Source: Selenomonadales bacterium 4137-cl (GTDB lineage: Bacteria; Bacillota; Negativicutes; Sporomusales; UBA7701). From it: a stretch of DNA of 64,000 nucleotides. This document shows, in pieces, positions 1 to 64,000 of the stretch. Every line of letters begins with the position of its first letter. The stretch's first letter is position 1. Position numbers and translations under genes: made by a program. The stretch lies in contig JAUOZS010000001.1 in NCBI GenBank assembly GCA_032334055.1, positions 1,648,501 through 1,712,500 of the forward strand, in the 5' to 3' direction. The notes below the pieces were generated by a model. It saw only the letters and a program-made list of their open reading frames with translations, was not told the DNA's origin and made no database searches.

Positions 1-492
1 GAGTACGGCAGCCTGCGCGCCGGCCGCGCCACTCCGGCGCTCCTCGACAAGATCGCGGTCGATTATTACGGTACGCCGACCCCGCTCAGCCAGGTGGCCA
101 ACATTTCGGCTCCCGAGCCTCGGCTGCTGACCATTCAGCCTTGGGAGAAGACGATGCTGGGTACGATTGAGAAGGCGATCCTCAAATCCGATCTCGGGCT
201 GACGCCCAACAACGACGGTTCGGTGATCCGCCTGAGTATCCCGCAATTGACCCAGCAGCGGCGCACCGAGCTGGTCAAGGTCGTGCACAAGAAGGCCGAG
301 GAATGCCGGGTGGCGATTCGCAACCTGCGCCGCGACGGCAACGAGTCGATCAAGAAGCTGGAAAAGGACCGCTCTATTTCCGAGGATGAGGTCAAGAAGG
401 GGCAGGAAGACATCCAGAAGTTGACTGATAAGTATATAAAAGAAGTGGATCATGTTATGGCTATCAAAGAAAAGGAAATAATGGAAGTGTAG
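1..492 (+). CDS. frr: Ribosome recycling factor (5' truncated by window edge)
   Basis: The reading frame is open from base 1 and gives 163 codons, against about 185 for a full RRF, so roughly 20 N-terminal residues lie outside the window. RRF splits the post-termination ribosome with EF-G and IF3 in the cytoplasm. The visible protein begins in the family's conserved early segment ([15 protein letters not shown]), continues through the [14 protein letters not shown] stretch, and ends in the long charged helical region that forms the three-helix bundle. An internal ATG at 94 is not the start, because conserved RRF sequence lies upstream of it. The next gene begins 2 bases after the stop, so the two are probably co-transcribed. 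The call is secure from sequence alone. Confidence 0.97.
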
Positions 493-494
493 CA

Positions 495-698
495 ATGGAG
501 ACCGTCGGAATGCCGCTGAAGGACGCCGCGGAGGCGCTGACGGCGGGCAATATCGCATTTTCGGTGACTGTTACCCGGCCGACGCGCCACAGTTTTCCCC
601 TGGCGGAGGATATGCTTTATGTTGTCAGGGAACTGCGGGACGAAGACGGCGGGCGACGTCTGCTTGTCGCAGCAAAGATGGGGAAAGCCCCCTCGTAA
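495..698 (+). CDS. Small conserved-context hypothetical protein (67 aa)
   Basis: This 67-residue protein starts 2 bases after frr and lies between frr and uppS, a place where B. subtilis has no gene. It has no membrane segment and no cysteines. A central stretch (AFSVTVTRPTRHSFPLAEDMLYVVRELR) looks like two beta strands. I do not recognise a family. Its stop codon TAA forms the loop of a perfect 11-bp hairpin (685-709), so ending translation and folding of that RNA are physically coupled. Translational coupling to frr is likely, because no separate strong ribosome binding site is visible. It is probably real given the tight spacing, but function is unknown. Confidence 0.6.
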   Translation: METVGMPLKDAAEALTAGNIAFSVTVTRPTRHSFPLAEDMLYVVRELRDEDGGRRLLVAAKMGKAPS

Positions 699-709
699 CG
701 AGGGGGCTT
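685..709 (+). terminator. Perfect 11-bp hairpin with stop codon in its loop
   Basis: AAGCCCCCTCG and CGAGGGGGCTT pair perfectly around a 3-base loop that is the TAA stop codon of the preceding small gene. No run of T follows (ATAATTACG), so it is a poor intrinsic terminator. It may instead act as a processing or RNA-stability element, or reduce read-through into uppS. The G-rich right arm also lies about 12 bases upstream of the first possible uppS start, and could hide its ribosome binding site when folded. Confidence 0.55.
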
Positions 710-718
710 ATAATTACG

Positions 719-1510
719 ATGTCGAGGTGCCATGCTGCCGTGTGGAAAAAATGGTTCGGACGTTCTGACCAGCGGAGTGAAAGCTCTTACGGCGATCTTG
801 ACCCGGCGCGCGTGCCGCGTCATGTTGCCATTATTATGGACGGCAACGGGCGCTGGGCGCAAAAGCGCGGCTTGCCGCGCACCTTCGGCCACCGGGCCGG
901 CGCGGAGGCATTGCGGGCTATTGTTCGTACGGCTGCCGAGCTCGGCATCGGCGTGCTCACAACGTACGCTTTCTCCACCGAGAACTGGAAGCGACCGGCG
1001 GAGGAAGTCGATTTGCTGATGAATCTCTTTTCCGATTATCTCGACAATGAGATTGAAGAGCTTAACTCGAACGGCATCAGGGTCCGCTTCAGCGGCAAAA
1101 CGGAAGAGCTGGCCGCCGGGCTCAAGGCCAAGATCGACCGGGCGGAAGGCGTGACCGCGGCGAATGAGAGGCTGGTGCTGAATATAGCGGTGAACTATGG
1201 CGGACGCGCGGAGATTACCCACGCGGTCCGGCTGATCGCCGCCGCGGTGGCCGCCGGCAGCCTTAAGGCCGAGGATGTCAGCGAGGAGGTCATCAGCCGC
1301 CATCTTTACACTGCCGGCCTGCCAGACCTCGATCTGCTCATCCGTCCGGCCGGCGACCTGCGGATCAGTAATTTCCTCCTCTGGCAGGCGGCCTATGCCG
1401 AGTTTTGGTTTACCGATATCAATTGGCCCGATTTCCGGCCCGAGCACCTTATCGCCGCGGTTGCCGATTTTCAGCGGCGCGACCGGCGGTTCGGCGGGCT
1501 GACCAAGTAG
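719..1510 (+). CDS. uppS: Isoprenyl transferase (undecaprenyl diphosphate synthase family)
   Basis: This cis-prenyltransferase condenses isopentenyl diphosphate onto farnesyl diphosphate to make the C55 lipid carrier for peptidoglycan and other wall polymers. The 263-residue length fits the family. The IIMDGNGRWA motif (catalytic Asp near residue 41), TTYAFSTENWKRP and the C-terminal RISNFLLWQ are all present. The usual IRT(G/S)GE/D segment reads IRPAGD here, a small deviation in the diphosphate-binding loop. The start is uncertain: ATG 719 has a distant G-rich Shine-Dalgarno, and GTG 740 (giving MWKKWFG) has GAGGTG upstream. It is followed 8 bases later by cdsA, as in B. subtilis. Confidence 0.96.
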   Translation: MSRCHAAVWKKWFGRSDQRSESSYGDLDPARVPRHVAIIMDGNGRWAQKRGLPRTFGHRAGAEALRAIVRTAAELGIGVLTTYAFSTENWKRPAEEVDLLMNLFSDYLDNEIEELNSNGIRVRFSGKTEELAAGLKAKIDRAEGVTAANERLVLNIAVNYGGRAEITHAVRLIAAAVAAGSLKAEDVSEEVISRHLYTAGLPDLDLLIRPAGDLRISNFLLWQAAYAEFWFTDINWPDFRPEHLIAAVADFQRRDRRFGGLTK

Positions 1511-1518
1511 GTGTATAG

Positions 1519-2346
1519 ATGTTCATCCACAGGGTTGTGACAGCCGTAGTCGGCATAATCATCGCCATTTTCGTAGTAAACTACGGGCAGTGGGTATTCG
1601 CCGCCGCCGCCCTTCTTCTCACGCTGCTTGCCTGGCACGAGTTCTCGGCGATGGCGTGCTGTCGCCAGGTCGAGACAGCCTATTGGCTGGGGGTGGCAGG
1701 CATAGTCCTCATCTGGGGAACGGCCTGGCTGGGCAATGCCCGCGAAACGATGGCGGTGGTGCTGCTGATCGCTTTTATTGCGCTGGCGAAAATGGTGTTC
1801 GCTCCGGAGCGCTTTTCCTTCCAGGACGCGGCCGCCACTATCGCCGGCGTGGTGTACGTCGGCCTGGCGTTCGCCCATCTGGTGCTGCTGCGGTTCACCG
1901 ACTATTCGGTGCTGATGGCCACCAAGTTCGGTCCTCTATCGGCTGGCGCGGTTTATCTTTGGCTGGCGTTCGTCGGCACCTGGTCGTCCGATACCTTCGC
2001 CTATTTGGTGGGCTCAAGGTTTGGCCGCCGCAAGCTGGCGCCGAAGGTAAGTCCCGGCAAGACGTGGGAGGGGACCATCGGCGGCGTGGTAGGCAGCGTG
2101 ATCGGTGTGACCGCCATGGGCGCCGCGTGTGCGCTGCCGCTCGGCCACAGCGCCGCTATCGGTCTGCTGGTCGGTGTCGTGGCTCCGGTGGGCGATCTTG
2201 TCGAGTCGTCGATAAAAAGGTTCTGCGCCGTCAAGGATTCCGGGCGCCTGCTGCCCGGCCACGGCGGGGTGCTGGACCGCTTCGACAGCGTCATGTTCGC
2301 CGCCCCGGCCGTTTATTATTATCTGCAGATTTTCATCGTGCGCTGA
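1519..2346 (+). CDS. cdsA: Phosphatidate cytidylyltransferase
   Basis: This integral membrane enzyme makes CDP-diacylglycerol from phosphatidate and CTP, the precursor of phosphatidylglycerol and phosphatidylethanolamine. It has 275 residues with many hydrophobic segments from the first residues on. The C-terminal CDP-diacylglycerol synthase signature is intact: SSIKRF, KDSGRLLPGHGG and LDRFDS in order. TAGGTG precedes the ATG by 5 bases. It belongs to the uppS-cdsA-dxr-rseP-ispG-proS run. A pgsA gene, which uses its product, is not found at its usual place before cinA further along this window. Confidence 0.97.
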   Translation: MFIHRVVTAVVGIIIAIFVVNYGQWVFAAAALLLTLLAWHEFSAMACCRQVETAYWLGVAGIVLIWGTAWLGNARETMAVVLLIAFIALAKMVFAPERFSFQDAAATIAGVVYVGLAFAHLVLLRFTDYSVLMATKFGPLSAGAVYLWLAFVGTWSSDTFAYLVGSRFGRRKLAPKVSPGKTWEGTIGGVVGSVIGVTAMGAACALPLGHSAAIGLLVGVVAPVGDLVESSIKRFCAVKDSGRLLPGHGGVLDRFDSVMFAAPAVYYYLQIFIVR

Positions 2347-2363
2347 CGCGCCGTTAGGAGACT

Positions 2364-3524
2364 ATGATGGTGAAACGCATCGCCGTACTGGGGTCGACCG
2401 GCTCGATCGGCACCCAGGCCCTTGAGGTCGCGGCCGCCCATCCCGACCGTTTCCGGGTCGTCGCTCTGGCGGCCCATCACAACGACAGGCTGCTCGCCGA
2501 GCAGCTCGACCGGTTTCGCCCGGCGCTGGCCGTGCTCGCGGACGGCGAGGCGGCCGACCGGCTGCGCGGCCATTACCGCGGCCCTGCCAAGATCATGGCG
2601 GGCGAGGAGGGGCTGATCGCCGCGGCGACGCTGGCGGAGGCCGATACCGTCCTGACTTCGCTGGTGGGCTTCGCCGGCCTGAGGCCGACGCTGGCGGCGA
2701 TCGAGGCTGGCAAGAATATCGCGCTGGCCAACAAGGAAACGCTGGTTGCCGCCGGCGAACTCGTAACCGCCGCGGCCCGCAGGCGCGGTGTAGCCATTTT
2801 GCCTGTGGACAGCGAGCATAGCGCCATTCTCCAGTGCCTGCAGGGGGAGGGCAGGGCAGGCGTCCGCCGCCTGATCCTCACCGCTTCCGGCGGGCCGTTT
2901 CGCGAGCGGGCCAAGGAGACGCTGCCGCGCGTTACGGTATCGGAGTGCCTGAAGCATCCGAACTGGTCGATGGGCCGCAAGATAACCGTCGATTCGGCGA
3001 CGCTCGCTAATAAAGGCCTGGAAGTGATCGAGGCCCGGTGGCTGTTCGATATGGACTATGACGCTATCGACGTTGTCGTCCATCCCCAGAGCATCATCCA
3101 TTCGATGGTAGAATTCGTGGATGGGTCGGTGATGGCTCAGCTCGGGCGCCCCGATATGCGCCTGCCGATTCAGTACGCGTTCAGTTTCCCCGACCGCTGG
3201 CCGGCGGATTTTGCCCGCCTCGATTTCACCGCGCTTTCCGCGCTTACCTTCGCGCCGCCTGACACCGACCGTTTCCCGGCTCTGGCCATGGGCTACGAGG
3301 CGGGTCGGCGCGGCGGCACCGCGCCCTGTGTTTTCAACGCCGCCAATGAGGCGGCCGTCAACGCTTTTCTGTCCGGGGAAATCACTTTCACCGCCATTAC
3401 CGCGTCGGTCCGCCGCGCGCTCGACGCGCACGCGGACGTCGCTTCGCCGACGCTCGCGGACCTCTGCGCCGCCGACGAATGGGCGCGGGCGTTCGTCGCC
3501 CGGATTATTCCCGAGCTTAAATAA
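2364..3524 (+). CDS. dxr: 1-deoxy-D-xylulose 5-phosphate reductoisomerase
   Basis: This enzyme rearranges and reduces DXP to 2-C-methyl-erythritol 4-phosphate with NADPH, the first committed step of the MEP isoprenoid pathway. The 386-residue length is typical. The N-terminal VLGSTGSIGTQALEV is the NADPH-binding fold. Conserved LANKET, VDSEHSAI and LTASGGPF segments carry metal and substrate contacts, and HPNWSMGRKITVDSATL, also in the substrate-binding region, is intact. TTAGGAG sits just upstream of the ATG; a second ATG directly follows the first, so the start could be 2367. Together with ispG and uppS it groups the isoprenoid route in one operon. Confidence 0.98.
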   Translation: MMVKRIAVLGSTGSIGTQALEVAAAHPDRFRVVALAAHHNDRLLAEQLDRFRPALAVLADGEAADRLRGHYRGPAKIMAGEEGLIAAATLAEADTVLTSLVGFAGLRPTLAAIEAGKNIALANKETLVAAGELVTAAARRRGVAILPVDSEHSAILQCLQGEGRAGVRRLILTASGGPFRERAKETLPRVTVSECLKHPNWSMGRKITVDSATLANKGLEVIEARWLFDMDYDAIDVVVHPQSIIHSMVEFVDGSVMAQLGRPDMRLPIQYAFSFPDRWPADFARLDFTALSALTFAPPDTDRFPALAMGYEAGRRGGTAPCVFNAANEAAVNAFLSGEITFTAITASVRRALDAHADVASPTLADLCAADEWARAFVARIIPELK

Positions 3525-3548
3525 CCCGTTGGAAGAGGTGGAAGTTTC

Positions 3549-4577
3549 TTGACAACCACGATTATCGCCACGGTCTTTGTGCTGGGTCTGCTGGTCCTCG
3601 TCCACGAGATCGGCCACTTCGTCTCCGCCCGCCTTACCGGCATGGCGGTGCGCGAGTTCGGCATCGGCTTCGGGCCGGCCCTGGTCAGCAAAAGATTCGG
3701 CGAGACGGTTTATTCCCTCAACCTCGTTCCGTTAGGCGGCTTCGTGAAGATCGCCGGTATGGACCCGGACGAGGAGCAGACCGAAAAATCTTACGGCGCG
3801 AAGCCGATCTGGGCCCGCATGCTGGTGATCGCCGCCGGACCAGTGATGAATTTTGTGCTGCCGGCGCTGCTGTTTTTCATCGTGCTGCTCGGCGCGGGCG
3901 TGGACAATGCCTCCGACAAGCCAATTATCGGCAGTATCATCGCCGACAGACCGGCCGCCCGGGCCGGTTTGGCCGCCGGCGACCGCATCATGTCCGTTAA
4001 CGGCGGCAAGATTGATACCTGGATGGATTTTGTCCAGGTTATCAGGGTCAACGCCGACAAAAAGGTGACGATCGTTTACGACCGCGGCGGCGTCACGAAA
4101 GAGGCGGCCATCGTTCCCGAATACGACGCGAAAACGAACCGCGGCATTATCGGCGTAACGCCACAGGTAACGAACTACCGTCCGGGGCCGGGTGAGGCTT
4201 TCGTGATGGCGGTGAAGCAGACGGTGGTGGTGACGGCCGCGATCTTCGGCGGCCTGGTGCAGATGATCACCGGGCAGGCGCCCGCAGACGTAGCCGGGCC
4301 TATCGGGGTCGCCCAGATGACTGGGCAGGTCGCCCGGATGGGCTTTCTGCCGCTGCTCCAGTTCGCGGCTTTCCTCAGCATAAACCTGGGGCTCATTAAT
4401 CTCCTGCCGGTGCCGGTGCTGGACGGCGGCCACCTGGTGACGCTGGCGTTCGAGGCCGTGCGGGGCAAGCCTTTAAGCCGCAGCAAGCTGCAGATCATTC
4501 AGACGATCGGTTTCGCGCTCTTGATGACGCTGATGTTGCTGGCGACGTTCAAAGATATTACGCGGATTTTCTGGTGA
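3549..4577 (+). CDS. rseP: Site-2 protease, RseP/RasP family zinc metalloprotease
   Basis: This is an intramembrane protease that cuts transmembrane segments of anti-sigma factors and leftover signal peptides. It has 342 residues and starts at TTG, preceded by GAGGTGG. The first membrane helix carries HEIGH (His19, Glu20, His23), the zinc site. A PDZ domain follows at about residues 115-190 ([21 protein letters not shown]). The third zinc ligand lies in the [12 protein letters not shown] segment near the C terminus. Its TGA stop overlaps the ispG start in an ATGA junction, so translation of the two genes is coupled. Confidence 0.96.
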
Positions 4578-5650
4578 TGAGCATGAAACGCAAACGCACC
4601 GCGCCGATCCGTGTCGGCAAGATAACCGTGGGCGGCAACGCGCCCGTATCCGTGCAGTCGATGACCAACACCAAGACGGACGATGTGGCCGCCACCGTCG
4701 CCCAGATCGGCCGTCTCGCCGCCGCCGGGTGCGACATAGTACGGGTGGCAGTGCCCGACGCCGCGGCCGCCGAGGCGCTGGCGGCGATAAAGGCGGCGGT
4801 GGGCGACATGCCGATTGTCGCCGATATCCACTTCGACCACCGCCTGGCGCTGTCGGCGTTGGAGCGGGGGGTGGACGGCCTGCGGCTCAATCCCGGCAAC
4901 ATCGGCGACCCCGACCATGTCACGGCTGTCGTGAAGGCGGCCAGGAAGCGCCGCGTGCCGATCCGCATCGGCGTCAACGCCGGCTCGCTCGATAAGGCGC
5001 TGCTCGCCAGACACGGCGGCCACGCCACCGCCGCCGCGATGGTGGAGAGCGCTCTCGGACATATCCGCATTCTCGAAAATCTGGACTTTTACGATATCAA
5101 GGTATCTCTCAAGGCCCATGACGTGCCGCTAACGCTGGAGGCCTACCGCCAGATGTCGCAGGCGGTCGACTACCCGCTCCACCTCGGGATCACCGAGGCG
5201 GGCACGGTCAATACCGGTATTATCCGCTCGGCGGTGGGCATCGGCGCTCTTTTGGCCGAGGGCATCGGCGACACGGTCCGCGTATCGCTGACCGGCGACC
5301 CGGTGGAGGAGGTGCGGGTGGCGAACGAGATTTTGAAGTCGCTCGGCCTCCGGGAATACGGCCCGACCCTCGTTTCCTGCCCGACCTGCGGCCGAACCGA
5401 GATCGACCTCGTAGCCGTCGCCAGGGCGGTGGAGGAGCGAATCAAGGCGATGAAGAAGCCGCTGAAGGTGGCGGTGATGGGGTGCGTGGTCAACGGCCCC
5501 GGGGAGGCGCGGGAAGCAGACATCGGCCTGGCCGGCGGCAAAGGGCAGGGGCTGATCTTCCGCAAGGGGGAGATTCTCCGCAAGGTGCCAGAGGACCAGT
5601 TGATTGCGGCGCTGTTCGCCGAAATAGATAAACTCGTCGAGGAGGAATAA
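4574..5650 (+). CDS. ispG: 4-hydroxy-3-methylbut-2-en-1-yl diphosphate synthase (flavodoxin type)
   Basis: This iron-sulfur enzyme reductively opens MEcPP to HMBPP, the penultimate step of the MEP pathway. The 358-residue length fits the short bacterial form. The N-terminal TIM-barrel half begins with [17 protein letters not shown]. The C-terminal half carries three cluster cysteines, Cys269 and Cys272 in CPTCGRTEI and Cys304 in [11 protein letters not shown], plus the conserved Glu311 that follows. It overlaps rseP by 4 bases. B. subtilis keeps ispG elsewhere, so its insertion between rseP and proS is a feature of this lineage. Confidence 0.98.
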
Positions 5651-5657
5651 TATTATC

Positions 5658-7358
5658 ATGCGCGCATCCCAGCTATACGCCCCGACGCTGCGGGAAACGC
5701 CGGCCGAAGCCGAGGTAATCAGCCATCAGCTCATGCTGCGGGCCGGGTTCATCCGCAAGGCGGCCGGCGGCATTTACAACTACCTGCCCCTGGCCTGGCG
5801 GGTGCTGAAGAAGATCGAGAAGATCGTCCGCGAGGAGATGGACGCCAAGGGAGGCCAGGAACTGCTGATGCCGATCGTGCTGCCGGCGGAGATGTGGCAG
5901 GAGACGGGCCGCTGGGACGTTTACGGCGACGAGATGTTTCGCCTGAAGGACCGTCACGGCCGCGACTTTTGCCTGGGGCCGACCCACGAGGAGATGGTCA
6001 CCACCCTCATCCGCGACGAGGTGCGCTCTTATCGCCAATTGCCGCTGATGCTGTACCAGATCCAGAACAAGTTCCGCGACGAGATCAGGCCGCGGTTCGG
6101 GCTGATGCGCGGCCGCGAGTTCATTATGAAGGATCTTTATTCGTTCGACCGCGACGAAGCCGGTCTGGACGAAAGCTATAACAAGATGTACGACGCCTAC
6201 AGCCGCGTTTTCACCCGCTGCGGGCTGACCTTCCGCCCGGTCGAGGCCGACCCCGGCGCCATCGGCGGGAAGGGGAGCCACGAGTTCATGGTCATCGCCG
6301 ATTCGGGCGAGGCGGCGATCGTGTACTGCGGCGGCTGCGACTACGCCGCCAACGTCGAGAAGGCCGAGCTGCACCCGCTCGAGGCGCCGGCCGAGGCTCC
6401 CGCGGAGCTTGTCCTCAAGGACACCCCCGGCACGAAGACGATCGCCGCGGTGGCCGAGTTCCTCGGCCTGCCCGCCGCCAAGACGGTCAAGACGCTGGCC
6501 TATCTGACCGACAAGGGGCTGGTGTTCGCCCTGGTGCGCGGCGACCACGACGTGAACGAGATAAAGGTGCAGAACGCCGTCGGCGCGATCTTTCTGCAGA
6601 TGGCCGACGAAGCCTCGCTGGCGGCCGCCGGCACTTCCCCCGGCTTCATGGGGCCGATCGGTGTCAAGGATGTAATCGTGGTGGCGGACGCGACGGTGAT
6701 GAAGATGTACAATACGGTCGTTGGCGCCAACGAGCCGGACCGCCACTATGTCAACGTCAATCCCGGCCGGGACTTTAAGCCGGCCGTCGTTGCCGACATC
6801 CGCCTTATCCGCGAGGGCGACCCCTGCCCGCGCTGCGGCGAGCCGGTGAAGACGGCGCGCGGCATCGAGGTGGGCCAGGTGTTCAAGCTGTATACCAAGT
6901 ATTCCAAGGCCCTGAACGCCACTTACCTGGATGAGAACGGCCAGGAACAGACGATCGTGATGGGCACGTACGGCATCGGCGTAACCCGCACGATGGCCGC
7001 CGCCATCGAGCAAAATAACGACGCCAACGGCATTATTTGGCCGGCAGCCATCGCTCCCTTCCATGCCGCCGTTATCCCGGTGAACAACGCCGACCAGGGC
7101 CAGCGCGAGCTGGCGGAAAAGCTCTACGCCGAGCTTGCCGCCGCCGGTGTCGAGGTTGTCCTCGACGACCGCGACGAACGGGCGGGGGTGAAGTTCAAGG
7201 ACGCCGATCTGATCGGTTATCCGCTGAAGGTGACGATCGGCGCCAAGGCGGTGAGCGAGAACAAGGTGGAGGTCAAGACGCGGCGCGGCGGCGAAGTACA
7301 CTTTTTCCCGGCGGAGGAAGCCGTCGAAGGGATTAAAGCCCTGCTGGCGAAGCTGTAA
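5658..7358 (+). CDS. proS: Prolyl-tRNA synthetase (bacterial type with editing domain)
   Basis: This class II synthetase attaches proline to tRNA-Pro. The 566-residue length is that of the bacterial ProS, with the INS editing domain inserted between class II motifs 2 and 3. Motif 2 is within [28 protein letters not shown]. The editing domain spans roughly residues 225-400. The anticodon-binding domain occupies the C-terminal 100 residues ([11 protein letters not shown] onward). An excellent GAGGAGG lies 7-12 bases before the ATG. The gene closes the operon, as a strong terminator follows immediately. Confidence 0.98.
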
Positions 7359-7369
7359 TTTGCGTAAGG

Positions 7370-7399
7370 AACCCCGGCATGGAAATGCCGGGGTTTTTT
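7370..7399 (+). terminator. Intrinsic terminator after proS
   Basis: AACCCCGGCAT and ATGCCGGGGTT form a perfect 11-bp stem with a GGAA loop, directly followed by TTTT. It ends the frr-proS transcription unit. Confidence 0.93.
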
Positions 7400-7582
7400 G
7401 CGCTGTGTCGCGGGCGATAATCGGCGGAAAGGAATTTTTTTGCAATAAATTATGTTAGTTATAAATATCGATACTTTTACAACTATAGCAGGAATTGGCG
7501 CGACGAACGCCAAATATTGTACAGGTAGCGGCAAACCGCCACAAAATGTTGTTATTCCAGGCGATATACAGGAGAGTGCCCT

Positions 7583-10500
7583 TTGCATACCTACTGCATC
7601 ATCCCCGATAAAACCCAGAGCCTTCTCGACCTGCTTGCGGAGCTCGAGCTGACCGGCGCCGAGCGCGAGCAGCTGACGAACGTGGTCGTCGCCAAGGTTA
7701 ATGTCGATACCGATGCCCCCGGGTGGGAGGTCCATCTGACCGCCCCCGTGCCGCTGCCGGCCAACGTGCTCGACCGCGCCGCCGCCCATCTCTGCCGGCG
7801 CTGCGGCCTTAAGCATACGTCTTTCGTGCTTGCCGCAACCAAGGATTTCGGGCAATATCTCGCCGAAGACTGGCAGGCTTTCGTTAGCGGCGTGGCCGGC
7901 GGCAACCCGACCATCCGTCATCTGCTGTCCGGTGCCAAGTGGCAGTTCGACGGTCACACTCTTGTCCTGGAGACGAACGGCGACCTGTCCGGCCAGATAC
8001 TATCCGCCCGCGGCGTTGATAAGGCGATTGTCGCCTTTGTCGCCGAAAAATTTTCCCGGCCATGCGCGGTGGCGTTCCTGAGCGTTGCCGCCGTCGAGCC
8101 GGAACCATGCGACGAGGAGCCGCCGGGGAACGGTTATCCTGAGCCTGCGGCCGAGAAAGGTCCCGCCGCGGCGAAGAAAAAAGCGCCCGAGAACCCGCTG
8201 CTGTTCGGCCGCGTGATCAAAAACGACGCTGTGCCGCTGGCGAGCATTGAGGAGGAGGGACGCAACGTCATCGTCGCCGGGCAGATCGTCAAGCATGAAC
8301 TGCGAGAGCTTAAGTCGGGACGGACGCTGCTGTCGTTCGATATCGCCGATCTCGGCGGCGGCATAAGCGGCAAGGCCTTTTTCGACGATAAGGCCCAGAT
8401 CGCCAAGCTGGCGGCCGGGCTGGCCGACGGCATGCTCGTCAAGGTCAAGGGGACGGTCCAGTACGACAAGTACGCCAATGAACTGGTGATGTTCGCCGAC
8501 AGCATGTGCCGCCTGGCGAAGCCCGAGCGCACCGATACGGCGGAGGTGAAGCGGGTGGAGCTGCACGCCCATACCCGGATGAGCGCGCTTGACGCCGTGG
8601 TGGCGACCAAGGCGCTGATTAAGACGGCCGCCCAATGGGGGCATCCGGCGGTGGCGATCACCGACCACGGTGTCGTGCAGGCTTTCCCGGAGGCGGAGGA
8701 GGTGGCGGCGAAAGCAGGCATCAAGGTTATCTACGGCATGGAGGGCTATTTGTTCGACGACGACATCAACCATGCCTATCATATAATCATTCTCGCCAAA
8801 AACAGCGTCGGCCTCCGCAACCTCTACAGGCTGGTGTCGTTGTCCCACCTCAAGTACCTGCACCGCACGCCCCGCATTCCGCGAGCCATCCTGGCCGAGT
8901 ACCGTGAAGGCCTTGTTTTAGGTTCGGCCTGCGAGGCAGGAGAGTGCATGCAAGCGCTCATTAACGGCGCCAAGGATGAAGAGGTGGTGCGTATCGCCAC
9001 TTTTTACGATTATCTTGAAATCCAGCCGGCCGGCAACAACGAGTTCCTGGTGCGCCAGGGACGGATCGCCGACGAGGAGGGGCTGCGCGACCTCAACCGG
9101 CGGATTTGCTCCCTGGGCGAGCGGCTGGGCAAGCCGGTGGTCGCGACCTGCGACGTCCATTTCCTCCAGCCGGAGGACGAAGTCTACCGGCGCATCCTCA
9201 TGACCGGCCAGGGTTACGATGATGCCGACAAGCAGCCGCCGCTGTTTTTCCGCACGACCGGGGAGATGCTGGCCGAATTCGCCTATCTCGGCGAGGCCAA
9301 GGCCTACGAGGTGGTCGTCGAGAATACCCGCCTGATAAGCGAAGGGATCGAGGCGTTCAAGCCGATTCCCGAAGAGCTTTACTCGCCGAAGATCCCCGGC
9401 GCCGAGGAGCAGATCAAGTCGATGTCTTATGCCAAAGCCCGCAAGCTCTACGGCGACGATTTGCCCGAGCTGGTGGCCGACCGGCTGAAGTACGAGCTCG
9501 ATTCGATTATCAACAACGGCTTCGCCGTGCTGTACCTCATCGCTCACAAGCTAGTCAAGAAGTCGCTCGACGACGGTTATCTGGTAGGGTCGCGAGGCTC
9601 GGTCGGTTCCTCGTTCGTCGCGACGATGACCGATATTACCGAGGTCAACCCGTTGCCGCCCCACTGGCGCTGTCCGGCCTGCCGCTGGAGCGAGTTCGTC
9701 GCCGACGGAACGTACGGCTGCGGCTTCGATATGCCCGACCGCGTCTGCCCGACCTGCGGCGAGGCGGCCATCAAGGACGGTCACGATATTCCGTTCGCCG
9801 TATTCATGGGTTTTCACGGCGACAAGGTGCCCGATATCGACCTCAATTTCTCCGGCGAATACCAGCCGGTGGCCCACAAGTATACCGAGGAGTTGTTCGG
9901 CCGCGACAACGTGTTCCGCGCCGGCACGATCGCCACGATCGCCGATAAGACGGCTTACGGGTTTGTCCGCAATTACTTCGCCGACAAGGGCATAACCGCC
10001 CGCAACGCTCATATCAACCACCTGATAAGCGGCTGCACGGGGGTGAAGCGGACCACCGGCCAACACCCCGGCGGCATCATGGTTGTGCCGCGGGACATGG
10101 ATATCCACCATTTCACGCCGATTCAGTACCCGGCCGATGACAAGAATTCGGCCACCATCACCACGCATTTCGATTATCATTCCATTTCCAGCCGGCTGGT
10201 CAAGCTCGATATCCTCGGCCATGACGACCCGACGGTCATCAAGATGCTGGAGGATCTGACCGGCCTCGATCCCAAGGCGATCCCTTTTGACGACAAGCCG
10301 ACGCTGAGCCTGTTTTCGTCCACCGAGGCTCTCGGCCTCAGCCCCGCGGAGCTCGGCTCGACGGTGGGCACGTTCGGCATCCCCGAGTTCGGGACGAAAT
10401 TCGTCCGCCAGATGCTGGAGGACACCAAGCCGCAGAATTTCAGCGAGCTTGTCCGTATCAGCGGCTTTTCCCACGGCACGGATGTGTGGCTGAACAACGC

Positions 10501-11254
10501 CCAGGATCTCATCAAGAGCGGCACGGCCAAGCTGTCGGAGGCGATTTCGGCCCGCGACGACATTATGGTTTACCTTATCCAAAAAGGCGTGAAGCCGCAG
10601 ACGGCTTTCAAGGTTATGGAGGACGTCCGCAAGGGCAAAGGGGTGAAGCCCGACGATGTGGCGGTGATGTCGGAGCACGGCGTCCCCGCCTGGTACGTGG
10701 AGTCGTGCCAGAAGATCAAGTATATGTTCCCCAAGGCGCACGCGGTGGCGTACGTGATGATGGCGTTCCGCATCGCCTATTGCAAGATCCACCACCCGCT
10801 CGCTTTCTATGCGTCGTATTTCACGGTGAGGGCGACCGAGTTCGACGCCGATCTCATCGTCAGAGGCGTGCCGGCTCTCCGCCAGAAGCTGGCCGAGCTG
10901 GAGCAGAAGGGCCCGTCCGCTTCGGCCAAGGAAAAGGGACTGGCGACGATCATCGAGATGGCGCTGGAGATGTATTTGCGCGGCTATAAGTTCGAGCGCG
11001 TCGATCTGTATAAATCGGACGCCACCCGCTTTCTGATCGTCGACGGGGGCCTGCAGCCGCCGCTGGCGTCGCTGCAGGGGGTGGGGGACAACGCGGCCCG
11101 CAATATCGTGGCCGCCCGCGCCGGGAAGCCTTTCACGTCGGCGGAGGATCTGCGCGCGCGCAGCCGGGCGGCCAAGCCGGTCATCGACACGCTGCGCGAG
11201 CACGGCGCGCTAGGCGACCTGCCGGAAGACGACCAGATCGCCCTTTTCGCCTGA
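7583..11254 (+). CDS. polC: DNA polymerase III alpha subunit, PolC type, lacking the exonuclease domain
   Basis: This is the replicative polymerase of Firmicutes. It starts at TTG with AGGAGAG 6 bases upstream. The order of parts is: N-terminal domain (about 1-170), OB-fold (about 205-315), PHP domain starting with VELHAHT (His328, His330), the Cys-rich zinc module of PolC (CPAC...CPTC), the catalytic palm Asp pair in PDIDLNFS (Asp751, Asp753), and the thumb/finger region ending in YMFPKAHAVAYVMMAFRIAY. It has 1223 residues, against about 1430 in B. subtilis. The difference is explained by the absence of the roughly 170-residue DEDD 3'-5' exonuclease that normally interrupts the PHP domain. 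Here residues 387-400 run directly from one PHP half into the other, and no DxETTG motif is present anywhere. The frame is continuous. Confidence 0.97.
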   Translation: MHTYCIIPDKTQSLLDLLAELELTGAEREQLTNVVVAKVNVDTDAPGWEVHLTAPVPLPANVLDRAAAHLCRRCGLKHTSFVLAATKDFGQYLAEDWQAFVSGVAGGNPTIRHLLSGAKWQFDGHTLVLETNGDLSGQILSARGVDKAIVAFVAEKFSRPCAVAFLSVAAVEPEPCDEEPPGNGYPEPAAEKGPAAAKKKAPENPLLFGRVIKNDAVPLASIEEEGRNVIVAGQIVKHELRELKSGRTLLSFDIADLGGGISGKAFFDDKAQIAKLAAGLADGMLVKVKGTVQYDKYANELVMFADSMCRLAKPERTDTAEVKRVELHAHTRMSALDAVVATKALIKTAAQWGHPAVAITDHGVVQAFPEAEEVAAKAGIKVIYGMEGYLFDDDINHAYHIIILAKNSVGLRNLYRLVSLSHLKYLHRTPRIPRAILAEYREGLVLGSACEAGECMQALINGAKDEEVVRIATFYDYLEIQPAGNNEFLVRQGRIADEEGLRDLNRRICSLGERLGKPVVATCDVHFLQPEDEVYRRILMTGQGYDDADKQPPLFFRTTGEMLAEFAYLGEAKAYEVVVENTRLISEGIEAFKPIPEELYSPKIPGAEEQIKSMSYAKARKLYGDDLPELVADRLKYELDSIINNGFAVLYLIAHKLVKKSLDDGYLVGSRGSVGSSFVATMTDITEVNPLPPHWRCPACRWSEFVADGTYGCGFDMPDRVCPTCGEAAIKDGHDIPFAVFMGFHGDKVPDIDLNFSGEYQPVAHKYTEELFGRDNVFRAGTIATIADKTAYGFVRNYFADKGITARNAHINHLISGCTGVKRTTGQHPGGIMVVPRDMDIHHFTPIQYPADDKNSATITTHFDYHSISSRLVKLDILGHDDPTVIKMLEDLTGLDPKAIPFDDKPTLSLFSSTEALGLSPAELGSTVGTFGIPEFGTKFVRQMLEDTKPQNFSELVRISGFSHGTDVWLNNAQDLIKSGTAKLSEAISARDDIMVYLIQKGVKPQTAFKVMEDVRKGKGVKPDDVAVMSEHGVPAWYVESCQKIKYMFPKAHAVAYVMMAFRIAYCKIHHPLAFYASYFTVRATEFDADLIVRGVPALRQKLAELEQKGPSASAKEKGLATIIEMALEMYLRGYKFERVDLYKSDATRFLIVDGGLQPPLASLQGVGDNAARNIVAARAGKPFTSAEDLRARSRAAKPVIDTLREHGALGDLPEDDQIALFA

Positions 11255-11270
11255 TTTATTCGCTAATGGG

Positions 11271-11299
11271 TTGTAAATTTCACCCTGCGGTGTTATAAT
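11271..11299 (+). promoter_or_regulatory. Sigma-A type promoter for the rimP-ribF operon
   Basis: TTGTAA (11271-11276) and a perfect TATAAT (11294-11299) are 17 bases apart. It lies just after polC and about 165 bases upstream of rimP, so transcription begins near 11306 with a long leader. Confidence 0.8.
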
Positions 11300-11328
11300 A
11301 TTTCTGGATATGTAGTTGTGTGCGCAGG

Positions 11329-11350
11329 AGAGTGGGTTGCAACCCACTCT
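11329..11350 (+). promoter_or_regulatory. 22-bp perfect palindrome in the rimP leader
   Basis: AGAGTGGGTTGCAACCCACTCT is a perfect inverted repeat located about 23 bases after the predicted transcription start and followed by TTTCATCTT. The position fits the structured leaders known upstream of rimP in Firmicutes (family rimP-leader), which could act as an attenuator for this nusA-containing operon. The short T run makes it at best a leaky terminator. Assignment to the known leader family is an inference. Confidence 0.55.
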
Positions 11351-11464
11351 TTCATCTTATGCCAGCCGGTCGCCCGCTCCTCGGTATGAGGGGAGACGGC
11401 TCAGGCTAAACTAAGAGGAGGCCGTATCCCGCGGCCGCGAATACGACATTAGGGGTGGAACGAT

Positions 11465-11923
11465 ATGGCGGCAAAAGAAATCGAGGCATTGGTCGAGAAG
11501 CTGGTCAACGAGATCATTCAGGGTTCGGCCCTGGAATTGGTAGATGTGGAGTATGTCAAGGAGCGGGACTGGTATCTGCGTGTCTTTCTCACCAAGGAAG
11601 GCGGCATCGGCGTGGACGATTGCCAGTGGGTGAGCGAGCGCTTGGAGAATAGGCTCGATGAGCTTGATCCCATCAAGGACAGTTATTTCCTCGAGGTCTC
11701 TTCGCCCGGTCTCGACCGGCCGCTGAAGAAGGCCAAGGATTTTGCCCGCCATCTGGGCGATAAGGTCGAGGTGCATACCTTCGCGCCGATCAACGGCCAG
11801 AAAACGCTGGTCGGCACATTGCTGGCCGCCGATGACGGCGGTATCAGTCTCGAGGTCGACGGCAGCCCTATGAGCATTCCGCGCGATCAAGCCTCGCTGG
11901 TGAGGCTGCACGTGGAGTTTTGA
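11465..11923 (+). CDS. rimP: Ribosome maturation factor RimP
   Basis: RimP assists 30S subunit maturation and binds S12. The 152 residues match the family. The N-terminal alpha/beta domain contains LELVDVEYVKERDWYLRVFL and the family hallmark YFLEVSSPGLDRPLK, followed by a small Sm-like C-terminal barrel. GGGGTGG lies about 8 bases before the ATG. It is the first gene of the promoter-driven operon that continues with nusA, ylxR, ylxQ and infB, the order conserved through Firmicutes. Confidence 0.96.
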   Translation: MAAKEIEALVEKLVNEIIQGSALELVDVEYVKERDWYLRVFLTKEGGIGVDDCQWVSERLENRLDELDPIKDSYFLEVSSPGLDRPLKKAKDFARHLGDKVEVHTFAPINGQKTLVGTLLAADDGGISLEVDGSPMSIPRDQASLVRLHVEF

Positions 11924-11959
11924 CATAGCCAAAAATTGAATAGGGGGTAGAAAAACAAA

Positions 11960-13003
11960 ATGAATGCAGAGTTCATGCAAGCTTTCGAGCAGCTTGGAAG
12001 GGAGAAGGGAATCGCACCGGAGGTGTTGTTTGACGCCATCGAGGCTGCCCTGATTTCCGCTTATAAGCGTAACTTCAGCTCGGCCCAGAATGTCCGCGTG
12101 GCCCTTGACCGCGACACGGGGGAAATCCACGTTTACGCCCGCAAGGCGGTGGTGGAGGATGTGGCCGACCCGCGGCTGGAGATATCTCTGCCTGAGGCGC
12201 GTGAACTAGACCCGCGCTACGAACTGGAAGACGTCGTCGAGCTTGAGGTGACGCCGAAGAACTTCGGCCGGATCGCGGCCCAGACCGCTAAACAGGTGGT
12301 GGTGCAGCGTATCCGCGAGGCCGAGCGCGGCATAATCTATGAGGAGTATTCCAGCCGGGAGAGCGATATCGTTACAGGCATCGTGCAGCGCATCGAGGCC
12401 AAAAACGTGTTTGTCGATCTTGGCAAGGCCGAGGCCATCCTTCAGCCGTCGGAGCAGATTCCCGGCGAGGTTTACCGGCACAGCGACCGCCTGAAAACTT
12501 ATATCATCGAGGTCAAGAAGACGACCAAGGGTCCGCAGATTTTGGTGTCGCGCACTCATCCCGGCCTTTTAAAACGTTTGTTCGAGCTTGAGGTTCCGGA
12601 GATCCACGACGGCATCGTCGAGATCAAGTCGGTAGCCCGCGAGCCTGGCCTGCGCTCAAAGATCGCCGTCCATTCGCGTGACGAGAACGTCGATCCGGTC
12701 GGTTCCTGTGTCGGCCATAAAGGCATGCGGGTGCAGACGATCGTCAATGAGCTCAAGGGCGAGAAGATCGACATTGTCAAGTGGAACGCCGACCCGGCCA
12801 AGTATATAGCCAACGCTCTCAGCCCGGCCAAGGTGGTCGCCGTTGACGTCAACGAGACGGAGAAGGCGTCGCGGGTCATCGTGCCCGATTACCAGCTTTC
12901 GCTCGCCATCGGCAAGGAGGGCCAAAACGCCCGGCTGGCCGCGAAGCTTACCGGTTGGAAAATAGATATCAAGAGCGAGTCCCAGGTCCAGACGCCTGAG
13001 TAG
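11960..13003 (+). CDS. nusA: Transcription termination/antitermination factor NusA
   Basis: NusA binds RNA polymerase and nascent RNA, and modulates pausing, termination and antitermination. It has 347 residues, the short Firmicute form without the C-terminal acidic repeats of E. coli. An N-terminal polymerase-binding domain (about 1-125) is followed by an S1 domain starting near [21 protein letters not shown]1 (about 200-275, [20 protein letters not shown]) and KH2 ([23 protein letters not shown]) follow. GGGGG sits upstream of the ATG. Because it lies in an operon with a palindromic leader, autoregulation is plausible. Confidence 0.98.
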
Positions 13004-13016
13004 GGAGGGACGCCCG

Positions 13017-13283
13017 GTGAAGCAGAAGAAGGTTCCCCAGCGGATGTGCGTGGGCTGCCAGAGCATGAAGGTCAAGAAGGAGCTGTTGCGGGTGGTGCGC
13101 ACCCCCGACGGTGAAATCATGCTCGACAACACCGGCAAGAAAGCCGGCCGCGGCGTCTATGTGTGCCCTAGCGAGGAGTGTCTGGCGAAAGCGGTGAAGG
13201 CCAAACGCCTGGAGAAGGCGCTGGAGCATGCGATCAGCGAGGAAGTTTTCGCCGCTCTCAGGGCCGGGCTGAAGCAGTCATGA
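13017..13283 (+). CDS. ylxR: YlxR family RNA-binding/regulatory protein (DUF448)
   Basis: A small cytosolic protein of 88 residues carrying the family pattern PQRMCVGC (Cys11, Cys14) and [13 protein letters not shown] near the middle. YlxR proteins lie between nusA and infB. In B. subtilis a member has been reported to act as a nucleoid-associated regulator and as a partner of RNase P, so its exact role is debated. It starts at GTG with GGGAGG 8 bases upstream. Its TGA stop overlaps the next ATG in an ATGA junction. Confidence 0.93.
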
Positions 13284-13585
13284 ACCGCACGCGGCTGATC
13301 GCTCTGCTGGGTCTCGCCCAGAAGGCCGGCAAGATCGCCTCGGGCGAGGTAGCCGTGGAATACGCGGTCCGATCCGGCAAGGCCAGGCTTGTGCTTATCG
13401 CCGCCGACGCTTCGGACAACACGAAAAAAAGTTATCGCGACCTGTCAGCTCATTATCGGGTCGCGTGCCATGAAGGACTTTCCAAAGATGAGTTCGGCCA
13501 CGCCACCGGGAAACCGCCCCGGGCCGCGATCGCGGTGACCGACGCCGGCTTCGGCAAGGCGATCGGCGAGTTGTTTAAGGTCTGA
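13280..13585 (+). CDS. ylxQ: L7Ae-family K-turn RNA-binding ribosomal protein, YlxQ type
   Basis: This 101-residue protein of the L7Ae/L30e/S12e fold binds kink-turn RNA. The start is taken as ATG 13280, which overlaps the ylxR stop, because homologues begin with a short segment before LLGLAQKAGKIASGE. The pattern LVLIAADASDNTKKS is typical. A longer frame reaching back to 13178 only overlaps ylxR and is not supported. It is the usual third member of the nusA-ylxR-ylxQ-infB run. Confidence 0.93.
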   Translation: MNRTRLIALLGLAQKAGKIASGEVAVEYAVRSGKARLVLIAADASDNTKKSYRDLSAHYRVACHEGLSKDEFGHATGKPPRAAIAVTDAGFGKAIGELFKV

Positions 13586-13619
13586 GCTCAGGCAGCGGAA
13601 GAATTTTGGGGGTGGATGA

Positions 13620-16298
13620 ATGTCCAAATACCGTGTCTATGAATTAGCCAAGGATTATAACACGACGAGCAAGGTCATTATTGACATTTTGGCTCGCAAC
13701 AACATAACCGTCAAGAATCACATGGCCAGTCTCGACGATCCGGAGAAGGCGATTATCGATCGCACTTTCGCCCGGAAAACCGGCCTGCCCGAAGAACCTA
13801 AGCCGGCGCAGGCCCCGAGCCGACCGCCGCTTCCGCCGGCAGGAGCGCCGGTGCGGCCTCAGCAGCCGCCCCGCCCCGCCGGACAGGCGCCCTCGGCTCC
13901 CCAAGGTCAACGCCCGCCGATGGGCGGCCCGCAGCAGGGTCAACGCCCGCCGATGGGTCCGCGCCCCGGCCAAGGCCCGCAACAGCAGGGCCAACGCCCG
14001 CCGATGGGCGGCCCGCAACAAGGTGGCAGGCCGCCGATGGGCCCGCGCCCCGGCCAGGGTCCGCAACAGCAGGGTCAACGCCCGCCGATGGGCGGCCCGC
14101 AGCAGGGCGGCAGGCCGCCGATGGGTCCGCGCCCCGGCCAGGGTCCGCAACAGCAGGGTCAACGCCCGCCGATGGGCGGCCCGCAGCAAGGCGGCAGGCC
14201 GCCGATGGGTCCGCGCCCCGGTCAGGGTCCGCAGCAAGGCGGCAGGCCGCCGATGGGTCCGCGCCCCGGTCAGGGTCCGCAGCAGGGCGGCAGGCCGCCG
14301 ATGGGTCCGCGTCCCGGTCAGGGTCCGCAACAAGGCGGCAGACCGCCGATGGGTCCGCGTCCCGGCCAGGGTCCGCAGCAAGGCGGCAGACCGTCGGGCG
14401 GGCCTCCGGGAAGAGGCTCGGGCGGTCCGCCGCGCGGCCGCGACCAGGGCAAGTCGTTCGCCGACCGTAACAATGGCGGCCGCAGAGGACATTCCGGCAG
14501 ACACGCTTCCGGCGGTCCTTCCCGCCCGCAGGCTCCGAAACCCGAACCGCAGCGGCCGAAGAACATCAAGGTCGGACCGTCTCTCACCGTAAAAGACCTG
14601 GCCGCGAAGATGGGCCGGGAAGTAAGCGAGGTTATCAAGAAGCTCATGATGCTCGGCATCATGGCGACGATAAATCAGGAAGTCGATTTCGACACCGCCG
14701 TCGTCCTCGGCAGCGAGTTCGGCGTGACGGTTGAGGAATTGCCGCCTGAAGCCGACCCGACAGAGATCGCCGCGATCGAGGACGATCCGGCCAGCCTCCA
14801 GCCCCGGCCGCCGGTGGTCACGATCATGGGGCACGTCGACCATGGCAAGACCTCGCTGCTCGACTCGATCCGCCAGACCAACGTCACCGCTCAGGAGGCC
14901 GGCGGCATAACGCAGCACATCGGCGCCTACCAGGTGGTCCACCAGGGCAAGCGGATCGTCTTCCTCGACACGCCCGGCCACGAGGCGTTTACCGCCATGC
15001 GGGCCCGCGGCGCCAACGTCACCGACATCGCTATCCTGGTCGTGGCCGCCGACGACGGCGTAATGCCGCAGACCATCGAGGCGCTCAATCATGCCAAGGC
15101 GGCCAAGGTGCCCATCATCGTGGCGGTCAACAAGATGGACCGCCCGGGCGCCAACCCCGACCGCGTCAAGCAGCAGCTTGCCGATCACGGCCTGCTGCCG
15201 GAGGACTGGGGCGGCGATACGATCATGGTGCCGGTTTCAGCCTTTACCAAGCAGGGCATCCCCGATCTGCTGGAGATGATTCTGCTGGTGGCCGAGATGG
15301 GCGATCTGAAGGCGAACCCCAACCGCCAGGCCCTCGGCACGATCATCGAGGCCCAACTGGACAAGGGCCGCGGCCCGGTGGCCACTGTCCTCGTCCAGAA
15401 AGGCACGCTGCATATCGGCGATACGATCATCGCCGGGGTCGCTTACGGCAAGGTCAGGGCAATGGTCAACGACCGCGGCGATAAGGTGAAGAAGGCTCTG
15501 CCGTCCACGCCGGTGGAGGTGCTCGGCCTGTCCGATGTTCCTCAGGCAGGCGATGTGCTGTACGCCGTCGATGAGCGCACCGCCAGAGCGGTGGCGGAGA
15601 AACGGGTCGCCAAGAAGCGGACCGAAGATCAGGCGCAGGGCCAGAAGGTGTCGCTCGACGACCTGTTCAAGCACATTCAGGAAGGCAGCCTCAAAGACCT
15701 CAATATCGTCGTCAAAGCCGATGTCCAGGGATCGATCGAGGCTCTCCGCCAGTCGCTGGAGAATCTCAAGAACAAAGAGGTGCGCGTCAATATCGTCCAC
15801 GCCGGCGTAGGCGCGGTCAACGAGTCGGACGTCATGCTGGCGTCGACCGCCAACGCGCTAATCATCGGCTTCAACGTCCGCCCCGATAACAACGCCCGCC
15901 AGGCGGCCGAGAAGGAAAAGATTGATATCCGCCTCTACCGGGTAATCTACGAGGCGATCAACGACGTGGAAGCAGCCATGACCGGCATGCTGGCCCCCGA
16001 GTACAAGGAGGTCGTCCTCGGCCGCGTCGAGGTGCGCCAGGTTATCAGCATTCCCAAGGCGGTCGTGGCCGGGTCCTATGTGCTCGAAGGCAAGATCACG
16101 AGCAGTTCGCAGGTGCGCATCATTCGCAACGGTATCGTCGTCCACGAGGGCAAGATTGAATCTCTCCGGCGCTTCAAGGATGACGTCAAGGAGGTCGCCT
16201 CCGGCTACGAGTGCGGCATCACCATCGAGAGGTTCCGCGACATCAAGGAAGGCGACATCATCGAGGCGTTCACGATGGAATTAGTCAAACCCAGCTAA
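13620..16298 (+). CDS. infB: Translation initiation factor IF-2 with Pro/Gly/Gln repeat linker
   Basis: IF-2 is the GTPase that places initiator fMet-tRNA on the 30S subunit and promotes subunit joining. Its 892 residues begin with the IF2 N-terminal helical module ([21 protein letters not shown]). A low-complexity linker at about residues 60-300 contains 11 copies of RPPMG in near-identical tandem units. A second IF2_N domain ([12 protein letters not shown]) follows. The G domain has GHVDHGKT (404-411), DTPGH and NKMD. Domains II, III and IV complete the protein. GGGGGTGG precedes the ATG. B. subtilis has ylxP between infB and rbfA; here it is absent. Confidence 0.98.
13902..14391 (+). repeat. 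Tandem coding repeat in infB linker (48-bp and 84-bp units)
   Basis: Eleven RPPMG units are encoded by nearly identical DNA. The 3' half is made of 48-bp (16-aa) units of the form [16 protein letters not shown]. The 5' half alternates this with a [11 protein letters not shown] variant, giving a compound unit of about 84 bp. The high nucleotide identity suggests recent slippage or unequal exchange, and copy number may vary among strains or be misassembled from short reads. Confidence 0.92.
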
Positions 16299-16316
16299 CG
16301 AAGCGGGGGATATGTT

Positions 16317-16673
16317 ATGAGTCAGTTACGCACGGAAAAGGTACAGGAGTTCATTAAACAGGAACTGAGCAAAATAATCCTTACCGAACTCAAGGACCCC
16401 AGGATCGGTTTCGTGACCGTTACCAGGGTCGATGTGACCGGCGACCTGCGCTCGGCCAAGGCGTATGTCAGCCTGATGGGGAGCGCGGAGGAAAAGGCGG
16501 CGACCTGGCAGGCGCTCCAGAAGGCGGTCGGGCACCTCAGGAGCGAGATCGGCAAGCGCATCCAGCTGCGCTTTAGCCCCGAGATGTCGCTCCATATCGA
16601 CGAGTCGCTGGAGTACGGCGCCCATATAAACGAATTGTTGGCAAAGCTTAAACGCGAAGAGGCGGACAGGTAG
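16317..16673 (+). CDS. rbfA: 30S ribosome-binding factor A
   Basis: RbfA is a KH-type protein that binds the pre-30S subunit near helix 1 of 16S rRNA and helps late maturation, notably in the cold. The 118 residues match the family: RTEKVQEFIKQELSKIIL at the start, DPRIGFVTVTRVDVTGDLRSAKAYVS in the middle, and LRFSPEMSLHIDESLEYGAHINELL near the end. GGGGGAT lies upstream of the ATG. It is followed by nrnA with a 1-base gap. Confidence 0.97.
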   Translation: MSQLRTEKVQEFIKQELSKIILTELKDPRIGFVTVTRVDVTGDLRSAKAYVSLMGSAEEKAATWQALQKAVGHLRSEIGKRIQLRFSPEMSLHIDESLEYGAHINELLAKLKREEADR

Positions 16674-16674
16674 G

Positions 16675-17628
16675 ATGGAGATTTCCCTGCGCCATGTCGC
16701 CAATATGCTCAATGAGGCCGAACGGATTGTAATCACCGCCCATATCCACCCTGACGGGGATTCGCTGGGGTCGATGCTGGCTCTGTACGCCTCTTTGGCC
16801 GCCCAGGGCAAAAAGGTGTGGCTGCTGCTCGACGACGAGGTGCCGGCCGTGTACCGCTTCCTGCCAGGCGCGGAACTGATCCGCCGCCCTGAGGGCAAGA
16901 TGGAGGCCGATCTGCTCGTCGTCCTCGACGCCAGCGACGCCGACCGCGTGACGGCGGTGGTGGAAGCTGTGAGGGCGAAGACGCTCAATATCGATCATCA
17001 CATTTCGAACACGAAGTTCACCGATTACTGGTATATCGACAGCCAGGCCGCCGCTACGGGCGAGATAATCCTTGACCTGCTCCACCTAATGAAGCTGGAG
17101 ATCACCGCCGATATCGCCGTCAATTTGTTCACGGCGATTGCCACCGATTGCGGCTTTTTCCGTTATGCGAACGCTTCTTCGGCCACGCTGCGCCACGCGG
17201 CCGACCTCATCGACCGCGGCGCCCGGCCGCATGTGATCGCCGAGCAGCTTGAAACCAAGCCGCTCGCCAGCATCATGACTCTCCGCGGTGTTCTCGACAG
17301 CCTTGAGATCCATGCCGGCGGCCGCATCGCCACCGTTACGGTGTACGTCGACGCCGCCGAGAACGCCGCCGAGACGACTGAGGGCTATATAAATTACCCC
17401 CGCAATATCGAGGGGGTGGAGTTAGCGGTGTTGTTCAAGCCTGTCGATGACAACGCGACCCGGGTTAGTTTTCGTTCGCGCCGCTTGGACGTAGCGCGCC
17501 TGGCGCTGGGCTTCGGCGGCGGCGGCCACGCGCGGGCCGCCGGTTGTACGGTCGCTAGCGGTCTGGCGGGCGCGAAGGAGCAGATTCTGCGGGCGGCGGA
17601 GCGCCTGCTGGCGGAATCGGGCTTATGA
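16675..17628 (+). CDS. nrnA: Bifunctional oligoribonuclease/pAp phosphatase NrnA (DHH family)
   Basis: NrnA degrades very short RNAs and dephosphorylates 3'-phosphoadenosine 5'-phosphate. Its 317 residues hold the DHH domain with AHIHPDGDSLGSML and LVVLDASDADRV. The namesake IDHHISN lies near residue 104. The C-terminal DHHA1 domain ends in the glycine-rich substrate motif GFGGGGHARAAG. The position between rbfA and truB is common in Clostridia and Negativicutes but not in B. subtilis. Its stop overlaps the truB start by 4 bases (ATGA). Confidence 0.95.
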   Translation: MEISLRHVANMLNEAERIVITAHIHPDGDSLGSMLALYASLAAQGKKVWLLLDDEVPAVYRFLPGAELIRRPEGKMEADLLVVLDASDADRVTAVVEAVRAKTLNIDHHISNTKFTDYWYIDSQAAATGEIILDLLHLMKLEITADIAVNLFTAIATDCGFFRYANASSATLRHAADLIDRGARPHVIAEQLETKPLASIMTLRGVLDSLEIHAGGRIATVTVYVDAAENAAETTEGYINYPRNIEGVELAVLFKPVDDNATRVSFRSRRLDVARLALGFGGGGHARAAGCTVASGLAGAKEQILRAAERLLAESGL

Positions 17629-18503
17629 GGTCAGGCATTGTTAATGTTCTCAAGCCTCCGGGAATGACGTCGCACGACGTCGTTTCCTTTGTGCGGCGGA
17701 CATACGGCCTTAAGAAGGTCGGCCACGCCGGCACTCTCGACCCGGCGGCGGCCGGCGTTCTGCCTGTTTTTCTCGGCTCCGCCACCCGCCTGATCGAGTT
17801 CACCGCCGACGCCGATAAGGCATACCGGGCTGAGCTTACTTTCGGGTACGCCACCGACAGCGGCGACGACAGCGGCGAAGTTATCGCGGCGCGCGAGGGC
17901 TTCGTAACGCCGCCGGCGGATGAGGTCGCCGCCGTGCTGGCCTCTTTCGCGGGCGAAAGCGAGCAGATACCGCCGATGCATTCCGCGATAAAGATCGGCG
18001 GCCGCAAACTGTACGAGCTGGCCCGCGCCGGCATTGCCGTGGAGCGGCAGCCACGCTCTGTAACGATTTCCGCCATTGGCCTCGTCAGGGTCGCGGCGCC
18101 GACCATTCTTTTCGATGTAGAGTGCTCCAAAGGCACTTATATCAGGACGTTGTGCGCCGATATCGGCGCACGCATCGGCTGTCCGGCGGTGATGTCCTTC
18201 CTAGTGAGGACCAGGGTGGGGGATTTTACCCTCGCTGAGGCGAAATCTTTGGAGGAAATCGCCGCCGACCCGGACGCTGCCCTGCAGCCCGGGGACGCCG
18301 CCGTCCGCCGCCTCGCCCGCGTCGACCTGGATGATGACGAGGCGGCAAGGTTCACCCACGGCCAGAGCATCCCCCTCGCCAGCCCGGCGACTGATGGCCT
18401 GCTGGCCGTCTACCGCCGGACCGGCGACTTCCTCGGCATCGCCCGCCATAGCCCGCAGGCGCCGCTGCTGGTGCCTGTGAAGGTTATCGGCCAGACCCCG
18501 TAA
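17625..18503 (+). CDS. truB: tRNA pseudouridine(55) synthase
   Basis: TruB converts U55 of the tRNA T-loop to pseudouridine. The N-terminal NVLKPPGMTSHDVVSFVRR and the catalytic segment GHAGTLDPAAAGVLPV (catalytic Asp in TLDP) are intact, as is KGTYIRTLCADIG. The C-terminal region (about 235-290) corresponds to the PUA-like tail. The 292-residue length is normal. It is coupled to nrnA by an ATGA overlap and followed 11 bases later by ribF. Confidence 0.97.
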   Translation: MRSGIVNVLKPPGMTSHDVVSFVRRTYGLKKVGHAGTLDPAAAGVLPVFLGSATRLIEFTADADKAYRAELTFGYATDSGDDSGEVIAAREGFVTPPADEVAAVLASFAGESEQIPPMHSAIKIGGRKLYELARAGIAVERQPRSVTISAIGLVRVAAPTILFDVECSKGTYIRTLCADIGARIGCPAVMSFLVRTRVGDFTLAEAKSLEEIAADPDAALQPGDAAVRRLARVDLDDDEAARFTHGQSIPLASPATDGLLAVYRRTGDFLGIARHSPQAPLLVPVKVIGQTP

Positions 18504-18514
18504 AGGAGCATATT

Positions 18515-19435
18515 ATGGAGGTTTATTCCCGGCTGTCCGATATCCGCGGACGGTTCGCCAATTCGGCCGTCGCTTTGGGCACCTTTGACGGTGTTCACGT
18601 CGGTCACCAGCAGATTATCAGCAGGGCGGTCGCCTGTGCGCGTAAATCGGGCGGCGCCAGCATCGTTTTCACGTTCAGCAACCATCCCCTGTCGGTGATC
18701 GATCCCGACCGCAGCCCGCCGCTGCTCGTTACCGCCGCTTACCGGGAGGAGCTGATCGCCGCGCTCGGCGCCGATGTGCTCCTGTCGGTCGCCTTCGACC
18801 ACGCCTTGCTGGAGTTGTCGCCCGCCGCTTTTATCGATTTGCTGGTGGACAACCTCCGGCCGTCGTGCATCGTCGTCGGCCCCAACTATTCCTTCGGGCA
18901 CCGGGGCGAAGGCACGCCGGAAATGCTGGCCGACGCGGGCCGCATACGCGGTTTTGAGGTGGTGGTGCCGCCGGCCGTGACGAAGGACGGGACGGTTGTA
19001 AGCAGCACGCTCATCCGTCAGCTGATTCTCGCTGGCGAGGTTGCAGCGGCGTCGCCGCTGCTAGGGCGCCCTTTCCGCGTGAGCGGCACGGTGAGCAGGG
19101 GAGAGGGGCGCGGCCGCACCCTCGGTTTTCCCACCGCCAACATTACCGCCGCCGCCGGGCAGATCGTGCCGGCCGACGGGGTATACGCCGTCAGCGTCAG
19201 TACCGGCGACGCCAGCTATCGCGGCGTGGCCAACATCGGCGACAACCCGACCTTTAAAGGCAAGGCCCGCAGTATCGAGGCCCATTTGCTGGGCTTCGCC
19301 GGCGATCTCTACGGCCGGACGATCGCGGTCGATTTCCTCGCGAAGCTCCGCGACGAGCAAACCTTTGCGGGCGCTGAGGAGCTGAAAGACCAGATCGGCC
19401 GCGACATCGCCGCCGCGGAACGGTTTTTCAAATAA
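18515..19435 (+). CDS. ribF: Bifunctional riboflavin kinase/FAD synthetase
   Basis: This enzyme makes FMN from riboflavin and then FAD from FMN. The N-terminal nucleotidyltransferase domain (about 1-185) has LGTFDGVHVGHQQII, the adenylyl-transfer HxGH-type motif, and later VVSSTLIRQ. The C-terminal kinase domain carries GRGRTLGFPTANI and the NIGDNPTF segment. Its 306 residues are typical. AAAGGAG sits 7 bases before the ATG. It is the last gene of the rimP operon. Confidence 0.97.
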   Translation: MEVYSRLSDIRGRFANSAVALGTFDGVHVGHQQIISRAVACARKSGGASIVFTFSNHPLSVIDPDRSPPLLVTAAYREELIAALGADVLLSVAFDHALLELSPAAFIDLLVDNLRPSCIVVGPNYSFGHRGEGTPEMLADAGRIRGFEVVVPPAVTKDGTVVSSTLIRQLILAGEVAAASPLLGRPFRVSGTVSRGEGRGRTLGFPTANITAAAGQIVPADGVYAVSVSTGDASYRGVANIGDNPTFKGKARSIEAHLLGFAGDLYGRTIAVDFLAKLRDEQTFAGAEELKDQIGRDIAAAERFFK

Positions 19436-19449
19436 CTGCCGCAGTTTTG

Positions 19450-19478
19450 TTTACAGTCGCAGTTTCTTATGGTAGAAT
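19450..19478 (+). promoter_or_regulatory. Sigma-A type promoter for rpsO
   Basis: TTTACA (19450-19455) and TAGAAT (19473-19478) are 17 bases apart in the ribF-rpsO gap. The predicted transcript would begin near 19485 and have a leader of about 125 nucleotides. A second TATAAT at 19524-19529 lacks a good -35 element. Confidence 0.75.
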
Positions 19479-19483
19479 ATAGA

Positions 19484-19611
19484 GGATAATCAGCCTGGCG
19501 CGCATTCCGCCGTCCGGGCTGGGTATAATATCACTTGAACCATGGCGAGGATTATCGACTCTCCGACGATTATCTTGGCCACTGGGGATCATTGAAAAAG
19601 GAGGGAATATC
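19484..19611 (+). promoter_or_regulatory. Candidate autoregulatory leader of rpsO
   Basis: The leader holds GGATAATC (19484-19491), which can pair with either of two downstream GATTATC copies (19550-19556 and 19568-19574). Two mutually exclusive folds are therefore possible, the second copy lying just upstream of the ribosome binding site region. S15 represses its own translation through leader RNA structures in many bacteria. Whether this leader belongs to a known S15-binding class cannot be decided by eye. Confidence 0.4.
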
Positions 19612-19878
19612 GTGCTTACGCCGGAACTTAAGCAGCAGCTCATCGAGAAGTATCGCGTCCATGAAAGCGATACCGGTTCGCCCGAGGTCCAGATCGCCAT
19701 CCTCACCGAGCGCATCAACTACCTCACCGAACATCTCAAGGAGCACAAGAAAGACCATCACTCTCGCCGTGGTCTTTTGAAAATGGTCGGTCAGCGCCGG
19801 GGGCTTCTCAACTACCTGCGCGACAATGACATCGCTCGCTACCGCGTCATCCTCGAAAAACTCAACCTCAGAAAATAA
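19612..19878 (+). CDS. rpsO: 30S ribosomal protein S15
   Basis: S15 is a primary binder of the central domain of 16S rRNA. The 88 residues show the classical pattern: [48 protein letters not shown] and a C-terminal [12 protein letters not shown]. It starts at GTG with AAAAGGAGGG upstream. It has its own promoter, a likely regulatory leader and its own terminator, but lies just ahead of pnp as in most bacteria. Confidence 0.98.
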
Positions 19879-19881
19879 CGG

Positions 19882-19909
19882 AAAGCGGGGATACTCCCCG
19901 CTTTTTTGT
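19882..19909 (+). terminator. Intrinsic terminator after rpsO
   Basis: AAAGCGGGGA and TCCCCGCTTT form a perfect 10-bp stem with a TAC loop, followed by TTT, G and TTTTT. Some read-through into pnp may still occur. Confidence 0.92.
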
Positions 19910-20017
19910 TTTTCCCTCAGGGTTAGCGGCCTGGAAAAAAGGGAATAATACAAAAAATGTCGAAGTGTTAGCCTTTGGAAAAGGAAGAATAGGGGATTTA
20001 GAGGAGGAAAACCGAAT

Positions 20018-22117
20018 ATGCACACATTTCAAATGCAGCTTGGCGGACGGCCGCTCATCATCGAGTCCGGCAAGATGGCCAAGCAGGCGAGCGGCTCGGT
20101 GCTGGTCCGCTACGGCGATACCGTGGTGCTCGTAGCCGCTACAGCTTCCGCATCACCGCGCGAAGGCATCGATTTTTTCCCGTTGACTGTTGACTACGAG
20201 GAGCGCCTCTATGCGGTCGGCAAGATTCCGGGAGGCTTCATCAAGCGCGAAGGTCGCCCCAGTGAGGCCGCCATCCTTTCGGGCCGGCTGATCGACCGGA
20301 CCATCCGGCCGCTGTTTGACGAGTCGTTCCGTAATGACGTTCATGTTGTGGCCACCGTGCTGTCGGTGGACCAGAACAATCCTCCGGATTTGCCGGCGAT
20401 GATCGGCGCTTCCTGCGCCCTCGCCATTTCCGATATACCGTTCGGCGGTCCCATAGCCGGCGTGCGGGTCGGCCTGGTGGACGACCAGTTCGTCATCAAC
20501 CCCAATATCGAACAGCAGGAGAAAAGCGACCTCAATTTGGTCGTTTCCGGGACCAAGGACGCGGTGCTGATGGTCGAGGCGGGCGCCAACGAGGTGCCGG
20601 AAGCGAAGATTCTCGACGCCATCATGTTCGGTCATGACGTCATCCGCCAGGTCGTGGCCCTCCAGGAGGATATGGTCAGTCAGATCGGCAAACCGAAGCG
20701 CGAGCTGAAGCGTTACGAGGTTCCCGCCGAGATCGAAGAGGCTGTGCGGGGTCGCGTTACCGACGCGCTGAAAACGGCGGTCGCCAACGCCGACAAGCAG
20801 ACCCGTGAGGAGCAGACCAAAAAGGTCAAGGACGAAGCGGTCGCTCATTTTAAAGAGGTATTCCCCGATAACCCCAAGGAAGTTTCCTATATGATCGGCA
20901 AAGTTCTGAAGGAAATCGTCCGTCGGATGATTACCGTCGACAAGATCCGCCCCGACGGTCGCAAGCTCGAAGAGGTTAGGCCGATAACCTGCGAGGTCGG
21001 CCTGCTGCCGCGCACCCACGGCTCTGGCCTGTTTACCCGCGGCCAGACCCAGATTCTCAGCGTCGTCACCTTAGGGGCGCTCAGCGAAGATCAGTTGCTC
21101 GACGGCCTCGGCGTAGAAGATCATAAGCGGTATATCCATCATTATAATTTCCCGCCGTTCAGTGTCGGCGAAACACGGCCGATGCGCGGCCCCGGCCGGC
21201 GCGAGATCGGTCACGGCGCTCTGGCCGAACGGGCGCTGCTGCCGATGATTCCTTCCGAGACCGATTTCCCGTACACTCTCCGCCTCGTATCGGAGGCGAT
21301 CGAGTCCAACGGCTCGACGTCGATGGGCAGCGTGTGCGGCAGTACGCTGGCGCTGATGGACGCCGGCGTGCCGATCAAGGCGCCGGTTTCCGGCGTGGCG
21401 ATGGGTCTTGTTAAGGATGGCGAGAATTTCACCATTCTGACCGATATCCAGGGGCTGGAAGACGCCCTGGGCGACATGGATTTCAAGGTGGCCGGGACGG
21501 AAAAAGGCGTCACCGCCATTCAGATGGATATCAAGATCGCGGGTATCAACCGCGCCATCCTGGACAGCGCGCTAGATCAGGCGCACCGCGGCCGTATGCA
21601 CATCCTCGGCAAGATGCTGGCCGTTATCGACAAGCCTCGCCCCGATCTGTCCCCGTACGCTCCGCGGATCATCACGCTGCAGATCGACCCGGACAAGATT
21701 CGCGACGTTATCGGCCCAGGCGGCAAGATCATCAAGAAGATTATCGAACAGACGGGCGTCACCATCGACATCGAGGACGACGGCAAGGTGTATATCGCCG
21801 CCGTCGACCAGGAAGCCGGCAAGAAGGCGGTATCGATCATCGAAACGCTGGTGCGCGATGTGGAGGTGGGGGCTACCTATCTCGGCAAGGTCACCCGCCT
21901 GATGAATTTCGGCGCGTTCGTGGAGATTCTTCCCGGCAAGGAAGGCCTTGTCCATATCTCCCAGTTGGCCCTCGAACGGGTCGCAAAGGTCGAGGATGTC
22001 GTCAAACCGGGCGATGAAATCCTCGTAAAGGTTACGGAGATCGATCGTCAGGGACGCATCAACCTGTCGCGCAAGGATTTGCTCAGAAGCGAAGCAGCCA
22101 AAAATAAGGAAGAATAG
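20018..22117 (+). CDS. pnp: Polyribonucleotide nucleotidyltransferase
   Basis: PNPase is a trimeric phosphorolytic 3'-5' exoribonuclease that also adds tails to RNA. Its 699 residues contain two RNase PH domains: the first starts at the N terminus, and the second begins around residue 310 with [24 protein letters not shown] helical linker lies between them. KH (IIGP-type loop [12 protein letters not shown], near residue 565) and S1 ([32 protein letters not shown]) domains close the protein. GAGGAGG is well placed before the ATG. The gene ends in a strong terminator. Confidence 0.98.
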
Positions 22118-22130
22118 CGGAGACACAACA

Positions 22131-22177
22131 GGCCGCCCCTACCGGTAATCGACCGGCGGGGGCGGTCGTTTTTTTTC
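22131..22177 (+). terminator. Intrinsic terminator after pnp
   Basis: A long stem pairs GGCCGCCCC with GGGGGCGGTC and continues into CCGGT/ACCGG around a short AATCG loop. It is followed by a run of eight or more T. Confidence 0.9.
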
Positions 22178-22227
22178 ATGAAATTGGCTACGGCTTAATA
22201 AATTGTAGTTAGAAGACGGGGGAGAGG

Positions 22228-22947
22228 GTGACATATTCGATGCGGTTGTTTTACGCAGGCCGTGTGCCTCGCTGGTATCTGGGTTTCGTTGCCGGGTTCC
22301 TGATCCTCGCCGGCCTGCTTCCGGGGCTGGCGGAGTTGATCGCCGCCGACCAGAACGTGCCGCGGCCGATTTACAATGGCCACCCGGGGAAACAGCAGGT
22401 CGCCTTGGCCTGCAATATTTTCTGGGGCGAGGAGTATCTGCCGACAATGCTGGATGCGCTCGACCGCGGCGGGGTCAAGGTTACTTTTTTCATCGGCGGC
22501 AGTTGGGCCAAGCGGCATCCCGACCTGGTGCGGGAGTTGGCGGCCCGCGGCCACGAGCTCGCCAACCACAGCTACAGCCACCCGCACCCCAATACCTTGA
22601 GTGTCGAGCAGAACCAGGACCAGATTCTACGCACCGAGAAGCTGGTGGAGGAACTGACCGGCGTAAAGACGAAGCTTTACGCGCCGCCTTACGGCGAGTT
22701 CAACGCCGCCGTACTGAAGGCGGCGGCCGGGGTCGGCTATACGACGATTTTGTGGAGCGTCGATACCGTCGATTGGAAGCGGCCGCCGGCCGAGACCATC
22801 CTGAATAGGGTTCTGGGCAAAGTGCACAACGGCGCGATAATCCTGATGCATCCCACCGAACCGACCGCCCAGGCGCTGCCTGAGCTGATCTTCCGTCTAC
22901 AGGCAAGGGGGTATGCGATCAAACCGGTTTCTGATATACTGAACTAA
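22228..22947 (+). CDS. ylxY: YlxY-type polysaccharide deacetylase homologue with altered catalytic motif
   Basis: The position directly after pnp and the NodB-type fold match B. subtilis ylxY, a sporulation-period polysaccharide deacetylase homologue. An N-terminal hydrophobic segment at about residues 15-35 (WYLGFVAGFLILAGLLPGL) should anchor it outside the cell. The metal motif HSYSH (His114, His118) and the later APPYGEFN and ILWSVDTVDW segments are present. The usual TFDDG or FDISWG motif reads CNIFWGEEY, so the catalytic-base/metal Asp is Asn63. The enzyme may be inactive or have a changed activity. The start is GTG 22228 or ATG 22240; ribosome binding site spacing does not settle it. 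Confidence 0.85.
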   Translation: MTYSMRLFYAGRVPRWYLGFVAGFLILAGLLPGLAELIAADQNVPRPIYNGHPGKQQVALACNIFWGEEYLPTMLDALDRGGVKVTFFIGGSWAKRHPDLVRELAARGHELANHSYSHPHPNTLSVEQNQDQILRTEKLVEELTGVKTKLYAPPYGEFNAAVLKAAAGVGYTTILWSVDTVDWKRPPAETILNRVLGKVHNGAIILMHPTEPTAQALPELIFRLQARGYAIKPVSDILN

Positions 22948-23103
22948 GTGATACAGCGCAAACAAACACCTAAAGAATTTAGTCAACCAAACGCCTGGCT
23001 GAGGTCCAGCAAAAGGCGCCCGGCCTTATCGCAAGGGAGGCAGGGTGACGGCTCGCGCGGTTACCCGTGCGCCGACAGCAGGCGGCTAACAGGGGGCGAG
23101 TCT
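22948..23103 (+). other. Structured, GC-rich intergenic RNA candidate (no gene)
   Basis: Between the ylxY homologue and the GH18 gene lie 300 bases without a convincing gene. A 61-codon frame exists but has no ribosome binding site and an odd composition. The DNA is rich in nested inverted repeats: CGCC/GGCG enclosing CTGG/CCAG (about 22990-23020), and CGGC-GCGCGG with CCGTGC-GCCG (about 23048-23075). I compared it by eye with c-di-AMP, c-di-GMP, cobalamin, TPP, FMN and Moco riboswitch patterns and found no convincing match. Confidence 0.35.
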
Positions 23104-23137
23104 ACAATTACCGGTATATACGGTTACCGGTAATTGT
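23104..23137 (+). terminator. Long hairpin upstream of the GH18 gene
   Basis: ACAATTACCGGTA and TACCGGTAATTGT form a perfect 13-bp stem with an 8-base loop, followed by TATTGATT. It could terminate transcription from the ylxY side, or be the expression platform of the structured segment just before it. Confidence 0.55.
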
Positions 23138-23139
23138 TA

Positions 23140-23169
23140 TTGATTAAACGGCCTGTTTTGTGTTACTAT
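23140..23169 (+). promoter_or_regulatory. Candidate promoter for the GH18-amidase pair
   Basis: TTGATT (23140-23145) and TACTAT (23164-23169) are 18 bases apart, starting at the edge of the long hairpin. A transcript from here would reach the GH18 gene with a leader of about 70 bases. Confidence 0.4.
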
Positions 23170-23247
23170 GTTTACATAACAAGTGGCTATCTGACGGTTC
23201 AGGCTGCCGGGTAGCCGTATTTTATTGTCGTAAGGGGAGGTAGCGAG

Positions 23248-24456
23248 ATGTTTAAATACAGGCAGTATATCGCCATGATTACCCTTGTTGTCATGTTCGC
23301 CGCCGTCCTCGCGCCGGCAGCGCCGGCACAGGCTTTTTCGCTTAGCGACCTCACCGGGCAGACCACCGGCTCGGACAAGTCGTCCGGCAACGGGATTTTC
23401 AACATCCTGCTGGGGCTGCTTCTCGGCAACCTGTTTAATAACATGTTCGGCTCCGGTCAGTCGACGGGGGACAAGCCCGGTCTGCCGGGGACGCTGACAG
23501 GCGGCAAGGAAATGATGGGCTTTTACGCCGAGTGGTGGCCGACCGATACGTCGTCTTACACTTCGCTGGCCAAGAATATCGACAAGATCAGGACGATCAT
23601 CCCTTACTGGGGAACGATCGAGGAGAACGGCGCACTCACCGACCGGGGCGGCAAAGATCACGCTTCGGTGGTCAAGTACGCCCACGCTAACAACACCAAG
23701 GTATTGCTGCTGGTCAACAACGCGAAGCAGACGGGGGCGACCGTGCCGGTGCACACCGTACTGGCCAGCCCGGCGCTGCGCAAGACGGCGATCAACAATC
23801 TGGAGGCCTATATCAAGAAATTCAATCTGGACGGCGTCAATATCGACTTCGAGATGGTGCCGGCCGGCGACCGCGATAATTTGACGGCTTTTATGAAGGA
23901 GCTGTACGGCCGCCTGAAACCCCAGGGTTATATCGTGTCCATCGATGTGTTCCCGAAAACCGATGAAAACAACGACGTATCGGCGGCCTACGACTATGGT
24001 CAGCTCGCCCTGTACGCCGACCGCATCGCGGTGATGACTTACGATAATCATGGGGTGTGGAGCGGTCCGGGACCGATCGCCGATATCAACTGGGTGGAGA
24101 ATAGCCTCAAGTACGCCCTGCGGTTCATTCCCAAGCACAAGCTGTACCTGGGCGTGGCCGGTTATGGCTACGACTGGTCGAGCAAAGGAGTGGAGAGCCG
24201 CGAGTATGCCCCGATCATGGATTTGGCCGATAAACACGGCGCTGCCGTGAAATGGGACGAGGCCTCGAAATCGCCGTTCTTCAATTACACTGACTCGGAC
24301 GGCGTCAGCCACACCGTCTGGTTCGAGAATGCCAGGAGCGCCGCGTACAAGCTCGATCTCGTCAAAAAGTACGATATCGCCGGCGCGGCCCTGTGGAAGC
24401 TGGGCGAGGAGGACCCGGCCCTGTGGCGGACGGTCAAGGAGAAGTTCGGGCCGTGA
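23248..24456 (+). CDS. Secreted GH18 family glycosidase (SleL/YaaH-like catalytic domain)
   Basis: This exported hydrolase probably cuts N-acetylglucosaminyl bonds in peptidoglycan, as spore cortex and wall GH18 enzymes do. A signal peptide occupies residues 1-29 (cleavage near APAQAFS). Residues 30-85 are a linker with a hydrophobic stretch GIFNILLGLLLGNLFNNMFG. The GH18 barrel starts at MMGFYAEWWPTD. The catalytic DxxDxDxE is DGVNIDFE, with Glu202 as acid/base. Unlike YaaH it has no LysM repeats; the linker may replace them as an attachment element. GGGGAGGT precedes the ATG. The Amidase_3 gene follows 33 bases later and shares the N-terminal layout. Confidence 0.9.
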   Translation: MFKYRQYIAMITLVVMFAAVLAPAAPAQAFSLSDLTGQTTGSDKSSGNGIFNILLGLLLGNLFNNMFGSGQSTGDKPGLPGTLTGGKEMMGFYAEWWPTDTSSYTSLAKNIDKIRTIIPYWGTIEENGALTDRGGKDHASVVKYAHANNTKVLLLVNNAKQTGATVPVHTVLASPALRKTAINNLEAYIKKFNLDGVNIDFEMVPAGDRDNLTAFMKELYGRLKPQGYIVSIDVFPKTDENNDVSAAYDYGQLALYADRIAVMTYDNHGVWSGPGPIADINWVENSLKYALRFIPKHKLYLGVAGYGYDWSSKGVESREYAPIMDLADKHGAAVKWDEASKSPFFNYTDSDGVSHTVWFENARSAAYKLDLVKKYDIAGAALWKLGEEDPALWRTVKEKFGP

Positions 24457-24489
24457 TTGGCGTAACAACAATAGTACAGGAGGTCCACG

Positions 24490-25362
24490 GTGTATAAAAT
24501 AAATCGCCATAAGCTGCTGACCTGGGTTCTGTTACTGACGGTCGCACTGACCATTATCGCCCCTTTGTCAGTCACCCAGGCGGCCGGGGTGGGCGACGTC
24601 CTCGGCGCCCTTACCGCGCCGACCGCGCCGACGTCTGACGGCGGCGGCATTCTGAACACGCTGTTCAGCTTCCTGTTCGACAGGATCCTGGGCCCTATCC
24701 TCAACATTTTCGGGGGCGATTCAAAGTCGACCGGCGCTCCGCCTGTCGCCCTGCCGCCAACCCCGTCCGGGGGAGGCCCGGTGCTTGACAGCGGCGTGCT
24801 GCGCGGCAAGGTGATCGTCGTCGACCCCGGCCACGGCGGCACCAATCCCGGCGCGGTGGGGAACGGCACCCGCGAGAGCGACAACAACCTGGCCGTGGGC
24901 CTCAAGCTGCGCGACAAGCTGCGTCAGGCCGGCGCCAAGGTGGTTATGACGCGGGAAACCGACCGTAACGTGGCGACGCCCAGCAGCACGCTCGGCCAGG
25001 AACTGCAGGCCAGGGTTGATATCGCTGAGCGTAACAACGCCGACCTCTTTGTCAGCGTTCATTCCAACTCCAACCCTGAGCCGTCTATCGCGGGCGCCAT
25101 GACCTTTTACCCCAGCGGCAAGTCGTCCAAGCTGGCGCTGGAGGTGCAGAGCGCCATCATCCGCGAGACGGCGGCGGTCGACAAAGGCACCGAAACGGCA
25201 ACCTTTTACGTACTGCGCAATACGTCGATGCCGAGCATCCTGGTGGAGATGGGCTTCGTGACCAACGCGGCCGAGGCGTCGAAACTCCGCGACGACGGTT
25301 ACCGCAACCGTATAGCACAGGGTATTTTCACGGGAATCGCGCGGTATTTCCAGGCCAACTGA
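24490..25362 (+). CDS. Secreted N-acetylmuramoyl-L-alanine amidase (Amidase_3, CwlD/LytC type)
   Basis: A zinc amidase that removes stem peptides from peptidoglycan. It starts at GTG with CAGGAGG upstream. Residues 1-35 form a signal peptide. A linker holds the hydrophobic GILNTLFSFLFDRILGPILNIFGG, close in style to that of the preceding GH18 protein. The Amidase_3 domain runs from about 105 to 288. The zinc and catalytic residues are visible: His115 in VDPGHGG, Glu in TRESDNN, His in SVHSNSN and Glu in LVEMGFVTN. With the GH18 enzyme it makes a complementary glycan-plus-peptide cutting pair, probably in one operon. Confidence 0.92.
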   Translation: MYKINRHKLLTWVLLLTVALTIIAPLSVTQAAGVGDVLGALTAPTAPTSDGGGILNTLFSFLFDRILGPILNIFGGDSKSTGAPPVALPPTPSGGGPVLDSGVLRGKVIVVDPGHGGTNPGAVGNGTRESDNNLAVGLKLRDKLRQAGAKVVMTRETDRNVATPSSTLGQELQARVDIAERNNADLFVSVHSNSNPEPSIAGAMTFYPSGKSSKLALEVQSAIIRETAAVDKGTETATFYVLRNTSMPSILVEMGFVTNAAEASKLRDDGYRNRIAQGIFTGIARYFQAN

Positions 25363-25368
25363 TAATCG

Positions 25369-25407
25369 ACGCGCCTCCGCTATGAAGCGGGGGCGCGTTT
25401 CTTCTTC
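25369..25407 (+). terminator. Terminator after the amidase gene
   Basis: ACGCGCCTCCGCT and AGCGGGGGCGCGT form a 13-bp stem with one T-G pair and an ATGA loop, followed by TTCTTCTT. Confidence 0.8.
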
Positions 25408-25520
25408 CGGCCGGTTTTTATTCAACCGAGTAAGATATAATAATAAATGGCCAAAAGCAGGATTTACGGCCCGGCGGGCGAATATAAGGATAGCTTATCG
25501 CCGAGACAAAGGAGCGTTCT

Positions 25521-26774
25521 ATGTATCAAAAATCGACTCTTCCGAACGGTATCAGGGTTGTGACCGAGGCCATCCCGTACGTCAAATCGGTGACGGTCGG
25601 CGTCTGGGTTGGCACAGGTGCACGCAATGAGGAGGACCACAACCACGGTATCAGCCATTTCATCGAGCATCTGATGTTCAAGGGCACCGCCAATCGCTCG
25701 GCCAAAGATATCGCCGAATCGGTTGACGCGGTGGGGGGGCAGCTTAACGCGTTCACGGCCAAGGAGTATACCTGCTACTATATCAAGGTGCTGGACAATC
25801 ACCTTGAACTGGCTCTCGACATTCTGAGCGACATGATTCTGTCTTCCCGCTACGCCCAGGAGGATATTGCCCGCGAACGCGAGGTTGTCCTGGAAGAGGT
25901 GCACATGTACGAAGACTCGCCCGACGAACTCGTGCATGACTTTTATTTGGACAACGTCTGGCCTCACCATCCGCTCGGCCGCAACATTCTCGGCTCCACC
26001 GAGGCCATCGGCCGCTTCGACCGCAATCTTGTATGCGAGTATTACGATAATTTTTACCGCCCGGACAACATCGTTATCGCCGCCGCCGGCAATCTCACCC
26101 ACGCCGGGGTGGAAGAGCTGGTCGGCAGGTTTTTCGGCGGCTTCGCCGGCCGCAAGAAGACGCAGGCCGCGCGCCCGCCCCTGTACAAGCCGACCCGCCG
26201 CCTGCACGCCCGCGATAGCGAGCAGGTCCACTTCTGCCTGGGCACGGCGAGCGTTCCCCAGGACTCTCCGGATATCTATGTAGCCCATGTTCTTAACAAT
26301 ATCCTCGGCGGCGGCATTTCGTCGCGCCTTTTTCAGGCTATTCGCGAAGAGCGCGGCCTGGCTTACTCGATCTACTCGTACCTTAGCAACTACAGCGACT
26401 GCGGCCTGTTCACCATCTACGCCGGCACCCGCCCCGCCAACCTCGATCAGGTCATCGAGCTTGTTCTGGAAAACGTCGAGCAGTTGAAAAACGGCGATAT
26501 CGGCGCCACCGAACTGACCAAGACCAAAGAGCAGCTCAAGGGAAACCTGCTGCTCGGGCTGGAGAGTTCCAGCAGCCGCATGTCTCGGCTGGGCAAGATG
26601 GAGATTACGATGGGCAAGTACACCACTCTCGATGAGGTTGTCGCCAAGATCGAAAAGGTGTCTATTGGAGATCTGCGAAAGATGATGGACGATATTTTCG
26701 TCGCTGACAAGCTGTCCTTCACCGCCTTGGGACCTGTTAAGAACAACGCCCTCCCCAAGGGCCTGCAAGCCTGA
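25521..26774 (+). CDS. mlpA: M16 family zinc peptidase (MlpA/YmxG type)
   Basis: This is a 417-residue insulinase-type (M16B) protease with the inverted zinc motif HFIEH in GISHFIEHLMFKGT (about residues 48-52) and the distal Glu in the following helical segment (EYTCYY...EVVLEEVHMYEDSPDE). Two homologous alpha/beta halves are visible, the second containing GGGISSRLFQAIREERGLAYSIYSY. In B. subtilis mlpA follows ylxY, as here apart from the inserted GH18-amidase pair. Natural substrates are not established. AAAGGAG lies 7 bases before the ATG, and a TATAAT at 25436-25441 lies upstream without a clear -35. Confidence 0.94.
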   Translation: MYQKSTLPNGIRVVTEAIPYVKSVTVGVWVGTGARNEEDHNHGISHFIEHLMFKGTANRSAKDIAESVDAVGGQLNAFTAKEYTCYYIKVLDNHLELALDILSDMILSSRYAQEDIAREREVVLEEVHMYEDSPDELVHDFYLDNVWPHHPLGRNILGSTEAIGRFDRNLVCEYYDNFYRPDNIVIAAAGNLTHAGVEELVGRFFGGFAGRKKTQAARPPLYKPTRRLHARDSEQVHFCLGTASVPQDSPDIYVAHVLNNILGGGISSRLFQAIREERGLAYSIYSYLSNYSDCGLFTIYAGTRPANLDQVIELVLENVEQLKNGDIGATELTKTKEQLKGNLLLGLESSSSRMSRLGKMEITMGKYTTLDEVVAKIEKVSIGDLRKMMDDIFVADKLSFTALGPVKNNALPKGLQA

Positions 26775-26779
26775 GGCGT

Positions 26780-27229
26780 GTGATGAGGAACCGTGGATTC
26801 GAGTTTATCGCCGCCTATAAGGATTCGGGCCTGCCGCTGCCGGAGCGTAAGACGGCCGCCAGCGCAGGCTACGATATCGTGGCGGCTGCCGACGTCCTGC
26901 TGGCCCCGGCCGAGGTCGCCCTCGTGCCCACCGGCCTTAAGGCCTACATGCAGCCGGATGAATACCTGGGCATCCACATCCGCTCCGGGCTGGCGGTGAA
27001 GCACGCCCTCAGTCTCGTCAACGGCCAGGGGATCATTGACGCCGATTATTACGACAACCCCGGCAACGAGGGCCACATCCTCATCGCCATTTTTAACCAC
27101 GGCGGCGAGACGGTCAAAATCGTCAGGGGCGAGCGCATCGCCCAGGGCATCTTCTACAAGTACCTGCGCGCCGACGGCGACACGGCGACGGCGGGCCGGG
27201 AAGGCGGCCTGGGGAGCACGGGGAAGTAG
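26780..27229 (+). CDS. dut: Deoxyuridine 5'-triphosphate nucleotidohydrolase
   Basis: This trimeric dUTPase hydrolyses dUTP to dUMP, keeping uracil out of DNA and supplying thymidylate synthesis. All five motifs are in order: SAGYDI (1), IRSGLAVKH (2), GIIDADYYDNPGNEGHI (3), GERIAQGIF (4) and the mobile C-terminal REGGLGSTG (5). Motif 3 reads DADYYDNPGN instead of the common DSDYRGE, a modest variation around the substrate-binding tyrosine. GTG 26780 and ATG 26783 are both possible starts. It follows mlpA by a few bases and ends at a strong terminator. Confidence 0.95.
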   Translation: MMRNRGFEFIAAYKDSGLPLPERKTAASAGYDIVAAADVLLAPAEVALVPTGLKAYMQPDEYLGIHIRSGLAVKHALSLVNGQGIIDADYYDNPGNEGHILIAIFNHGGETVKIVRGERIAQGIFYKYLRADGDTATAGREGGLGSTGK

Positions 27230-27245
27230 CCGCAAAGAAATTTAG

Positions 27246-27278
27246 AAGGAGGACTGCAGCTGCAGTCCTCCTTTTTGG
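27246..27278. terminator. Bidirectional terminator between dut and the convergent metallohydrolase gene
   Basis: AAGGAGGACTGCAG is followed directly by its exact reverse complement, a 28-base perfect palindrome ending in T-tracts for both strands. It serves dut on the plus strand and the convergent gene on the minus strand. Confidence 0.88.
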
Positions 27279-27283
27279 TGCCG

Positions 27284-28213
27284 TTAATTTTTCTTGAGGT
27301 ACTTGTAGACGATGTTGCCCTGGATGAGATGGGCGCCTTCGGCCCGCGGCGGCAGCGCTTTGAGCAGTTCGGCGGTGATATAGGCGACGTCGTCGGAACG
27401 GGCGCACAGTTCCTTGGCTTTGGCGTCGAGGGTAATGAGGTACTCTTTCATGGCGATAACGTCGTTTTTGGACGACACTGGTCCGTGGCCGGGAATGATC
27501 AGAGCGACGTCCATATCGAGGATGTAGTCGAGGGTTTTGAGCCAACCGTCGATGTCCCCGTCGCCGGCGAAGGCGTGATAGCCGGTGAAGAGAACGTCGC
27601 CGGCGAACAGAATTTTCTTGTCTGGCAGGTAGACGAGAAGGCTGCCGTCGGAGTGGGAGGGGGCGACGTGGATGAGTTCGACCCGCTGCCCGCCAAGATC
27701 GATCGTCATACGGTCCGTGAAGGTGAGCTTGGGGGCGGCGATGGTCGTGTCGGCGAAGTCCTGTGCGGTCATGCCGTACATCTGGGGATTTTTGAGCGTG
27801 GCCGGACCGTGCAGGGCCAGTTTGTCTTTTTCGCTGTCGTGAGCGATAATGGCGGCGCCCATGGCGGCGAACCGGCAGTTGCCGAAGGCGTGGTCGAGGT
27901 GCCAGTGGGTGTTGACGGCGTATTTGACCGGCAGGGCTGAGAGGGCGCGGATGTCGCGAATTAGCCGGTCCGCCTCCCTGGCGGAGACGAGGGTGTCGAC
28001 GACGGCGATGCCGTGCTTGCCGATGATGACGCCGGCGTTGGCGCCGAAGCTGTTGGCCGGCGACATGTTCCTGACATCGGCGTAGGCGTATACGCCGTCG
28101 GCGATTTTCGTCAGCCCTGACTGGGCGGCGACAGGGGAGGGGAGAAGCAGGCAGGCGGACATAAATACAAGGGCGGTCAGCAATACTGCGACGCGACGCT
28201 TGACGGAAGGCAT
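27284..28213 (-). CDS. Exported metallo-beta-lactamase-fold hydrolase
   Basis: This is a 309-residue protein with a signal peptide (residues 1-31, ending near SPVAAQS) and a complete MBL-fold zinc site: THWHLDH near residue 103, the third His in VAPSHSDG, Asp in LFAGDVLF and His in IIPGHGP. The layout resembles the exported class B beta-lactamase-like hydrolases rather than RNase J or glyoxalase II. The actual substrate is unknown, and antibiotic hydrolysis should not be assumed. TAAGGAGG lies 7 bases before the ATG. The next minus-strand gene upstream has its own terminator, so this is probably a separate unit. Confidence 0.85.
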   Translation of the reverse strand: MPSVKRRVAVLLTALVFMSACLLLPSPVAAQSGLTKIADGVYAYADVRNMSPANSFGANAGVIIGKHGIAVVDTLVSAREADRLIRDIRALSALPVKYAVNTHWHLDHAFGNCRFAAMGAAIIAHDSEKDKLALHGPATLKNPQMYGMTAQDFADTTIAAPKLTFTDRMTIDLGGQRVELIHVAPSHSDGSLLVYLPDKKILFAGDVLFTGYHAFAGDGDIDGWLKTLDYILDMDVALIIPGHGPVSSKNDVIAMKEYLITLDAKAKELCARSDDVAYITAELLKALPPRAEGAHLIQGNIVYKYLKKN

Positions 28214-28296
28214 GGAAAATCCTCCTTAATCGCAATTGAGTTATATATTCCGCGCTTTCTTGGAATGTCCTTCCATTTTGGCGTGTTAGGTTCAAT

Positions 28297-28324
28297 AAGA
28301 AAAACCCCAGCCGGGGTTTTTCTT
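28297..28324 (-). terminator. Terminator of the minus-strand Amidase_2 gene
   Basis: AAGAAAAACCCC and GGGGTTTTTCTT form a 12-bp stem with a 4-base loop, giving a T-rich tail on the minus strand. It overlaps the stop codon of the gene it ends. Confidence 0.82.
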
Positions 28325-29399
28325 ATCTGTTCCGCATCTTTGCCGCCAGTTCCCGCTTGAATTCGGCCCAGGGAAAGATTCGCCCCGGGCAGGTGGTGCC
28401 GGCGTAGACGTCGCGGTGGCCGACTACGCGGGCGGGGCTGACGCCGTACTTTGCCGCCAGTTGGGCCGTGAGGCTTATGAGTGAGGACAACTGGGCGGGC
28501 GAGGGGAGGGAGACGTCGAAGTCGCCGACGAGGCTGATGCCGACGCTATGGCTATTCACCCCCAGTGCGTGTGCGCCGATGGCGTATTCGGGGCGGCCAT
28601 CGGCGATCGCGCCGTCAGGAAGGATAACCTTGTGGTAGCCGATGCCGGCCCAGCCGTTGCGCAGGTGGAGGTCGTGGATGGAGGCGACGGTCATGTTCTC
28701 GATCTTGGTGTGATGGATGACGATCATGTCGGTGCGGCGGCGGGCGACGAGCTTTTCGGAGAAGTGCAGCCCGGGGCGCAGGAAGTTTTCTACCCGTCGC
28801 CAGGAGCCGTCACGGACGGTTCGCGTTGTGTCTTCGTCAGCCACCAGCATCCGCTCCTTTTCCGCGATTGTCAGTCTCGCAATCGTAAATCCGCGCACGC
28901 GGGAGTGGGTGTTGAGCTTGGTGGCGTCCTTCTTGTCGCCGGGAAGGAAGGTGACGAGGAGGTCGCCGTACTGTTGGGGAACAACCGCGGCCAGAACGTC
29001 GCGGGGATAGGCGCGAATGATGAAGGTTTGGCTGCCAAATTCGGCATCGGAAATAACTTTGTTAATGGATGGATGGTAACGGCCCAAATCACGAAAGGAA
29101 ACTGGCTGCTCCAAAATCACCGTCATATGGCTTAACCTGTTATCTCGATCATAGGTCAGCCACGCCGCCGCAGGCTTGCCGCCGATCGCCGTCAGGTAGC
29201 CGTACTCGGCCGCCGGGGGCGTACCTGGGGGACGCGCGTCCCATTCGTCACGGGTCCATATCCTCCCGCCGCCATCTTCTACGAGGCGAAATCCGCCGTA
29301 CAGTTTTTCGGCCGCGTCCCGGCTCATGCCGATCGGCGCAGCGGCGGCCGGCGAGGCAACGGTGAACAGGATCAGCAAGGCTATTATCGCTTTGAACAT
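28323..29399 (-). CDS. Exported protein with C-terminal Amidase_2 (PGRP-like) domain
   Basis: A signal peptide (about 1-20, ending in SPAAAA) is followed by an uncharacterised N-terminal region of some 200 residues. The C-terminal N-acetylmuramoyl-L-alanine amidase type 2 domain begins at TDMIVIHHTKIENMT (His pair near residue 228). Later zinc ligands are expected in GHRDVYAGTTCPG, which has the His of GHRD and the Cys in place of Asp seen in PGRP-type enzymes. The domain points to peptidoglycan amide hydrolysis. GGGGGAA precedes the ATG on the minus strand. The N-terminal region has no family I recognise. Confidence 0.83.
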   Translation of the reverse strand: MFKAIIALLILFTVASPAAAAPIGMSRDAAEKLYGGFRLVEDGGGRIWTRDEWDARPPGTPPAAEYGYLTAIGGKPAAAWLTYDRDNRLSHMTVILEQPVSFRDLGRYHPSINKVISDAEFGSQTFIIRAYPRDVLAAVVPQQYGDLLVTFLPGDKKDATKLNTHSRVRGFTIARLTIAEKERMLVADEDTTRTVRDGSWRRVENFLRPGLHFSEKLVARRRTDMIVIHHTKIENMTVASIHDLHLRNGWAGIGYHKVILPDGAIADGRPEYAIGAHALGVNSHSVGISLVGDFDVSLPSPAQLSSLISLTAQLAAKYGVSPARVVGHRDVYAGTTCPGRIFPWAEFKRELAAKMRNR

Positions 29400-29463
29400 T
29401 ACTTTTCCCCCGTACAGGCTTTTCGACTTTTATTTCGTAGTATTCTCATAACCCCGGCCGATT

Positions 29464-29484
29464 CCTGCCTGACGGGAAGGCAGG
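29464..29484 (+). repeat. Short inverted repeat in divergent intergenic region
   Basis: CCTGCCT and AGGCAGG flank a 7-base GACGGGA loop between the divergent Amidase_2 gene and the small membrane-protein gene. It could be an operator or part of a leader; nothing more can be said. Confidence 0.35.
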
Positions 29485-29583
29485 CGCATAAAGGTTTAAG
29501 TGATTGGCGCCCGGAGGAGACGAGGCATATTAGCGGCAGGCGGCGCATAATCATATTGGTAAGAGCTGGCAGGAGGGATGGAC

Positions 29584-29901
29584 ATGGTCATCGTTCTTGT
29601 ACTCGTTTTGCTCGGGCTCATCGTGCTTTCCCTGTGGCTCAGGGTGCGCTTCAACCGGGACAGCGTAGCCGGGGTCGAGACCAAGTCGTCGCCGGTCGCT
29701 CTGGCCGTGCAGGAGCTTGTCGCCACGGCCGGCGGCGTGTATCTGGCCATCGTCGCCCTGACGTCCTTTCTGAAGCTGGATATGCCTGACAAGGTGTCGC
29801 TGATGGCGGTTGCCGTCGATCCCCTGGCGGTCACGGCCATTGTCCTGGCGATTGTTCAACCGTTGTTTTCCCGCCTGTTTCTCAAAATCCTCCATAAGTA
29901 G
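29584..29901 (+). CDS. Small three-helix membrane protein, unknown function
   Basis: The start is taken as ATG 29584, because AGGAGG (29571-29576) is then 7 bases away; ATG 29578 would be too close. About 105 residues contain an N-terminal hydrophobic helix (VIVLVLVLLGLIVLSLWL), a second segment around GGVYLAIVALTSFL and a third around AVTAIVLAIVQPLFSRLF. I recognise no family. The YlmC/YmxH gene follows after 8 bases, so they form a two-gene unit. Confidence 0.75.
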   Translation: MVIVLVLVLLGLIVLSLWLRVRFNRDSVAGVETKSSPVALAVQELVATAGGVYLAIVALTSFLKLDMPDKVSLMAVAVDPLAVTAIVLAIVQPLFSRLFLKILHK

Positions 29902-29909
29902 GTGATGAT

Positions 29910-30194
29910 ATGCGGCTCAGCGATTTTACCGGCAAGGAAGTAATCAATCTCGGCGACGGCGCGCGCCTCGGGTTCATCGAGGATTGCGACCTTCTGTTCG
30001 ACGACCGCAACGGGCGGATAAACGCCCTGCTGCTGCCCAAGCGGGGGATTCTGACGGCGCTGATGGGCGGTGAGCGCACCCATACCGTGCCCTGGCAGAC
30101 CATCAGGCGCATTGGCGACGAAGTAATAATCGTCGATCTCAATAACGCCTATGAACGAATGTTCCCCGTCCTCGGCCGCGACGGCGACGACTGA
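29910..30194 (+). CDS. ymxH: YlmC/YmxH family PRC-barrel protein
   Basis: This 94-residue protein has the small PRC-barrel pattern MRLSDFTGKEVINLGDGARLGFIEDCDLLFD...GRINALLLP and the VPWQTIRRIGDEVIIVD ending of the YlmC/YmxH family, often labelled a sporulation protein. B. subtilis ymxH follows mlpA, and the same neighbourhood is kept here, though four other genes intervene. The exact molecular role is unknown. Confidence 0.85.
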   Translation: MRLSDFTGKEVINLGDGARLGFIEDCDLLFDDRNGRINALLLPKRGILTALMGGERTHTVPWQTIRRIGDEVIIVDLNNAYERMFPVLGRDGDD

Positions 30195-30274
30195 ATCGGT
30201 ATACCTTGAGCTGTAGCGGGCAAACTAACATTGAATGTCCAGTACTGTCATTTAATGTTAGGAGGAGTCAATCG

Positions 30275-30934
30275 ATGCCAAACCAAACCAGCAACCAGAA
30301 TCAAGGACAAGCTGTCGACCAAAACGTTCTCAGCGGTTATTCCAGCGGAATGACGACCGGTAACGTAATGGCGACCGGCAGCAGCTCAAGCCAGGCCGCC
30401 GGTCAGCAGATGACTTCCGCGCAGAGCGGAAGCGGCATGGGCAACAAGGCCGTCATCGGCGTGTTCGATGCGAAAGATCAGGCCGAGCGGGCTATAGAGT
30501 CTCTCCGCCAGCAGGGCTTCACGAACGAAAATATCAGCATCGTTTCGAAGAAAGGCGGCCGGCAGAAGGGCGACGAGTACGTGGAGGACGATATCACCGA
30601 CGGCGCGCTCACCGGAGGCACCCTCGGCGGCATCGGCGGCCTCATCCTCGGCGCCGGCGCTCTGGCCATCCCCGGCGTGGGACCGATCGTGGCCGCCGGA
30701 CCGATAGCAGCCGCTCTTGGCGGCGCGGTGGCCGGCGGTGTGGCGGGTGGACTGATCGACTGGGGCATTCCGGCCGATGTAAGCCGCCGTTACGAGCAAC
30801 AGGTCGCCGAAGGAGGCATCCTGGCCGTCGTGCACACCGACAACCAGAAGGTTAATCAGGCGGCCCTGATTTTGCGCCAGAACGGCGCCAAGGATGTCGA
30901 AAGCCACAATACCAACAAACAGCAGCAGCGATAG
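30275..30934 (+). CDS. Glycine-rich general-stress-type protein (YflT/GSP17M-like)
   Basis: The start is ATG 30275, preceded by TTAGGAGGAG; an upstream in-frame extension to 30206 lacks a ribosome binding site. A Gln/Ser/Asn-rich tail of about 55 residues precedes an alpha/beta domain (VIGVFDAKDQAERAIESLRQQGFTNENISIVSKK) of the kind in general stress protein 17M relatives. Then comes a long Gly/Ala stretch (about 105-155) that could form a hairpin membrane insertion, and a closing beta segment GGILAVVHTDNQKVNQAALILRQNGA. Function is unknown; stress induction is only inferred from the fold. Confidence 0.75.
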   Translation: MPNQTSNQNQGQAVDQNVLSGYSSGMTTGNVMATGSSSSQAAGQQMTSAQSGSGMGNKAVIGVFDAKDQAERAIESLRQQGFTNENISIVSKKGGRQKGDEYVEDDITDGALTGGTLGGIGGLILGAGALAIPGVGPIVAAGPIAAALGGAVAGGVAGGLIDWGIPADVSRRYEQQVAEGGILAVVHTDNQKVNQAALILRQNGAKDVESHNTNKQQQR

Positions 30935-31015
30935 GTTTCCGCACAACGCGACGGCGGCTTGGCCTTCACGGGCTGAGCCGCTTTACTGTGCGACGGAAAC
31001 TTTTTCTTAAAAGCG

Positions 31016-31043
31016 TTGACATCGCTGGAACCATTATTATAAA
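31016..31043 (+). promoter_or_regulatory. Sigma-A type promoter of the lysine operon
   Basis: A consensus TTGACA (31016-31021) is followed after 16 bases by TATAAA (31038-31043). It is the only strong promoter ahead of dapB and lies just upstream of the lysine riboswitch. Confidence 0.85.
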
Positions 31044-31073
31044 ATGTACGTAAAATAAATAAATTCCTGCGCA

Positions 31074-31249
31074 GGGAGTTAGAGGCGCGGGCAACAAGAG
31101 TACTTTCAGGGTAGAGTGGTGTCGATGATCTGAAAGAAAAGGGTTGTCCGCCGAAGTGGAAAATGCCGCCATGCATTTTCTACTGGGGTTGCATCGAACA
31201 GGTGCAAAACTGTCGCCAAAGCAAGCTTTGGTGAAGCGCTATCTCTCCT
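31074..31249 (+). promoter_or_regulatory. Lysine riboswitch (L box)
   Basis: The conserved L-box blocks appear in order: AGAGGCGCGG at the start, AGAGTA after it, GAAAGAAAAGGGTTGTCCGCCGAAGTGG in the core, CTGGGGTTGCATC, AACTGTCGCCAAAGC, and the closing GAAGCGCTATCTCTCC that pairs with the 5' end to form P1. It directly precedes dapB-asd-dapG-dapA, exactly the pathway lysine should shut off. The downstream hairpin ending in a T-run makes it a transcription-termination type switch. Confidence 0.95.
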
Positions 31250-31306
31250 AGGTGATCTGAAGAACAGTGATGTTTTTCATTTTCCTATGGATGCTGCCGT
31301 TTAAAA

Positions 31307-31349
31307 AGCGGCCGGCGAGAGATAAGCTCGCCGGCTGCTCATATTTTTC
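31307..31349 (+). terminator. Expression-platform terminator of the lysine riboswitch
   Basis: AGCGGCCGGCGAG and CTCGCCGGCTGCT form a 13-bp stem (one G-T pair) with a 7-base loop, followed by CATATTTTT. The preceding GCTGCCG can pair with CGGC of the left arm, giving a plausible antiterminator for the low-lysine state. Confidence 0.88.
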
Positions 31350-31364
31350 GGGAGGTGAGACACA

Positions 31365-32159
31365 ATGATAAGAGTCATGGTATGCGGCGCCTACGGCAAA
31401 ATGGGCCGGGAAGTGCTCAGAGCCGTACATAAGGACGAAATGCTTAGCGTCGTCGGCGCCGTGGACGTCAATTCCGATTTCGCCGATGTGGGCGACCTCA
31501 TCGGTGTTGGGAAAATAGGGGTGGTAGTAGGCAACGATCTGGCGACGGTTATCAGCGAAACGAAACCCCAGGTTATGGTGGATTTCACCGCTCCGGAAGC
31601 GGTGATGGTCAACATCCGTACCGCCATTGCCAGCGGTGTCTGCCCGGTCGTAGGCACGACCGGGATTTCGACCGCTGATATCGAAGAGGTGCGTGAGCTC
31701 TGCAAGAAGCACCGCGGCAACGCGATCGTCGCGCCGAACTTTTCGCTGGGGGCGGTGTTGATGATGCAGCTTTCGGTTAATATCGCCAAGTATTTCCCGT
31801 ATGTGGAGATTACCGAGCTTCATCACGATCAAAAGCTGGACGCCCCATCGGGAACTGCCATCCGCACCGCCGAACTCATCGCCGCCCAGCGGGGAGTGCT
31901 CAAACAGGGCAATCCGAAAGAGGTGGAGAAGCTGCCCGGCGCGCGGGGAGCCGAATACGCGGGAATACGGCTGCACAGTGTTCGCCTTCCCGGCCTCGTC
32001 GCCCACCAGGAGGTGATGTTCGGCGGCCTCGGGCAGACGCTGACCATTCGCCACGATTCCATTTCCCGCGAGTCGTTCATGCCGGGCGTGCTGCTGGCCT
32101 GCAAAAAGGTGCTGACCGTCGACGGCCTGGTTTACGGACTGGAAAATATAATGTCATAA
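31365..32159 (+). CDS. dapB: 4-hydroxy-tetrahydrodipicolinate reductase
   Basis: DapB reduces the DapA product to tetrahydrodipicolinate with NAD(P)H on the way to diaminopimelate and lysine. The 264 residues carry the nucleotide-binding VCGAYGKMGREV, the mid-protein VVGTTGIS, and the signature ITELHHDQKLDAPSGTA with the substrate-binding histidines and lysine. GGGAGGTGAG sits 5-10 bases before the ATG. It is the first gene after the riboswitch. B. subtilis instead has dipicolinate synthase genes (spoVFA/B) before asd at this place. Confidence 0.97.
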   Translation: MIRVMVCGAYGKMGREVLRAVHKDEMLSVVGAVDVNSDFADVGDLIGVGKIGVVVGNDLATVISETKPQVMVDFTAPEAVMVNIRTAIASGVCPVVGTTGISTADIEEVRELCKKHRGNAIVAPNFSLGAVLMMQLSVNIAKYFPYVEITELHHDQKLDAPSGTAIRTAELIAAQRGVLKQGNPKEVEKLPGARGAEYAGIRLHSVRLPGLVAHQEVMFGGLGQTLTIRHDSISRESFMPGVLLACKKVLTVDGLVYGLENIMS

Positions 32160-32181
32160 GCATTCACGGAGGCAGAAAATC

Positions 32182-33213
32182 ATGCGCAAGTACAACGTAG
32201 CCATCCTCGGCGCCACCGGCGCTGTCGGCCAGGAGTTCCTGCAGCTTATCGCCGAGCGAAACTTCCCTTTCCAAAACCTCAAATTGCTGGCCTCGGAGCG
32301 TTCGGCCGGCAGGAAGATCGATTTTCTCGGCAAGGAATACACCGTCGAGGAAGCGACCGCCGATTCTTTCAAGGGGGTGGAGATCGCCCTGTTCGCCGGC
32401 GGCGCCGCCAGCAAAACCTTCGCGCCTGCGGCGGTGAAGCACGGCGCGGTGGTGATCGATAATTCGAGCGCTTTCCGGATGGACCCCGAGGTGCCGCTGG
32501 TGGTGCCGGAGGTGAACCCCGAGGCGATCAGGAATCACAAAGGCATCATCGCCAATCCCAACTGTTCGACAATTATTATGGTTATGGCGCTTAAGCCGAT
32601 TCACGATGCGGTTAGAATAAAGCGGGTGGTGGTTTCCACCTACCAGGCGGTTTCCGGAGCCGGCAAGGAGGCTATCGACGAGCTTTCCGACCAGGTGAAG
32701 GCGGTGGCGGCCAACGAGCCTGTCGAAGCCAGGATTCTGCCGAGCGCGAGCCTGCCGGCCCATTACCAGATTGCGTTCAACCTTTTGCCTCAGGTCGACG
32801 TTTTTATGGATGACGGTTATAGCAAAGAAGAGCTGAAGATGGTCCAGGAGACCCAGAAAATCCTCGACGATCCGGCGATCGCGGTCACGGCTACGACCGT
32901 CCGCGTACCTGTTTTCCGCAGCCATTCGGAATCCGTCAATCTCGAGTTGTCCGGACCGCTGGCGGCCAATGAGGCCAAAAAGCTGCTGGCCGCTTTCCCG
33001 GGGATAGTCGTTGAGGACGATCCTTCGCGGCAAGTTTACCCCATGCCGCTCACCACGTCCGGCCGGAACGAGGTGTTCGTCGGCCGCATCCGCGAGGACA
33101 ATACCGTATCCCACGGCCTCAATATGTGGGTGGTGGGCGACCAGATCCGCAAGGGCGCGGCTCTCAACGCCTTGCAGATCGCCGAGTACATGATCGAACA
33201 TAATCTAATTTGA
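32182..33213 (+). CDS. asd: Aspartate-semialdehyde dehydrogenase
   Basis: Asd reduces aspartyl phosphate to aspartate semialdehyde, the branch point to lysine, threonine and methionine. The 343 residues start with VAILGATGAVGQEFLQL for NADP binding. The catalytic cysteine lies in IANPNCSTI (near residue 130), and the conserved STYQAVSGAGKEA and the active-site His in RVPVFRSHSES are visible. CGGAGGC lies upstream of the ATG. It is followed by dapG after a few bases. Confidence 0.98.
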   Translation: MRKYNVAILGATGAVGQEFLQLIAERNFPFQNLKLLASERSAGRKIDFLGKEYTVEEATADSFKGVEIALFAGGAASKTFAPAAVKHGAVVIDNSSAFRMDPEVPLVVPEVNPEAIRNHKGIIANPNCSTIIMVMALKPIHDAVRIKRVVVSTYQAVSGAGKEAIDELSDQVKAVAANEPVEARILPSASLPAHYQIAFNLLPQVDVFMDDGYSKEELKMVQETQKILDDPAIAVTATTVRVPVFRSHSESVNLELSGPLAANEAKKLLAAFPGIVVEDDPSRQVYPMPLTTSGRNEVFVGRIREDNTVSHGLNMWVVGDQIRKGAALNALQIAEYMIEHNLI

Positions 33214-33222
33214 GGTGTGAGC

Positions 33223-34443
33223 ATGCGCATCATCATCCAAAAATTCGGCGGCACGTCGGTGGCTTCCCCTGAGGTCAGGGCGATGGTGGTCGGTAAGATC
33301 AACCAGGCCCGCGAGCAGGGGTATACGCCGGTGGTGGTCGTTTCGGCGATGGGCAGGAGGGGCGATTCCTACGCCACCGACACCCTTCTCGATCTGGCCC
33401 GTGCGTCTTACCGCGGGATCGCCTCCCGCGAACTCGACCATGTGATGTACTGCGGGGAAATTATCTCCGCCGTGGTTATGACCGGGGTGCTGCAGGCCGC
33501 CGATATCGATTCCGTTATGCTTACCGGCGGGCAGGCGGGCATCACCACGGACGACAATTTCAACAACGCCCGCGTGATGAAGGTCGATCCCGCGCGGATC
33601 ATGAATTTCCTCAAGATGGGCAAGGTTCCCGTAGTGTGCGGCTTCCAGGGCGTCACGGCCGACGGCGAGTTTACCACCCTTGGCCGCGGCGGCAGCGACA
33701 CTACCGCCGCCGTTCTTGGCGCGGCGCTCGGAGCCGAGGTGGTCGAGATTTACACCGATGTCGACGGCATCATGACCGCCGATCCGCGCATCGTGCCCAC
33801 CGCCAAGATCCTCGACATCATCAGCTATAACGAGGTCGCCCAGCTTGCCCACCAGGGAGCCAAGGTAATCCACCCCCGCGCGGTCGAGATCGCGATGCAG
33901 AAGAATATCCCCCTGGTGGTGAAATCGACTTTTTCGGACGCGCCGGGCACGCTGATCACCAATATTTCCAAGGAAGGACCGGAAAGGAATGCCGTCACCG
34001 ACCGGATCGCCACCGGTGTGACCTTTCTGCCCAACATCGTCCAGATTAAGGTGCCGCTTGACCAGGACGCAACCCCGATGGAAAGCCACAAGATTTTCCG
34101 CGCCCTGGCCGACGGCAAAATCAGTGTCGACCTCATCAACGTCCACCCCGGCCAGGTGATGTTCACTGTTGCCGAGGACGTCGCCGAGAAGGCGGCCGCC
34201 AGGCTGCAGAAGCTCGGATACAGCGCCGAGGCGCGCCACGACTGTGCCAAGGTGTCGGTGGTGGGCGGGGGAATCCACGAGGTGCCGGGCGTCATGGCCA
34301 ACTTCGTCGAGGCCTTGTCGCTATACAACATCCCCATTCTGCAGACGGTTGATTCCCATACGTCGATTTCCGTACTGGTAAAAAGAGCCGATGTGGAGAA
34401 TGCGGTTAAGGCGCTCCACGAAAAGTTCGGCCTGGCTGATTAG
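33223..34443 (+). CDS. dapG: Aspartate kinase (DapG type, two ACT domains)
   Basis: This enzyme phosphorylates aspartate, the first step of the pathway. ATG 33223 is chosen because GAGGTG lies 5 bases upstream; GTG 33217 overlaps that site. The kinase begins with [16 protein letters not shown] and contains [31 protein letters not shown] and the ADPRIVPTA stretch. Two C-terminal ACT regulatory domains follow (about 265-400). The position between asd and dapA matches the diaminopimelate-sensitive DapG of B. subtilis; the actual effector cannot be read from sequence. Confidence 0.95.
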
Positions 34444-34478
34444 ATATGTTCAGTTTCCACCGAAAGGGAGAGGATAAC

Positions 34479-35360
34479 GTGAAAACCTTCGGACGCATAC
34501 TTACCGCGATGGTTACACCGTTCAACGACGATCTGAGCGTGAACTACAAGGCCGCGGCCAACCTCGCCAAGCATCTGGTGGCGAACGGCAACGATGGCCT
34601 GGTAGTGGCCGGCAGTACCGGCGAAGCGGCTACCCTCGCCAAGGAAGAAAAGCTTAAGCTGTTCGCGACCGTACTCGAGGCGGTAGGCGACAAGGCGACC
34701 GTTATCGTCGGCACCGGGTCGAACGATACCCGCGCCTCAATCGCGCTGACCCAGGATGCGGAAAAACTCGGCGTTCACGGTTCGCTGCTCGTCGGCCCCT
34801 ACTATAACAAGCCTCCCCAGGAAGGCTACTATCAGCACTTCAAGGCCATCGCCGACAACACCGGCCTGCCGCTTATCGTTTATAACGTCCCCGGGCGGAC
34901 CGCCGGCAACATTCTGCCGGCTACCATCGCCCGCTTGGCGGAGATTAAGAATATCGTCGCTGTGAAGGAATCGAGCGGCAATCTTGATCAGGTTTCCGAG
35001 ATCGTCCGCAGTGTTCCCAAGGATTTTATGGTCTATAGCGGCGACGACAGCCTCACGCTCCCGATCCTTTCGGTGGGCGGCGTCGGTGTCGTCAGTGTGG
35101 CCGGCCACATTGTCGCCAAACGCATGCAGGAGATGATCGGCGCGTTCTTCGCCGGTGACGTGGCCGCCGCCCGCGACATCCACCTTGAGCTTATGCCGTT
35201 CTTCAAGGTTATCTTTATAACCACCAACCCCATCCCGGTGAAAACGGCCGTCAATCTGGCCGGCCTCGGCGCAGGCCCCGTGCGTCCGCCCCTCATTGCG
35301 GCGACGACGGCCGAGACCGAGCAGATCAGGAAGGTAATGCAAGATATCGGTGCCCTGTGA
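34479..35360 (+). CDS. dapA: 4-hydroxy-tetrahydrodipicolinate synthase
   Basis: DapA condenses pyruvate with aspartate semialdehyde. GTG 34479 is taken as start because GGGAGAGG is 6 bases upstream and the protein then begins [15 protein letters not shown], as homologues do; ATG 34446 has no ribosome binding site. The 293 residues show [14 protein letters not shown], the [16 protein letters not shown] loop, [11 protein letters not shown] with the catalytic Tyr, and the Schiff-base lysine in [10 protein letters not shown]. It is the last gene of the riboswitch-controlled operon. Confidence 0.97.
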
Positions 35361-35362
35361 TG

Positions 35363-35388
35363 AAAGCCCGCTCGCAAGAGCGGGCTTT
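35363..35388 (+). terminator. Terminator after dapA
   Basis: AAAGCCCGCTC and GAGCGGGCTTT pair perfectly over a GCAA tetraloop. The T-run is short (TTT then CC), so termination may be incomplete. Confidence 0.75.
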
Positions 35389-35444
35389 CCGATTATCGGC
35401 GGAACGTTTTTTGCGCATAATAATTCGGTGACGCAAGATGCTCC

Positions 35445-35473
35445 TTGCCCTGAGGCGGCAAGTAAGCTATAAT
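35445..35473 (+). promoter_or_regulatory. Candidate promoter for rnj
   Basis: TTGCCC (35445-35450) and a perfect TATAAT (35468-35473) are 17 bases apart, about 115 bases upstream of the RNase J start. Confidence 0.72.
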
Positions 35474-35589
35474 ATATTAGAAGTGTACGGAGCGGTCGAA
35501 TAGTTTCTTTTTTTTGCGCGGAGCGGCGGCTAATCCTATAACACGACTTATTATGCCGGCCACGGGCCGGCTCGGAGGTGTTTTCTTTA

Positions 35590-37248
35590 TTGTCTAAAGG
35601 AAAACTGCAAATTATCCCCCTGGGTGGCTTGGGGGAGATCGGCAAGAACATGACCGTGGTCCGTTACGGCAACGAGATCATCGTTATTGACTGCGGTCTG
35701 TCCTTCCCCGAGGATGACATGCTCGGCATCGATCTTGTCATCCCCGACATCACGTATCTCCTCGAAAACAGGGATTTGGTCAAGGCCATTTTCCTGACCC
35801 ACGGCCACGAGGACCATATCGGCGCCCTGCCGTATGTCCTCAAACAGCTCACCGTGCCGGTGTACGGAACCCGCCTGACCCTCGGCATCCTCGAAGGACG
35901 GCTCAAGGAAAACGGAGTTGCCAACAGCTCGCTCGTGGCCGTCAAGCCGGGCGACCAGATTCAGGCAGGCGCTTTCAAGGTCGGGTTCATCAAGGTAAGC
36001 CACAGCATCCCGGACGCGGTGGCGCTGTCGGTCAGGACCCCGGTGGGCACGATCGTCCACACCGGCGATTTCAAGCTCGACCAGACGCCGGTCGACAACC
36101 GCGTCACCGATTTCCACCGTTTCGCGGAACTGGGCGATCAGGGCGTACTCGTCATGCTTGCCGACAGCACCAACGCCGAACGGCCCGGCTTTACGGCCAG
36201 CGAACGGGCGGTGGGGGCGACGTTTGACGACGCCTTCCGCAAGGCTCGCGATCGCATCATCATCGCCACTTTTTCCTCGAATGTGCACCGCATCCAGCAG
36301 GCGATCGACACCGCCTGCAAGTTCAAGCGCAAGGTCGCCATCCTCGGACGCAGCATGGTCAATGTGGCCAATATCGCGCTGGAGCAGGGCTATCTGAACG
36401 CTCCTGAAGGCGTGATCATCGACGTGGACGAGATTAACAACTACCCGGCGTCCCAAGTCGTCATCATGACGACCGGCAGCCAGGGCGAACCGATGTCCGC
36501 TCTCAGCCGCATGGCGATGTCCGACCACAAAAAGGTCGACATTGTGCCTGGCGACACGATCATTATCTCGGCCACACCCATCCCCGGGAACGAGAAAATG
36601 GTTTCGCGGACGATCGACTATCTGCTGCGCCAGGGCGCCGACGTTATCTACGAGGCGACGTCAGGCATCCACGTATCAGGCCATGCCAGCCAGGAAGAAT
36701 TGAAGCTGATGCATAACCTCGTCAGGCCGAAGTTCTTTATCCCCGTCCACGGCGAATTCCGCCATCTCGTCAAGCACGCTAAACTGGCCCAGGATCTCGG
36801 CATGCCGAAGGAGAACGTTTTCGTAGCCGAAAACGGCCATGTGCTCGAGTTCTCGCCCGACAAAGGCGCCATGACCGGCAAAGTAACCGCCGGCAAGGTT
36901 CTGGTCGACGGACTCGGGGTGGGAGACGTAGGCAACATTGTCTTGCGGGACCGGCGGCAGCTCTCCCAGGACGGCATCCTGATCGTGGTCGTCACCATGG
37001 ACAAGCAGCGCGCCTGCGTGGTGGCCGGGCCCGACATCGTTTCGCGCGGTTTCGTGTATGTGCGCGAGTCGGAGCAGTTGATGGATGAGGCCCGCGAAAA
37101 GGTGAAGCATACTCTTGAGAAGTACGAGACAGGCGGCATCACCGAGTGGTCGACCATCAAGACCGGCGTGCGCGACACCCTCGGCAAGTTCCTGTATGAG
37201 CGGACCCGCCGCCGTCCGATGATTTTGCCGATAATAATGGAAGTATGA
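35590..37248 (+). CDS. rnj: Ribonuclease J
   Basis: RNase J is a zinc-dependent 5'-3' exo- and endoribonuclease central to RNA turnover in Firmicutes. TTG 35590 is chosen: GGAGGTG lies 9 bases before it, while an upstream GTG lies inside that site. The metallo-beta-lactamase core has THGHEDHIGA (His71, His73, Asp75, His76). The beta-CASP domain contains DSTNAERPG and, farther on, TTGSQGEPMSALSRMA, and the conserved PVHGEFRHL follows. A C-terminal domain ends the 552-residue protein. Position after dapA is that of B. subtilis rnjB, but J1 versus J2 cannot be assigned by eye. Confidence 0.95.
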   Translation: MSKGKLQIIPLGGLGEIGKNMTVVRYGNEIIVIDCGLSFPEDDMLGIDLVIPDITYLLENRDLVKAIFLTHGHEDHIGALPYVLKQLTVPVYGTRLTLGILEGRLKENGVANSSLVAVKPGDQIQAGAFKVGFIKVSHSIPDAVALSVRTPVGTIVHTGDFKLDQTPVDNRVTDFHRFAELGDQGVLVMLADSTNAERPGFTASERAVGATFDDAFRKARDRIIIATFSSNVHRIQQAIDTACKFKRKVAILGRSMVNVANIALEQGYLNAPEGVIIDVDEINNYPASQVVIMTTGSQGEPMSALSRMAMSDHKKVDIVPGDTIIISATPIPGNEKMVSRTIDYLLRQGADVIYEATSGIHVSGHASQEELKLMHNLVRPKFFIPVHGEFRHLVKHAKLAQDLGMPKENVFVAENGHVLEFSPDKGAMTGKVTAGKVLVDGLGVGDVGNIVLRDRRQLSQDGILIVVVTMDKQRACVVAGPDIVSRGFVYVRESEQLMDEAREKVKHTLEKYETGGITEWSTIKTGVRDTLGKFLYERTRRRPMILPIIMEV

Positions 37249-37252
37249 TGAC

Positions 37253-37286
37253 AAAAGCGGCTAACCGTAAGGTTGGCCGCTTTTTT
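37253..37286 (+). terminator. Terminator after rnj
   Basis: AAAAGCGGCTAACC and GGTTGGCCGCTTTT form a 14-bp stem (one T-G pair) with a GTAA loop and a T-run. Confidence 0.9.
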
Positions 37287-37360
37287 AGCGTTTGTGTCTG
37301 TTGTATTATTTGTCGCCAGTGCCTCCATACTATTCTTGAAAAGGAATGGGAGGGACAACA

Positions 37361-38134
37361 ATGATTGACAGCGACAATCCCGTCGTACCGCAACCCGGCA
37401 CCGAACACCCGCATCCCCAGGGGCCGACCGAGCCGCCCAAGCAGCGGCGGACCAGGAAGAACGCCACGACCGAGAATATCGAGCAGATGGGCGCCACCGA
37501 GGTGCCGACCGCCAAGACCAATATCCATGTAATGACCATCATAGGCCAGATCGAGGGTCATATGGTGCTGCCCCCGCAGAACAAGACGACCAAATACGAG
37601 CATATCATGCCCCAACTGGTCGCCATCGAGCAAAATCCTGAGATTGAGGGCCTGTTGCTGCTGCTCAACACGGTGGGCGGCGATGTCGAGGCCGGGCTGG
37701 CGATTGCCGAGATGGTCGCCAGCATGTCCAAGCCGTCGGTGTCGGTGGTTCTCGGAGGAGGCCACAGCATCGGCGTGCCGATCGCCACTTCGGCGACCTA
37801 TTCGTTGATCGTGGAAAGCGCCACCATGACCATCCACCCGATCCGTCTCACCGGCCTGGTCATCGGCGCGCAGAGTTCGTTCGATTACTTGGAGAAGATG
37901 CAGGACAGGGTGAACAAGTTCGTGACCATCCATTCCGGCATCTCAGAAAAGAAGTGGAAGGAGCTGCTGTATAAAACCGGCGAGCTGTCGCGGGATATCG
38001 GCACCTCGGTCGTCGGCGGCGATGCCGTGGAATTGGGCCTGATAAACGGCGTGGGCGGCGTTTCCCAGGCTTTGGCCAAGCTACGCGAGCTCATCAAGGC
38101 GAACAACGAGGCCAGCAGGGGGCTGCGGCAATGA
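37361..38134 (+). CDS. tepA: ClpP-family protease TepA
   Basis: TepA is a cytosolic ClpP-like serine protease of spore formers, linked in B. subtilis to protein secretion and degradation of small acid-soluble spore proteins after germination. ATG 37361 has GGGAGGG upstream; a start at 37346 would lie within that site. Residues 1-50 are a Pro-rich, charged tail. The ClpP fold follows with the nucleophile in GGGHSIG (Ser136) and the His in TMTIHP (His159). The ATGA overlap couples it to ylzJ. Confidence 0.94.
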
Positions 38135-38370
38135 GCGTGCTGTGGACGGTGCTGCCTGCGGAGCTGGTCCTCGACGGGTTCGAGAAAAGCCCCGTCTACG
38201 AGGAGGCGGAGATCGCCGGCGCGAAGGTGATGGTGGAAAAGGTGGCTCCCTATGAATGCCGCATCGTCAGACTGCTGTCCACTGCGCCGGACGACTTCCT
38301 TCGCCCCGAACTCCAGCCGGGGGTGACGCTTTCTTACAAGCCTTCCCTCGCGGCGGGGGATTTAAGATAA
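38131..38370 (+). CDS. ylzJ: YlzJ-like small protein
   Basis: A 79-residue protein beginning [18 protein letters not shown] and containing [25 protein letters not shown], the pattern of the YlzJ family that always follows tepA in spore formers. Its start overlaps the tepA stop by 4 bases, so the two are translationally coupled, suggesting a partner or regulator of TepA. No function is established. Confidence 0.88.
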
Positions 38371-38406
38371 ATAAAGCGCTCCTGGATATCCGGGAGCGCT
38401 TTATTT
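38369..38406. terminator. Symmetric terminator between ylzJ and ftsK
   Basis: AAATAAAGCGCTCC and GGAGCGCTTTATTT frame a further TGGATATCCG inner stem, making a near-perfect palindrome of about 38 bases that begins in the ylzJ stop codon. Confidence 0.82.
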
Positions 38407-38466
38407 GCGCTTCTATAGAGGATTTCGCCGCCTTGCGGCGAAATTTTTCCTTTGAGGTGGTATGTT

Positions 38467-40632
38467 TTGGCTAAATCCCTGTCCGAACTGACGCCCGAAC
38501 TGAAGTGCGAACTGTTCGGCATCGCCCTCGTCACCGCCGCCGTGCTTGCGCTTGCCAGCCTTGCGGGCCTCAACATCGGCCCGGCGGGCGATTTCGTCGC
38601 CAAAATCCTCCGCTACGCTTTCGGCGCCGGCGCGCCTGTTTTGCCGGTAATCCTGCTGGCGGTAGGGTCCCGGTACGTGTGGACGCGCAAAGCCGTCCAT
38701 TATTCGTTGCGTTTTTGGGGACTGATGCTGGTCTACATAACCGCGCTGGCCATTTATCACCATTTCAAAATCCCGGCCGGCCGTGAGGTGCTGCCCGAAA
38801 GCCTGATGCCCGGAGGCGGCCTGATCGGCGGCATGGTGTTGTTTGCCCTCCGCAAGTTGTTCGGCGTCTCCGGCGGCCTGATCGTGTTGATCGGCGTCGC
38901 CCTGGCCGCGCTGCTGCTCGCGACCGCCTGGTCGCTGGGCGGCACGCTTCTCGCCGCCCGCCGCAAGGCCGGGGAGGGGTTGTCAAGCGCCCGTGAAGCC
39001 GTCGCCGCCACGATTGAGAAAGCCCGCGATGAAGCCGCGGCTGACCGGGAACGCAGCTTTTACAACCAGGAGCGCGATACGCCCCCGGTGTTCGCTCCGC
39101 CGTCGGCCCCGCCCCCGCTGGCCGTTAAACCGGATCCCGAACCGGCCGCGCCCGCGCTGCGCTTGGCCGAAAAGCCCGCCCCGCCGCCGCTGCCGGCGCC
39201 GGAAGCGCTTGCTCACTATTCGCTGCCTCCTATGTCGCTGCTCAAAAAGCCGGGCAAACCCCGCTTTCTTAAGACGACCAAGGAGCTGACTGACAATGCC
39301 CGCCTGCTGGAGAGCACTCTGGATGATTTCGGGGTGGGGGCGAGGGTGCTGAACGCTTACCAGGGACCGGCCGTAACCCGCTATGAGCTGGAGCCGGCCG
39401 CGGGCGTGAAGGTTAGCCGCATCGTCAGCCTGGCCGACGATATCGCCCTGAAGCTCGCCGCCCACGGCGTGCGCATGGAGGCGCCCATCCCCGGGAAGGC
39501 CGCCATCGGTATCGAGGTGCCGAATAAGGAGATTTCCCCTGTGTCGCTCCGCGAGGTCGTCGAATGCGCCGACTTCCAGCGCGCCGCCTCCCGCCTCACC
39601 GTCGCGCTCGGCAAGGACATCGCCGGCCAGCCGATCGTCGCCGACCTGGCGAAGATGCCCCATCTGCTGGTGGCCGGCGCCACCGGTTCCGGCAAAAGCG
39701 TCTGCATCAACACCCTCATCGTCAGCGTCCTGTTCAAGGCCCGCCCCGACGAGGTGAAATTCCTGCTGGTCGATCCCAAGGTCGTCGAGCTGTCCAACTA
39801 TAACGGCATCCCTCACCTGTTGACCCCGGTGGTGACCGATTGCAAGAAAGCCGCCTCGGCTCTCAGGTGGGCGGTGGGGGAGATGGAGCGGCGTTACGCG
39901 CTGTTCGCAGCGGCCGGCGTCCGCGATTTCGCCCGCTACAATGAGCTGTTGCCCGATGAGCGCCTGCCGCTCATCCTCATCATTATCGACGAGCTTGCCG
40001 ACCTGATGATGGTGGCTCCGGTGGACGTCGAGGACGCCATCTGCCGCCTCGCCCAAATGGCCCGGGCCGCCGGCCTGCACCTCGTGCTCGCCACTCAGCG
40101 GCCGTCGGTGGATGTCATCACCGGCACGATCAAGGCCAACATCCCCTCGCGAATTTCGTTCGCGGTCTCTTCCCAGGTGGATTCGCGCACCATCCTCGAT
40201 ATGGCCGGCGCCGAAAAGCTGCTGGGCAAAGGGGACATGCTCTTCTACCCGGTGGGCGCTTCCAAGCCGCTCCGGGTCCAGGGCGCTTTCATTTCCGACG
40301 GCGAGGTCGAGGAACTGGTGGCCTATCTCAAGGAACAGACCGAGCCGGAGTATACCGAAGGGGTGACCAGCTTTGTCGAGTACGGCGACCGCCAGGGTCG
40401 CGAGTCGATGGAGGATGAACTGCTGGAGGAAGCGGTGCGCATGGTTCTCGAGACCGGCCAGGCGTCGGTGTCGATGCTGCAGCGCAAGTTTCGCGTCGGG
40501 TATACCCGCGCCGCCAGGTTGATCGATATGATGGAGGAGATGAAGATCGTCGGCCCCAATATCGGCAGCAAGGCCCGCGAAATCCTCATGACGACCGACC
40601 AGGTCAACAACCTCTATTTCAATAAGGAGTAG
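38467..40632 (+). CDS. spoIIIE: DNA translocase FtsK/SpoIIIE
   Basis: This membrane-anchored ring motor pumps chromosomal DNA through the division or sporulation septum. TTG 38467 is chosen because GAGGTGG is 6 bases upstream. About 4 membrane segments occupy residues 15-165. A Pro-rich linker (about 195-255) follows. The motor has Walker A GATGSGKS (404-411), Walker [15 protein letters not shown], and [23 protein letters not shown]. The C-terminal winged-helix gamma domain ([26 protein letters not shown]) reads chromosome-orienting sequences. The position after tepA-ylzJ is that of B. subtilis spoIIIE. Confidence 0.96.
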
Positions 40633-40701
40633 GGGCTACGCTTGAAAGACTGCCGTTGCGGGCAAAATAAATATGATTTTCTTTAACGTGGTGAGCAATT
40701 T

Positions 40702-41763
40702 TTGGATAGAGTAATAGATTTAGCTGACGCCCTTAAACTGGACAACCCGATATTCATCGACATGCGCTCGCCGTCGGAGTTCGCGAACGGCGCCATCCCC
40801 GGCGCGGTCAACATTCCGCTGCTCGACGACGCCGAGCGCAGCGTAGTCGGTACGATTTACAAGCTGACCGGACCGGAGGAAGCCAAACAGCAAGGCCTGG
40901 CGTTAGTTTCCGCCAAGCTTCCCGAGCTGGTCGGCAACATCCGCGCCCACCACCGTGTCGGCCGCGAGGTCGTCGTCTACTGCTGGCGTGGCGGCATGCG
41001 CTCGAAATCGGTCGTCGGTATCCTCGAGATCATGGGCATCCCGGCGTACCAACTGCTAGGCGGATACAAGGCGTATCGTCGCTATGTGCTCGAAGCTCTT
41101 GAGGCGTTCGCGCTCAATCCGCCGGTCGTCACCTTGTGCGGCTCGACCGGCGTGGGCAAAACGACGCTGCTCAAGCTCCTCAAGGAGCGCGGCGCGCCGG
41201 TTATCGATCTCGAACAGCTTGCCAACCACCGCGGATCGGTCTTCGGCAGCGTTGGTCTCGGCAAATCCGCGACCGCCCAAAATTTCGACGCCGTGATTCT
41301 TCAGGAGCTCAACCGCTACAAGGACGCGCCTTATATACTGGTGGAGTGCGAAAGTAAGCGCATCGGCAACGTATATCTGCCGGATGTGCTGTTCGCGGCC
41401 ATGAAAAAGGGTCCGAAGATTCTCGCCTTCGCCGATATCGAGACAAGGGTCACGCGCCTTATTGACGAATATCTTGACGTATACAATCACCGTCGCGAAG
41501 AGATCATCGCCAGCATCCAGGCGCTTCGCAAGCGGCTGGGAGCGGCCAAGTCCGAGCGACTGCTGGCGGCTTTTGCCGCCGGCGAGGTGCGGGACGTAGT
41601 CCGCACCTTGTTGACCGACTATTACGACCCGCTGTACGGTTACGAAAAGGCAGATCCCGGCGGCTACGCCTTCACGGTCGACGCCGCGGACCTTGCCCGG
41701 GCAGCGGACGGTATAATAGATTATCTCAATACACTAAGGGGGGATATCCGTTGCCGACAGTAG
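40702..41763 (+). CDS. mnmH: tRNA 2-selenouridine synthase
   Basis: MnmH (SelU, YbbB) converts 2-thiouridine at the tRNA wobble position to 2-selenouridine through a geranylated intermediate, using selenophosphate. Its 353 residues combine an N-terminal rhodanese domain with the catalytic Cys94 in VVYCWRGGMRSKS and a C-terminal P-loop domain, GSTGVGKTTLLK at about 147-158. It starts at TTG. The gene implies a selenium pathway (selD) elsewhere in the genome. It overlaps the next gene by 13 bases. Confidence 0.94.
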   Translation: MDRVIDLADALKLDNPIFIDMRSPSEFANGAIPGAVNIPLLDDAERSVVGTIYKLTGPEEAKQQGLALVSAKLPELVGNIRAHHRVGREVVVYCWRGGMRSKSVVGILEIMGIPAYQLLGGYKAYRRYVLEALEAFALNPPVVTLCGSTGVGKTTLLKLLKERGAPVIDLEQLANHRGSVFGSVGLGKSATAQNFDAVILQELNRYKDAPYILVECESKRIGNVYLPDVLFAAMKKGPKILAFADIETRVTRLIDEYLDVYNHRREEIIASIQALRKRLGAAKSERLLAAFAAGEVRDVVRTLLTDYYDPLYGYEKADPGGYAFTVDAADLARAADGIIDYLNTLRGDIRCRQ

Positions 41764-42530
41764 GCGAGCTCCTGCGAACCGAGCGTGAAAAACAAAACAT
41801 GACCGTCAAGGATATCGAGAAGGCCACCAGCATTCGCGCCCTCTATATCCAGGCGATCGAGGACGGCAAATACGACGTGCTGCCTGGGGAAGTATATCTG
41901 AAGGGCTTTATCCGTAATTACGCGTCTTATCTTGGCCTGAACCCCCAGCAGGTACTCGATGTTTACCGCGACAACCAGTCTCCGCAGGCTCCCCAGCCGG
42001 CGGCACCTTCCACACCGGCCGCTTCTTCCATGCCGCCCAAGGTGGAGGCCGGCCGGGAAGGGCAGGGGGGAGGTTCGCTCGGCCGTTGGGTGATAATCCT
42101 GGTGGTGCTGGCCGTCCTTGTCGGCGCCGGCTGGGCGGTGATGAACCATTTCAACCGGACGCCCGCCCCGCAGACCAGTCCTCCTCAGGCAAAAGTGCAG
42201 CCGACACCGGCGCCTGCCCCCGTTCCCGTTCCCGCGCCGCAAAAGACGCCTGCTCCCGCGCCGGCAGCCAAGCCGATCGTGGTTGTCGCCAAATATACCG
42301 CCGAGTGCTGGACCCGCGTGACCGCCGACGGTCGCGAGGTGTACGAGGGCATACCGCGGGTCGGCGAGACGTTGACCTGGAACGCCACCCGGACCATGGA
42401 CGTGCATGTCGGCAACGCCGCCGGCATCGAGCTTACTTACAACGGGCAGCCCCAAGGCCGGATCGGCGGCGACGGGGAAGTAATAATGAAGTCTTTTACG
42501 GCGAATAATACTACCGGTACGCAGCGCTAG
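41751..42530 (+). CDS. rodZ: RodZ-like helix-turn-helix membrane protein
   Basis: RodZ links MreB filaments to the membrane and supports rod shape. TTG 41751 has AAGGGGGGA upstream and lies inside the mnmH end. The cytoplasmic HTH_25 domain occupies about 1-70 (VGELLRTEREKQNMTVKDIEKATSI, VYLKGFIRNYASYLGL). A Pro-rich linker leads to one membrane helix (about 112-132, WVIILVVLAVLVGAGWAVM). A second Pro/Ala-rich linker and a periplasmic DUF4115 beta domain (YTAECWTRVTADGREVYEG...) follow. B. subtilis has its RodZ homologue YmfM in the same interval before pgsA-cinA-recA. Confidence 0.92.
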   Translation: MPTVGELLRTEREKQNMTVKDIEKATSIRALYIQAIEDGKYDVLPGEVYLKGFIRNYASYLGLNPQQVLDVYRDNQSPQAPQPAAPSTPAASSMPPKVEAGREGQGGGSLGRWVIILVVLAVLVGAGWAVMNHFNRTPAPQTSPPQAKVQPTPAPAPVPVPAPQKTPAPAPAAKPIVVVAKYTAECWTRVTADGREVYEGIPRVGETLTWNATRTMDVHVGNAAGIELTYNGQPQGRIGGDGEVIMKSFTANNTTGTQR

Positions 42531-42630
42531 CAGGCGCGTCCGGTTCGCCCGGCGCCTGGCCTGCCAAGTGTCGGATAATCAGCGCGTACTCTGAGGCCCA
42601 CGCCGGCCGCGGCAATTCGTTCAGTCAACC

Positions 42631-42665
42631 GAAGGCTGTTGTGAGCACAGCCTTCAATTATTTTT
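42631..42665 (+). terminator. Terminator upstream of ygiQ
   Basis: GAAGGCTGT and ACAGCCTTC pair over a TGTGAGC loop, followed by AATTATTTTT. It ends the mnmH-rodZ unit about 100 bases after rodZ. Confidence 0.78.
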
Positions 42666-42683
42666 GACCGGGAGCAGCATGCA

Positions 42684-44579
42684 ATGACCAACGATTTTCT
42701 GCCCATCTCCAGAGCTGATATGGACAAGCGCGGCTGGGACAGGCTGGATTTCCTGTTCGTCAGCGGCGATGCCTATGTCGACCATCCCAGCTTCGGGCCG
42801 GCCATCATCGGCCGGCTGCTAGAAAAGCAGGGCTGGCGCGTGGGGATAATCGCCCAACCCGACTGGCGGTCGACAGCCGCTTTCAAGGCCCTCGGCAAAC
42901 CACGGCTGGCGGTGCTCGTTTCGGCCGGCAATCTCGATTCGATGCTGAGCAAATACACCGCCGCCCGGCGGTTCCGTTCGGAGGACGATTATTCGCCCGG
43001 CGGCCGGGCCGGCCTCCGCCCGGAGCGGGCCACCCTTGTGTACGCCAGCCGCATCCGCGAAGTGTGGAAGGATGTGCCGCTCATCATCGGCGGCATCGAG
43101 GCGAGCCTCCGGCGGTTCGCGCATTACGATTACTGGTCGGACAGCGTGCGCCGCTCCATTCTGGTGGACAGCAAGGCCGATCTCCTGGTATACGGTATGG
43201 GCGAGAAGCAGATCAAGGAGATCGCCGCCCAGTTGGCCGCAGGCATCCCTATGAACGCCATTCGCGATGTGAAGGGCACCTGCTACCGGGCGGCCTCCCT
43301 CGACCACCTGTGGAACTACGCCGAAGCGCCCTCGTTCGCGGCGGTCAGCGGCAGCAAACAGGATTTCGCCGCCGCTTTTAAGCTGCAGTACGACGAGCAG
43401 GACCCGGTCCGCGGCAAGACGGTCGTCCAGGCCCACGACGGCGAATATGTGATCCAGAATCCGCCTGCCGACCCGCTGACGACCGCCGAGATGGACGAAA
43501 TCTACGATCTGCCGTACCGGCGGACGTATCATCCGGTTTACGAGGAGGCAGGCGGCGTACCCGCCATCCAGGAGGTTAAGTTCAGCCTCGTCAGCCACCG
43601 CGGCTGTTTCGGCGGCTGCTCGTTCTGCGCCATCGTTTCCCATCAGGGGAGGATCATCCAGACCCGCAGCGCCGAGTCGATCCTGCGTGAGGCGGCGCTG
43701 CTCACCGAATTGCCGGATTTCAAGGGCTATATCCACGATGTGGGCGGCCCGACCGCCAATTTCCGCCTGCCGGCCTGCCGGTTCCAGGCCGAGCGCGGCG
43801 CCTGCAAGGACCGCCGCTGCCTTCATCCCGAACCGTGCCCTAACCTCGAAGCTGGCCACGGCGATTATCTGTCGCTCCTCCGGGCGCTCAGGCAGTTGCC
43901 GAAGGTGAAAAAGGTCTTCATCCGTTCGGGCATCCGCTACGACTACCTGCTGGCCGAAGGGGGCGACGAGTTTCTCCGCGAGCTGTGCCAGCACCATGTC
44001 AGCGGCCAGCTGAAAATCGCCCCCGAGCATATCGCCCCCAGAGTGACCCGCCTGATGGGGAAGCCGGGAAAAGATGTTTATCTGCGGTTCGCGGACGCGT
44101 TCCGCCGCATGAACGCCGCGCTGGGCAAGGAGCAGTATCTCGTGCCCTACCTGATGTCCAGTCATCCCGGCTCCGGTCTGCGCGAGGCGGTCGAACTGGC
44201 CGAGTTTCTGCGCGACATGGGCTATCATCCGGAGCAGGTCCAGGATTTTATCCCCACCCCCGGCAGCCTTTCCACCTGTATGTACTACACCGGTCTCCAT
44301 CCGCTGACCGGTGAGAAGGTCTATGTTGCCAAGGACCCGCGCGAAAAGCGGCTGCAGCGGGCCCTCCTCCAGTACCGCGACCCGAAAAACTACCCCCTGG
44401 TGCTGGAAGCGCTGACGAAGGCCGGCCGTCAGGATCTGATCGGTTACGGTGACAAGTGTCTGATCCGCCCGCCGCGGCAGCCGGAGAGGCCGAAAGGCCC
44501 GGCTGCGAAAAAGGCCCGCGCCCTTCCACCGGGCCGCGATAAAGGAAAACAGGGCAAGAGAAAAGCCAGGGTCCGTTGA
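42684..44579 (+). CDS. ygiQ: YgiQ family radical SAM protein (UPF0313)
   Basis: A 631-residue radical SAM protein of the YgiQ family whose reaction is unknown. The cluster motif is CFGGCSFC (Cys308, Cys312, Cys315, CxxxCxxC) in the segment [14 protein letters not shown]. An N-terminal cobalamin-binding-like or family-specific region precedes it ([27 protein letters not shown]). Farther on, [13 protein letters not shown] gives a cysteine cluster and [12 protein letters not shown] is conserved. The C terminus is basic ([12 protein letters not shown]). It appears monocistronic, between two hairpin terminators. Confidence 0.92.
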
Positions 44580-44589
44580 CCCTGGCTTT
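44562..44589. terminator. Bidirectional terminator between ygiQ and the convergent membrane-protein gene
   Basis: AAAGCCAGGGTC and GACCCTGGCTTT make a perfect 12-bp stem over CGTT. The ygiQ stop codon lies inside the hairpin. Confidence 0.85.
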
Positions 44590-44590
44590 G

Positions 44591-45004
44591 TCACGGTTCG
44601 CTATCAGGGGGTTCGCCGGCTACCCGCGGGGGCTGGAAGAGTGCCCGGCTTTTGGCGGACAGCAGGTAGATGCCGACGATGCCGTGGGTGATGATGATGA
44701 ACACGCCCGTGAACAGGTTGGCGGCCACCATGATGATAAAGCCGAGCGCCACCATCAGCATGGAGTAGCCGATTTCGAACAGGCGCGCCCAGCGGTTGAG
44801 CTTGAGCAGCCCATAAGCGGGGAGAGCGTACAGGAGAAACGACAGGACCCGTATGCCGGCCGCGGGCCAGTTCTGGCGCCCGATGGCGTCGATAAGGCCG
44901 AAGAGGTGGAGAACGGCGGTCAGGAATAGCAAAACGATGACGGCGATCAGCGCCCCCGGCAATCTGGGGTCGAACAGCTTGGACCAGAAGGGCCGGTACT
45001 GCAC
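44591..45004 (-). CDS. Small polytopic membrane protein, unknown function
   Basis: About 137 residues with three to four hydrophobic segments (ALIAVIVLLFLTAVLHLFG; GIRVLSFLLYALPAYGLL; YSMLMVALGFIIMVAANLF; ITHGIVGIYLL). The start is set at GTG 45004: GGAAAGGAAG lies upstream on the minus strand. An ATG at 45040 overlaps a TATAAT on this strand (45039-45044) and so would precede the transcript. The third and fourth segments resemble small DUF4064 or YoaI-like membrane proteins, but I cannot name a family. Confidence 0.75.
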   Translation of the reverse strand: MQYRPFWSKLFDPRLPGALIAVIVLLFLTAVLHLFGLIDAIGRQNWPAAGIRVLSFLLYALPAYGLLKLNRWARLFEIGYSMLMVALGFIIMVAANLFTGVFIIITHGIVGIYLLSAKSRALFQPPRVAGEPPDSEP

Positions 45005-45108
45005 GGCAATCACTTCCTTTCCCGTTCTTGTCGCCCCCATTATACATTAATTACGCCGTAGTTGGGAATAACTTTAACGCGATTACTTGACGGAGATGGG
45101 GGAGAGCC

Positions 45109-45504
45109 ATGGTTCACAGCCAGCCTTACCTTCAGGCGGCCCTGCTGTGCGAAGGGGTAACGACCGACAGCGAAGGCCATCACGACATCCATAATGAATT
45201 CAGCCAGTACACAATGGGCTATTCCCAGCCCTTCACCGTTCTGACGATCTGGCGGGGCGGCAGTGAAGGCGACGCCGACTGGTACAGGGAGAAGAGCGAG
45301 ATCATCGCTCCCGACGGCCGGGTAGTGGCGAGCGGCGAGAACGGCCCCTTCACGCTCGCCGACAGTACCTACCGCCAAGTCAACAGCCTGCTCCTGGAAA
45401 ACATCGATTTCACCCACGACGGCACATATGAGGTGCGGGTCACGTTGACTGATTCGCATGATAACGTAATAACATCCGCCTCTTATCCGTTGACGGTGGT
45501 ATAA
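45109..45504 (+). CDS. Predicted beta-sandwich protein, unknown function
   Basis: This 131-residue cytosolic protein (no signal peptide, no membrane helix) begins MVHSQPYLQAALLCEGVTTDSEG and ends in an Ig-like beta segment (TYRQVNSLLLENIDFTHDGTYEVRVTLTD). The layout is like small DUF6941-type proteins, an uncertain resemblance. AGATGGGGGAG precedes the ATG. It is transcribed away from the small membrane protein gene, with only about 100 bases between them. Confidence 0.7.
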   Translation: MVHSQPYLQAALLCEGVTTDSEGHHDIHNEFSQYTMGYSQPFTVLTIWRGGSEGDADWYREKSEIIAPDGRVVASGENGPFTLADSTYRQVNSLLLENIDFTHDGTYEVRVTLTDSHDNVITSASYPLTVV

Positions 45505-45541
45505 ACTGCCACCGTTTTCGTCTGCCGCTAGGATTTTTCTG

Positions 45542-45570
45542 TTGCGCGCCGAATAGATACAGGGTATAGT
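45542..45570 (+). promoter_or_regulatory. Candidate promoter of the solute-binding protein gene
   Basis: TTGCGC (45542-45547) and TATAGT (45565-45570) are separated by 17 bases, about 45 bases upstream of the start codon. Confidence 0.6.
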
Positions 45571-45614
45571 AATTAAGGCCCTAAGTATCATTTTATGCTT
45601 TGGAGGCATTTTTT

Positions 45615-46646
45615 ATGCGGCGTTACTTTCCGCTGCTCCTCATATCGTTTCTGCTCGTTGTCGCCGCGACCGCCGGCACTTTTCTCGCCGGCCAGGCAAG
45701 CAGACAAAACCCGGATAACGTTAAGAATATCGTCGTTTACGCCAGTATTCCGGTCGACCAGATGGCCGCCCTTGCCCAGGAATACGAAAAGGCGGCCGGC
45801 GTCCGTGTAAGCGTTGTGCCGATGGCCGCGACCGACCTGCTTGTCAAGCTTAAGGCCGAGAAGGATGCACCGCGCGCCGACCTTGTCGTCGCCGACACCG
45901 CTACCCTGGATGCCGCCAAACGGGCCAGACTCCTGGCCCCTTACGCCTCGGTCCAGACCGATATCATCCCCTCGCGGTTCAGTGAGAAAGATAATCTGTG
46001 GATCGGGCTGTGGTATGATCCGGTGGTTTTCGCCGTTAATCGCGACTTCCTCAAAAACTTGCCGCACCCGCCCGCAAAGTGGGCCGATCTTCCGGAAACG
46101 ACCGGCGCCCGTTTCGTCATGACCGATTTCCTGGTCGCGGATGAGGCCGCCAATCTTCTTTATGCGATGGCGGCGGCCAAAGGGGAGGAAGAGACGCTGG
46201 CCTACATGACCAAGCTACATTCCGGGATCGCCCAGTACGCCAAATTCCTGGCCACACCGTCGCGCATGACCGGCCTCGGCGAGGCCGATATAGCCGTAAC
46301 AGTTCAGAGCGAAGCCATCCGCTATATCAAGGACGGTTTTCCGCTGCAGATTATCGTGCCTGCCGACGGCACGGCGGTGAGCGTCACCGGCGCGGGGCTG
46401 GCGGCAGGAGCCCCCCAGGCGGCCGAGGCCGGCCGGTTCATCGACTGGCTGACAGGCGATGAACCGCAGAAGGTGTTGATAAAGAACAAGGTTTTCGTCA
46501 TTCCCACAAGCCCGGAGAATGCTTTTGCGAAAGACAACAACGCGAGGAAAATCGTGACGTTTCCGGTCAAATCCGTTCTATCATCCGATCAGAAAACCAG
46601 GCTGCTGGATAAGTGGGTGCATACTGTGCGCCTCAGCCCACGCTAG
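45615..46646 (+). CDS. Extracellular solute-binding protein (iron/polyamine ABC type), orphan
   Basis: ATG 45615 has TGGAGG 8 bases upstream. Residues 1-27 form a signal peptide or membrane anchor (RRYFPLLLISFLLVVAATAGTFLAG); no lipobox Cys is present. The remainder is a type 2 periplasmic-binding fold: NIVVYASIPVDQMAALAQEYEKAAGVRVSVVPM, then ADLVVADTATLDAAK, then FSEKDNLWIGLWYDPVVFAVNRD, as in ferric-iron and 2-aminoethylphosphonate binders. The ligand cannot be inferred. No permease or ATPase gene is adjacent. rimO follows directly, its start 18 bases after this stop. Confidence 0.87.
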   Translation: MRRYFPLLLISFLLVVAATAGTFLAGQASRQNPDNVKNIVVYASIPVDQMAALAQEYEKAAGVRVSVVPMAATDLLVKLKAEKDAPRADLVVADTATLDAAKRARLLAPYASVQTDIIPSRFSEKDNLWIGLWYDPVVFAVNRDFLKNLPHPPAKWADLPETTGARFVMTDFLVADEAANLLYAMAAAKGEEETLAYMTKLHSGIAQYAKFLATPSRMTGLGEADIAVTVQSEAIRYIKDGFPLQIIVPADGTAVSVTGAGLAAGAPQAAEAGRFIDWLTGDEPQKVLIKNKVFVIPTSPENAFAKDNNARKIVTFPVKSVLSSDQKTRLLDKWVHTVRLSPR

Positions 46647-46664
46647 CTGAAGGGGGAACCGTTC

Positions 46665-47990
46665 CTGAAAGCCGGATTCATCAGTCTCGGCTGTGCGAAG
46701 AATCTCGTCGACACCGAGGTTATGCTCGGCCTCCTGGCCGCGCGCGATATCGAAATAACCGACGACCCAGGCGAAGCCGAGGTAATCATCGTCAACACCT
46801 GCAGCTTTATCGACGCAGCCAAAGAAGAGTCGGTCGCCACCATCCTGCAGGCGGCCGATTATAAGCAGGACGGCAATTGCCGGGCGCTGATCGTGGCCGG
46901 TTGCCTCGGCCAGCGTTACCGCGAGGAACTTCTCGACGAGCTGCCGGAGGTGGATGCCGTCGTCGGCACCGGCGCCTGGCACCGCATCGGCGAGGCCATT
47001 GACGCCGCTCTTGCCGGCCGACGCCTGGTGCTGGCCGGCGACAGCGAGACGATTTACGACCATACCATGCCGCGCCTGGTGACCACGCCTACGTACAGCA
47101 GCTATGTCAAGATCGCCGAGGGCTGCAGCAACTGCTGCTCGTTCTGTGTGATCCCCAGGCTAAGGGGCAAATTCCGCAGCCGCCCGGTCGAATCGGTGGT
47201 CGCCGAGGTGGAACGGCTCGTCGCCCAAGGGACTAAGGAGATAAATCTCATCGCCCAGGACACCACTAGCTACGGCCGCGACCTTTACGGCCAGCCCCGC
47301 CTCGCCGATCTCCTGCGGGCGCTCGTGAAGGTGGAAGGGCTGGTGTGGCTGCGGCTGCTTTACTGTTATCCGCGCTATTTCAGCGATGAACTGATCGAGC
47401 TTATCGCTGCCGAGCCGAAAATCTGCAAGTATGTCGATTTGCCCTTGCAGCACGCCCACGACGATATCCTCGGCGCTATGAACCGCCGCGACAGCCGCGC
47501 CGACACCGAAAGGCTGCTGGCGAAGATCCGCGCCTCGATCCCCGGCGTCGCGATCCGCACCTCGTTCATAGTGGGCTTTCCCGGCGAAACGGCGGAGCAT
47601 TTCGCCGCGCTCCGCGATTTCGTTACAGCCCAGCGTTTCGACCATGTCGGCGTGTTCACCTACTCGCAGGAGGACGAAACCGACGCCGGCCGGCGCCCGG
47701 ACCAGATCGCCGATGAAGTCAAGCAGGAACGTTACCATACGCTCATGGCTATTCAGGCGAAGATTTCCGAGGAGATCGGCGCCACCCTCGTCGGCCGGGA
47801 GCTTGACGTCCTGGTGGAAGGAACGGAGGAGGACGGGGTGGTCCGCGGCCGCTCTTACCGCGAGGCCCCGGACGTCGATGGGCGCGTCTATGTCGAAAAC
47901 GCCGCCGCCGAACCCGGATGTTTCATCAAAGCCCGCGTCGTCCAGGGTTTTGCTTATGACCTGCTTGCGGAGCGAAGCGAAGAAGAATAA
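46665..47990 (+). CDS. rimO: Ribosomal protein uS12 methylthiotransferase RimO, CTG start
   Basis: RimO adds a methylthio group to the conserved Asp of ribosomal protein S12. The first cluster cysteine (Cys10 in FISLGCAKN) lies upstream of the first ATG (46722), so the real start must be earlier. Between the preceding in-frame stop (46644) and Cys10 there is no ATG, GTG or TTG. CTG 46665 has AAGGGGGAA 8 bases upstream and gives the expected MKAGFISLGC beginning. Other cysteines are Cys46 (VNTCSF) and Cys80 (AGCLGQR). The radical SAM triad is Cys154, Cys158, Cys161. A TRAM domain ends the 441-residue protein. Confidence 0.92.
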   Translation: MKAGFISLGCAKNLVDTEVMLGLLAARDIEITDDPGEAEVIIVNTCSFIDAAKEESVATILQAADYKQDGNCRALIVAGCLGQRYREELLDELPEVDAVVGTGAWHRIGEAIDAALAGRRLVLAGDSETIYDHTMPRLVTTPTYSSYVKIAEGCSNCCSFCVIPRLRGKFRSRPVESVVAEVERLVAQGTKEINLIAQDTTSYGRDLYGQPRLADLLRALVKVEGLVWLRLLYCYPRYFSDELIELIAAEPKICKYVDLPLQHAHDDILGAMNRRDSRADTERLLAKIRASIPGVAIRTSFIVGFPGETAEHFAALRDFVTAQRFDHVGVFTYSQEDETDAGRRPDQIADEVKQERYHTLMAIQAKISEEIGATLVGRELDVLVEGTEEDGVVRGRSYREAPDVDGRVYVENAAAEPGCFIKARVVQGFAYDLLAERSEEE

Positions 47991-48027
47991 TAGCGATGTC
48001 TTTTCACACGTTGGTGGACCGATCCAG

Positions 48028-48127
48028 AATCCCCCAGAAAACTTGGCGGACCGGGCGAGCGAGCGGAGACAGTACTGCGCAAAGTACGGCAAGCAAGCTG
48101 GCAGGACCAACAACGTGACTGGGGGTT
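48028..48127 (+). other. Long-range stem-loop upstream of cinA
   Basis: In the 222-base rimO-cinA gap, AATCCCCCAG (48028-48037) can pair with CTGGGGGTT (48119-48127), enclosing about 80 bases. These contain a further GTACT/AGTAC hairpin (about 48072-48087). No gene with a ribosome binding site is found in the gap. The element may be a leader RNA or the remains of a lost gene. Confidence 0.35.
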
Positions 48128-48212
48128 ATTCATGTCCGGACGCACGGCCGTATCAGGCCTGCGAAAGGAATCGGGCAAACAACCGCGAAGATTCATACGG
48201 GGTGATATAATA

Positions 48213-49457
48213 ATGATAGTGGAAATCGTCAGTACTGGTACGGAGCTGCTCCTTGGGCAGATAGTGAATACCAACGCGCCTTATATGGCCAGGCGGCTCA
48301 ACGAGATCGGCTTCGACGTCCTTTTCCAGTCCACGGTCGGCGACAACCGGGTGCGGATGACCCAGGTCTTGTCGACCGCGCTCGCCAGGGCCGACATCGT
48401 GATTACTACCGGCGGCCTCGGTCCCACACAGGGAGACATCACCAAAGAGGTATCCGCCGAATTGCTGGGGCGCCCCATGCAACTGCACGCCCCCAGCCTC
48501 GAAAACATAAAGCGCTTTTTCGCCTCCCGCCGCCTCACGATGCCTGACAACAACATCCGCCAGGCCATGTTTCCCGAAGGGGCCATAGTTCTCGACAACG
48601 CGCGGGGCACTGCTCCCGGCGCGGTGATCGAAGCGGACGGAAAAACCGTGATTCACCTGCCGGGACCACCCCACGAGATGGAGCATATGCTTGAGAACGC
48701 CGTTATCCCGTACCTCCGCGAGCGTTTTGAGCTGCAGGGGACCATCCTCTCCAAAGTCCTGAGGACCTTTGGCCTCGGCGAATCGTCGCTCGAAGAGCGT
48801 ATCAAGGACTATATCAAAAACCAGGGCAACCCAACGATTGCGCTGCTGGCGCGCAACGCCGAAATCCATGTGCGGCTGACGGCCAAGGCGTCGTCCGATG
48901 CGGAAGCGCGGGCGCTGATCGCCGATCTTGAAGGGCGCTTGCGCGCGCACATCGGCGAGTACATATTCGGCGAGGATGAAGATACGCTGGAGGCGGTCGT
49001 CGGCCGTCACCTGGCCGCGCAAAACCTCACGCTCGCCCTCGCCGAGTCATGCACCGGCGGTCTCGTAAGCAGCAGACTCACTGATGTTCCCGGCAGTTCG
49101 GCGTATCTTGCCGGGGCAGTGGTGTGCTATAGCAACGAGGTCAAGACGTCCGCTGTCGGCGTTCCGGCCGAGATTATCGCCGCCCACGGCGCGGTCAGCG
49201 GCGAGACCGCCATAGCAATGGCGGAGGGCATCCGCGACCGTTTCCGGACAGACCTCGGCATCGGCATCACCGGCATCGCCGGCCCCGGCGGCGCTGTACC
49301 CGGCAAGCCGGTCGGCCTGGTCTTCATAGCCATTGCCGGCCCGTCGGGCACGAAGTGCTTCGGGTATAACCTGACCGGGCCGCGCTCGTTCATCAGGCAC
49401 CGTACGGCACTGGCCGCGCTTAATCATCTGCGCCAGTATGTTTTAGGCGTTATATAG
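48213..49457 (+). CDS. cinA: CinA family nicotinamide-nucleotide/ADP-ribose hydrolase
   Basis: ATG 48213 is chosen because GGGGTGAT lies 8 bases upstream and homologues begin MIVEIVSTGTELLLGQ; a reading frame to 48132 is not supported. The N-terminal COG1058 domain (about 1-170) has the molybdopterin-binding-like TTGGLGPTQGDITKE. The C-terminal PncC-type deamidase domain (about 255-410) has TLALAESCTGGLVSSRLTDVPGSS and GIAGPGGAVPGKPVG. CinA cleans up pyridine nucleotides and is co-expressed with recA in competent bacteria. Here a helicase and rpmE lie between them. Confidence 0.95.
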   Translation: MIVEIVSTGTELLLGQIVNTNAPYMARRLNEIGFDVLFQSTVGDNRVRMTQVLSTALARADIVITTGGLGPTQGDITKEVSAELLGRPMQLHAPSLENIKRFFASRRLTMPDNNIRQAMFPEGAIVLDNARGTAPGAVIEADGKTVIHLPGPPHEMEHMLENAVIPYLRERFELQGTILSKVLRTFGLGESSLEERIKDYIKNQGNPTIALLARNAEIHVRLTAKASSDAEARALIADLEGRLRAHIGEYIFGEDEDTLEAVVGRHLAAQNLTLALAESCTGGLVSSRLTDVPGSSAYLAGAVVCYSNEVKTSAVGVPAEIIAAHGAVSGETAIAMAEGIRDRFRTDLGIGITGIAGPGGAVPGKPVGLVFIAIAGPSGTKCFGYNLTGPRSFIRHRTALAALNHLRQYVLGVI

Positions 49458-49469
49458 CCGCAATACCGT

Positions 49470-49486
49470 GTCGCAGCTGCTGCGAC
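49470..49486 (+). repeat. Short palindrome between cinA and the helicase gene
   Basis: GTCGCAG and CTGCGAC flank a CTG centre. No T-run follows, so a terminator role is doubtful. Confidence 0.4.
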
Positions 49487-49530
49487 CATTAACACAAAGC
49501 CTTAATCAATAATTTAGGAGGAAAGCATTC

Positions 49531-51111
49531 TTGAAACACAGTAACGAAGCAGGCTTTTTCGGCGGAATTCAGCTCAGTAAGAAAATTCTCGCCGCCATTA
49601 CCGAGATGGGCTTCGAGGAACCATCTCCCATCCAAACGCAGACCATCCCCCTCGTCGCCGCCGGCCGCGATGTTCTCGGCCAGGCCCAGACAGGCACCGG
49701 CAAAACGGCTGCCTTCGGCATACCGATCATGGAAAAGCTCAACCCCGACAGCCGCCAGGTTCAGGCGCTTGTCCTCACGCCAACCCGCGAACTGGCCAAT
49801 CAGGTCGCCGAAGAACTGGCCAAAATCGGCAAGTTCCGGCGGATTAAAACGCTGCCTGTTTACGGCGGCCAGCCGATCGACAGGCAGATAAGGGCCCTGA
49901 AGTTCGGCGTCCAGGTGGTCATCGGCACGCCCGGCCGCTTGCTCGACCACATCCGCCGCGGCACGATCAAGCTCGGCCATGTTCAGACTCTGGTGCTGGA
50001 CGAAGCTGACGAGATGCTCGACATGGGCTTCATCGACGACATTGAGGATATCCTGAAGGCTGTGCCCGGGGAACGGCAGACACTCCTATTTTCGGCCACC
50101 ATGCCGCTGCAGATCAAATCGCTCGCCAACCGCTACATGCAAGATCCGGTCGAGGTTTCTGTAAGCCGCGAGAATATCACCGTGCCCCTCATCGATCAGT
50201 TCTACTATGAGACGCGGGACCGGCTCGACGGCCTTTGCCGGGTGTTGGAGACGGAAAGCAATGCCCGGGCGATCGTATTCTGCCGCACCAAGAAAGGGGT
50301 CGACGAACTTACGGCTTCCCTGCAGGCCAGGGGCTTCATGGCCGACGGCCTCCACGGCGATCTGACCCAGTCCCAGCGCGACAGGGTGATGAAGAAATTC
50401 CGCGATAACCATCTGGAGATCCTCGTCGCCACCGATGTCGCGGCCCGCGGCCTCGATATCGAACACGTTACCCATGTCATCAACTTCGATATTCCGCAAG
50501 ACCCCGAATCTTACGTCCACCGCATCGGCCGCACCGGGCGGGCGGGGCGCAAGGGGGTGGCGATTACCTTTATCGAGCCGCGTGAGTTCCGCCAGCTCAA
50601 GCTGATCGAAAAGTCGACCAAGACCCGTATCATCCGCGGCCAACTGCCGTCGTCGGCCGACATCCTCGATCGCCAGCGCGAGGCGCTCAAGGGTCGCCTC
50701 GTCTATGTGATGGAACAGGGCGACTACACCGCTTACCACGACGTGGTCGCCGACCTGGCCCCCGACTACGACGGCCTCGATATCGCCGCCGCCGCTCTCA
50801 AGCTCCTTCTCGAAGGCTTCCGCGAGAAAAACGACGATAAAACGCATTTTGCTGATACCGGCGCCAAGAAAGGCATGGTCCGCTTGTTTATCAACATCGG
50901 TCGCGCCCAGAAAATCCGTCCCGAGGACATCGTCCGCACGTTTGCCGAAGAGGCCGACCTTACCGGCAACCTCATCGGCGCCATCGACATCTATGACAAG
51001 TTCAGCTTCGTAGAGGTGCCGGCCGATGTGGCCGAAAGGGTCATCGCGGCTATGCACAAGAATACAATCAAGGGCTACAAAATAAACGTCGAACCCGCCA
51101 AGGCAAGATAA
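49531..51111 (+). CDS. DEAD-box RNA helicase with DbpA-type RNA-binding domain
   Basis: TTG 49531 is preceded by TTAGGAGGAAA. The two RecA-like domains show AQTGTGKT (motif I, near residue 52), LTPTRELA, DEAD (157-160), SAT, and in the second half VARIGRTGRAG-type motif VI (HRIGRTGRAGRKG). The C-terminal 75 residues (GMVRLFINIGRAQKIRPEDIVRTF...) form a DbpA/CsdA-type RNA-recognition domain. That suggests a role in ribosome assembly, or cold-shock RNA remodelling like CshA/DeaD. A specific paralogue name is not safe. Confidence 0.94.
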   Translation: MKHSNEAGFFGGIQLSKKILAAITEMGFEEPSPIQTQTIPLVAAGRDVLGQAQTGTGKTAAFGIPIMEKLNPDSRQVQALVLTPTRELANQVAEELAKIGKFRRIKTLPVYGGQPIDRQIRALKFGVQVVIGTPGRLLDHIRRGTIKLGHVQTLVLDEADEMLDMGFIDDIEDILKAVPGERQTLLFSATMPLQIKSLANRYMQDPVEVSVSRENITVPLIDQFYYETRDRLDGLCRVLETESNARAIVFCRTKKGVDELTASLQARGFMADGLHGDLTQSQRDRVMKKFRDNHLEILVATDVAARGLDIEHVTHVINFDIPQDPESYVHRIGRTGRAGRKGVAITFIEPREFRQLKLIEKSTKTRIIRGQLPSSADILDRQREALKGRLVYVMEQGDYTAYHDVVADLAPDYDGLDIAAAALKLLLEGFREKNDDKTHFADTGAKKGMVRLFINIGRAQKIRPEDIVRTFAEEADLTGNLIGAIDIYDKFSFVEVPADVAERVIAAMHKNTIKGYKINVEPAKAR

Positions 51112-51142
51112 AGGCGGAGGGCTAACGCCCTCCGCCTTTATT
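51110..51142. terminator. Bidirectional terminator between the helicase gene and rpmE
   Basis: AAAGGCGGAGGGC and GCCCTCCGCCTTT form a perfect 13-bp stem with a TAAC loop between the two convergent genes. Confidence 0.88.
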
Positions 51143-51146
51143 CTTC

Positions 51147-51359
51147 CTACAGGTCTTTCTTGTCGAGGCCGAATCTCTTCGTGAACCGTTCCAACCGTCC
51201 GGTCGTATCCACTATCTTCTGCACCCCGGTGAAGAAGGGGTGGCATTTTGAGCAAACGTCAACTTTCAGGGCCTTCCTCGTCGAGCCGGTGACGAAACTG
51301 TTGCCGCAGGCGCAAGTGACGGTTGCCTGGTGGAACTGGGGATGGATTTTTTCCTTCAA
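51147..51359 (-). CDS. rpmE: 50S ribosomal protein L31 (zinc-binding C+ form)
   Basis: The 70-residue protein has the zinc-ligand pattern CxC then CxxC ([15 protein letters not shown]) of the C+ form of L31, which is used when zinc is plentiful. The start is ATG 51359, with AAAGGAGG upstream on the minus strand. A second zinc-independent L31 copy is not seen here. It is convergent to the helicase gene; its promoter must lie in the 190-base gap shared with divergent recA. Confidence 0.95.
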
Positions 51360-51487
51360 CGCCAGACCTCCTTTAGAATAATTTCATAAGCTCAAATATT
51401 CTCCCAATTCTAAATAGTTCCTGCCAGCCAAGATAATTTTTACTATATTTACCTGTTCGCCGTACCGGACGACAAATATTTTCATTG

Positions 51488-51517
51488 TTGACAGACCGAA
51501 CAGGCGTTTGGTAAAAT
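51488..51517 (+). promoter_or_regulatory. recA promoter
   Basis: Consensus TTGACA (51488-51493) and TAAAAT (51512-51517) are 18 bases apart, about 30 bases upstream of recA. Confidence 0.88.
51497..51510 (+). promoter_or_regulatory. LexA (SOS) operator of recA
   Basis: CGAACAGGCGTTTG matches the Gram-positive LexA box CGAAC-N4-GTTYG. It sits between the -35 and -10 elements, where repressor would block polymerase, so recA is probably DNA-damage inducible. Confidence 0.9.
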
Positions 51518-51546
51518 AAGGCTAGAAATTGTATGGGAGGACAAGC

Positions 51547-52584
51547 ATGGATAAGGTTAAGGCTCTTGAGCATACACTGCGCCAGATCGAAAAGGATCAT
51601 GGCAAGGGTTCGATCATGAAGATGGGCGAGATCGCCGCCAAGATGAATATCGACGTAATACCCAGCGGCGCGCTGTCGCTGGATGTCGCCCTCGGCGTGG
51701 GCGGCATTCCCCGCGGCCGGGTGGTGGAGATCTACGGCCCCGAGTCGTCCGGCAAGACGACGGTTGCGCTCCATATCATCGCCGAAGCCCAGAAGGCGGG
51801 CGGCATTGCCGCGTTCATCGATGCCGAGCACGCCCTCGATCCCATTTATGCCAAAAAACTGGGCGTCGATATCGACAACCTGCTCATCTCCCAGCCCGAC
51901 TACGGCGAGCAGGCCCTGGAAATCGCCGACGCGCTGGTGCGCAGCGGCGCGATCGACGTTATCGTCGTCGACTCGGTTGCCGCCCTCGTGCCCAAAGCGG
52001 AGATAGAGGGGGAGATGGGCGATTCGCACGTCGGCCTCCATGCCCGCCTTATGTCCCAGGCGTTGCGCAAACTGACGGGCATCATCTCGAAATCCCGCAC
52101 TTCGGCGATTTTCATCAACCAGATCCGCGAGAAGGTCGGCGTGATGTTCGGCAACCCCGAAACGACCACCGGCGGGCGGGCCCTCAAGTTCTATGCCTCC
52201 GTCCGCCTCGAAGTCCGCAAGTCCGAGACCATCAAGCAGGGCAACGACATCGTCGGCACGCGCACCAGGGTCAAGGTCGTAAAGAACAAAGTCGCGCCGC
52301 CTTTCAAGCAGGCCGATTTCGACATTATGTACGGCGAGGGCATCTCCCGCGCCGGCTGCATCGTCGACATGGGCACCGGGCTTGACATAATCAGCAAGAG
52401 CGGTGCGTGGTATTCCTACGGCGAACACCGTCTCGGACAGGGGCGGGAGAATGTCAAGGATTTCTTCCGCGAAAACCCGAATATCGCCGACGATATCGAA
52501 GCCAAGATCCGCGAATCGCTGCTGGCCGGCGTCCTAAAGGTTTCCAGCGCGGCGGCCGAAGCCGACGATGACCTCGCCGAGTAG
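51547..52584 (+). CDS. recA: Recombinase RecA
   Basis: RecA forms filaments on single-stranded DNA, carries out strand exchange and stimulates LexA cleavage. ATG 51547 has GGGAGGA upstream. The 345 residues include Walker [10 protein letters not shown] (near 66-74), Walker [16 protein letters not shown], the MAW segment GPESSG and the L2 loop region [30 protein letters not shown]. recX overlaps its 3' end by 17 bases. The promoter contains a LexA box. Confidence 0.99.
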
Positions 52585-53020
52585 AGCCTGTCTGCCGGCG
52601 GCGGTTAAGCTGCTTGCCGCCCGCGACCACAGCGAACAGGAACTGCGGCGGAAGCTGCTCCGCCGCTACGGCGGGGAGGAGACGGACGCCGCCCTTGCCG
52701 TCCTGAAGGCGCGCGGCTATTTGAACGATGATTACCTGGCCGGCCGTCTGGCTGCCAGGTATATCGAGGACGGACAGCATGGCCGCCTCGGTATCCGCCG
52801 CCGCCTTATGGAGCGTGGCCTGTCGAAGACGGCGGTCGACGCCGCTCTGGCCGGCTATGACCCGTCGGGGGAATATGACCGGGCGATTGCTCTGGCCGCT
52901 CGCCGCTTTCCAAGGGCGACGGCGGCCGATGCCCCCAAGGTCGGCCGTTTTCTCGCCGCCCGCGGCTTCGATGGCGAGACGGTTCTGGCCGTTCTTCGCC
53001 ACGCCTACGGCTACGACTGA
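52568..53020 (+). CDS. recX: Regulatory protein RecX
   Basis: RecX binds RecA filaments and limits their activity. The 150 residues contain the three-helix repeats typical of the family: [50 protein letters not shown] and [21 protein letters not shown]. It starts inside the end of recA (ATG 52568) and so is translationally coupled to it. No terminator of its own is clear. Confidence 0.93.
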
Positions 53021-53070
53021 CCAGGCCCCCGGATGTCGACAGGTTTTACCGTGTAAGACATTTTGTCAAC

Positions 53071-53099
53071 TTGACACTTGTTTGAAAAACATTTACAAT
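53071..53099 (+). promoter_or_regulatory. Promoter of rny
   Basis: Consensus TTGACA (53071-53076) and TACAAT (53094-53099) are 17 bases apart in the recX-rny gap. A further TATGAT (53117-53122) could give a second start. Confidence 0.85.
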
Positions 53100-53159
53100 T
53101 AGATTGGCCAAACGTGTATGATAGTTGAATTACAGGGATAGCAATCGGTGAACATGTTT

Positions 53160-53183
53160 AAAAGCCGAGTTGATACTCGGCTT
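53160..53183 (+). promoter_or_regulatory. Leader hairpin of rny
   Basis: AAAGCCGAG and CTCGGCTTT pair around TTGATA, about 20 bases upstream of the ribosome binding site. Only ACCCGT follows, so it is not a strong terminator. It may stabilise the rny mRNA or be an attenuator. Confidence 0.5.
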
Positions 53184-53208
53184 TACCCGTATCTTAACGG
53201 AAAAGGAG

Positions 53209-54756
53209 GTGGAAACTATCACTTTTGAACTAATCATTGCTGCGGTCGTTGCCGGACTGCTAGGAGCCGGCATCGGTTATTACATTAGGCGTAATATCGC
53301 CGAGTCCAAGATCGCCCTTGCCGAAGACGCCGCCAAAAGGATTTTGGAGGACGCGCAAAAAGCCAGCGAATCCAAGAAAAAGGAAGCGTTGGTGGAAGCC
53401 AAGGAAGAGATCCACAGACTAAGAACCGAAGCTGACCGCGAAATCAAGGAACGCCGCACTGAGCTCCAGAGGCAGGAACGCCGGCTGGTGCAAAAGGAAG
53501 AGAATCTCGACCGTAAGATCGATTCGCTGGAGAAAAAGGAAGAGTCACTCAGCCGCAAGGAAGCTGATTTGGAGAAGAGCCAGGAAAAAATCAACGAGCT
53601 GTACGCCAGACAACTGGCTGAGCTGGAAAGATTGTCAGGCCTGACTTCGGATGAAGCCCGCAACCTCCTGTTGGCCAACGTCCAGGAAGAGATCAAGCAC
53701 GAGACGGCGATGCTCATTAAGGAACTTGAGCAGCAAGCCAAGGACGAAGCCGATAAGAAGGCCCGGGAGATCATATCTCTCGCCATCCAGCGCTGCGCCG
53801 CCGACCATGTGGCAGAGACGACGGTATCGGTGGTGGCCCTGCCCAACGATGAAATGAAGGGCCGCATCATCGGTCGCGAAGGCCGCAACATCCGTACCCT
53901 GGAAACGCTCACCGGCATTGACCTCATCATCGACGATACTCCTGAGGCGGTTATCCTGTCCGGATTTGATCCCGTCCGGCGGGAAGTGGCCAGAATCGCT
54001 CTCGAGAAACTGATCGTCGACGGCCGAATCCATCCTGCCCGCATCGAAGAAATGGTCGAGAAGGCCCAAAAGGAAGTCGAACAGAAGATCAAGGAGGCTG
54101 GCGAGCAAGCTACGTTCGAGACCGGTGTCCACGGCCTGCACCCCGAGATCATCAGACTGCTCGGGCGTCTTAAATACCGCACCAGCTACGGGCAGAACGT
54201 CCTCAAACATTCCATCGAGGTCGCCCATCTGGCCGGTGTCATGGCCGCCGAACTCGGCGTTGACGTGATGCTCGCCAAACGCGCCGGCCTTCTTCACGAC
54301 ATCGGCAAAGCGGTTGACCACGAGGTGGAAGGCCCGCATGTCACCATCGGCGCCGACCTTGCCAAGAAATACCGCGAGTCGGCTGAAGTAATCAACGCCA
54401 TCGCCGCTCATCACGGCGACGAGGAGCCCAAGACTGTCCAAGCGGTGCTTGTGGCCGCCGCCGACGCAGTGTCGGCAGCCCGGCCAGGAGCCCGTCGCGA
54501 GACCCTGGAAAGCTATCTCAAGCGCCTCACGCGCCTTGAAGAAATCGCCGATTCTTTCGATGGTGTTGACAAGTCGTTCGCCATTCAGGCCGGACGCGAA
54601 GTCCGCATAATCGTAAAACCCGACAAGATCGACGATCTGACTGCGATCCGCCTTGTCCGCGATATAGTGAAAAAGATCGAGAACGAGCTGGAATACCCAG
54701 GTCAGATAAAAGTAACGGTAATCCGGGAAACCCGCGCGGTGGATTACGCGAAATAA
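53209..54756 (+). CDS. rny: Ribonuclease Y
   Basis: RNase Y is the membrane-anchored endoribonuclease that starts most mRNA decay in Firmicutes. A single N-terminal helix ([21 protein letters not shown]) is followed by a long coiled coil (about 30-195), a KH domain ([30 protein letters not shown]), and the HD phosphodiesterase domain with the catalytic pair in [12 protein letters not shown]. The start is unclear. The perfect AAAGGAGGTGG site places ATC 53218 at ideal spacing (8), giving the family-like beginning ITFELI; GTG 53209 lies within the site. TTG 53170 falls in a hairpin. GTG is given here provisionally. Confidence 0.93.
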
Positions 54757-54774
54757 AGCGACTCCCCAAACAAG

Positions 54775-54802
54775 AAAAACGGCCTGGCGACAGGCCGTTT
54801 TT
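54775..54802 (+). terminator. Terminator after rny
   Basis: AAAAACGGCCTG and CAGGCCGTTTTT pair over GCGA with a T-run following. Confidence 0.93.
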
Positions 54803-54907
54803 TAATTTCTGCCAACCGCCGCACCGGCAGGAATTGACCTCCGGCGACGAGAATACCCCTAATAAAAGCTGCTTTCATATTACTATTTGTACGGACGGTG
54901 AGATAAG

Positions 54908-55426
54908 TTGCCGAAGCTGCAGCAGGACTCTGAACGCATATCCCACGGCGCCAATCTGTTAATATCGATTTTGGTTCGTTATCCGGAAATCGGCACTGTC
55001 AATTATGACGCCGACACCGGCACCATCAACCTGACCTTTATGCTCTCCGGCACTCCTGCCGCAGCAGAGCTTGCCGCCATTGAAGAGCGTCTCCTCGCCA
55101 GTATCGATGCGTATCATTCCCTCGAAGGAATAAAGGACGGCAGCGCCGAGGTTTGGTGCAGCACCTGCGACCAGGTGGCCATGCTTACCCTTCGCCGCGA
55201 CGTGGGGACCCTTTCGCGGGGCGAGATCGCCCTGGTCATCGCCCTGCTCCATGAGGGCTTGCAAGATCGCCTGATAGCCGACGAAAACGACGCCATCCTT
55301 GAAGAGGACCTCCTTGTGCAGGAGGAAGTCATCGGCACCATGCTGGAGAGCATGAAACAGGATCACAACGGTAACGGGCTGATCGGCATTCGCGAAGACG
55401 GCCGCGTGCTGGTTTTTAACAAATAA
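54908..55426 (+). CDS. Hypothetical protein, 172 aa, between rny and spoVS
   Basis: It starts at TTG (54908) with only a weak GTGAG upstream. The first half looks alpha/beta (GANLLISILVRYPEIGTVNYDADTGTINLTFML). CSTC follows near residue 80. The second half is helical and acidic (DRLIADENDAILEEDLLVQEEVIGTMLESMKQ). There is no signal peptide or membrane segment. I do not recognise a family. The location in a sporulation-linked neighbourhood (spoVS next) is the only context clue. Confidence 0.75.
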   Translation: MPKLQQDSERISHGANLLISILVRYPEIGTVNYDADTGTINLTFMLSGTPAAAELAAIEERLLASIDAYHSLEGIKDGSAEVWCSTCDQVAMLTLRRDVGTLSRGEIALVIALLHEGLQDRLIADENDAILEEDLLVQEEVIGTMLESMKQDHNGNGLIGIREDGRVLVFNK

Positions 55427-55487
55427 TTACTTTTTTCGGCAATTTTATACCAAATGTTGCAATTATTTGAATTTTTCCCATGAAAAA

Positions 55488-55516
55488 AAAGGAATTTTCC
55501 TGCTAGTACCGAATAC
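55488..55516 (+). promoter_or_regulatory. Sigma-H-like promoter of spoVS
   Basis: AAAGGAATT (55488-55496) fits the sigma-H -35 pattern RNAGGAWWW. ACCGAATAC (55508-55516) fits the -10 pattern RNNGAATWW except for its last base. The spacer is 11 bases. spoVS is a known sigma-H gene in B. subtilis. Confidence 0.75.
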
Positions 55517-55574
55517 CTCAACGACGAGAACTTGTAGCTATTACGCTAAACATTGAAGGAGGGTACTTACAAGC

Positions 55575-55835
55575 ATGGAAGTTCTGAAAGTTTCTGCAAA
55601 GTCAAACCCTAACTCCGTGGCTGGCGCATTGGCGGGCGTGCTTAGAGAACGCGGCGGAGCGGAAATGCAAGCGATCGGCGCCGGCGCCCTCAACCAGGCA
55701 GTCAAGGCGGTAGCGATAGCCAGGGGCTTCGTAGCCCCCCACGGCGTCGACCTTATCTGCATACCTGCTTTTACCGACATCATGATTGACGGGGAAGAGA
55801 GGACCGCCATAAAGCTCATCGTCGAACCCCGCTAA
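55575..55835 (+). CDS. spoVS: Stage V sporulation protein S
   Basis: SpoVS is a small Alba-like protein needed for normal spore development and coat formation. The 86 residues are close to the highly conserved family sequence (MEVLKVSAKSNPNSVAGALAGVL, QAIGAGALNQAVKAVAIARGFVAP, GVDLICIPAFTDI). GAAGGAGGG lies upstream of the ATG, at slightly long spacing (11 bases). It is monocistronic, with its own sigma-H-like promoter and terminator. Confidence 0.98.
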   Translation: MEVLKVSAKSNPNSVAGALAGVLRERGGAEMQAIGAGALNQAVKAVAIARGFVAPHGVDLICIPAFTDIMIDGEERTAIKLIVEPR

Positions 55836-55846
55836 ACCATATCGGC

Positions 55847-55876
55847 AAACCTGTTCCCCCGGGAACAGGTTTTTTG
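55847..55876 (+). terminator. Terminator after spoVS
   Basis: AAACCTGTTCCC and GGGAACAGGTTT pair over a CC loop and are followed by TTTTG. Confidence 0.9.
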
Positions 55877-55941
55877 TTGCCCGTCGCCGAAGGTAGGCAT
55901 AATATAGGGGTGGATGCATCTTGGAGACAAGGAGTGAAATC

Positions 55942-57435
55942 ATGCAAGTCGAAGTCGTTACCGGTTCAATCACTGAAATAGTTTGTGACACCCTAATAGT
56001 CAGCATTTTCGAGGGGGTCAGCCTGCCGGGCGGCGCCGCCGGGGCGGTGGACACGGCCCTCAACGGGCAGATCGCAAGCCTTATCCGCGGCAAGCAGGGG
56101 GCCGGAAAGTACGGCTCATCCGCTGTTCTCCACATATGCTCAGGCATAGGAGCCAAGCAGGTAGTTCTCCTCGGCCTCGGAAAACAGGAGGAATTCACGC
56201 TCGACCGCCTGCGCGGCGTTGCCGGCACCGCCATCAGAGCCGCTCAAAAGCTCGAGGCCCGCACGGTTGCGACTGTGATCCACGGAGCCGGTTTCGATCC
56301 GCAGGCAGCCGTACAGGCGCTTGTAGAGGGTACGCTGCTGGGCAATTACCGTTTCCGCCGGTATAAAACCGAAAAAGATGATGTTATCGTCCCAGAGAAG
56401 CTGTATATCATCGCGGGCGATGCCGACAAAGTCCCGCCAATAACCGTCGGTGCGCGCCGGGGACAGACAATTGCCGCCGCTGTAAGCCTGTGCCGCGATC
56501 TTGTAAACCATCCCGCCAACTATATGACGCCAGCGAGGATGGCGGAGCAGGCGGCGGAAATCGCCGGCAACCGCGGCCTGGAGCTTGAGGTGCTGGACGA
56601 AGCGAAGATAGCGGCTCTGGGGATGAAAGCCTTCATGGCCGTGGCTCAGGGCAGCCATGAGCCGCCCAGGCTGATCGTCATGAAGTATGCCGGCAACCCC
56701 GGCAGCAAGAATCTTCTCGCCCTGGTCGGCAAGGGGGTTACCTTCGACAGCGGCGGGATTTCGCTCAAGCCCAGCGAAGGCATGCACGAGATGAAGGACG
56801 ATATGGCCGGAGCCGCCGCCGTTCTCGGCGCAATGCAGGCCATCGCCGAACTCGGGCCGCCGGTCAACATCCTCGCCGTCGTTCCTTGCACCGAGAACCT
56901 GCCCTCGGGCTACGCCTTCCGCCCCGGCGATGTTATCGAGTCGCTCGGCGGGAAAACGATCGAGATCATCAGCACCGATGCCGAGGGCCGCCTGATTCTC
57001 GCCGACGCCATCGCTTACGCCCTTCGCCTGGGCGCTACCCATATCGTCGACCTGGCCACCCTAACCGGCGCTTGCGTCGTCGCGCTCGGCAACGTCACCT
57101 CCGGCGTTATGGCCACCGACCGCGACCTGTGCCGCCGGGTGATGGAAGCCTCGGAAGGTGTGGGTGAGAAGATGTGGGAGTTGCCGCTTTTCGAAGAATA
57201 CAAGGAACAGATCAAGAGCGATATCGCCGACCTGAAAAACTCCGGTGGCCGGCCTGCAGGGGCCATCACCGCCGGGTTGTTCATCGCCAGCTTCACCGGC
57301 GGCAAGCCGTGGGTCCATATCGACATCGCCGGCACCGTCGCCAGCGATAAGGAAAACGGGTGCAATGTAAAGGGGGCCACCGGGGTCGGCGTGCGAACAC
57401 TGGTCAATCTGGCGGAAAGCCTGGGCTCATGGTAG
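55942..57435 (+). CDS. pepA: Leucyl aminopeptidase (M17 family)
   Basis: This hexameric two-metal aminopeptidase removes N-terminal residues from peptides. ATG 55942 has AAGGAGTG 6 bases upstream; an earlier TTG (55921) does not. The N-terminal macro-like domain occupies about 1-165. The catalytic domain has LVGKGVTFDSGGISLKPSEGMHEMKDDMAGAAAVLG, a metal- and substrate-binding stretch. The signature is read as STDAEGRL (344-351, Asp346 and Glu348 metal ligands) rather than the usual NTDAEGRL. It overlaps the PHP gene by 7 bases. Confidence 0.95.
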   Translation: MQVEVVTGSITEIVCDTLIVSIFEGVSLPGGAAGAVDTALNGQIASLIRGKQGAGKYGSSAVLHICSGIGAKQVVLLGLGKQEEFTLDRLRGVAGTAIRAAQKLEARTVATVIHGAGFDPQAAVQALVEGTLLGNYRFRRYKTEKDDVIVPEKLYIIAGDADKVPPITVGARRGQTIAAAVSLCRDLVNHPANYMTPARMAEQAAEIAGNRGLELEVLDEAKIAALGMKAFMAVAQGSHEPPRLIVMKYAGNPGSKNLLALVGKGVTFDSGGISLKPSEGMHEMKDDMAGAAAVLGAMQAIAELGPPVNILAVVPCTENLPSGYAFRPGDVIESLGGKTIEIISTDAEGRLILADAIAYALRLGATHIVDLATLTGACVVALGNVTSGVMATDRDLCRRVMEASEGVGEKMWELPLFEEYKEQIKSDIADLKNSGGRPAGAITAGLFIASFTGGKPWVHIDIAGTVASDKENGCNVKGATGVGVRTLVNLAESLGSW

Positions 57436-58250
57436 CCGACCTGCATGTCCACACGACTGCCTCGGACGGACGCTACACACCGGAGGAAGTATGGGCGCAA
57501 GCTACCCGGGCAGGTCTCGGCCATCTGGCGATTACCGACCATGACACCCTTGACGGCTTCCTCGCCCTTGTTGGCCGGACAGCGGGCGGGCCCGTTCTTA
57601 TACCCGGAATCGAGTTCTCCACCGATCTCCCGGCGTGTGAAGTCCATATCCTCGGTTATATTTTCAACCCCGCCGACGCCGAACTCAACCGCCAGTTAGC
57701 GTTGATCGCCGGCGACCGCCTCACCCGCGCCGAACGGATGGTCGCCAAACTGGCTGACCTGGGCTACCCGGTCGCCTATGATCGTGTACTGGCGATTGCC
57801 GGCGCCTCCTCGTCCGTGGGGCGGCCCCACGTGGCGCACGCACTTGTCGAAGAGGGCTATTTCCCCGATGTGGCCGCCGTTTTCGATACTGTTCTCGAAC
57901 GTGGCAAGCCCGGCTATGTGCCTCACTACAAGCTCACCCCGGCCGGCACCGTGGCTTTGATAAAAAATGCCGGCGGTCTTGCAGTGTTGGCCCATCCCGG
58001 ACTGGTGGGCGACGACGCGGTGGTGCGCGCAATGCTGGAACTCGGCATCGACGGCATCGAAGCCTATCATCCCAGTCACGATAAGGAAGCGACCGCCAGG
58101 TATCTTGCCATGGCCGATGAATACGGGCTGGCTGTGACAGGCGGCTCCGACTTTCACGGCATTCCCGGCCGGTTTCCGGAAACCCTCGGGGAGTTCGTTG
58201 TCCCCGGCGACCTCGCCGTACACCTCCTCAAAAGGCCTGTCCAGGCATGA
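57429..58250 (+). CDS. PHP domain phosphoesterase (RNase AM/TrpH-like)
   Basis: ATG 57429 overlaps the end of pepA and gives MVADLHVHTTASDG, the usual beginning of this family; a longer frame from 57360 only overlaps pepA. The PHP metal motifs are LHVHT, LAITDHDTLDG, PGIEFSTD, LVVLAHPG-type VLAHPGLVG and GGSDFHG. A small insert (about 110-180) covers the helical lid. Relatives hydrolyse 3',5'-bisphosphonucleotides or 5'-monophosphorylated short RNAs. The exact substrate is not evident. Confidence 0.9.
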   Translation: MVADLHVHTTASDGRYTPEEVWAQATRAGLGHLAITDHDTLDGFLALVGRTAGGPVLIPGIEFSTDLPACEVHILGYIFNPADAELNRQLALIAGDRLTRAERMVAKLADLGYPVAYDRVLAIAGASSSVGRPHVAHALVEEGYFPDVAAVFDTVLERGKPGYVPHYKLTPAGTVALIKNAGGLAVLAHPGLVGDDAVVRAMLELGIDGIEAYHPSHDKEATARYLAMADEYGLAVTGGSDFHGIPGRFPETLGEFVVPGDLAVHLLKRPVQA

Positions 58251-58304
58251 AACAGGCCATGAAAGCATATAATCTCGGTAGAGAACGCCACAGGGGGAGG
58301 CTTT

Positions 58305-58598
58305 ATGGGCGAGGAAACCGCCGTCGTGGAAGAACTCCGGGCTCGCGTCCGGGAGCTTGAAGACAAGGTTGAGGCGCTGCGCATCAGCCGTCGGGTGCTG
58401 ATGAACCTTATCGACACTCTGGAGAAGGAGAAGCGCGACCAGCTCGAAAAGCTGTCGACCCAGAACGAGAAGCTTCAGCAGAACAACTGCCGCTACGCTC
58501 GGGCCATCATGCACCGCAACATCCGCATCACCGAGCTTGAGGAACAACTACGGCTGCTGTCCGTCGGCAATAATCGGACAGGAAATACTTTTACTTGA
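58305..58598 (+). CDS. Coiled-coil protein, 97 aa
   Basis: GGGGGAGGC lies 5 bases before the ATG. Residues 8-85 are almost one unbroken heptad pattern (VEELRARVRELEDKVEALRISRRVLMNLIDTLEKEKRDQLEKL). A single Cys and a short polar tail follow. There is no membrane segment. It could be a scaffold or a partner of a DNA- or envelope-linked protein, but no family is recognised. A hairpin terminator follows. Confidence 0.75.
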   Translation: MGEETAVVEELRARVRELEDKVEALRISRRVLMNLIDTLEKEKRDQLEKLSTQNEKLQQNNCRYARAIMHRNIRITELEEQLRLLSVGNNRTGNTFT

Positions 58599-58599
58599 C

Positions 58600-58629
58600 A
58601 ACACCTGCAAAGGTGTTTATTTTTATTTA
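58600..58629 (+). terminator. Terminator after the coiled-coil gene
   Basis: ACACCT and AGGTGT pair over GCAA, followed by TTATTTTTATTT. The stem is short (6 bp), but the T-rich tail is good. Confidence 0.72.
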
Positions 58630-58675
58630 TGAGCAGGCAAATTAATGTTGCCAGCCGATTAAGGAGGCCGTCACT

Positions 58676-59506
58676 ATGGAGGTCATCGCGTTAGTAGGTC
58701 CGAGCGGGACGGGGAAAAGCCACCGCGCGCTGATTGTCGCCCACGACCATAACGTTGACGGCATCATTGACGACGGACTGCTCATCAAGGACAGCAAAAT
58801 CATCGCCGGCCGCTCCGCCAAAAAGGAGCCGAGCAAGATTCGCGCCGTCAAACGGGCCATCTTTATGGAGCCCGATCACGCCGAAGAGGTGCGCCGAGGC
58901 ATCGAGTCAATCCGTCCCAAACGGCTCCTGATCCTGGGCACCTCCCGCAACATGGTCAACAAAATTGTCGATACTTTGCATCTTCCGCCGGTCAGCAAGG
59001 TAATCAATATCGAAGACATCGCCAGCAAGCAGGAGATCGCCAAAGCGCGGGAAAGCAGGGCGAAGGAAGGCCGCCATATAATTCCCGTCCCCACAATCGA
59101 GCTCAAGCCTTATTTTTCGGGTTATCTTATCGACCCGCTGGAGATATTCTTCAAGAAGCCGCAGTCGGCCGCCAAGCGACGCAAACTCGGCGAAAAATCC
59201 ATCGTCCGTCCGACTTTTAGCTATTACGGCAAACTGTTCATCGCCGACGCCGCTATCGCCGCCATCGTCGATAATGTGGCTACCAGCGACCTGTCGATTA
59301 CCCGGACCGGGCAGGTGCATATTAAAAATTCTCAGGACCGGGAAAAAGGGATTTCCATATCCTTGGACGTAACTATAAAATACGGGCTGCCGCTCAGGGA
59401 CATTCTTCTGAACGCCCAGCAACGCATCAAAAACATGGTCGAATACATGACAGGCATGATGGTCAAAGACGTCAACATTGAAGTACGGCGTTTGAGTATA
59501 GATTAA
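58676..59506 (+). CDS. P-loop domain fused to Asp23/Gls24-like domain
   Basis: The 276 residues begin with MEVIALVGPSGTGKSHRA, a Walker A motif (residues 8-15), and an NTPase-like half reaching to about 135 (KRLLILGTSRNMVNKIVDTLHLPP). A linker follows. From about 165 the pattern of Asp23/Gls24 (DUF322) envelope-stress proteins appears, ending VNIEVRRLSID. The C-terminal segment GISISLDVTIKYGLPLRDILLNAQQRIKNMVEYMTGMMV matches the classical GLS24 core. No clear Walker B Asp-Glu is seen. AGGAGG is a little far from the ATG. DUF3870 follows after 12 bases. Confidence 0.85.
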   Translation: MEVIALVGPSGTGKSHRALIVAHDHNVDGIIDDGLLIKDSKIIAGRSAKKEPSKIRAVKRAIFMEPDHAEEVRRGIESIRPKRLLILGTSRNMVNKIVDTLHLPPVSKVINIEDIASKQEIAKARESRAKEGRHIIPVPTIELKPYFSGYLIDPLEIFFKKPQSAAKRRKLGEKSIVRPTFSYYGKLFIADAAIAAIVDNVATSDLSITRTGQVHIKNSQDREKGISISLDVTIKYGLPLRDILLNAQQRIKNMVEYMTGMMVKDVNIEVRRLSID

Positions 59507-59518
59507 GGGGGGAGTGTC

Positions 59519-59866
59519 TTGCCGAAGCCTATAGGTCGTCGGGTGCTGTTTTCGGGCTATGCCAAACTGCCCACCGGCATAACCGCTACCGAACTTTACC
59601 GCGTTATCGGCCTCGTTATCCTTGTGGACATGGAGACCGAGACCATCCTCGAAGCCGACTGCACCCTTGCGACCCAGGTGGCTCGCAAGCACGTCGCCGA
59701 AACGCTCATCGGCCAATCGCTCAAAAACGGCCCCGAACCGCTCGTTCGCCTGATAGATCAAGTCTATCAGGGCAGCGCCAAGAAAGCGATCATCACCGCC
59801 CTGCGCATTTGCTTTGACAAATACCGGAGCTTCAAGGAGGGGGCCTTGCCGGCCATGCTCGACTAG
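59519..59866 (+). CDS. DUF3870 family protein
   Basis: It starts at TTG with GGGGGGAG upstream. The 115 residues match the DUF3870 pattern: VLFSGYAKLPTGITA, VILVDMETETILEADCTLATQVARKHV and LIDQVYQGSAKKAIITALRICFDKYRSF. The family is of unknown function and is typically near metabolic operons in Clostridia and Negativicutes. Here it is probably co-transcribed with the P-loop/Gls24 gene. Confidence 0.88.
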   Translation: MPKPIGRRVLFSGYAKLPTGITATELYRVIGLVILVDMETETILEADCTLATQVARKHVAETLIGQSLKNGPEPLVRLIDQVYQGSAKKAIITALRICFDKYRSFKEGALPAMLD

Positions 59867-60032
59867 GCTTCGGGCTGTTGATAACCCGTCGTCGGCGGTG
59901 CCGGTCCTCCGCGTGTTAGTTTGGCCAGCCTGGCAACCAGGGATTGTGAACGCTTTTGCGGCATTTTTGTTATCTTTTGCGTTTTCACTACGGCCCGGTG
60001 CGGCCGAATATACGACAAGGGAGCCCTCCCGG

Positions 60033-60389
60033 ATGAATCAATCACTCAAACTAGTCGGCGTGGGTTTCGCCGTCGGCAGCCTGAGCGGCCTGCTCGGCAT
60101 CGGCGGCGGCGTATTCATGGTTCCGATAATGGTCACATATTTCGCCTTCAGCCAACATATCGCCCAGGCCACCTCACTGGCGGTGGTGGTGCCTACCGGT
60201 ATGGTCGGCGCCCTTGTTTACGGCTTGCATGGCAACCTTGACCTCGGCATAACCCTTAACATCGTCGTCGGCAGCATGTTGGGCGCTTCTGTCGGCGCCC
60301 GCCTGGCGAAAAAACTGCCGGCCGCCCAGCTTAAAAAGCTGTTCGGGATAATGCTTATCCTGGCGGGCGTAAGGATGGTGCTGTCATGA
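60033..60389 (+). CDS. Half-size TauE/SafE family membrane protein (first of a pair)
   Basis: ATG 60033 is the first sensible start; a longer frame from 59814 overlaps DUF3870. The 118 residues form about four helices with the TauE/SafE repeat hallmark GSLSGLLGIGGGVFMVP and AQATSLAVVVPTGMVGALVY. A full TauE/SafE protein (about 250 residues) has two such repeats in one chain. Here each repeat is a separate gene. Its stop overlaps the second gene in ATGA, implying equal production and a heterodimer. The substrate is unknown; the family moves sulfur-containing or other organic anions. Confidence 0.88.
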   Translation: MNQSLKLVGVGFAVGSLSGLLGIGGGVFMVPIMVTYFAFSQHIAQATSLAVVVPTGMVGALVYGLHGNLDLGITLNIVVGSMLGASVGARLAKKLPAAQLKKLFGIMLILAGVRMVLS

Positions 60390-60754
60390 CGGCGATCCTT
60401 CTCACTTTTGCCATCGGCCTGATCGGCGGCGTTCTCAGCGGGCTCCTCGGCATCGGCGGCGGCGCCGTCATGGTGCCGTTGATGGTTTTCATCCTCGGCA
60501 TCGCCCAGCACACCGCCCAAGGCATCTCGATGCTGGTCATCATTCCCACCGCACTTGTGGCTCTGTGGCACTTCCATAAAGACAAGATGGTCGACTACCG
60601 CACAGCCGGCATGCTGGCCATGGGAGCGATTGTCGGCGCGCTTATCAGCGCCAACTTCGTGCAGTACATCCCCGGCAACGACCTGAAAAAGCTGTTCGGC
60701 ATATTCATCATCTACACCGGTATTCGCATGGTCGCCGTCAAAGCAAAAAAATAG
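60386..60754 (+). CDS. Half-size TauE/SafE family membrane protein (second of a pair)
   Basis: Like its neighbour, this 122-residue protein holds one repeat unit: GGVLSGLLGIGGGAVMVPLMVF, then AQHTAQGISMLVIIPTALVALWHF, ending KLFGIFIIYTGIRMVAVKAKK. The two proteins are similar along their whole length, as expected for a gene that stayed split or was divided. It starts within the stop of the first gene. A terminator follows 5 bases after its stop. Confidence 0.88.
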   Translation: MTAILLTFAIGLIGGVLSGLLGIGGGAVMVPLMVFILGIAQHTAQGISMLVIIPTALVALWHFHKDKMVDYRTAGMLAMGAIVGALISANFVQYIPGNDLKKLFGIFIIYTGIRMVAVKAKK

Positions 60755-60758
60755 CCAA

Positions 60759-60789
60759 AAAATCCATCCGACACGGGTGGATTTTTTTT
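60759..60789 (+). terminator. Terminator after the TauE/SafE pair
   Basis: AAATCCATCCG and CGGGTGGATTT pair over ACA (one T-G pair), and a run of T follows. Confidence 0.9.
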
Positions 60790-60821
60790 ACTATCTATCG
60801 ATATATTTCGCGCAAAACCGA

Positions 60822-60851
60822 TTGCCAACTCCTGACAATCCGTGCTATCAT
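60822..60851 (+). promoter_or_regulatory. Candidate promoter upstream of the 120-aa gene
   Basis: TTGCCA (60822-60827) and TATCAT (60846-60851) are 18 bases apart. Downstream, GTTACTAACATAAC near 60876-60890 is a short inverted repeat that could be an operator. Confidence 0.55.
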
Positions 60852-60912
60852 AGTAATAACTTTTTAATTTATTGTTACTAACATAACAACATGATCGGAG
60901 CGAGATATCACT

Positions 60913-61275
60913 ATGTATATTACGTGGCGTAAACTGAGCAACCGGTATTATGCATACCTTGTGTCCTCCTACTGGGACAAAGAGAAAAAAGCCCCTCGCA
61001 CAACGGCCCTTTACCTGGGCAGCAGCTTGCCTACCGCTCAGAAAAACCTCGAAAAACACCTTTTCAATATGCCACCCAGCCAGCTTTCCAGCCGGTCCAA
61101 GATCGACCTGCTCGCCAAACTGGGGGAGAAGGCCCCGGACGAGGTGGTCAACCTGCCGTCCCGCGACCGGGCCAAGGAATCGGTCCTGCGCCAGCTCACC
61201 AAACTCAGGGACCACCACGCCGCCCGCTCCGATATCGCCTTTGTTCTCGACCGGGCCATTGAACGGCTTTCGTGA
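60913..61275 (+). CDS. Hypothetical protein, 120 aa, basic
   Basis: The protein begins MYITWRKLSNRYYAYLVSSYWDKEKKAPRTT, a short beta-rich start resembling the N-terminal segment of some IS1634-type transposases (which often begin YL(V)xSYWDKEKGKP-like). It then becomes helical and basic (VLRQLTKLRDHHAARSDIAFVLDRAIERLS). No transposase catalytic region exists nearby, so it is not called a mobile element. It may bind nucleic acid. CGGAGCGAG precedes the ATG. It has its own promoter and terminator. Confidence 0.65.
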   Translation: MYITWRKLSNRYYAYLVSSYWDKEKKAPRTTALYLGSSLPTAQKNLEKHLFNMPPSQLSSRSKIDLLAKLGEKAPDEVVNLPSRDRAKESVLRQLTKLRDHHAARSDIAFVLDRAIERLS

Positions 61276-61296
61276 AAATATAATCCGACGACTGAC

Positions 61297-61332
61297 AACC
61301 AGAGCACCAGGGGCTCCGGTTCTTTTTTTTTT
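61297..61332 (+). terminator. Terminator after the 120-aa gene
   Basis: AACC-A-GAGC pairs with GCTC-C-GGTT across a 7-base loop with one internal mismatch, followed by C and about ten T. Confidence 0.85.
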
Positions 61333-61453
61333 CGCACCGGAGAAGACGAGGTATACGAAGACCCCCGCGTCAATGGCAAATATCGCCGTGCGCCCCATAG
61401 CCGCTATTACGTAAGCTGCCGCTCTAGCATACATATATAGTGGGAGGGATATT

Positions 61454-61648
61454 ATGAAATGGTTGACCGATTGGCTTCGGCACGTCGGCCAGATACTTTC
61501 CGGAAAAGCGGACTGGCTCGATAACCAGGAAGAGGAAATCCGCGAACGCTTCGCAGCTTTCAATGCGACGGTGCGAAAACTACTGGGTATCGCTTTTGTC
61601 GCCGGCGTCGCGGCAGGCTGGTTGTTTCACGGCTTTTTGACAGGTTAG
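61454..61648 (+). CDS. Small single-helix membrane protein, 64 aa
   Basis: GGGAGGG lies 6-7 bases before the ATG. The protein has an amphipathic, acidic first half (DWLDNQEEEIRERFAAFNATV) and one membrane helix near the C terminus (LLGIAFVAGVAAGWLFHGFL). The next gene begins 3 bases after its stop, so they act as a pair. No family recognised. Confidence 0.7.
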   Translation: MKWLTDWLRHVGQILSGKADWLDNQEEEIRERFAAFNATVRKLLGIAFVAGVAAGWLFHGFLTG

Positions 61649-61651
61649 CGC

Positions 61652-62245
61652 ATGTCCGTGTGGAAAGAAGAGGCCCGCTTTTACGGTCGTATCATTATGG
61701 TAGCCGCACTTGTCGTGGCGGTTATTTTCGCCTGGCATTATTTCGCGAAGCAGGACACGGTGAGACAAGTAAGCCAGGAAAACGCTGCAACTGTCGCCGG
61801 CCAAAAAAAAGCGGCGGAAAGCGCCGGGCTTAAGCTCGGCGACAAGCAGGCGTCCGAAGCCGCCAAAATGATCGAAAAGGCTGCGTCCGGGCCACCGGAT
61901 GAAGTGATTCCGAGTACGGGCGGGACGGTGAAAGCAGAGCTGGATAAAATCGCCGCCAAAAGCGGCGGGTATCTTCTCGTCACCGACCCCGCAGCGCCTC
62001 AAAAGGCTCCGAAGGTTGACGCACTGTCGCCCGATAAGCCGCTTAACCTGAACGTTTACGGCATAAAGCCCTATCCCAAGCGGCTGCTGGAGGTGACATT
62101 GTACCCCCAGGCTGCCGATGTAGCCCTGTTGCGGCGGGTGACTGTTTTTAAGCGTACAGGTTACCTTGGACCGGCGGTAAGCTATGACGCCGACCGTCGC
62201 AGCAAGCTGAGAATCGGTGTCAGGCTATCAGTACCGCTCGACTGA
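61652..62245 (+). CDS. Membrane-anchored extracytoplasmic protein, 197 aa
   Basis: One N-terminal helix (YGRIIMVAALVVAVIFAWHYF, about 11-31) is followed by a Lys/Ala-rich segment and a beta-rich C-terminal domain (LNLNVYGIKPYPKRLLEVTLYPQAADVALLRRVTVFKRTGYLGPAVSYDAD). There is no lipobox. The family is not recognised. It forms a two-gene unit with the preceding 64-residue membrane protein. Confidence 0.7.
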   Translation: MSVWKEEARFYGRIIMVAALVVAVIFAWHYFAKQDTVRQVSQENAATVAGQKKAAESAGLKLGDKQASEAAKMIEKAASGPPDEVIPSTGGTVKAELDKIAAKSGGYLLVTDPAAPQKAPKVDALSPDKPLNLNVYGIKPYPKRLLEVTLYPQAADVALLRRVTVFKRTGYLGPAVSYDADRRSKLRIGVRLSVPLD

Positions 62246-62262
62246 ATGGCAAAAACAAAATG

Positions 62263-62298
62263 AACACCGTTTCACGGCCGCGGACCGGAAACGGTGTT
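62263..62298. terminator. Hairpin between convergent gene units
   Basis: AACACCGTTTC and GAAACGGTGTT form a perfect 11-bp stem around a 14-base loop, followed by TCGTTTCG. It lies between the plus-strand membrane gene pair and the minus-strand cluster. Confidence 0.72.
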
Positions 62299-62334
62299 TC
62301 GTTTCGCTTTAATATACTGCGCCAGAAAGCCTGT

Positions 62335-62655
62335 TTAGGTTGCGCAGGCGGTCGGGGTGCGCGTGAGGTCGGTGCCGATGACTTCAATGAGTATATTGTC
62401 CGCTGCCGTCAAGCTCGCGGCCGGTACAGCCAGCATATAATTGCCGTCGCAGCCGGAGTAGGTATGCCCCAGGATTGTCGAAGTCGTATCGTTGGTGACA
62501 CGCACAAGGGCGCCTACAACCGGAGTGACCCCGTCAAGAATCTGGCCGTATACAGCTACGTCGTCATACCCGTTACTTGTCCCTCCGAGGGTGATTTCGC
62601 TGTTGGTAATGGATGCGGGGACCGGGGTGCTGGCGGAGTTGAGAATATAAAACAT
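62335..62655 (-). CDS. Small beta-sandwich-like protein A (paralogue cluster)
   Basis: The 106 residues begin MFYILNSASTPVPASITNSEITLGG. The segment VYGQILDGVTPVVGALVRVTN is of the kind seen in carboxypeptidase-regulatory or CnaB-like beta-sandwich domains, and ILGHTYSGCDGNYMLAVPAASL has the classic DG-x-Y-x-L turn. There is no signal peptide. AAGGAGGTG lies 7 bases before the ATG on the minus strand. It is closely similar to the protein at 63345-63659 and shares motifs with the one at 62753-63256. Confidence 0.8.
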   Translation of the reverse strand: MFYILNSASTPVPASITNSEITLGGTSNGYDDVAVYGQILDGVTPVVGALVRVTNDTTSTILGHTYSGCDGNYMLAVPAASLTAADNILIEVIGTDLTRTPTACAT

Positions 62656-62752
62656 CGTATCACCTCCTTCATTCTCATTACATCATATGTTAGTTTACAG
62701 AAAAAGGTTACGTATCAATCCGTGTTGACAATGAAAATGAGCGGAGGTTCTC

Positions 62753-63256
62753 TCAAGTCTGCGGGGTGTTGCAATCCGAGTGTTGACGGCTGTCATCCGG
62801 ACCCACTACCTGGATCATGATTCGGTCGTTTGGAAAGAGCTTATCCCGCCGGAGGGGGAACATGTACCAGCCGTCGCGGCCGCTATAGGTGAAGCCCAAG
62901 GTCTGCGGGTGCCAGCCGCTGCGCAGGAGCATTACCTTCACAAGCGCGCCGCTGGCCGTCGTGTCGGCGTCGTTGTCAAAAATCTGACCGGTAAGGACAA
63001 TTTGCTGGTCTGCCGGTATGTTCTCCGGCAGACCCCAAAGCATTATACTGCCTTCCCGTTGGACAAGAATATGTAAATTGATGGGCTCTTCGCCGGCGGA
63101 AAGAATTTGTGCGTCTCTGAGGGTGATGGTCTTACGGGTGAAACGGATAAGGGTGCCGGTGATAATAAAGCCGCCGATTGTGCCGAGCATTATCCTCATG
63201 TGCATATGTTTCGCCAAAAAGGATCGCAATTCGTTCCTCCGCCGTGAATCTTTCAT
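62753..63256 (-). CDS. Membrane-anchored member of the same beta-sandwich cluster
   Basis: The start is ATG 63256 (AAAGGTG 6 bases upstream); GTG 63265 is closer to that site. About 167 residues comprise an N-terminal basic stretch, one membrane helix (RIMLGTIGGFIITGTLIRF), then a beta region with LTGQIFDNDADTTASGALVKVMLL and LGFTYSGRDGWYMFPLRRD. These match the GQILDG...GALVR and GHTYSG-DGNYM motifs of its two smaller neighbours. It may be an anchored version of the same module. Confidence 0.75.
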   Translation of the reverse strand: MKDSRRRNELRSFLAKHMHMRIMLGTIGGFIITGTLIRFTRKTITLRDAQILSAGEEPINLHILVQREGSIMLWGLPENIPADQQIVLTGQIFDNDADTTASGALVKVMLLRSGWHPQTLGFTYSGRDGWYMFPLRRDKLFPNDRIMIQVVGPDDSRQHSDCNTPQT

Positions 63257-63344
63257 TTGCGTCACCTTTGATCTTAATCTATGTAAAGCTTCGCTTCGAC
63301 TCCGCCTATATGGGGGGGCATCACGAAGCTTGCGCCACCGCGTT

Positions 63345-63659
63345 TCAAGAAATGCAGGCAGCAGGAGTGCGGTCGGAGCCGACTATTTCGATAAGAATCT
63401 CGTCGCCGGTTGTTATACTGCCGGCCGGGATGGCGAACATATAGTTGCCGTTGCAGCCCGAGTACGTGTGGCCCACGACCGTCGTTGCGGTAACGTTGGT
63501 TATGCGGACAAGGGCGCCGACCATCGGGGTTACTCCGTCGAGTATCTGGCCGTAGAGCGCTATGTCGTCAAAGCCGTTGCACGTGCCGTCGAGATGAATC
63601 TCATTATTGGCGATGACCGCCGGCACGGTGACGCTGGCTGAGTTGAGGATATGGAACAC
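63345..63659 (-). CDS. Small beta-sandwich-like protein B (paralogue cluster)
   Basis: GTG 63659 is chosen as start because it aligns with the ATG of protein A (MFHILNSASVTVPAV); TTG 63662 just before it is also possible. AAGGAGGTG is upstream. The protein runs in parallel with protein A throughout: LYGQILDGVTPMVGALVRITN, VVGHTYSGCNGNYMFAIPAGSI and IEIVGSDRTPAAC. Both end in a short Cys-containing tail. It is likely a tandem duplicate with an unrelated gene between the copies. Confidence 0.8.
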   Translation of the reverse strand: MFHILNSASVTVPAVIANNEIHLDGTCNGFDDIALYGQILDGVTPMVGALVRITNVTATTVVGHTYSGCNGNYMFAIPAGSITTGDEILIEIVGSDRTPAACIS

Positions 63660-63748
63660 CAAGGTTCACCTCCTTGCTTTTTGGGGTTAATGCGCGGTAA
63701 ACCTCCCGCCTGCGTCAAGGTGCACGGTCGCCGCCGGGAAGAATCAGC

Positions 63749-64000
63749 TCATTTCTTCGCCGGCTGTTCGGCCAGATTGATATCGAGCCTGGAGACGGGA
63801 CGGCCGGGAGAGATGGTAATCTGTTTTTCGAACAAGACCTTGGGGGTCGAAAAATTTGTTCTGGCGCTAAGTTGCTCCACTGCCTGCTTGAGTTCGAGCA
63901 GGGACTTCGCGGTCTGCTTGAAGCACCGGAAGCTGAAGTATGCGGCGATCGCCGCCAACGGCAGCATTATTAACGAGCAAACTGTCAAAGCAGTCTCCAT
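63749..64000 (-). CDS. Membrane protein fragment at window edge, unknown
   Basis: The visible 83 residues begin METALTVCSLIMLPLAAIAAYFSF at the very last base, so the ribosome binding site and any longer N terminus lie outside. One membrane helix (about 5-25) is followed by a coiled region (LLELKQAVEQL) and a beta-like C-terminal end. No family recognised. The ATG may be the true start, but this cannot be checked within the window. Confidence 0.6.
   Translation of the reverse strand: METALTVCSLIMLPLAAIAAYFSFRCFKQTAKSLLELKQAVEQLSARTNFSTPKVLFEKQITISPGRPVSRLDINLAEQPAKK

What the first reader, a model, noticed from the sequence alone, without database searches (positions are those of the whole stretch)
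8741..8800. PolC without its 3'-5' exonuclease domain
Seen directly: the PHP domain of this PolC runs without interruption across residues 387-400 (GYLFDDDINHAYHI). In B. subtilis PolC a DEDD exonuclease of about 170 residues is inserted here; its DxETTG motif is nowhere in the protein. Length is 1223 versus about 1430 residues. Established knowledge: this insert is the proofreading activity of Firmicute replicases. Inference: the organism must proofread with a separate DnaQ-type subunit or tolerate higher mutation rates. It may be a lineage-wide trait and already noted for some PolC proteins.
Basis: partly seen in the sequence, partly recalled or inferred. Interest (0 to 1): 0.7.

Follow-up and report, generated by a model that had tools for sequence, protein, structure and literature searches.

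The report
Replicative polymerase lacking its proofreading exonuclease
This bacterium's PolC replicative DNA polymerase lacks the built-in exonuclease that corrects errors in Bacillus; the same gap is found in related bacteria of its class and in other Bacillota lineages (already reported in 2013), in one genus two species keep only a remnant without its catalytic residues and a third has lost it, and an intact metal site in the neighbouring PHP domain likely does the proofreading instead.

Summary
The PolC at 7583-11254 (1223 aa, between proS and rimP-nusA) has 12 residues where other PolCs carry a DEDDh exonuclease insert of about 210. It is not an assembly error: congeners lack it too. It is not new: Timinskas et al. 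2013 (PMC3919608) reported exo-less PolC in Negativicutes and Clostridia.

What I add:
(1) All 141 exo-less rows scored keep the nine PHP metal ligands. In 11 of 69 exo+ rows they are broken, nine by the Asp-to-Asn change that kills the M. tuberculosis PHP nuclease.
(2) The NN of a PHP motif, QPxxNN, goes the same way: 141/141 exo-less, 0/11 broken.
(3) Exo-less rows are not one clade (AU p = 3.4e-5).
(4) One unnamed genus shows intermediate stages: two species keep a remnant with all five catalytic positions changed, a third only a 39-residue linker.
(5) Stand-alone PF00929 exonucleases are not enriched in exo-less genomes, and 11 of 40 have none.

No enzyme was assayed, and the PHP asymmetry rests on few independent events.

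The parts
7583..11254 (+). polC, exonuclease-less PolC-type DNA polymerase III alpha, 1223 aa
   Evidence: open frame; NF001688 1555 bits (cut-off 873), TIGR01405 1420 bits (cut-off 1043)
7622..7804 (+). N-terminal NI domain, weak match
   Evidence: PF14480, 21.3 bits, just under its 22-bit cut-off
8267..8503 (+). OB fold, N-terminal to PHP as in other PolCs
   Evidence: PF01336, 27.4 bits (cut-off 27)
8546..9382 (+). PHP domain, residues about 322-600; Pfam core 326-473
   Evidence: PF02811, 116 bits; partition used
8744..8779 (+). 12-residue loop (388-399) at the place where other PolCs carry the DEDDh exonuclease; predicted turn between two strands
8564..8572 (+). PHP ligands H328 and H330
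8591..8593 (+). PHP ligand D337
   Evidence: mis-indexed, corrected
8666..8668 (+). PHP ligand H362
8741..8743 (+). PHP ligand E387
8780..8782 (+). PHP ligand H400
8930..8932 (+). PHP ligand C450
9152..9160 (+). PHP ligands D524 and H526; D524 aligns with N in G. kaustophilus PolC 3f2b and, by its place in the ligand order, corresponds to M. tuberculosis DnaE1 D226
   Evidence: PMC5636811 passages
9023..9040 (+). QPxxNN motif (residues 481-486) whose NN goes with an intact PHP site
9392..10852 (+). polymerase core, residues 604-1090 as partitioned
   Evidence: PF07733, PF17657
11234..11248 (+). predicted beta-clamp binding motif QIALF at the C-terminus
5658..7358 (+). proS, proline--tRNA ligase (upstream neighbour)
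   Evidence: NF006625, 833 bits
11465..11923 (+). rimP (downstream neighbour)
   Evidence: best RimP model 146 bits, under its 163-bit cut-off
11960..13003 (+). nusA (downstream neighbour)
   Evidence: TIGR01953, 452 bits

Best explanation
This is a PolC whose PHP domain is not interrupted by the DEDDh exonuclease and keeps all nine metal ligands, and it likely proofreads with that PHP metallo-nuclease alone. Shown: the exonuclease is absent; the PHP ligands and the NN of the QPxxNN motif are intact here and in all 141 exo-less rows scored; exo-less rows are not one clade; in one genus the exonuclease occurs as a remnant without its catalytic residues or is deleted, while the flanking parts stay under purifying selection. 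Inferred: a mispaired 3' end moves from the polymerase site into the PHP pocket, which would carry three zinc ions as in M. tuberculosis DnaE1, and is trimmed there. In G. kaustophilus PolC the exonuclease sits in the loop beside that pocket (PMC5636811); without it the loop is short. DnaE1 of the same cells also has an intact PHP site and would edit likewise.
For: Nine of nine ligands in 141 of 141 exo-less rows; of 69 exo+ rows 58 intact and 11 broken, nine of these by D to N at the eighth ligand. The same change (D226N) abolishes the M. tuberculosis PHP exonuclease, and G. kaustophilus PolC, with one ligand changed, is said to show no exonuclease activity from this site (PMC5636811 passages; the N is visible). 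NN of QPxxNN: 141/141 exo-less, 54/58 exo+ with intact ligands, 0/11 exo+ with broken ligands. PHP columns invariant in 59 exo-less representatives 38, in 46 exo+ representatives 19; polymerase core 110 and 118 (the exo+ set includes seven with broken ligands). Genus g170: two remnants with dN/dS 0.36 between them (two pairs of intact inserts 0.09 and 0.11), one deletion, PHP ligands intact in all three, no PF00929 match in any of the three genomes. 11 of 40 exo-less genomes have no PF00929 match; DnaE1 has nine intact ligands in all 11. Model of residues 205-1223: pLDDT 89; top PDB matches 3f2c and 3f2b, TM 0.91/0.93.
Against: No nuclease activity was measured here, and I saw none reported for an exo-less PolC. 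Intact PHP ligands are also the rule with the exonuclease present (58 of 69 exo+ rows), so they do not by themselves prove that PHP took over. By my reading of the tree the broken sites are about three to five events; with pol-core branch length 15.5 (exo-less) and 13.3 (exo+), three events all falling on the exo+ side has a chance of about 0.1, five about 0.02. The PHP-to-core rate difference is weak (p = 0.021; 0.048 against exo+ rows with intact ligands). In the window's class 238 of 252 genomes have at least one PF00929 match, and the best model for both own stand-alone proteins is annotated as a DNA polymerase III epsilon. PHP domains may have other roles: a 2016 paper ties E. coli DnaE, apparently its PHP domain, to pyrophosphatase activity (PMC4822814, title and start of abstract in the listing).
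Confidence: 0.6

Rival explanations
1. A separate DnaQ-like DEDDh exonuclease binds the exo-less PolC (or DnaE1) and proofreads in trans, as epsilon does in E. coli.
For: The window's genome encodes two DEDDh proteins, 183 aa and 291 aa, both with DFETA and HNxxFD motifs; the best NCBIfam model for both is a DNA polymerase III epsilon model, E 3.4e-63 and 7e-57. 238 of 252 genomes of the class have at least one PF00929 match. Firmicute DnaE1 proteins keep a conserved putative epsilon-binding patch (PMC3919608).
Against: 11 of 40 exo-less genomes and 14 of 252 genomes of the class have no PF00929 match; numbers are not raised in exo-less genomes. Many listed matches lie in frames of 840-1000 aa, which by length look like DinG (recalled, not tested). 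Both own proteins fall below every cut-off listed in NCBIfam; the 291-aa one ends in a SWIM zinc finger. The 183-aa protein has no match to a loose clamp-motif pattern; the 291-aa one has only QVALM. Exonucleases outside PF00929 and gaps in draft genomes are not excluded.
Confidence: 0.18
2. DnaE1, not PolC, copies most of the chromosome in these bacteria, so loss of the PolC exonuclease is tolerated without replacement.
For: Timinskas et al. raise this for PolC + DnaE1 systems and cite the exo-less PolCs in support (PMC3919608 passages). The genome has a full-length DnaE1-type polymerase with nine intact PHP ligands and a QLGLF stretch seen in its sequence.
Against: PolC keeps a consensus-like clamp motif (QIALF) and a highly conserved polymerase core, and its PHP ligands stay intact in 141 of 141 exo-less rows, which a minor enzyme without need of editing would not require.
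Confidence: 0.15
3. These lineages simply replicate with less proofreading and a higher mutation rate.
For: No DEDDh domain is attached to any of the three C-family polymerases of the genome.
Against: The trait is found in all 148 listed genomes of the class and in 26 further families, which is unlikely for a mutator state; PHP ligands are kept.
Confidence: 0.05
4. Assembly or frame artefact in the window.
For: None found.
Against: Clean frame; three congeners at 83-91% identity agree, and no listed relative carries PF00929.
Confidence: 0.01

Closest known systems
PolC variants without Exo insertion (Timinskas et al. 2013, PMC3919608; passages, section 19 and section 23 part 1 seen)
   Same: Same domain order, no exonuclease in PHP, found in Negativicutes and Clostridia, together with DnaE1.
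   Different: That paper counts 6% of PolC (16% in PolC + DnaE1 systems) and gives no history of the loss in the parts I saw; here the trait is in all 148 listed genomes of the class, is not one clade, and one genus shows intermediate stages.
Geobacillus kaustophilus PolC (3f2b/3f2c) and the PolC chain 9qpc
   Same: Same core; the model superposes on 3f2b/3f2c at TM 0.91/0.93.
   Different: Those PolCs carry the exonuclease insert (3f2b was crystallised without it: legends in PMC3919608 and PMC3656037; 9qpc has about 200 extra residues there) and have N at the eighth PHP ligand; the window has no insert and D.
PHP-proofreading DnaE1 of M. tuberculosis (PMC5636811, passages seen)
   Same: All nine PHP ligands present; a loop instead of the exonuclease; no attached DEDDh enzyme.
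   Different: Different polymerase form (DnaE, not PolC); its loop is longer (29 residues); zinc content and nuclease activity shown there and not here.
Sporomusa ovata PolC1 (PMC4632017, passages seen)
   Same: Same class; the paper already remarks that its PHP domain has all metal ligands and could proofread, and reports a PHP substitution at position 587 arising in laboratory adaptation. An S. ovata PolC (L058) is exo-less with intact ligands; that PolC1 is this gene is my inference.
   Different: The passages do not mention the missing exonuclease domain.

Membership tests
PolC-type DNA polymerase III alpha | Scores above the curated PolC models | tested here: met
   NF001688 1555 bits (873), TIGR01405 1420 bits (1043)
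PolC-type DNA polymerase III alpha | OB fold N-terminal to PHP, HhH and clamp motif at the C-terminus | tested here: met
   PF01336 at 229-307, PF14579 at 1135-1214, QIALF at 1218-1222
PolC-type DNA polymerase III alpha | NTD with NI/NII | tested here: inconclusive
   PF14480 21.3 bits against cut-off 22
PolC-type DNA polymerase III alpha | DEDDh exonuclease inserted in PHP (called a hallmark, with exceptions, in PMC3919608) | tested here: not met
   so it is filed as the exo-less variant, not as canonical PolC
Exo-less PolC variant (PMC3919608) | PolC lacking the Exo insertion, in Clostridia/Negativicutes, paired with DnaE1 | tested here: met
PHP-proofreading replicase (M. tuberculosis DnaE1 type) | Nine intact PHP metal ligands | tested here: met
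   H328 H330 D337 H362 E387 H400 C450 D524 H526
PHP-proofreading replicase (M. tuberculosis DnaE1 type) | Zinc-dependent 3'-5' exonuclease activity | not testable with these tools
   needs purified protein
PolC + DnaQ in trans | Dedicated epsilon-like partner present throughout exo-less genomes | tested here: not met
   no PF00929 match in 11 of 40 exo-less genomes and 14 of 252 genomes of the class; for the window's own genome alone inconclusive (two DEDDh proteins)

The most novel reading that the evidence does not exclude
A large share of Bacillota, including the whole class of this organism, replicate with a PolC whose only editing site is the zinc PHP pocket. The DEDDh exonuclease is the dispensable partner of a two-proofreader enzyme. 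It has been discarded repeatedly, always where PHP is intact, first by loss of its catalytic residues and then by deletion, whereas Bacillus-like lineages went the other way and let PHP die. PolC evolution would thus be a natural experiment in swapping proofreaders.
Probability: 0.48. Interest if true: 0.66.

Novelty: new member of a known kind. Interest (0 to 1): 0.45.

Why it matters
Proofreading sets the mutation rate, and the DEDDh insert is the textbook proofreader of Firmicute replicases. If PHP alone edits in these lineages, the PHP nuclease is a main proofreader of PolC as well as of DnaE1. The g170 genus gives an evolutionary before-and-after comparison for the switch, and exo-less PolC is a natural counterpart of the engineered exo-deleted constructs used for structures. 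The open question whether PHP of any PolC edits DNA becomes directly testable with a natural enzyme that has no second nuclease attached.

Tried and rejected
Assembly or frame error: rejected. Exonuclease encoded elsewhere as a split-off domain: the two own DEDDh proteins are only 27-32% identical to PolC exonuclease domains; one exo-less genome, G293, has a 192-aa stand-alone protein 48% identical to them, but this is not general. One single loss: exo-less rows held as one clade lower lnL by 320, p-AU 3.4e-5. Finding the ancestral state by rooting with DnaE1: inconclusive; the root fell on one odd row (L220), with a branch of 1.74 on each side, and there exo-less rows are the deepest with weak support, so a first PolC without exonuclease is not excluded. 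Exonuclease tree against core tree: broadly alike by eye, L132 differs, bootstrap not settled, no formal test. PHP rate test: weak. A count of all exo-less genomes in the phylum was not reached: of 116 genomes with a strong but unlisted match after, 80 were re-searched and 36 were not, and most of those 80 were not read as sequence. Supplementary files of the papers could not be looked up. The paper searches (and 75 and 76 aimed at vestigial or lost exonuclease) listed no paper that by title or abstract reports a decaying PolC exonuclease; the one 'vestigial' passage of PMC12926913 seen concerns PolA2. They cover open-licence PMC text only.

Full report
WHAT IS THERE. The window's PolC (7583-11254, +) is an intact 1223-residue frame that scores above the curated PolC models. 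It lies among ispG, proS, polC, rimP, nusA and, a little further on, infB (rimP matches below its cut-off). I take this as the usual Firmicute locus, from recall. Pfam finds OB, PHP, polymerase, finger and HhH domains and no RNase_T. The PHP domain runs through the place where the exonuclease sits in other PolCs: 12 residues separate ligands E387 and H400, against 210-219 in the 69 exo+ rows. The AlphaFold2 model of residues 205-1223 has mean pLDDT 89 and makes this stretch a turn between two strands. Its best PDB matches are 3f2c and 3f2b, G. kaustophilus PolC, TM 0.91/0.93.

HOW COMMON. In the class, searched 252 genomes and all had a match at E<=0.001. The listing shows 150 PolC rows from 148 of them, each one alignment running through the site, with open frames of 938-1350 aa (counted). 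The other 104 genomes were not listed, and at least one (G070) gave only a distant match. Thirty distinct rows from 16 families of the class were read as sequence, and all are exo-less. Over everything fetched by then, 236 loci gave 230 PolC frames and 212 distinct rows with the window's own (which counts twice, as WIN and L007): 141 exo-less, 69 exo+, 2 fragments. By unnamed family, 42 of 90 were exo-less only, 47 exo+ only and one both. Sixteen of the 42 belong to the window's class, and rows were picked partly by score, so this is not a rate.

ALREADY IN PRINT. Timinskas et al. 2013 (PMC3919608; passages, section 23 part 1, section 19) found 6% of PolCs without Exo, in Clostridia and Negativicutes with one Thermotogae exception, and called it surprising. 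A 2015 Sporomusa ovata paper (PMC4632017, passages) notes that its PolC1 PHP has all metal ligands and could proofread. A 2026 survey (PMC12926913, passages) credits most Clostridia with three active proofreaders and says PHP is often inactive in PolC + DnaE3 systems; the passages I saw do not treat exo-less PolC. The points below I did not find in the listings.

THE PHP SITE. All nine ligands are present in 141 of 141 exo-less rows. Of 69 exo+ rows 58 are intact and 11 broken: nine HHDHEHCNH, one T for C, one PF for HC. The D-to-N change at the eighth ligand is, by ligand order, the one that abolishes the M. tuberculosis DnaE1 PHP exonuclease (D226N). The same paper says that G. kaustophilus PolC has one ligand changed and no exonuclease activity there, and that the PolC exonuclease is inserted in the loop next to the PHP active site (PMC5636811, passages). 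One search shows the N in 3f2b. A second feature, the NN of QPxxNN (residues 481-486), is present in 141/141 exo-less rows, in 54/58 exo+ rows with intact ligands and in 0/11 with broken ones (only NN was scored). Its role is unknown to me; that it goes together with the ligands suggests it serves the nuclease. Invariant PHP columns number 38 in 59 exo-less and 19 in 46 exo+ representatives, while the polymerase core has 110 and 118; seven of the 46 have broken ligands, which explains part of this. Relative PHP rates on end branches are slightly lower in exo-less rows (median 1.42 against 1.66, p = 0.021; p = 0.048 against exo+ rows with intact ligands), a weak result. The broken sites are about three to five events by my reading of the tree; with the branch lengths, three events all on the exo+ side has a chance of about 0.1 and five about 0.02.

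HISTORY. On a tree of 105 representatives (46 exo+, 59 exo-less; insert columns left out) the state changes at least 6 times on starred branches, 7 by parsimony; a second alignment with DnaE1 added forces 5. Holding exo-less rows as one clade is rejected, p-AU 3.4e-5. All 46 exo+ representatives have the DEDDh residues, and all 69 exo+ rows match the three motifs. Their exonuclease tree resembles the core tree by eye, which speaks for inheritance and losses rather than repeated capture. The DnaE1-rooted tree did not settle the first state.

INTERMEDIATE STAGES IN ONE GENUS. Family f48 has 16 genomes here; one, G634, was fragmentary and not scored. Twelve of the other 15 have a DEDDh insert of 213 residues. 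Genus g170 has three genomes. G375 and G487 carry an insert of 198 residues in which all five catalytic columns have changed in the alignment (AAGGE and AGGGE for DEDHD), and Pfam finds no RNase_T in it. G346 has only 39 residues there. Their parts after the site are about 92% identical. PHP ligands are intact in all 15. Between G375 and G487 the insert has dN/dS 0.36 against 0.10 and 0.13 for the flanking parts; two pairs of intact inserts give 0.09 and 0.11, the latter with saturated dS. None of the three g170 genomes has a PF00929 match, while all 12 others do. The simplest reading, an inference, is that the exonuclease was inactivated, drifted and in one species was deleted, with PHP kept. 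These are draft genomes.

IS THERE A SUBSTITUTE DnaQ? PF00929 was sought in 40 exo-less and 40 exo+ genomes. All 40 exo+ genomes rang in a PolC-length frame, which is the positive control; 11 of 40 exo-less genomes (94-100% complete) had no match. Outside PolC the means are 1.20 and 1.05 per genome, p = 0.43 (counting one match per exo+ genome as PolC). DnaE1 in all 11 empty genomes has nine intact PHP ligands; that of G346 is a contig-end fragment. In the window's class 14 of 252 genomes have no match and 238 have at least one. The window's genome has two DEDDh proteins of 183 and 291 aa, whose best model is annotated as epsilon but which fall below all listed cut-offs, and a DnaE1-type and a third DnaE-like polymerase, both with nine PHP ligands. 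A trans enzyme is thus possible here but unlikely as the general answer.

CONCLUSION. The gene is an ordinary member of a published PolC variant. The best-supported mechanism is PHP-only proofreading, inferred and not assayed. The new and testable part is the one-sided pattern, that the exonuclease is gone only where PHP is intact, and the genus in which the domain is found as a remnant and as a deletion. On re-checking, odds were lowered slightly (0.62 to 0.60; novel case 0.50 to 0.48) because the event count behind the PHP asymmetry is small.

Noticed in passing
L268:1283-4813 (own genome, C1 about 1316482-1320012): A third C-family polymerase of 1176 aa, DnaE-like with intact PHP ligands, carries an intein-like insert of about 160-190 residues in its YGFNK/SH motif (PF14890, 28.2 bits, below its 35.8-bit cut-off).
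   Followed up: partly
L269 (G293, family f72): A genome with exo-less PolC encodes a 192-aa stand-alone exonuclease 48% identical to PolC exonuclease domains; it could be a PolC exonuclease set free or a different DnaQ.
   Followed up: partly
G551, C1:1540406-1544619: PolC of this single-contig genome reads as two frames with stops inside one match; sequencing error or broken gene.
   Followed up: no
G073 and G075 (family f24, genus g46): Two long PolC frames per genome, of exo-less length.
   Followed up: no
L114, L220, L096, L103: Exo-less PolCs with longer linkers (30-84 residues) at the exonuclease site, perhaps scars of loss.
   Followed up: partly
L287-L294: Second DnaE-type polymerases in several genomes (frames mostly 1033-1057 aa) carry the same D-to-N change at the eighth PHP ligand as G. 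kaustophilus PolC.
   Followed up: no
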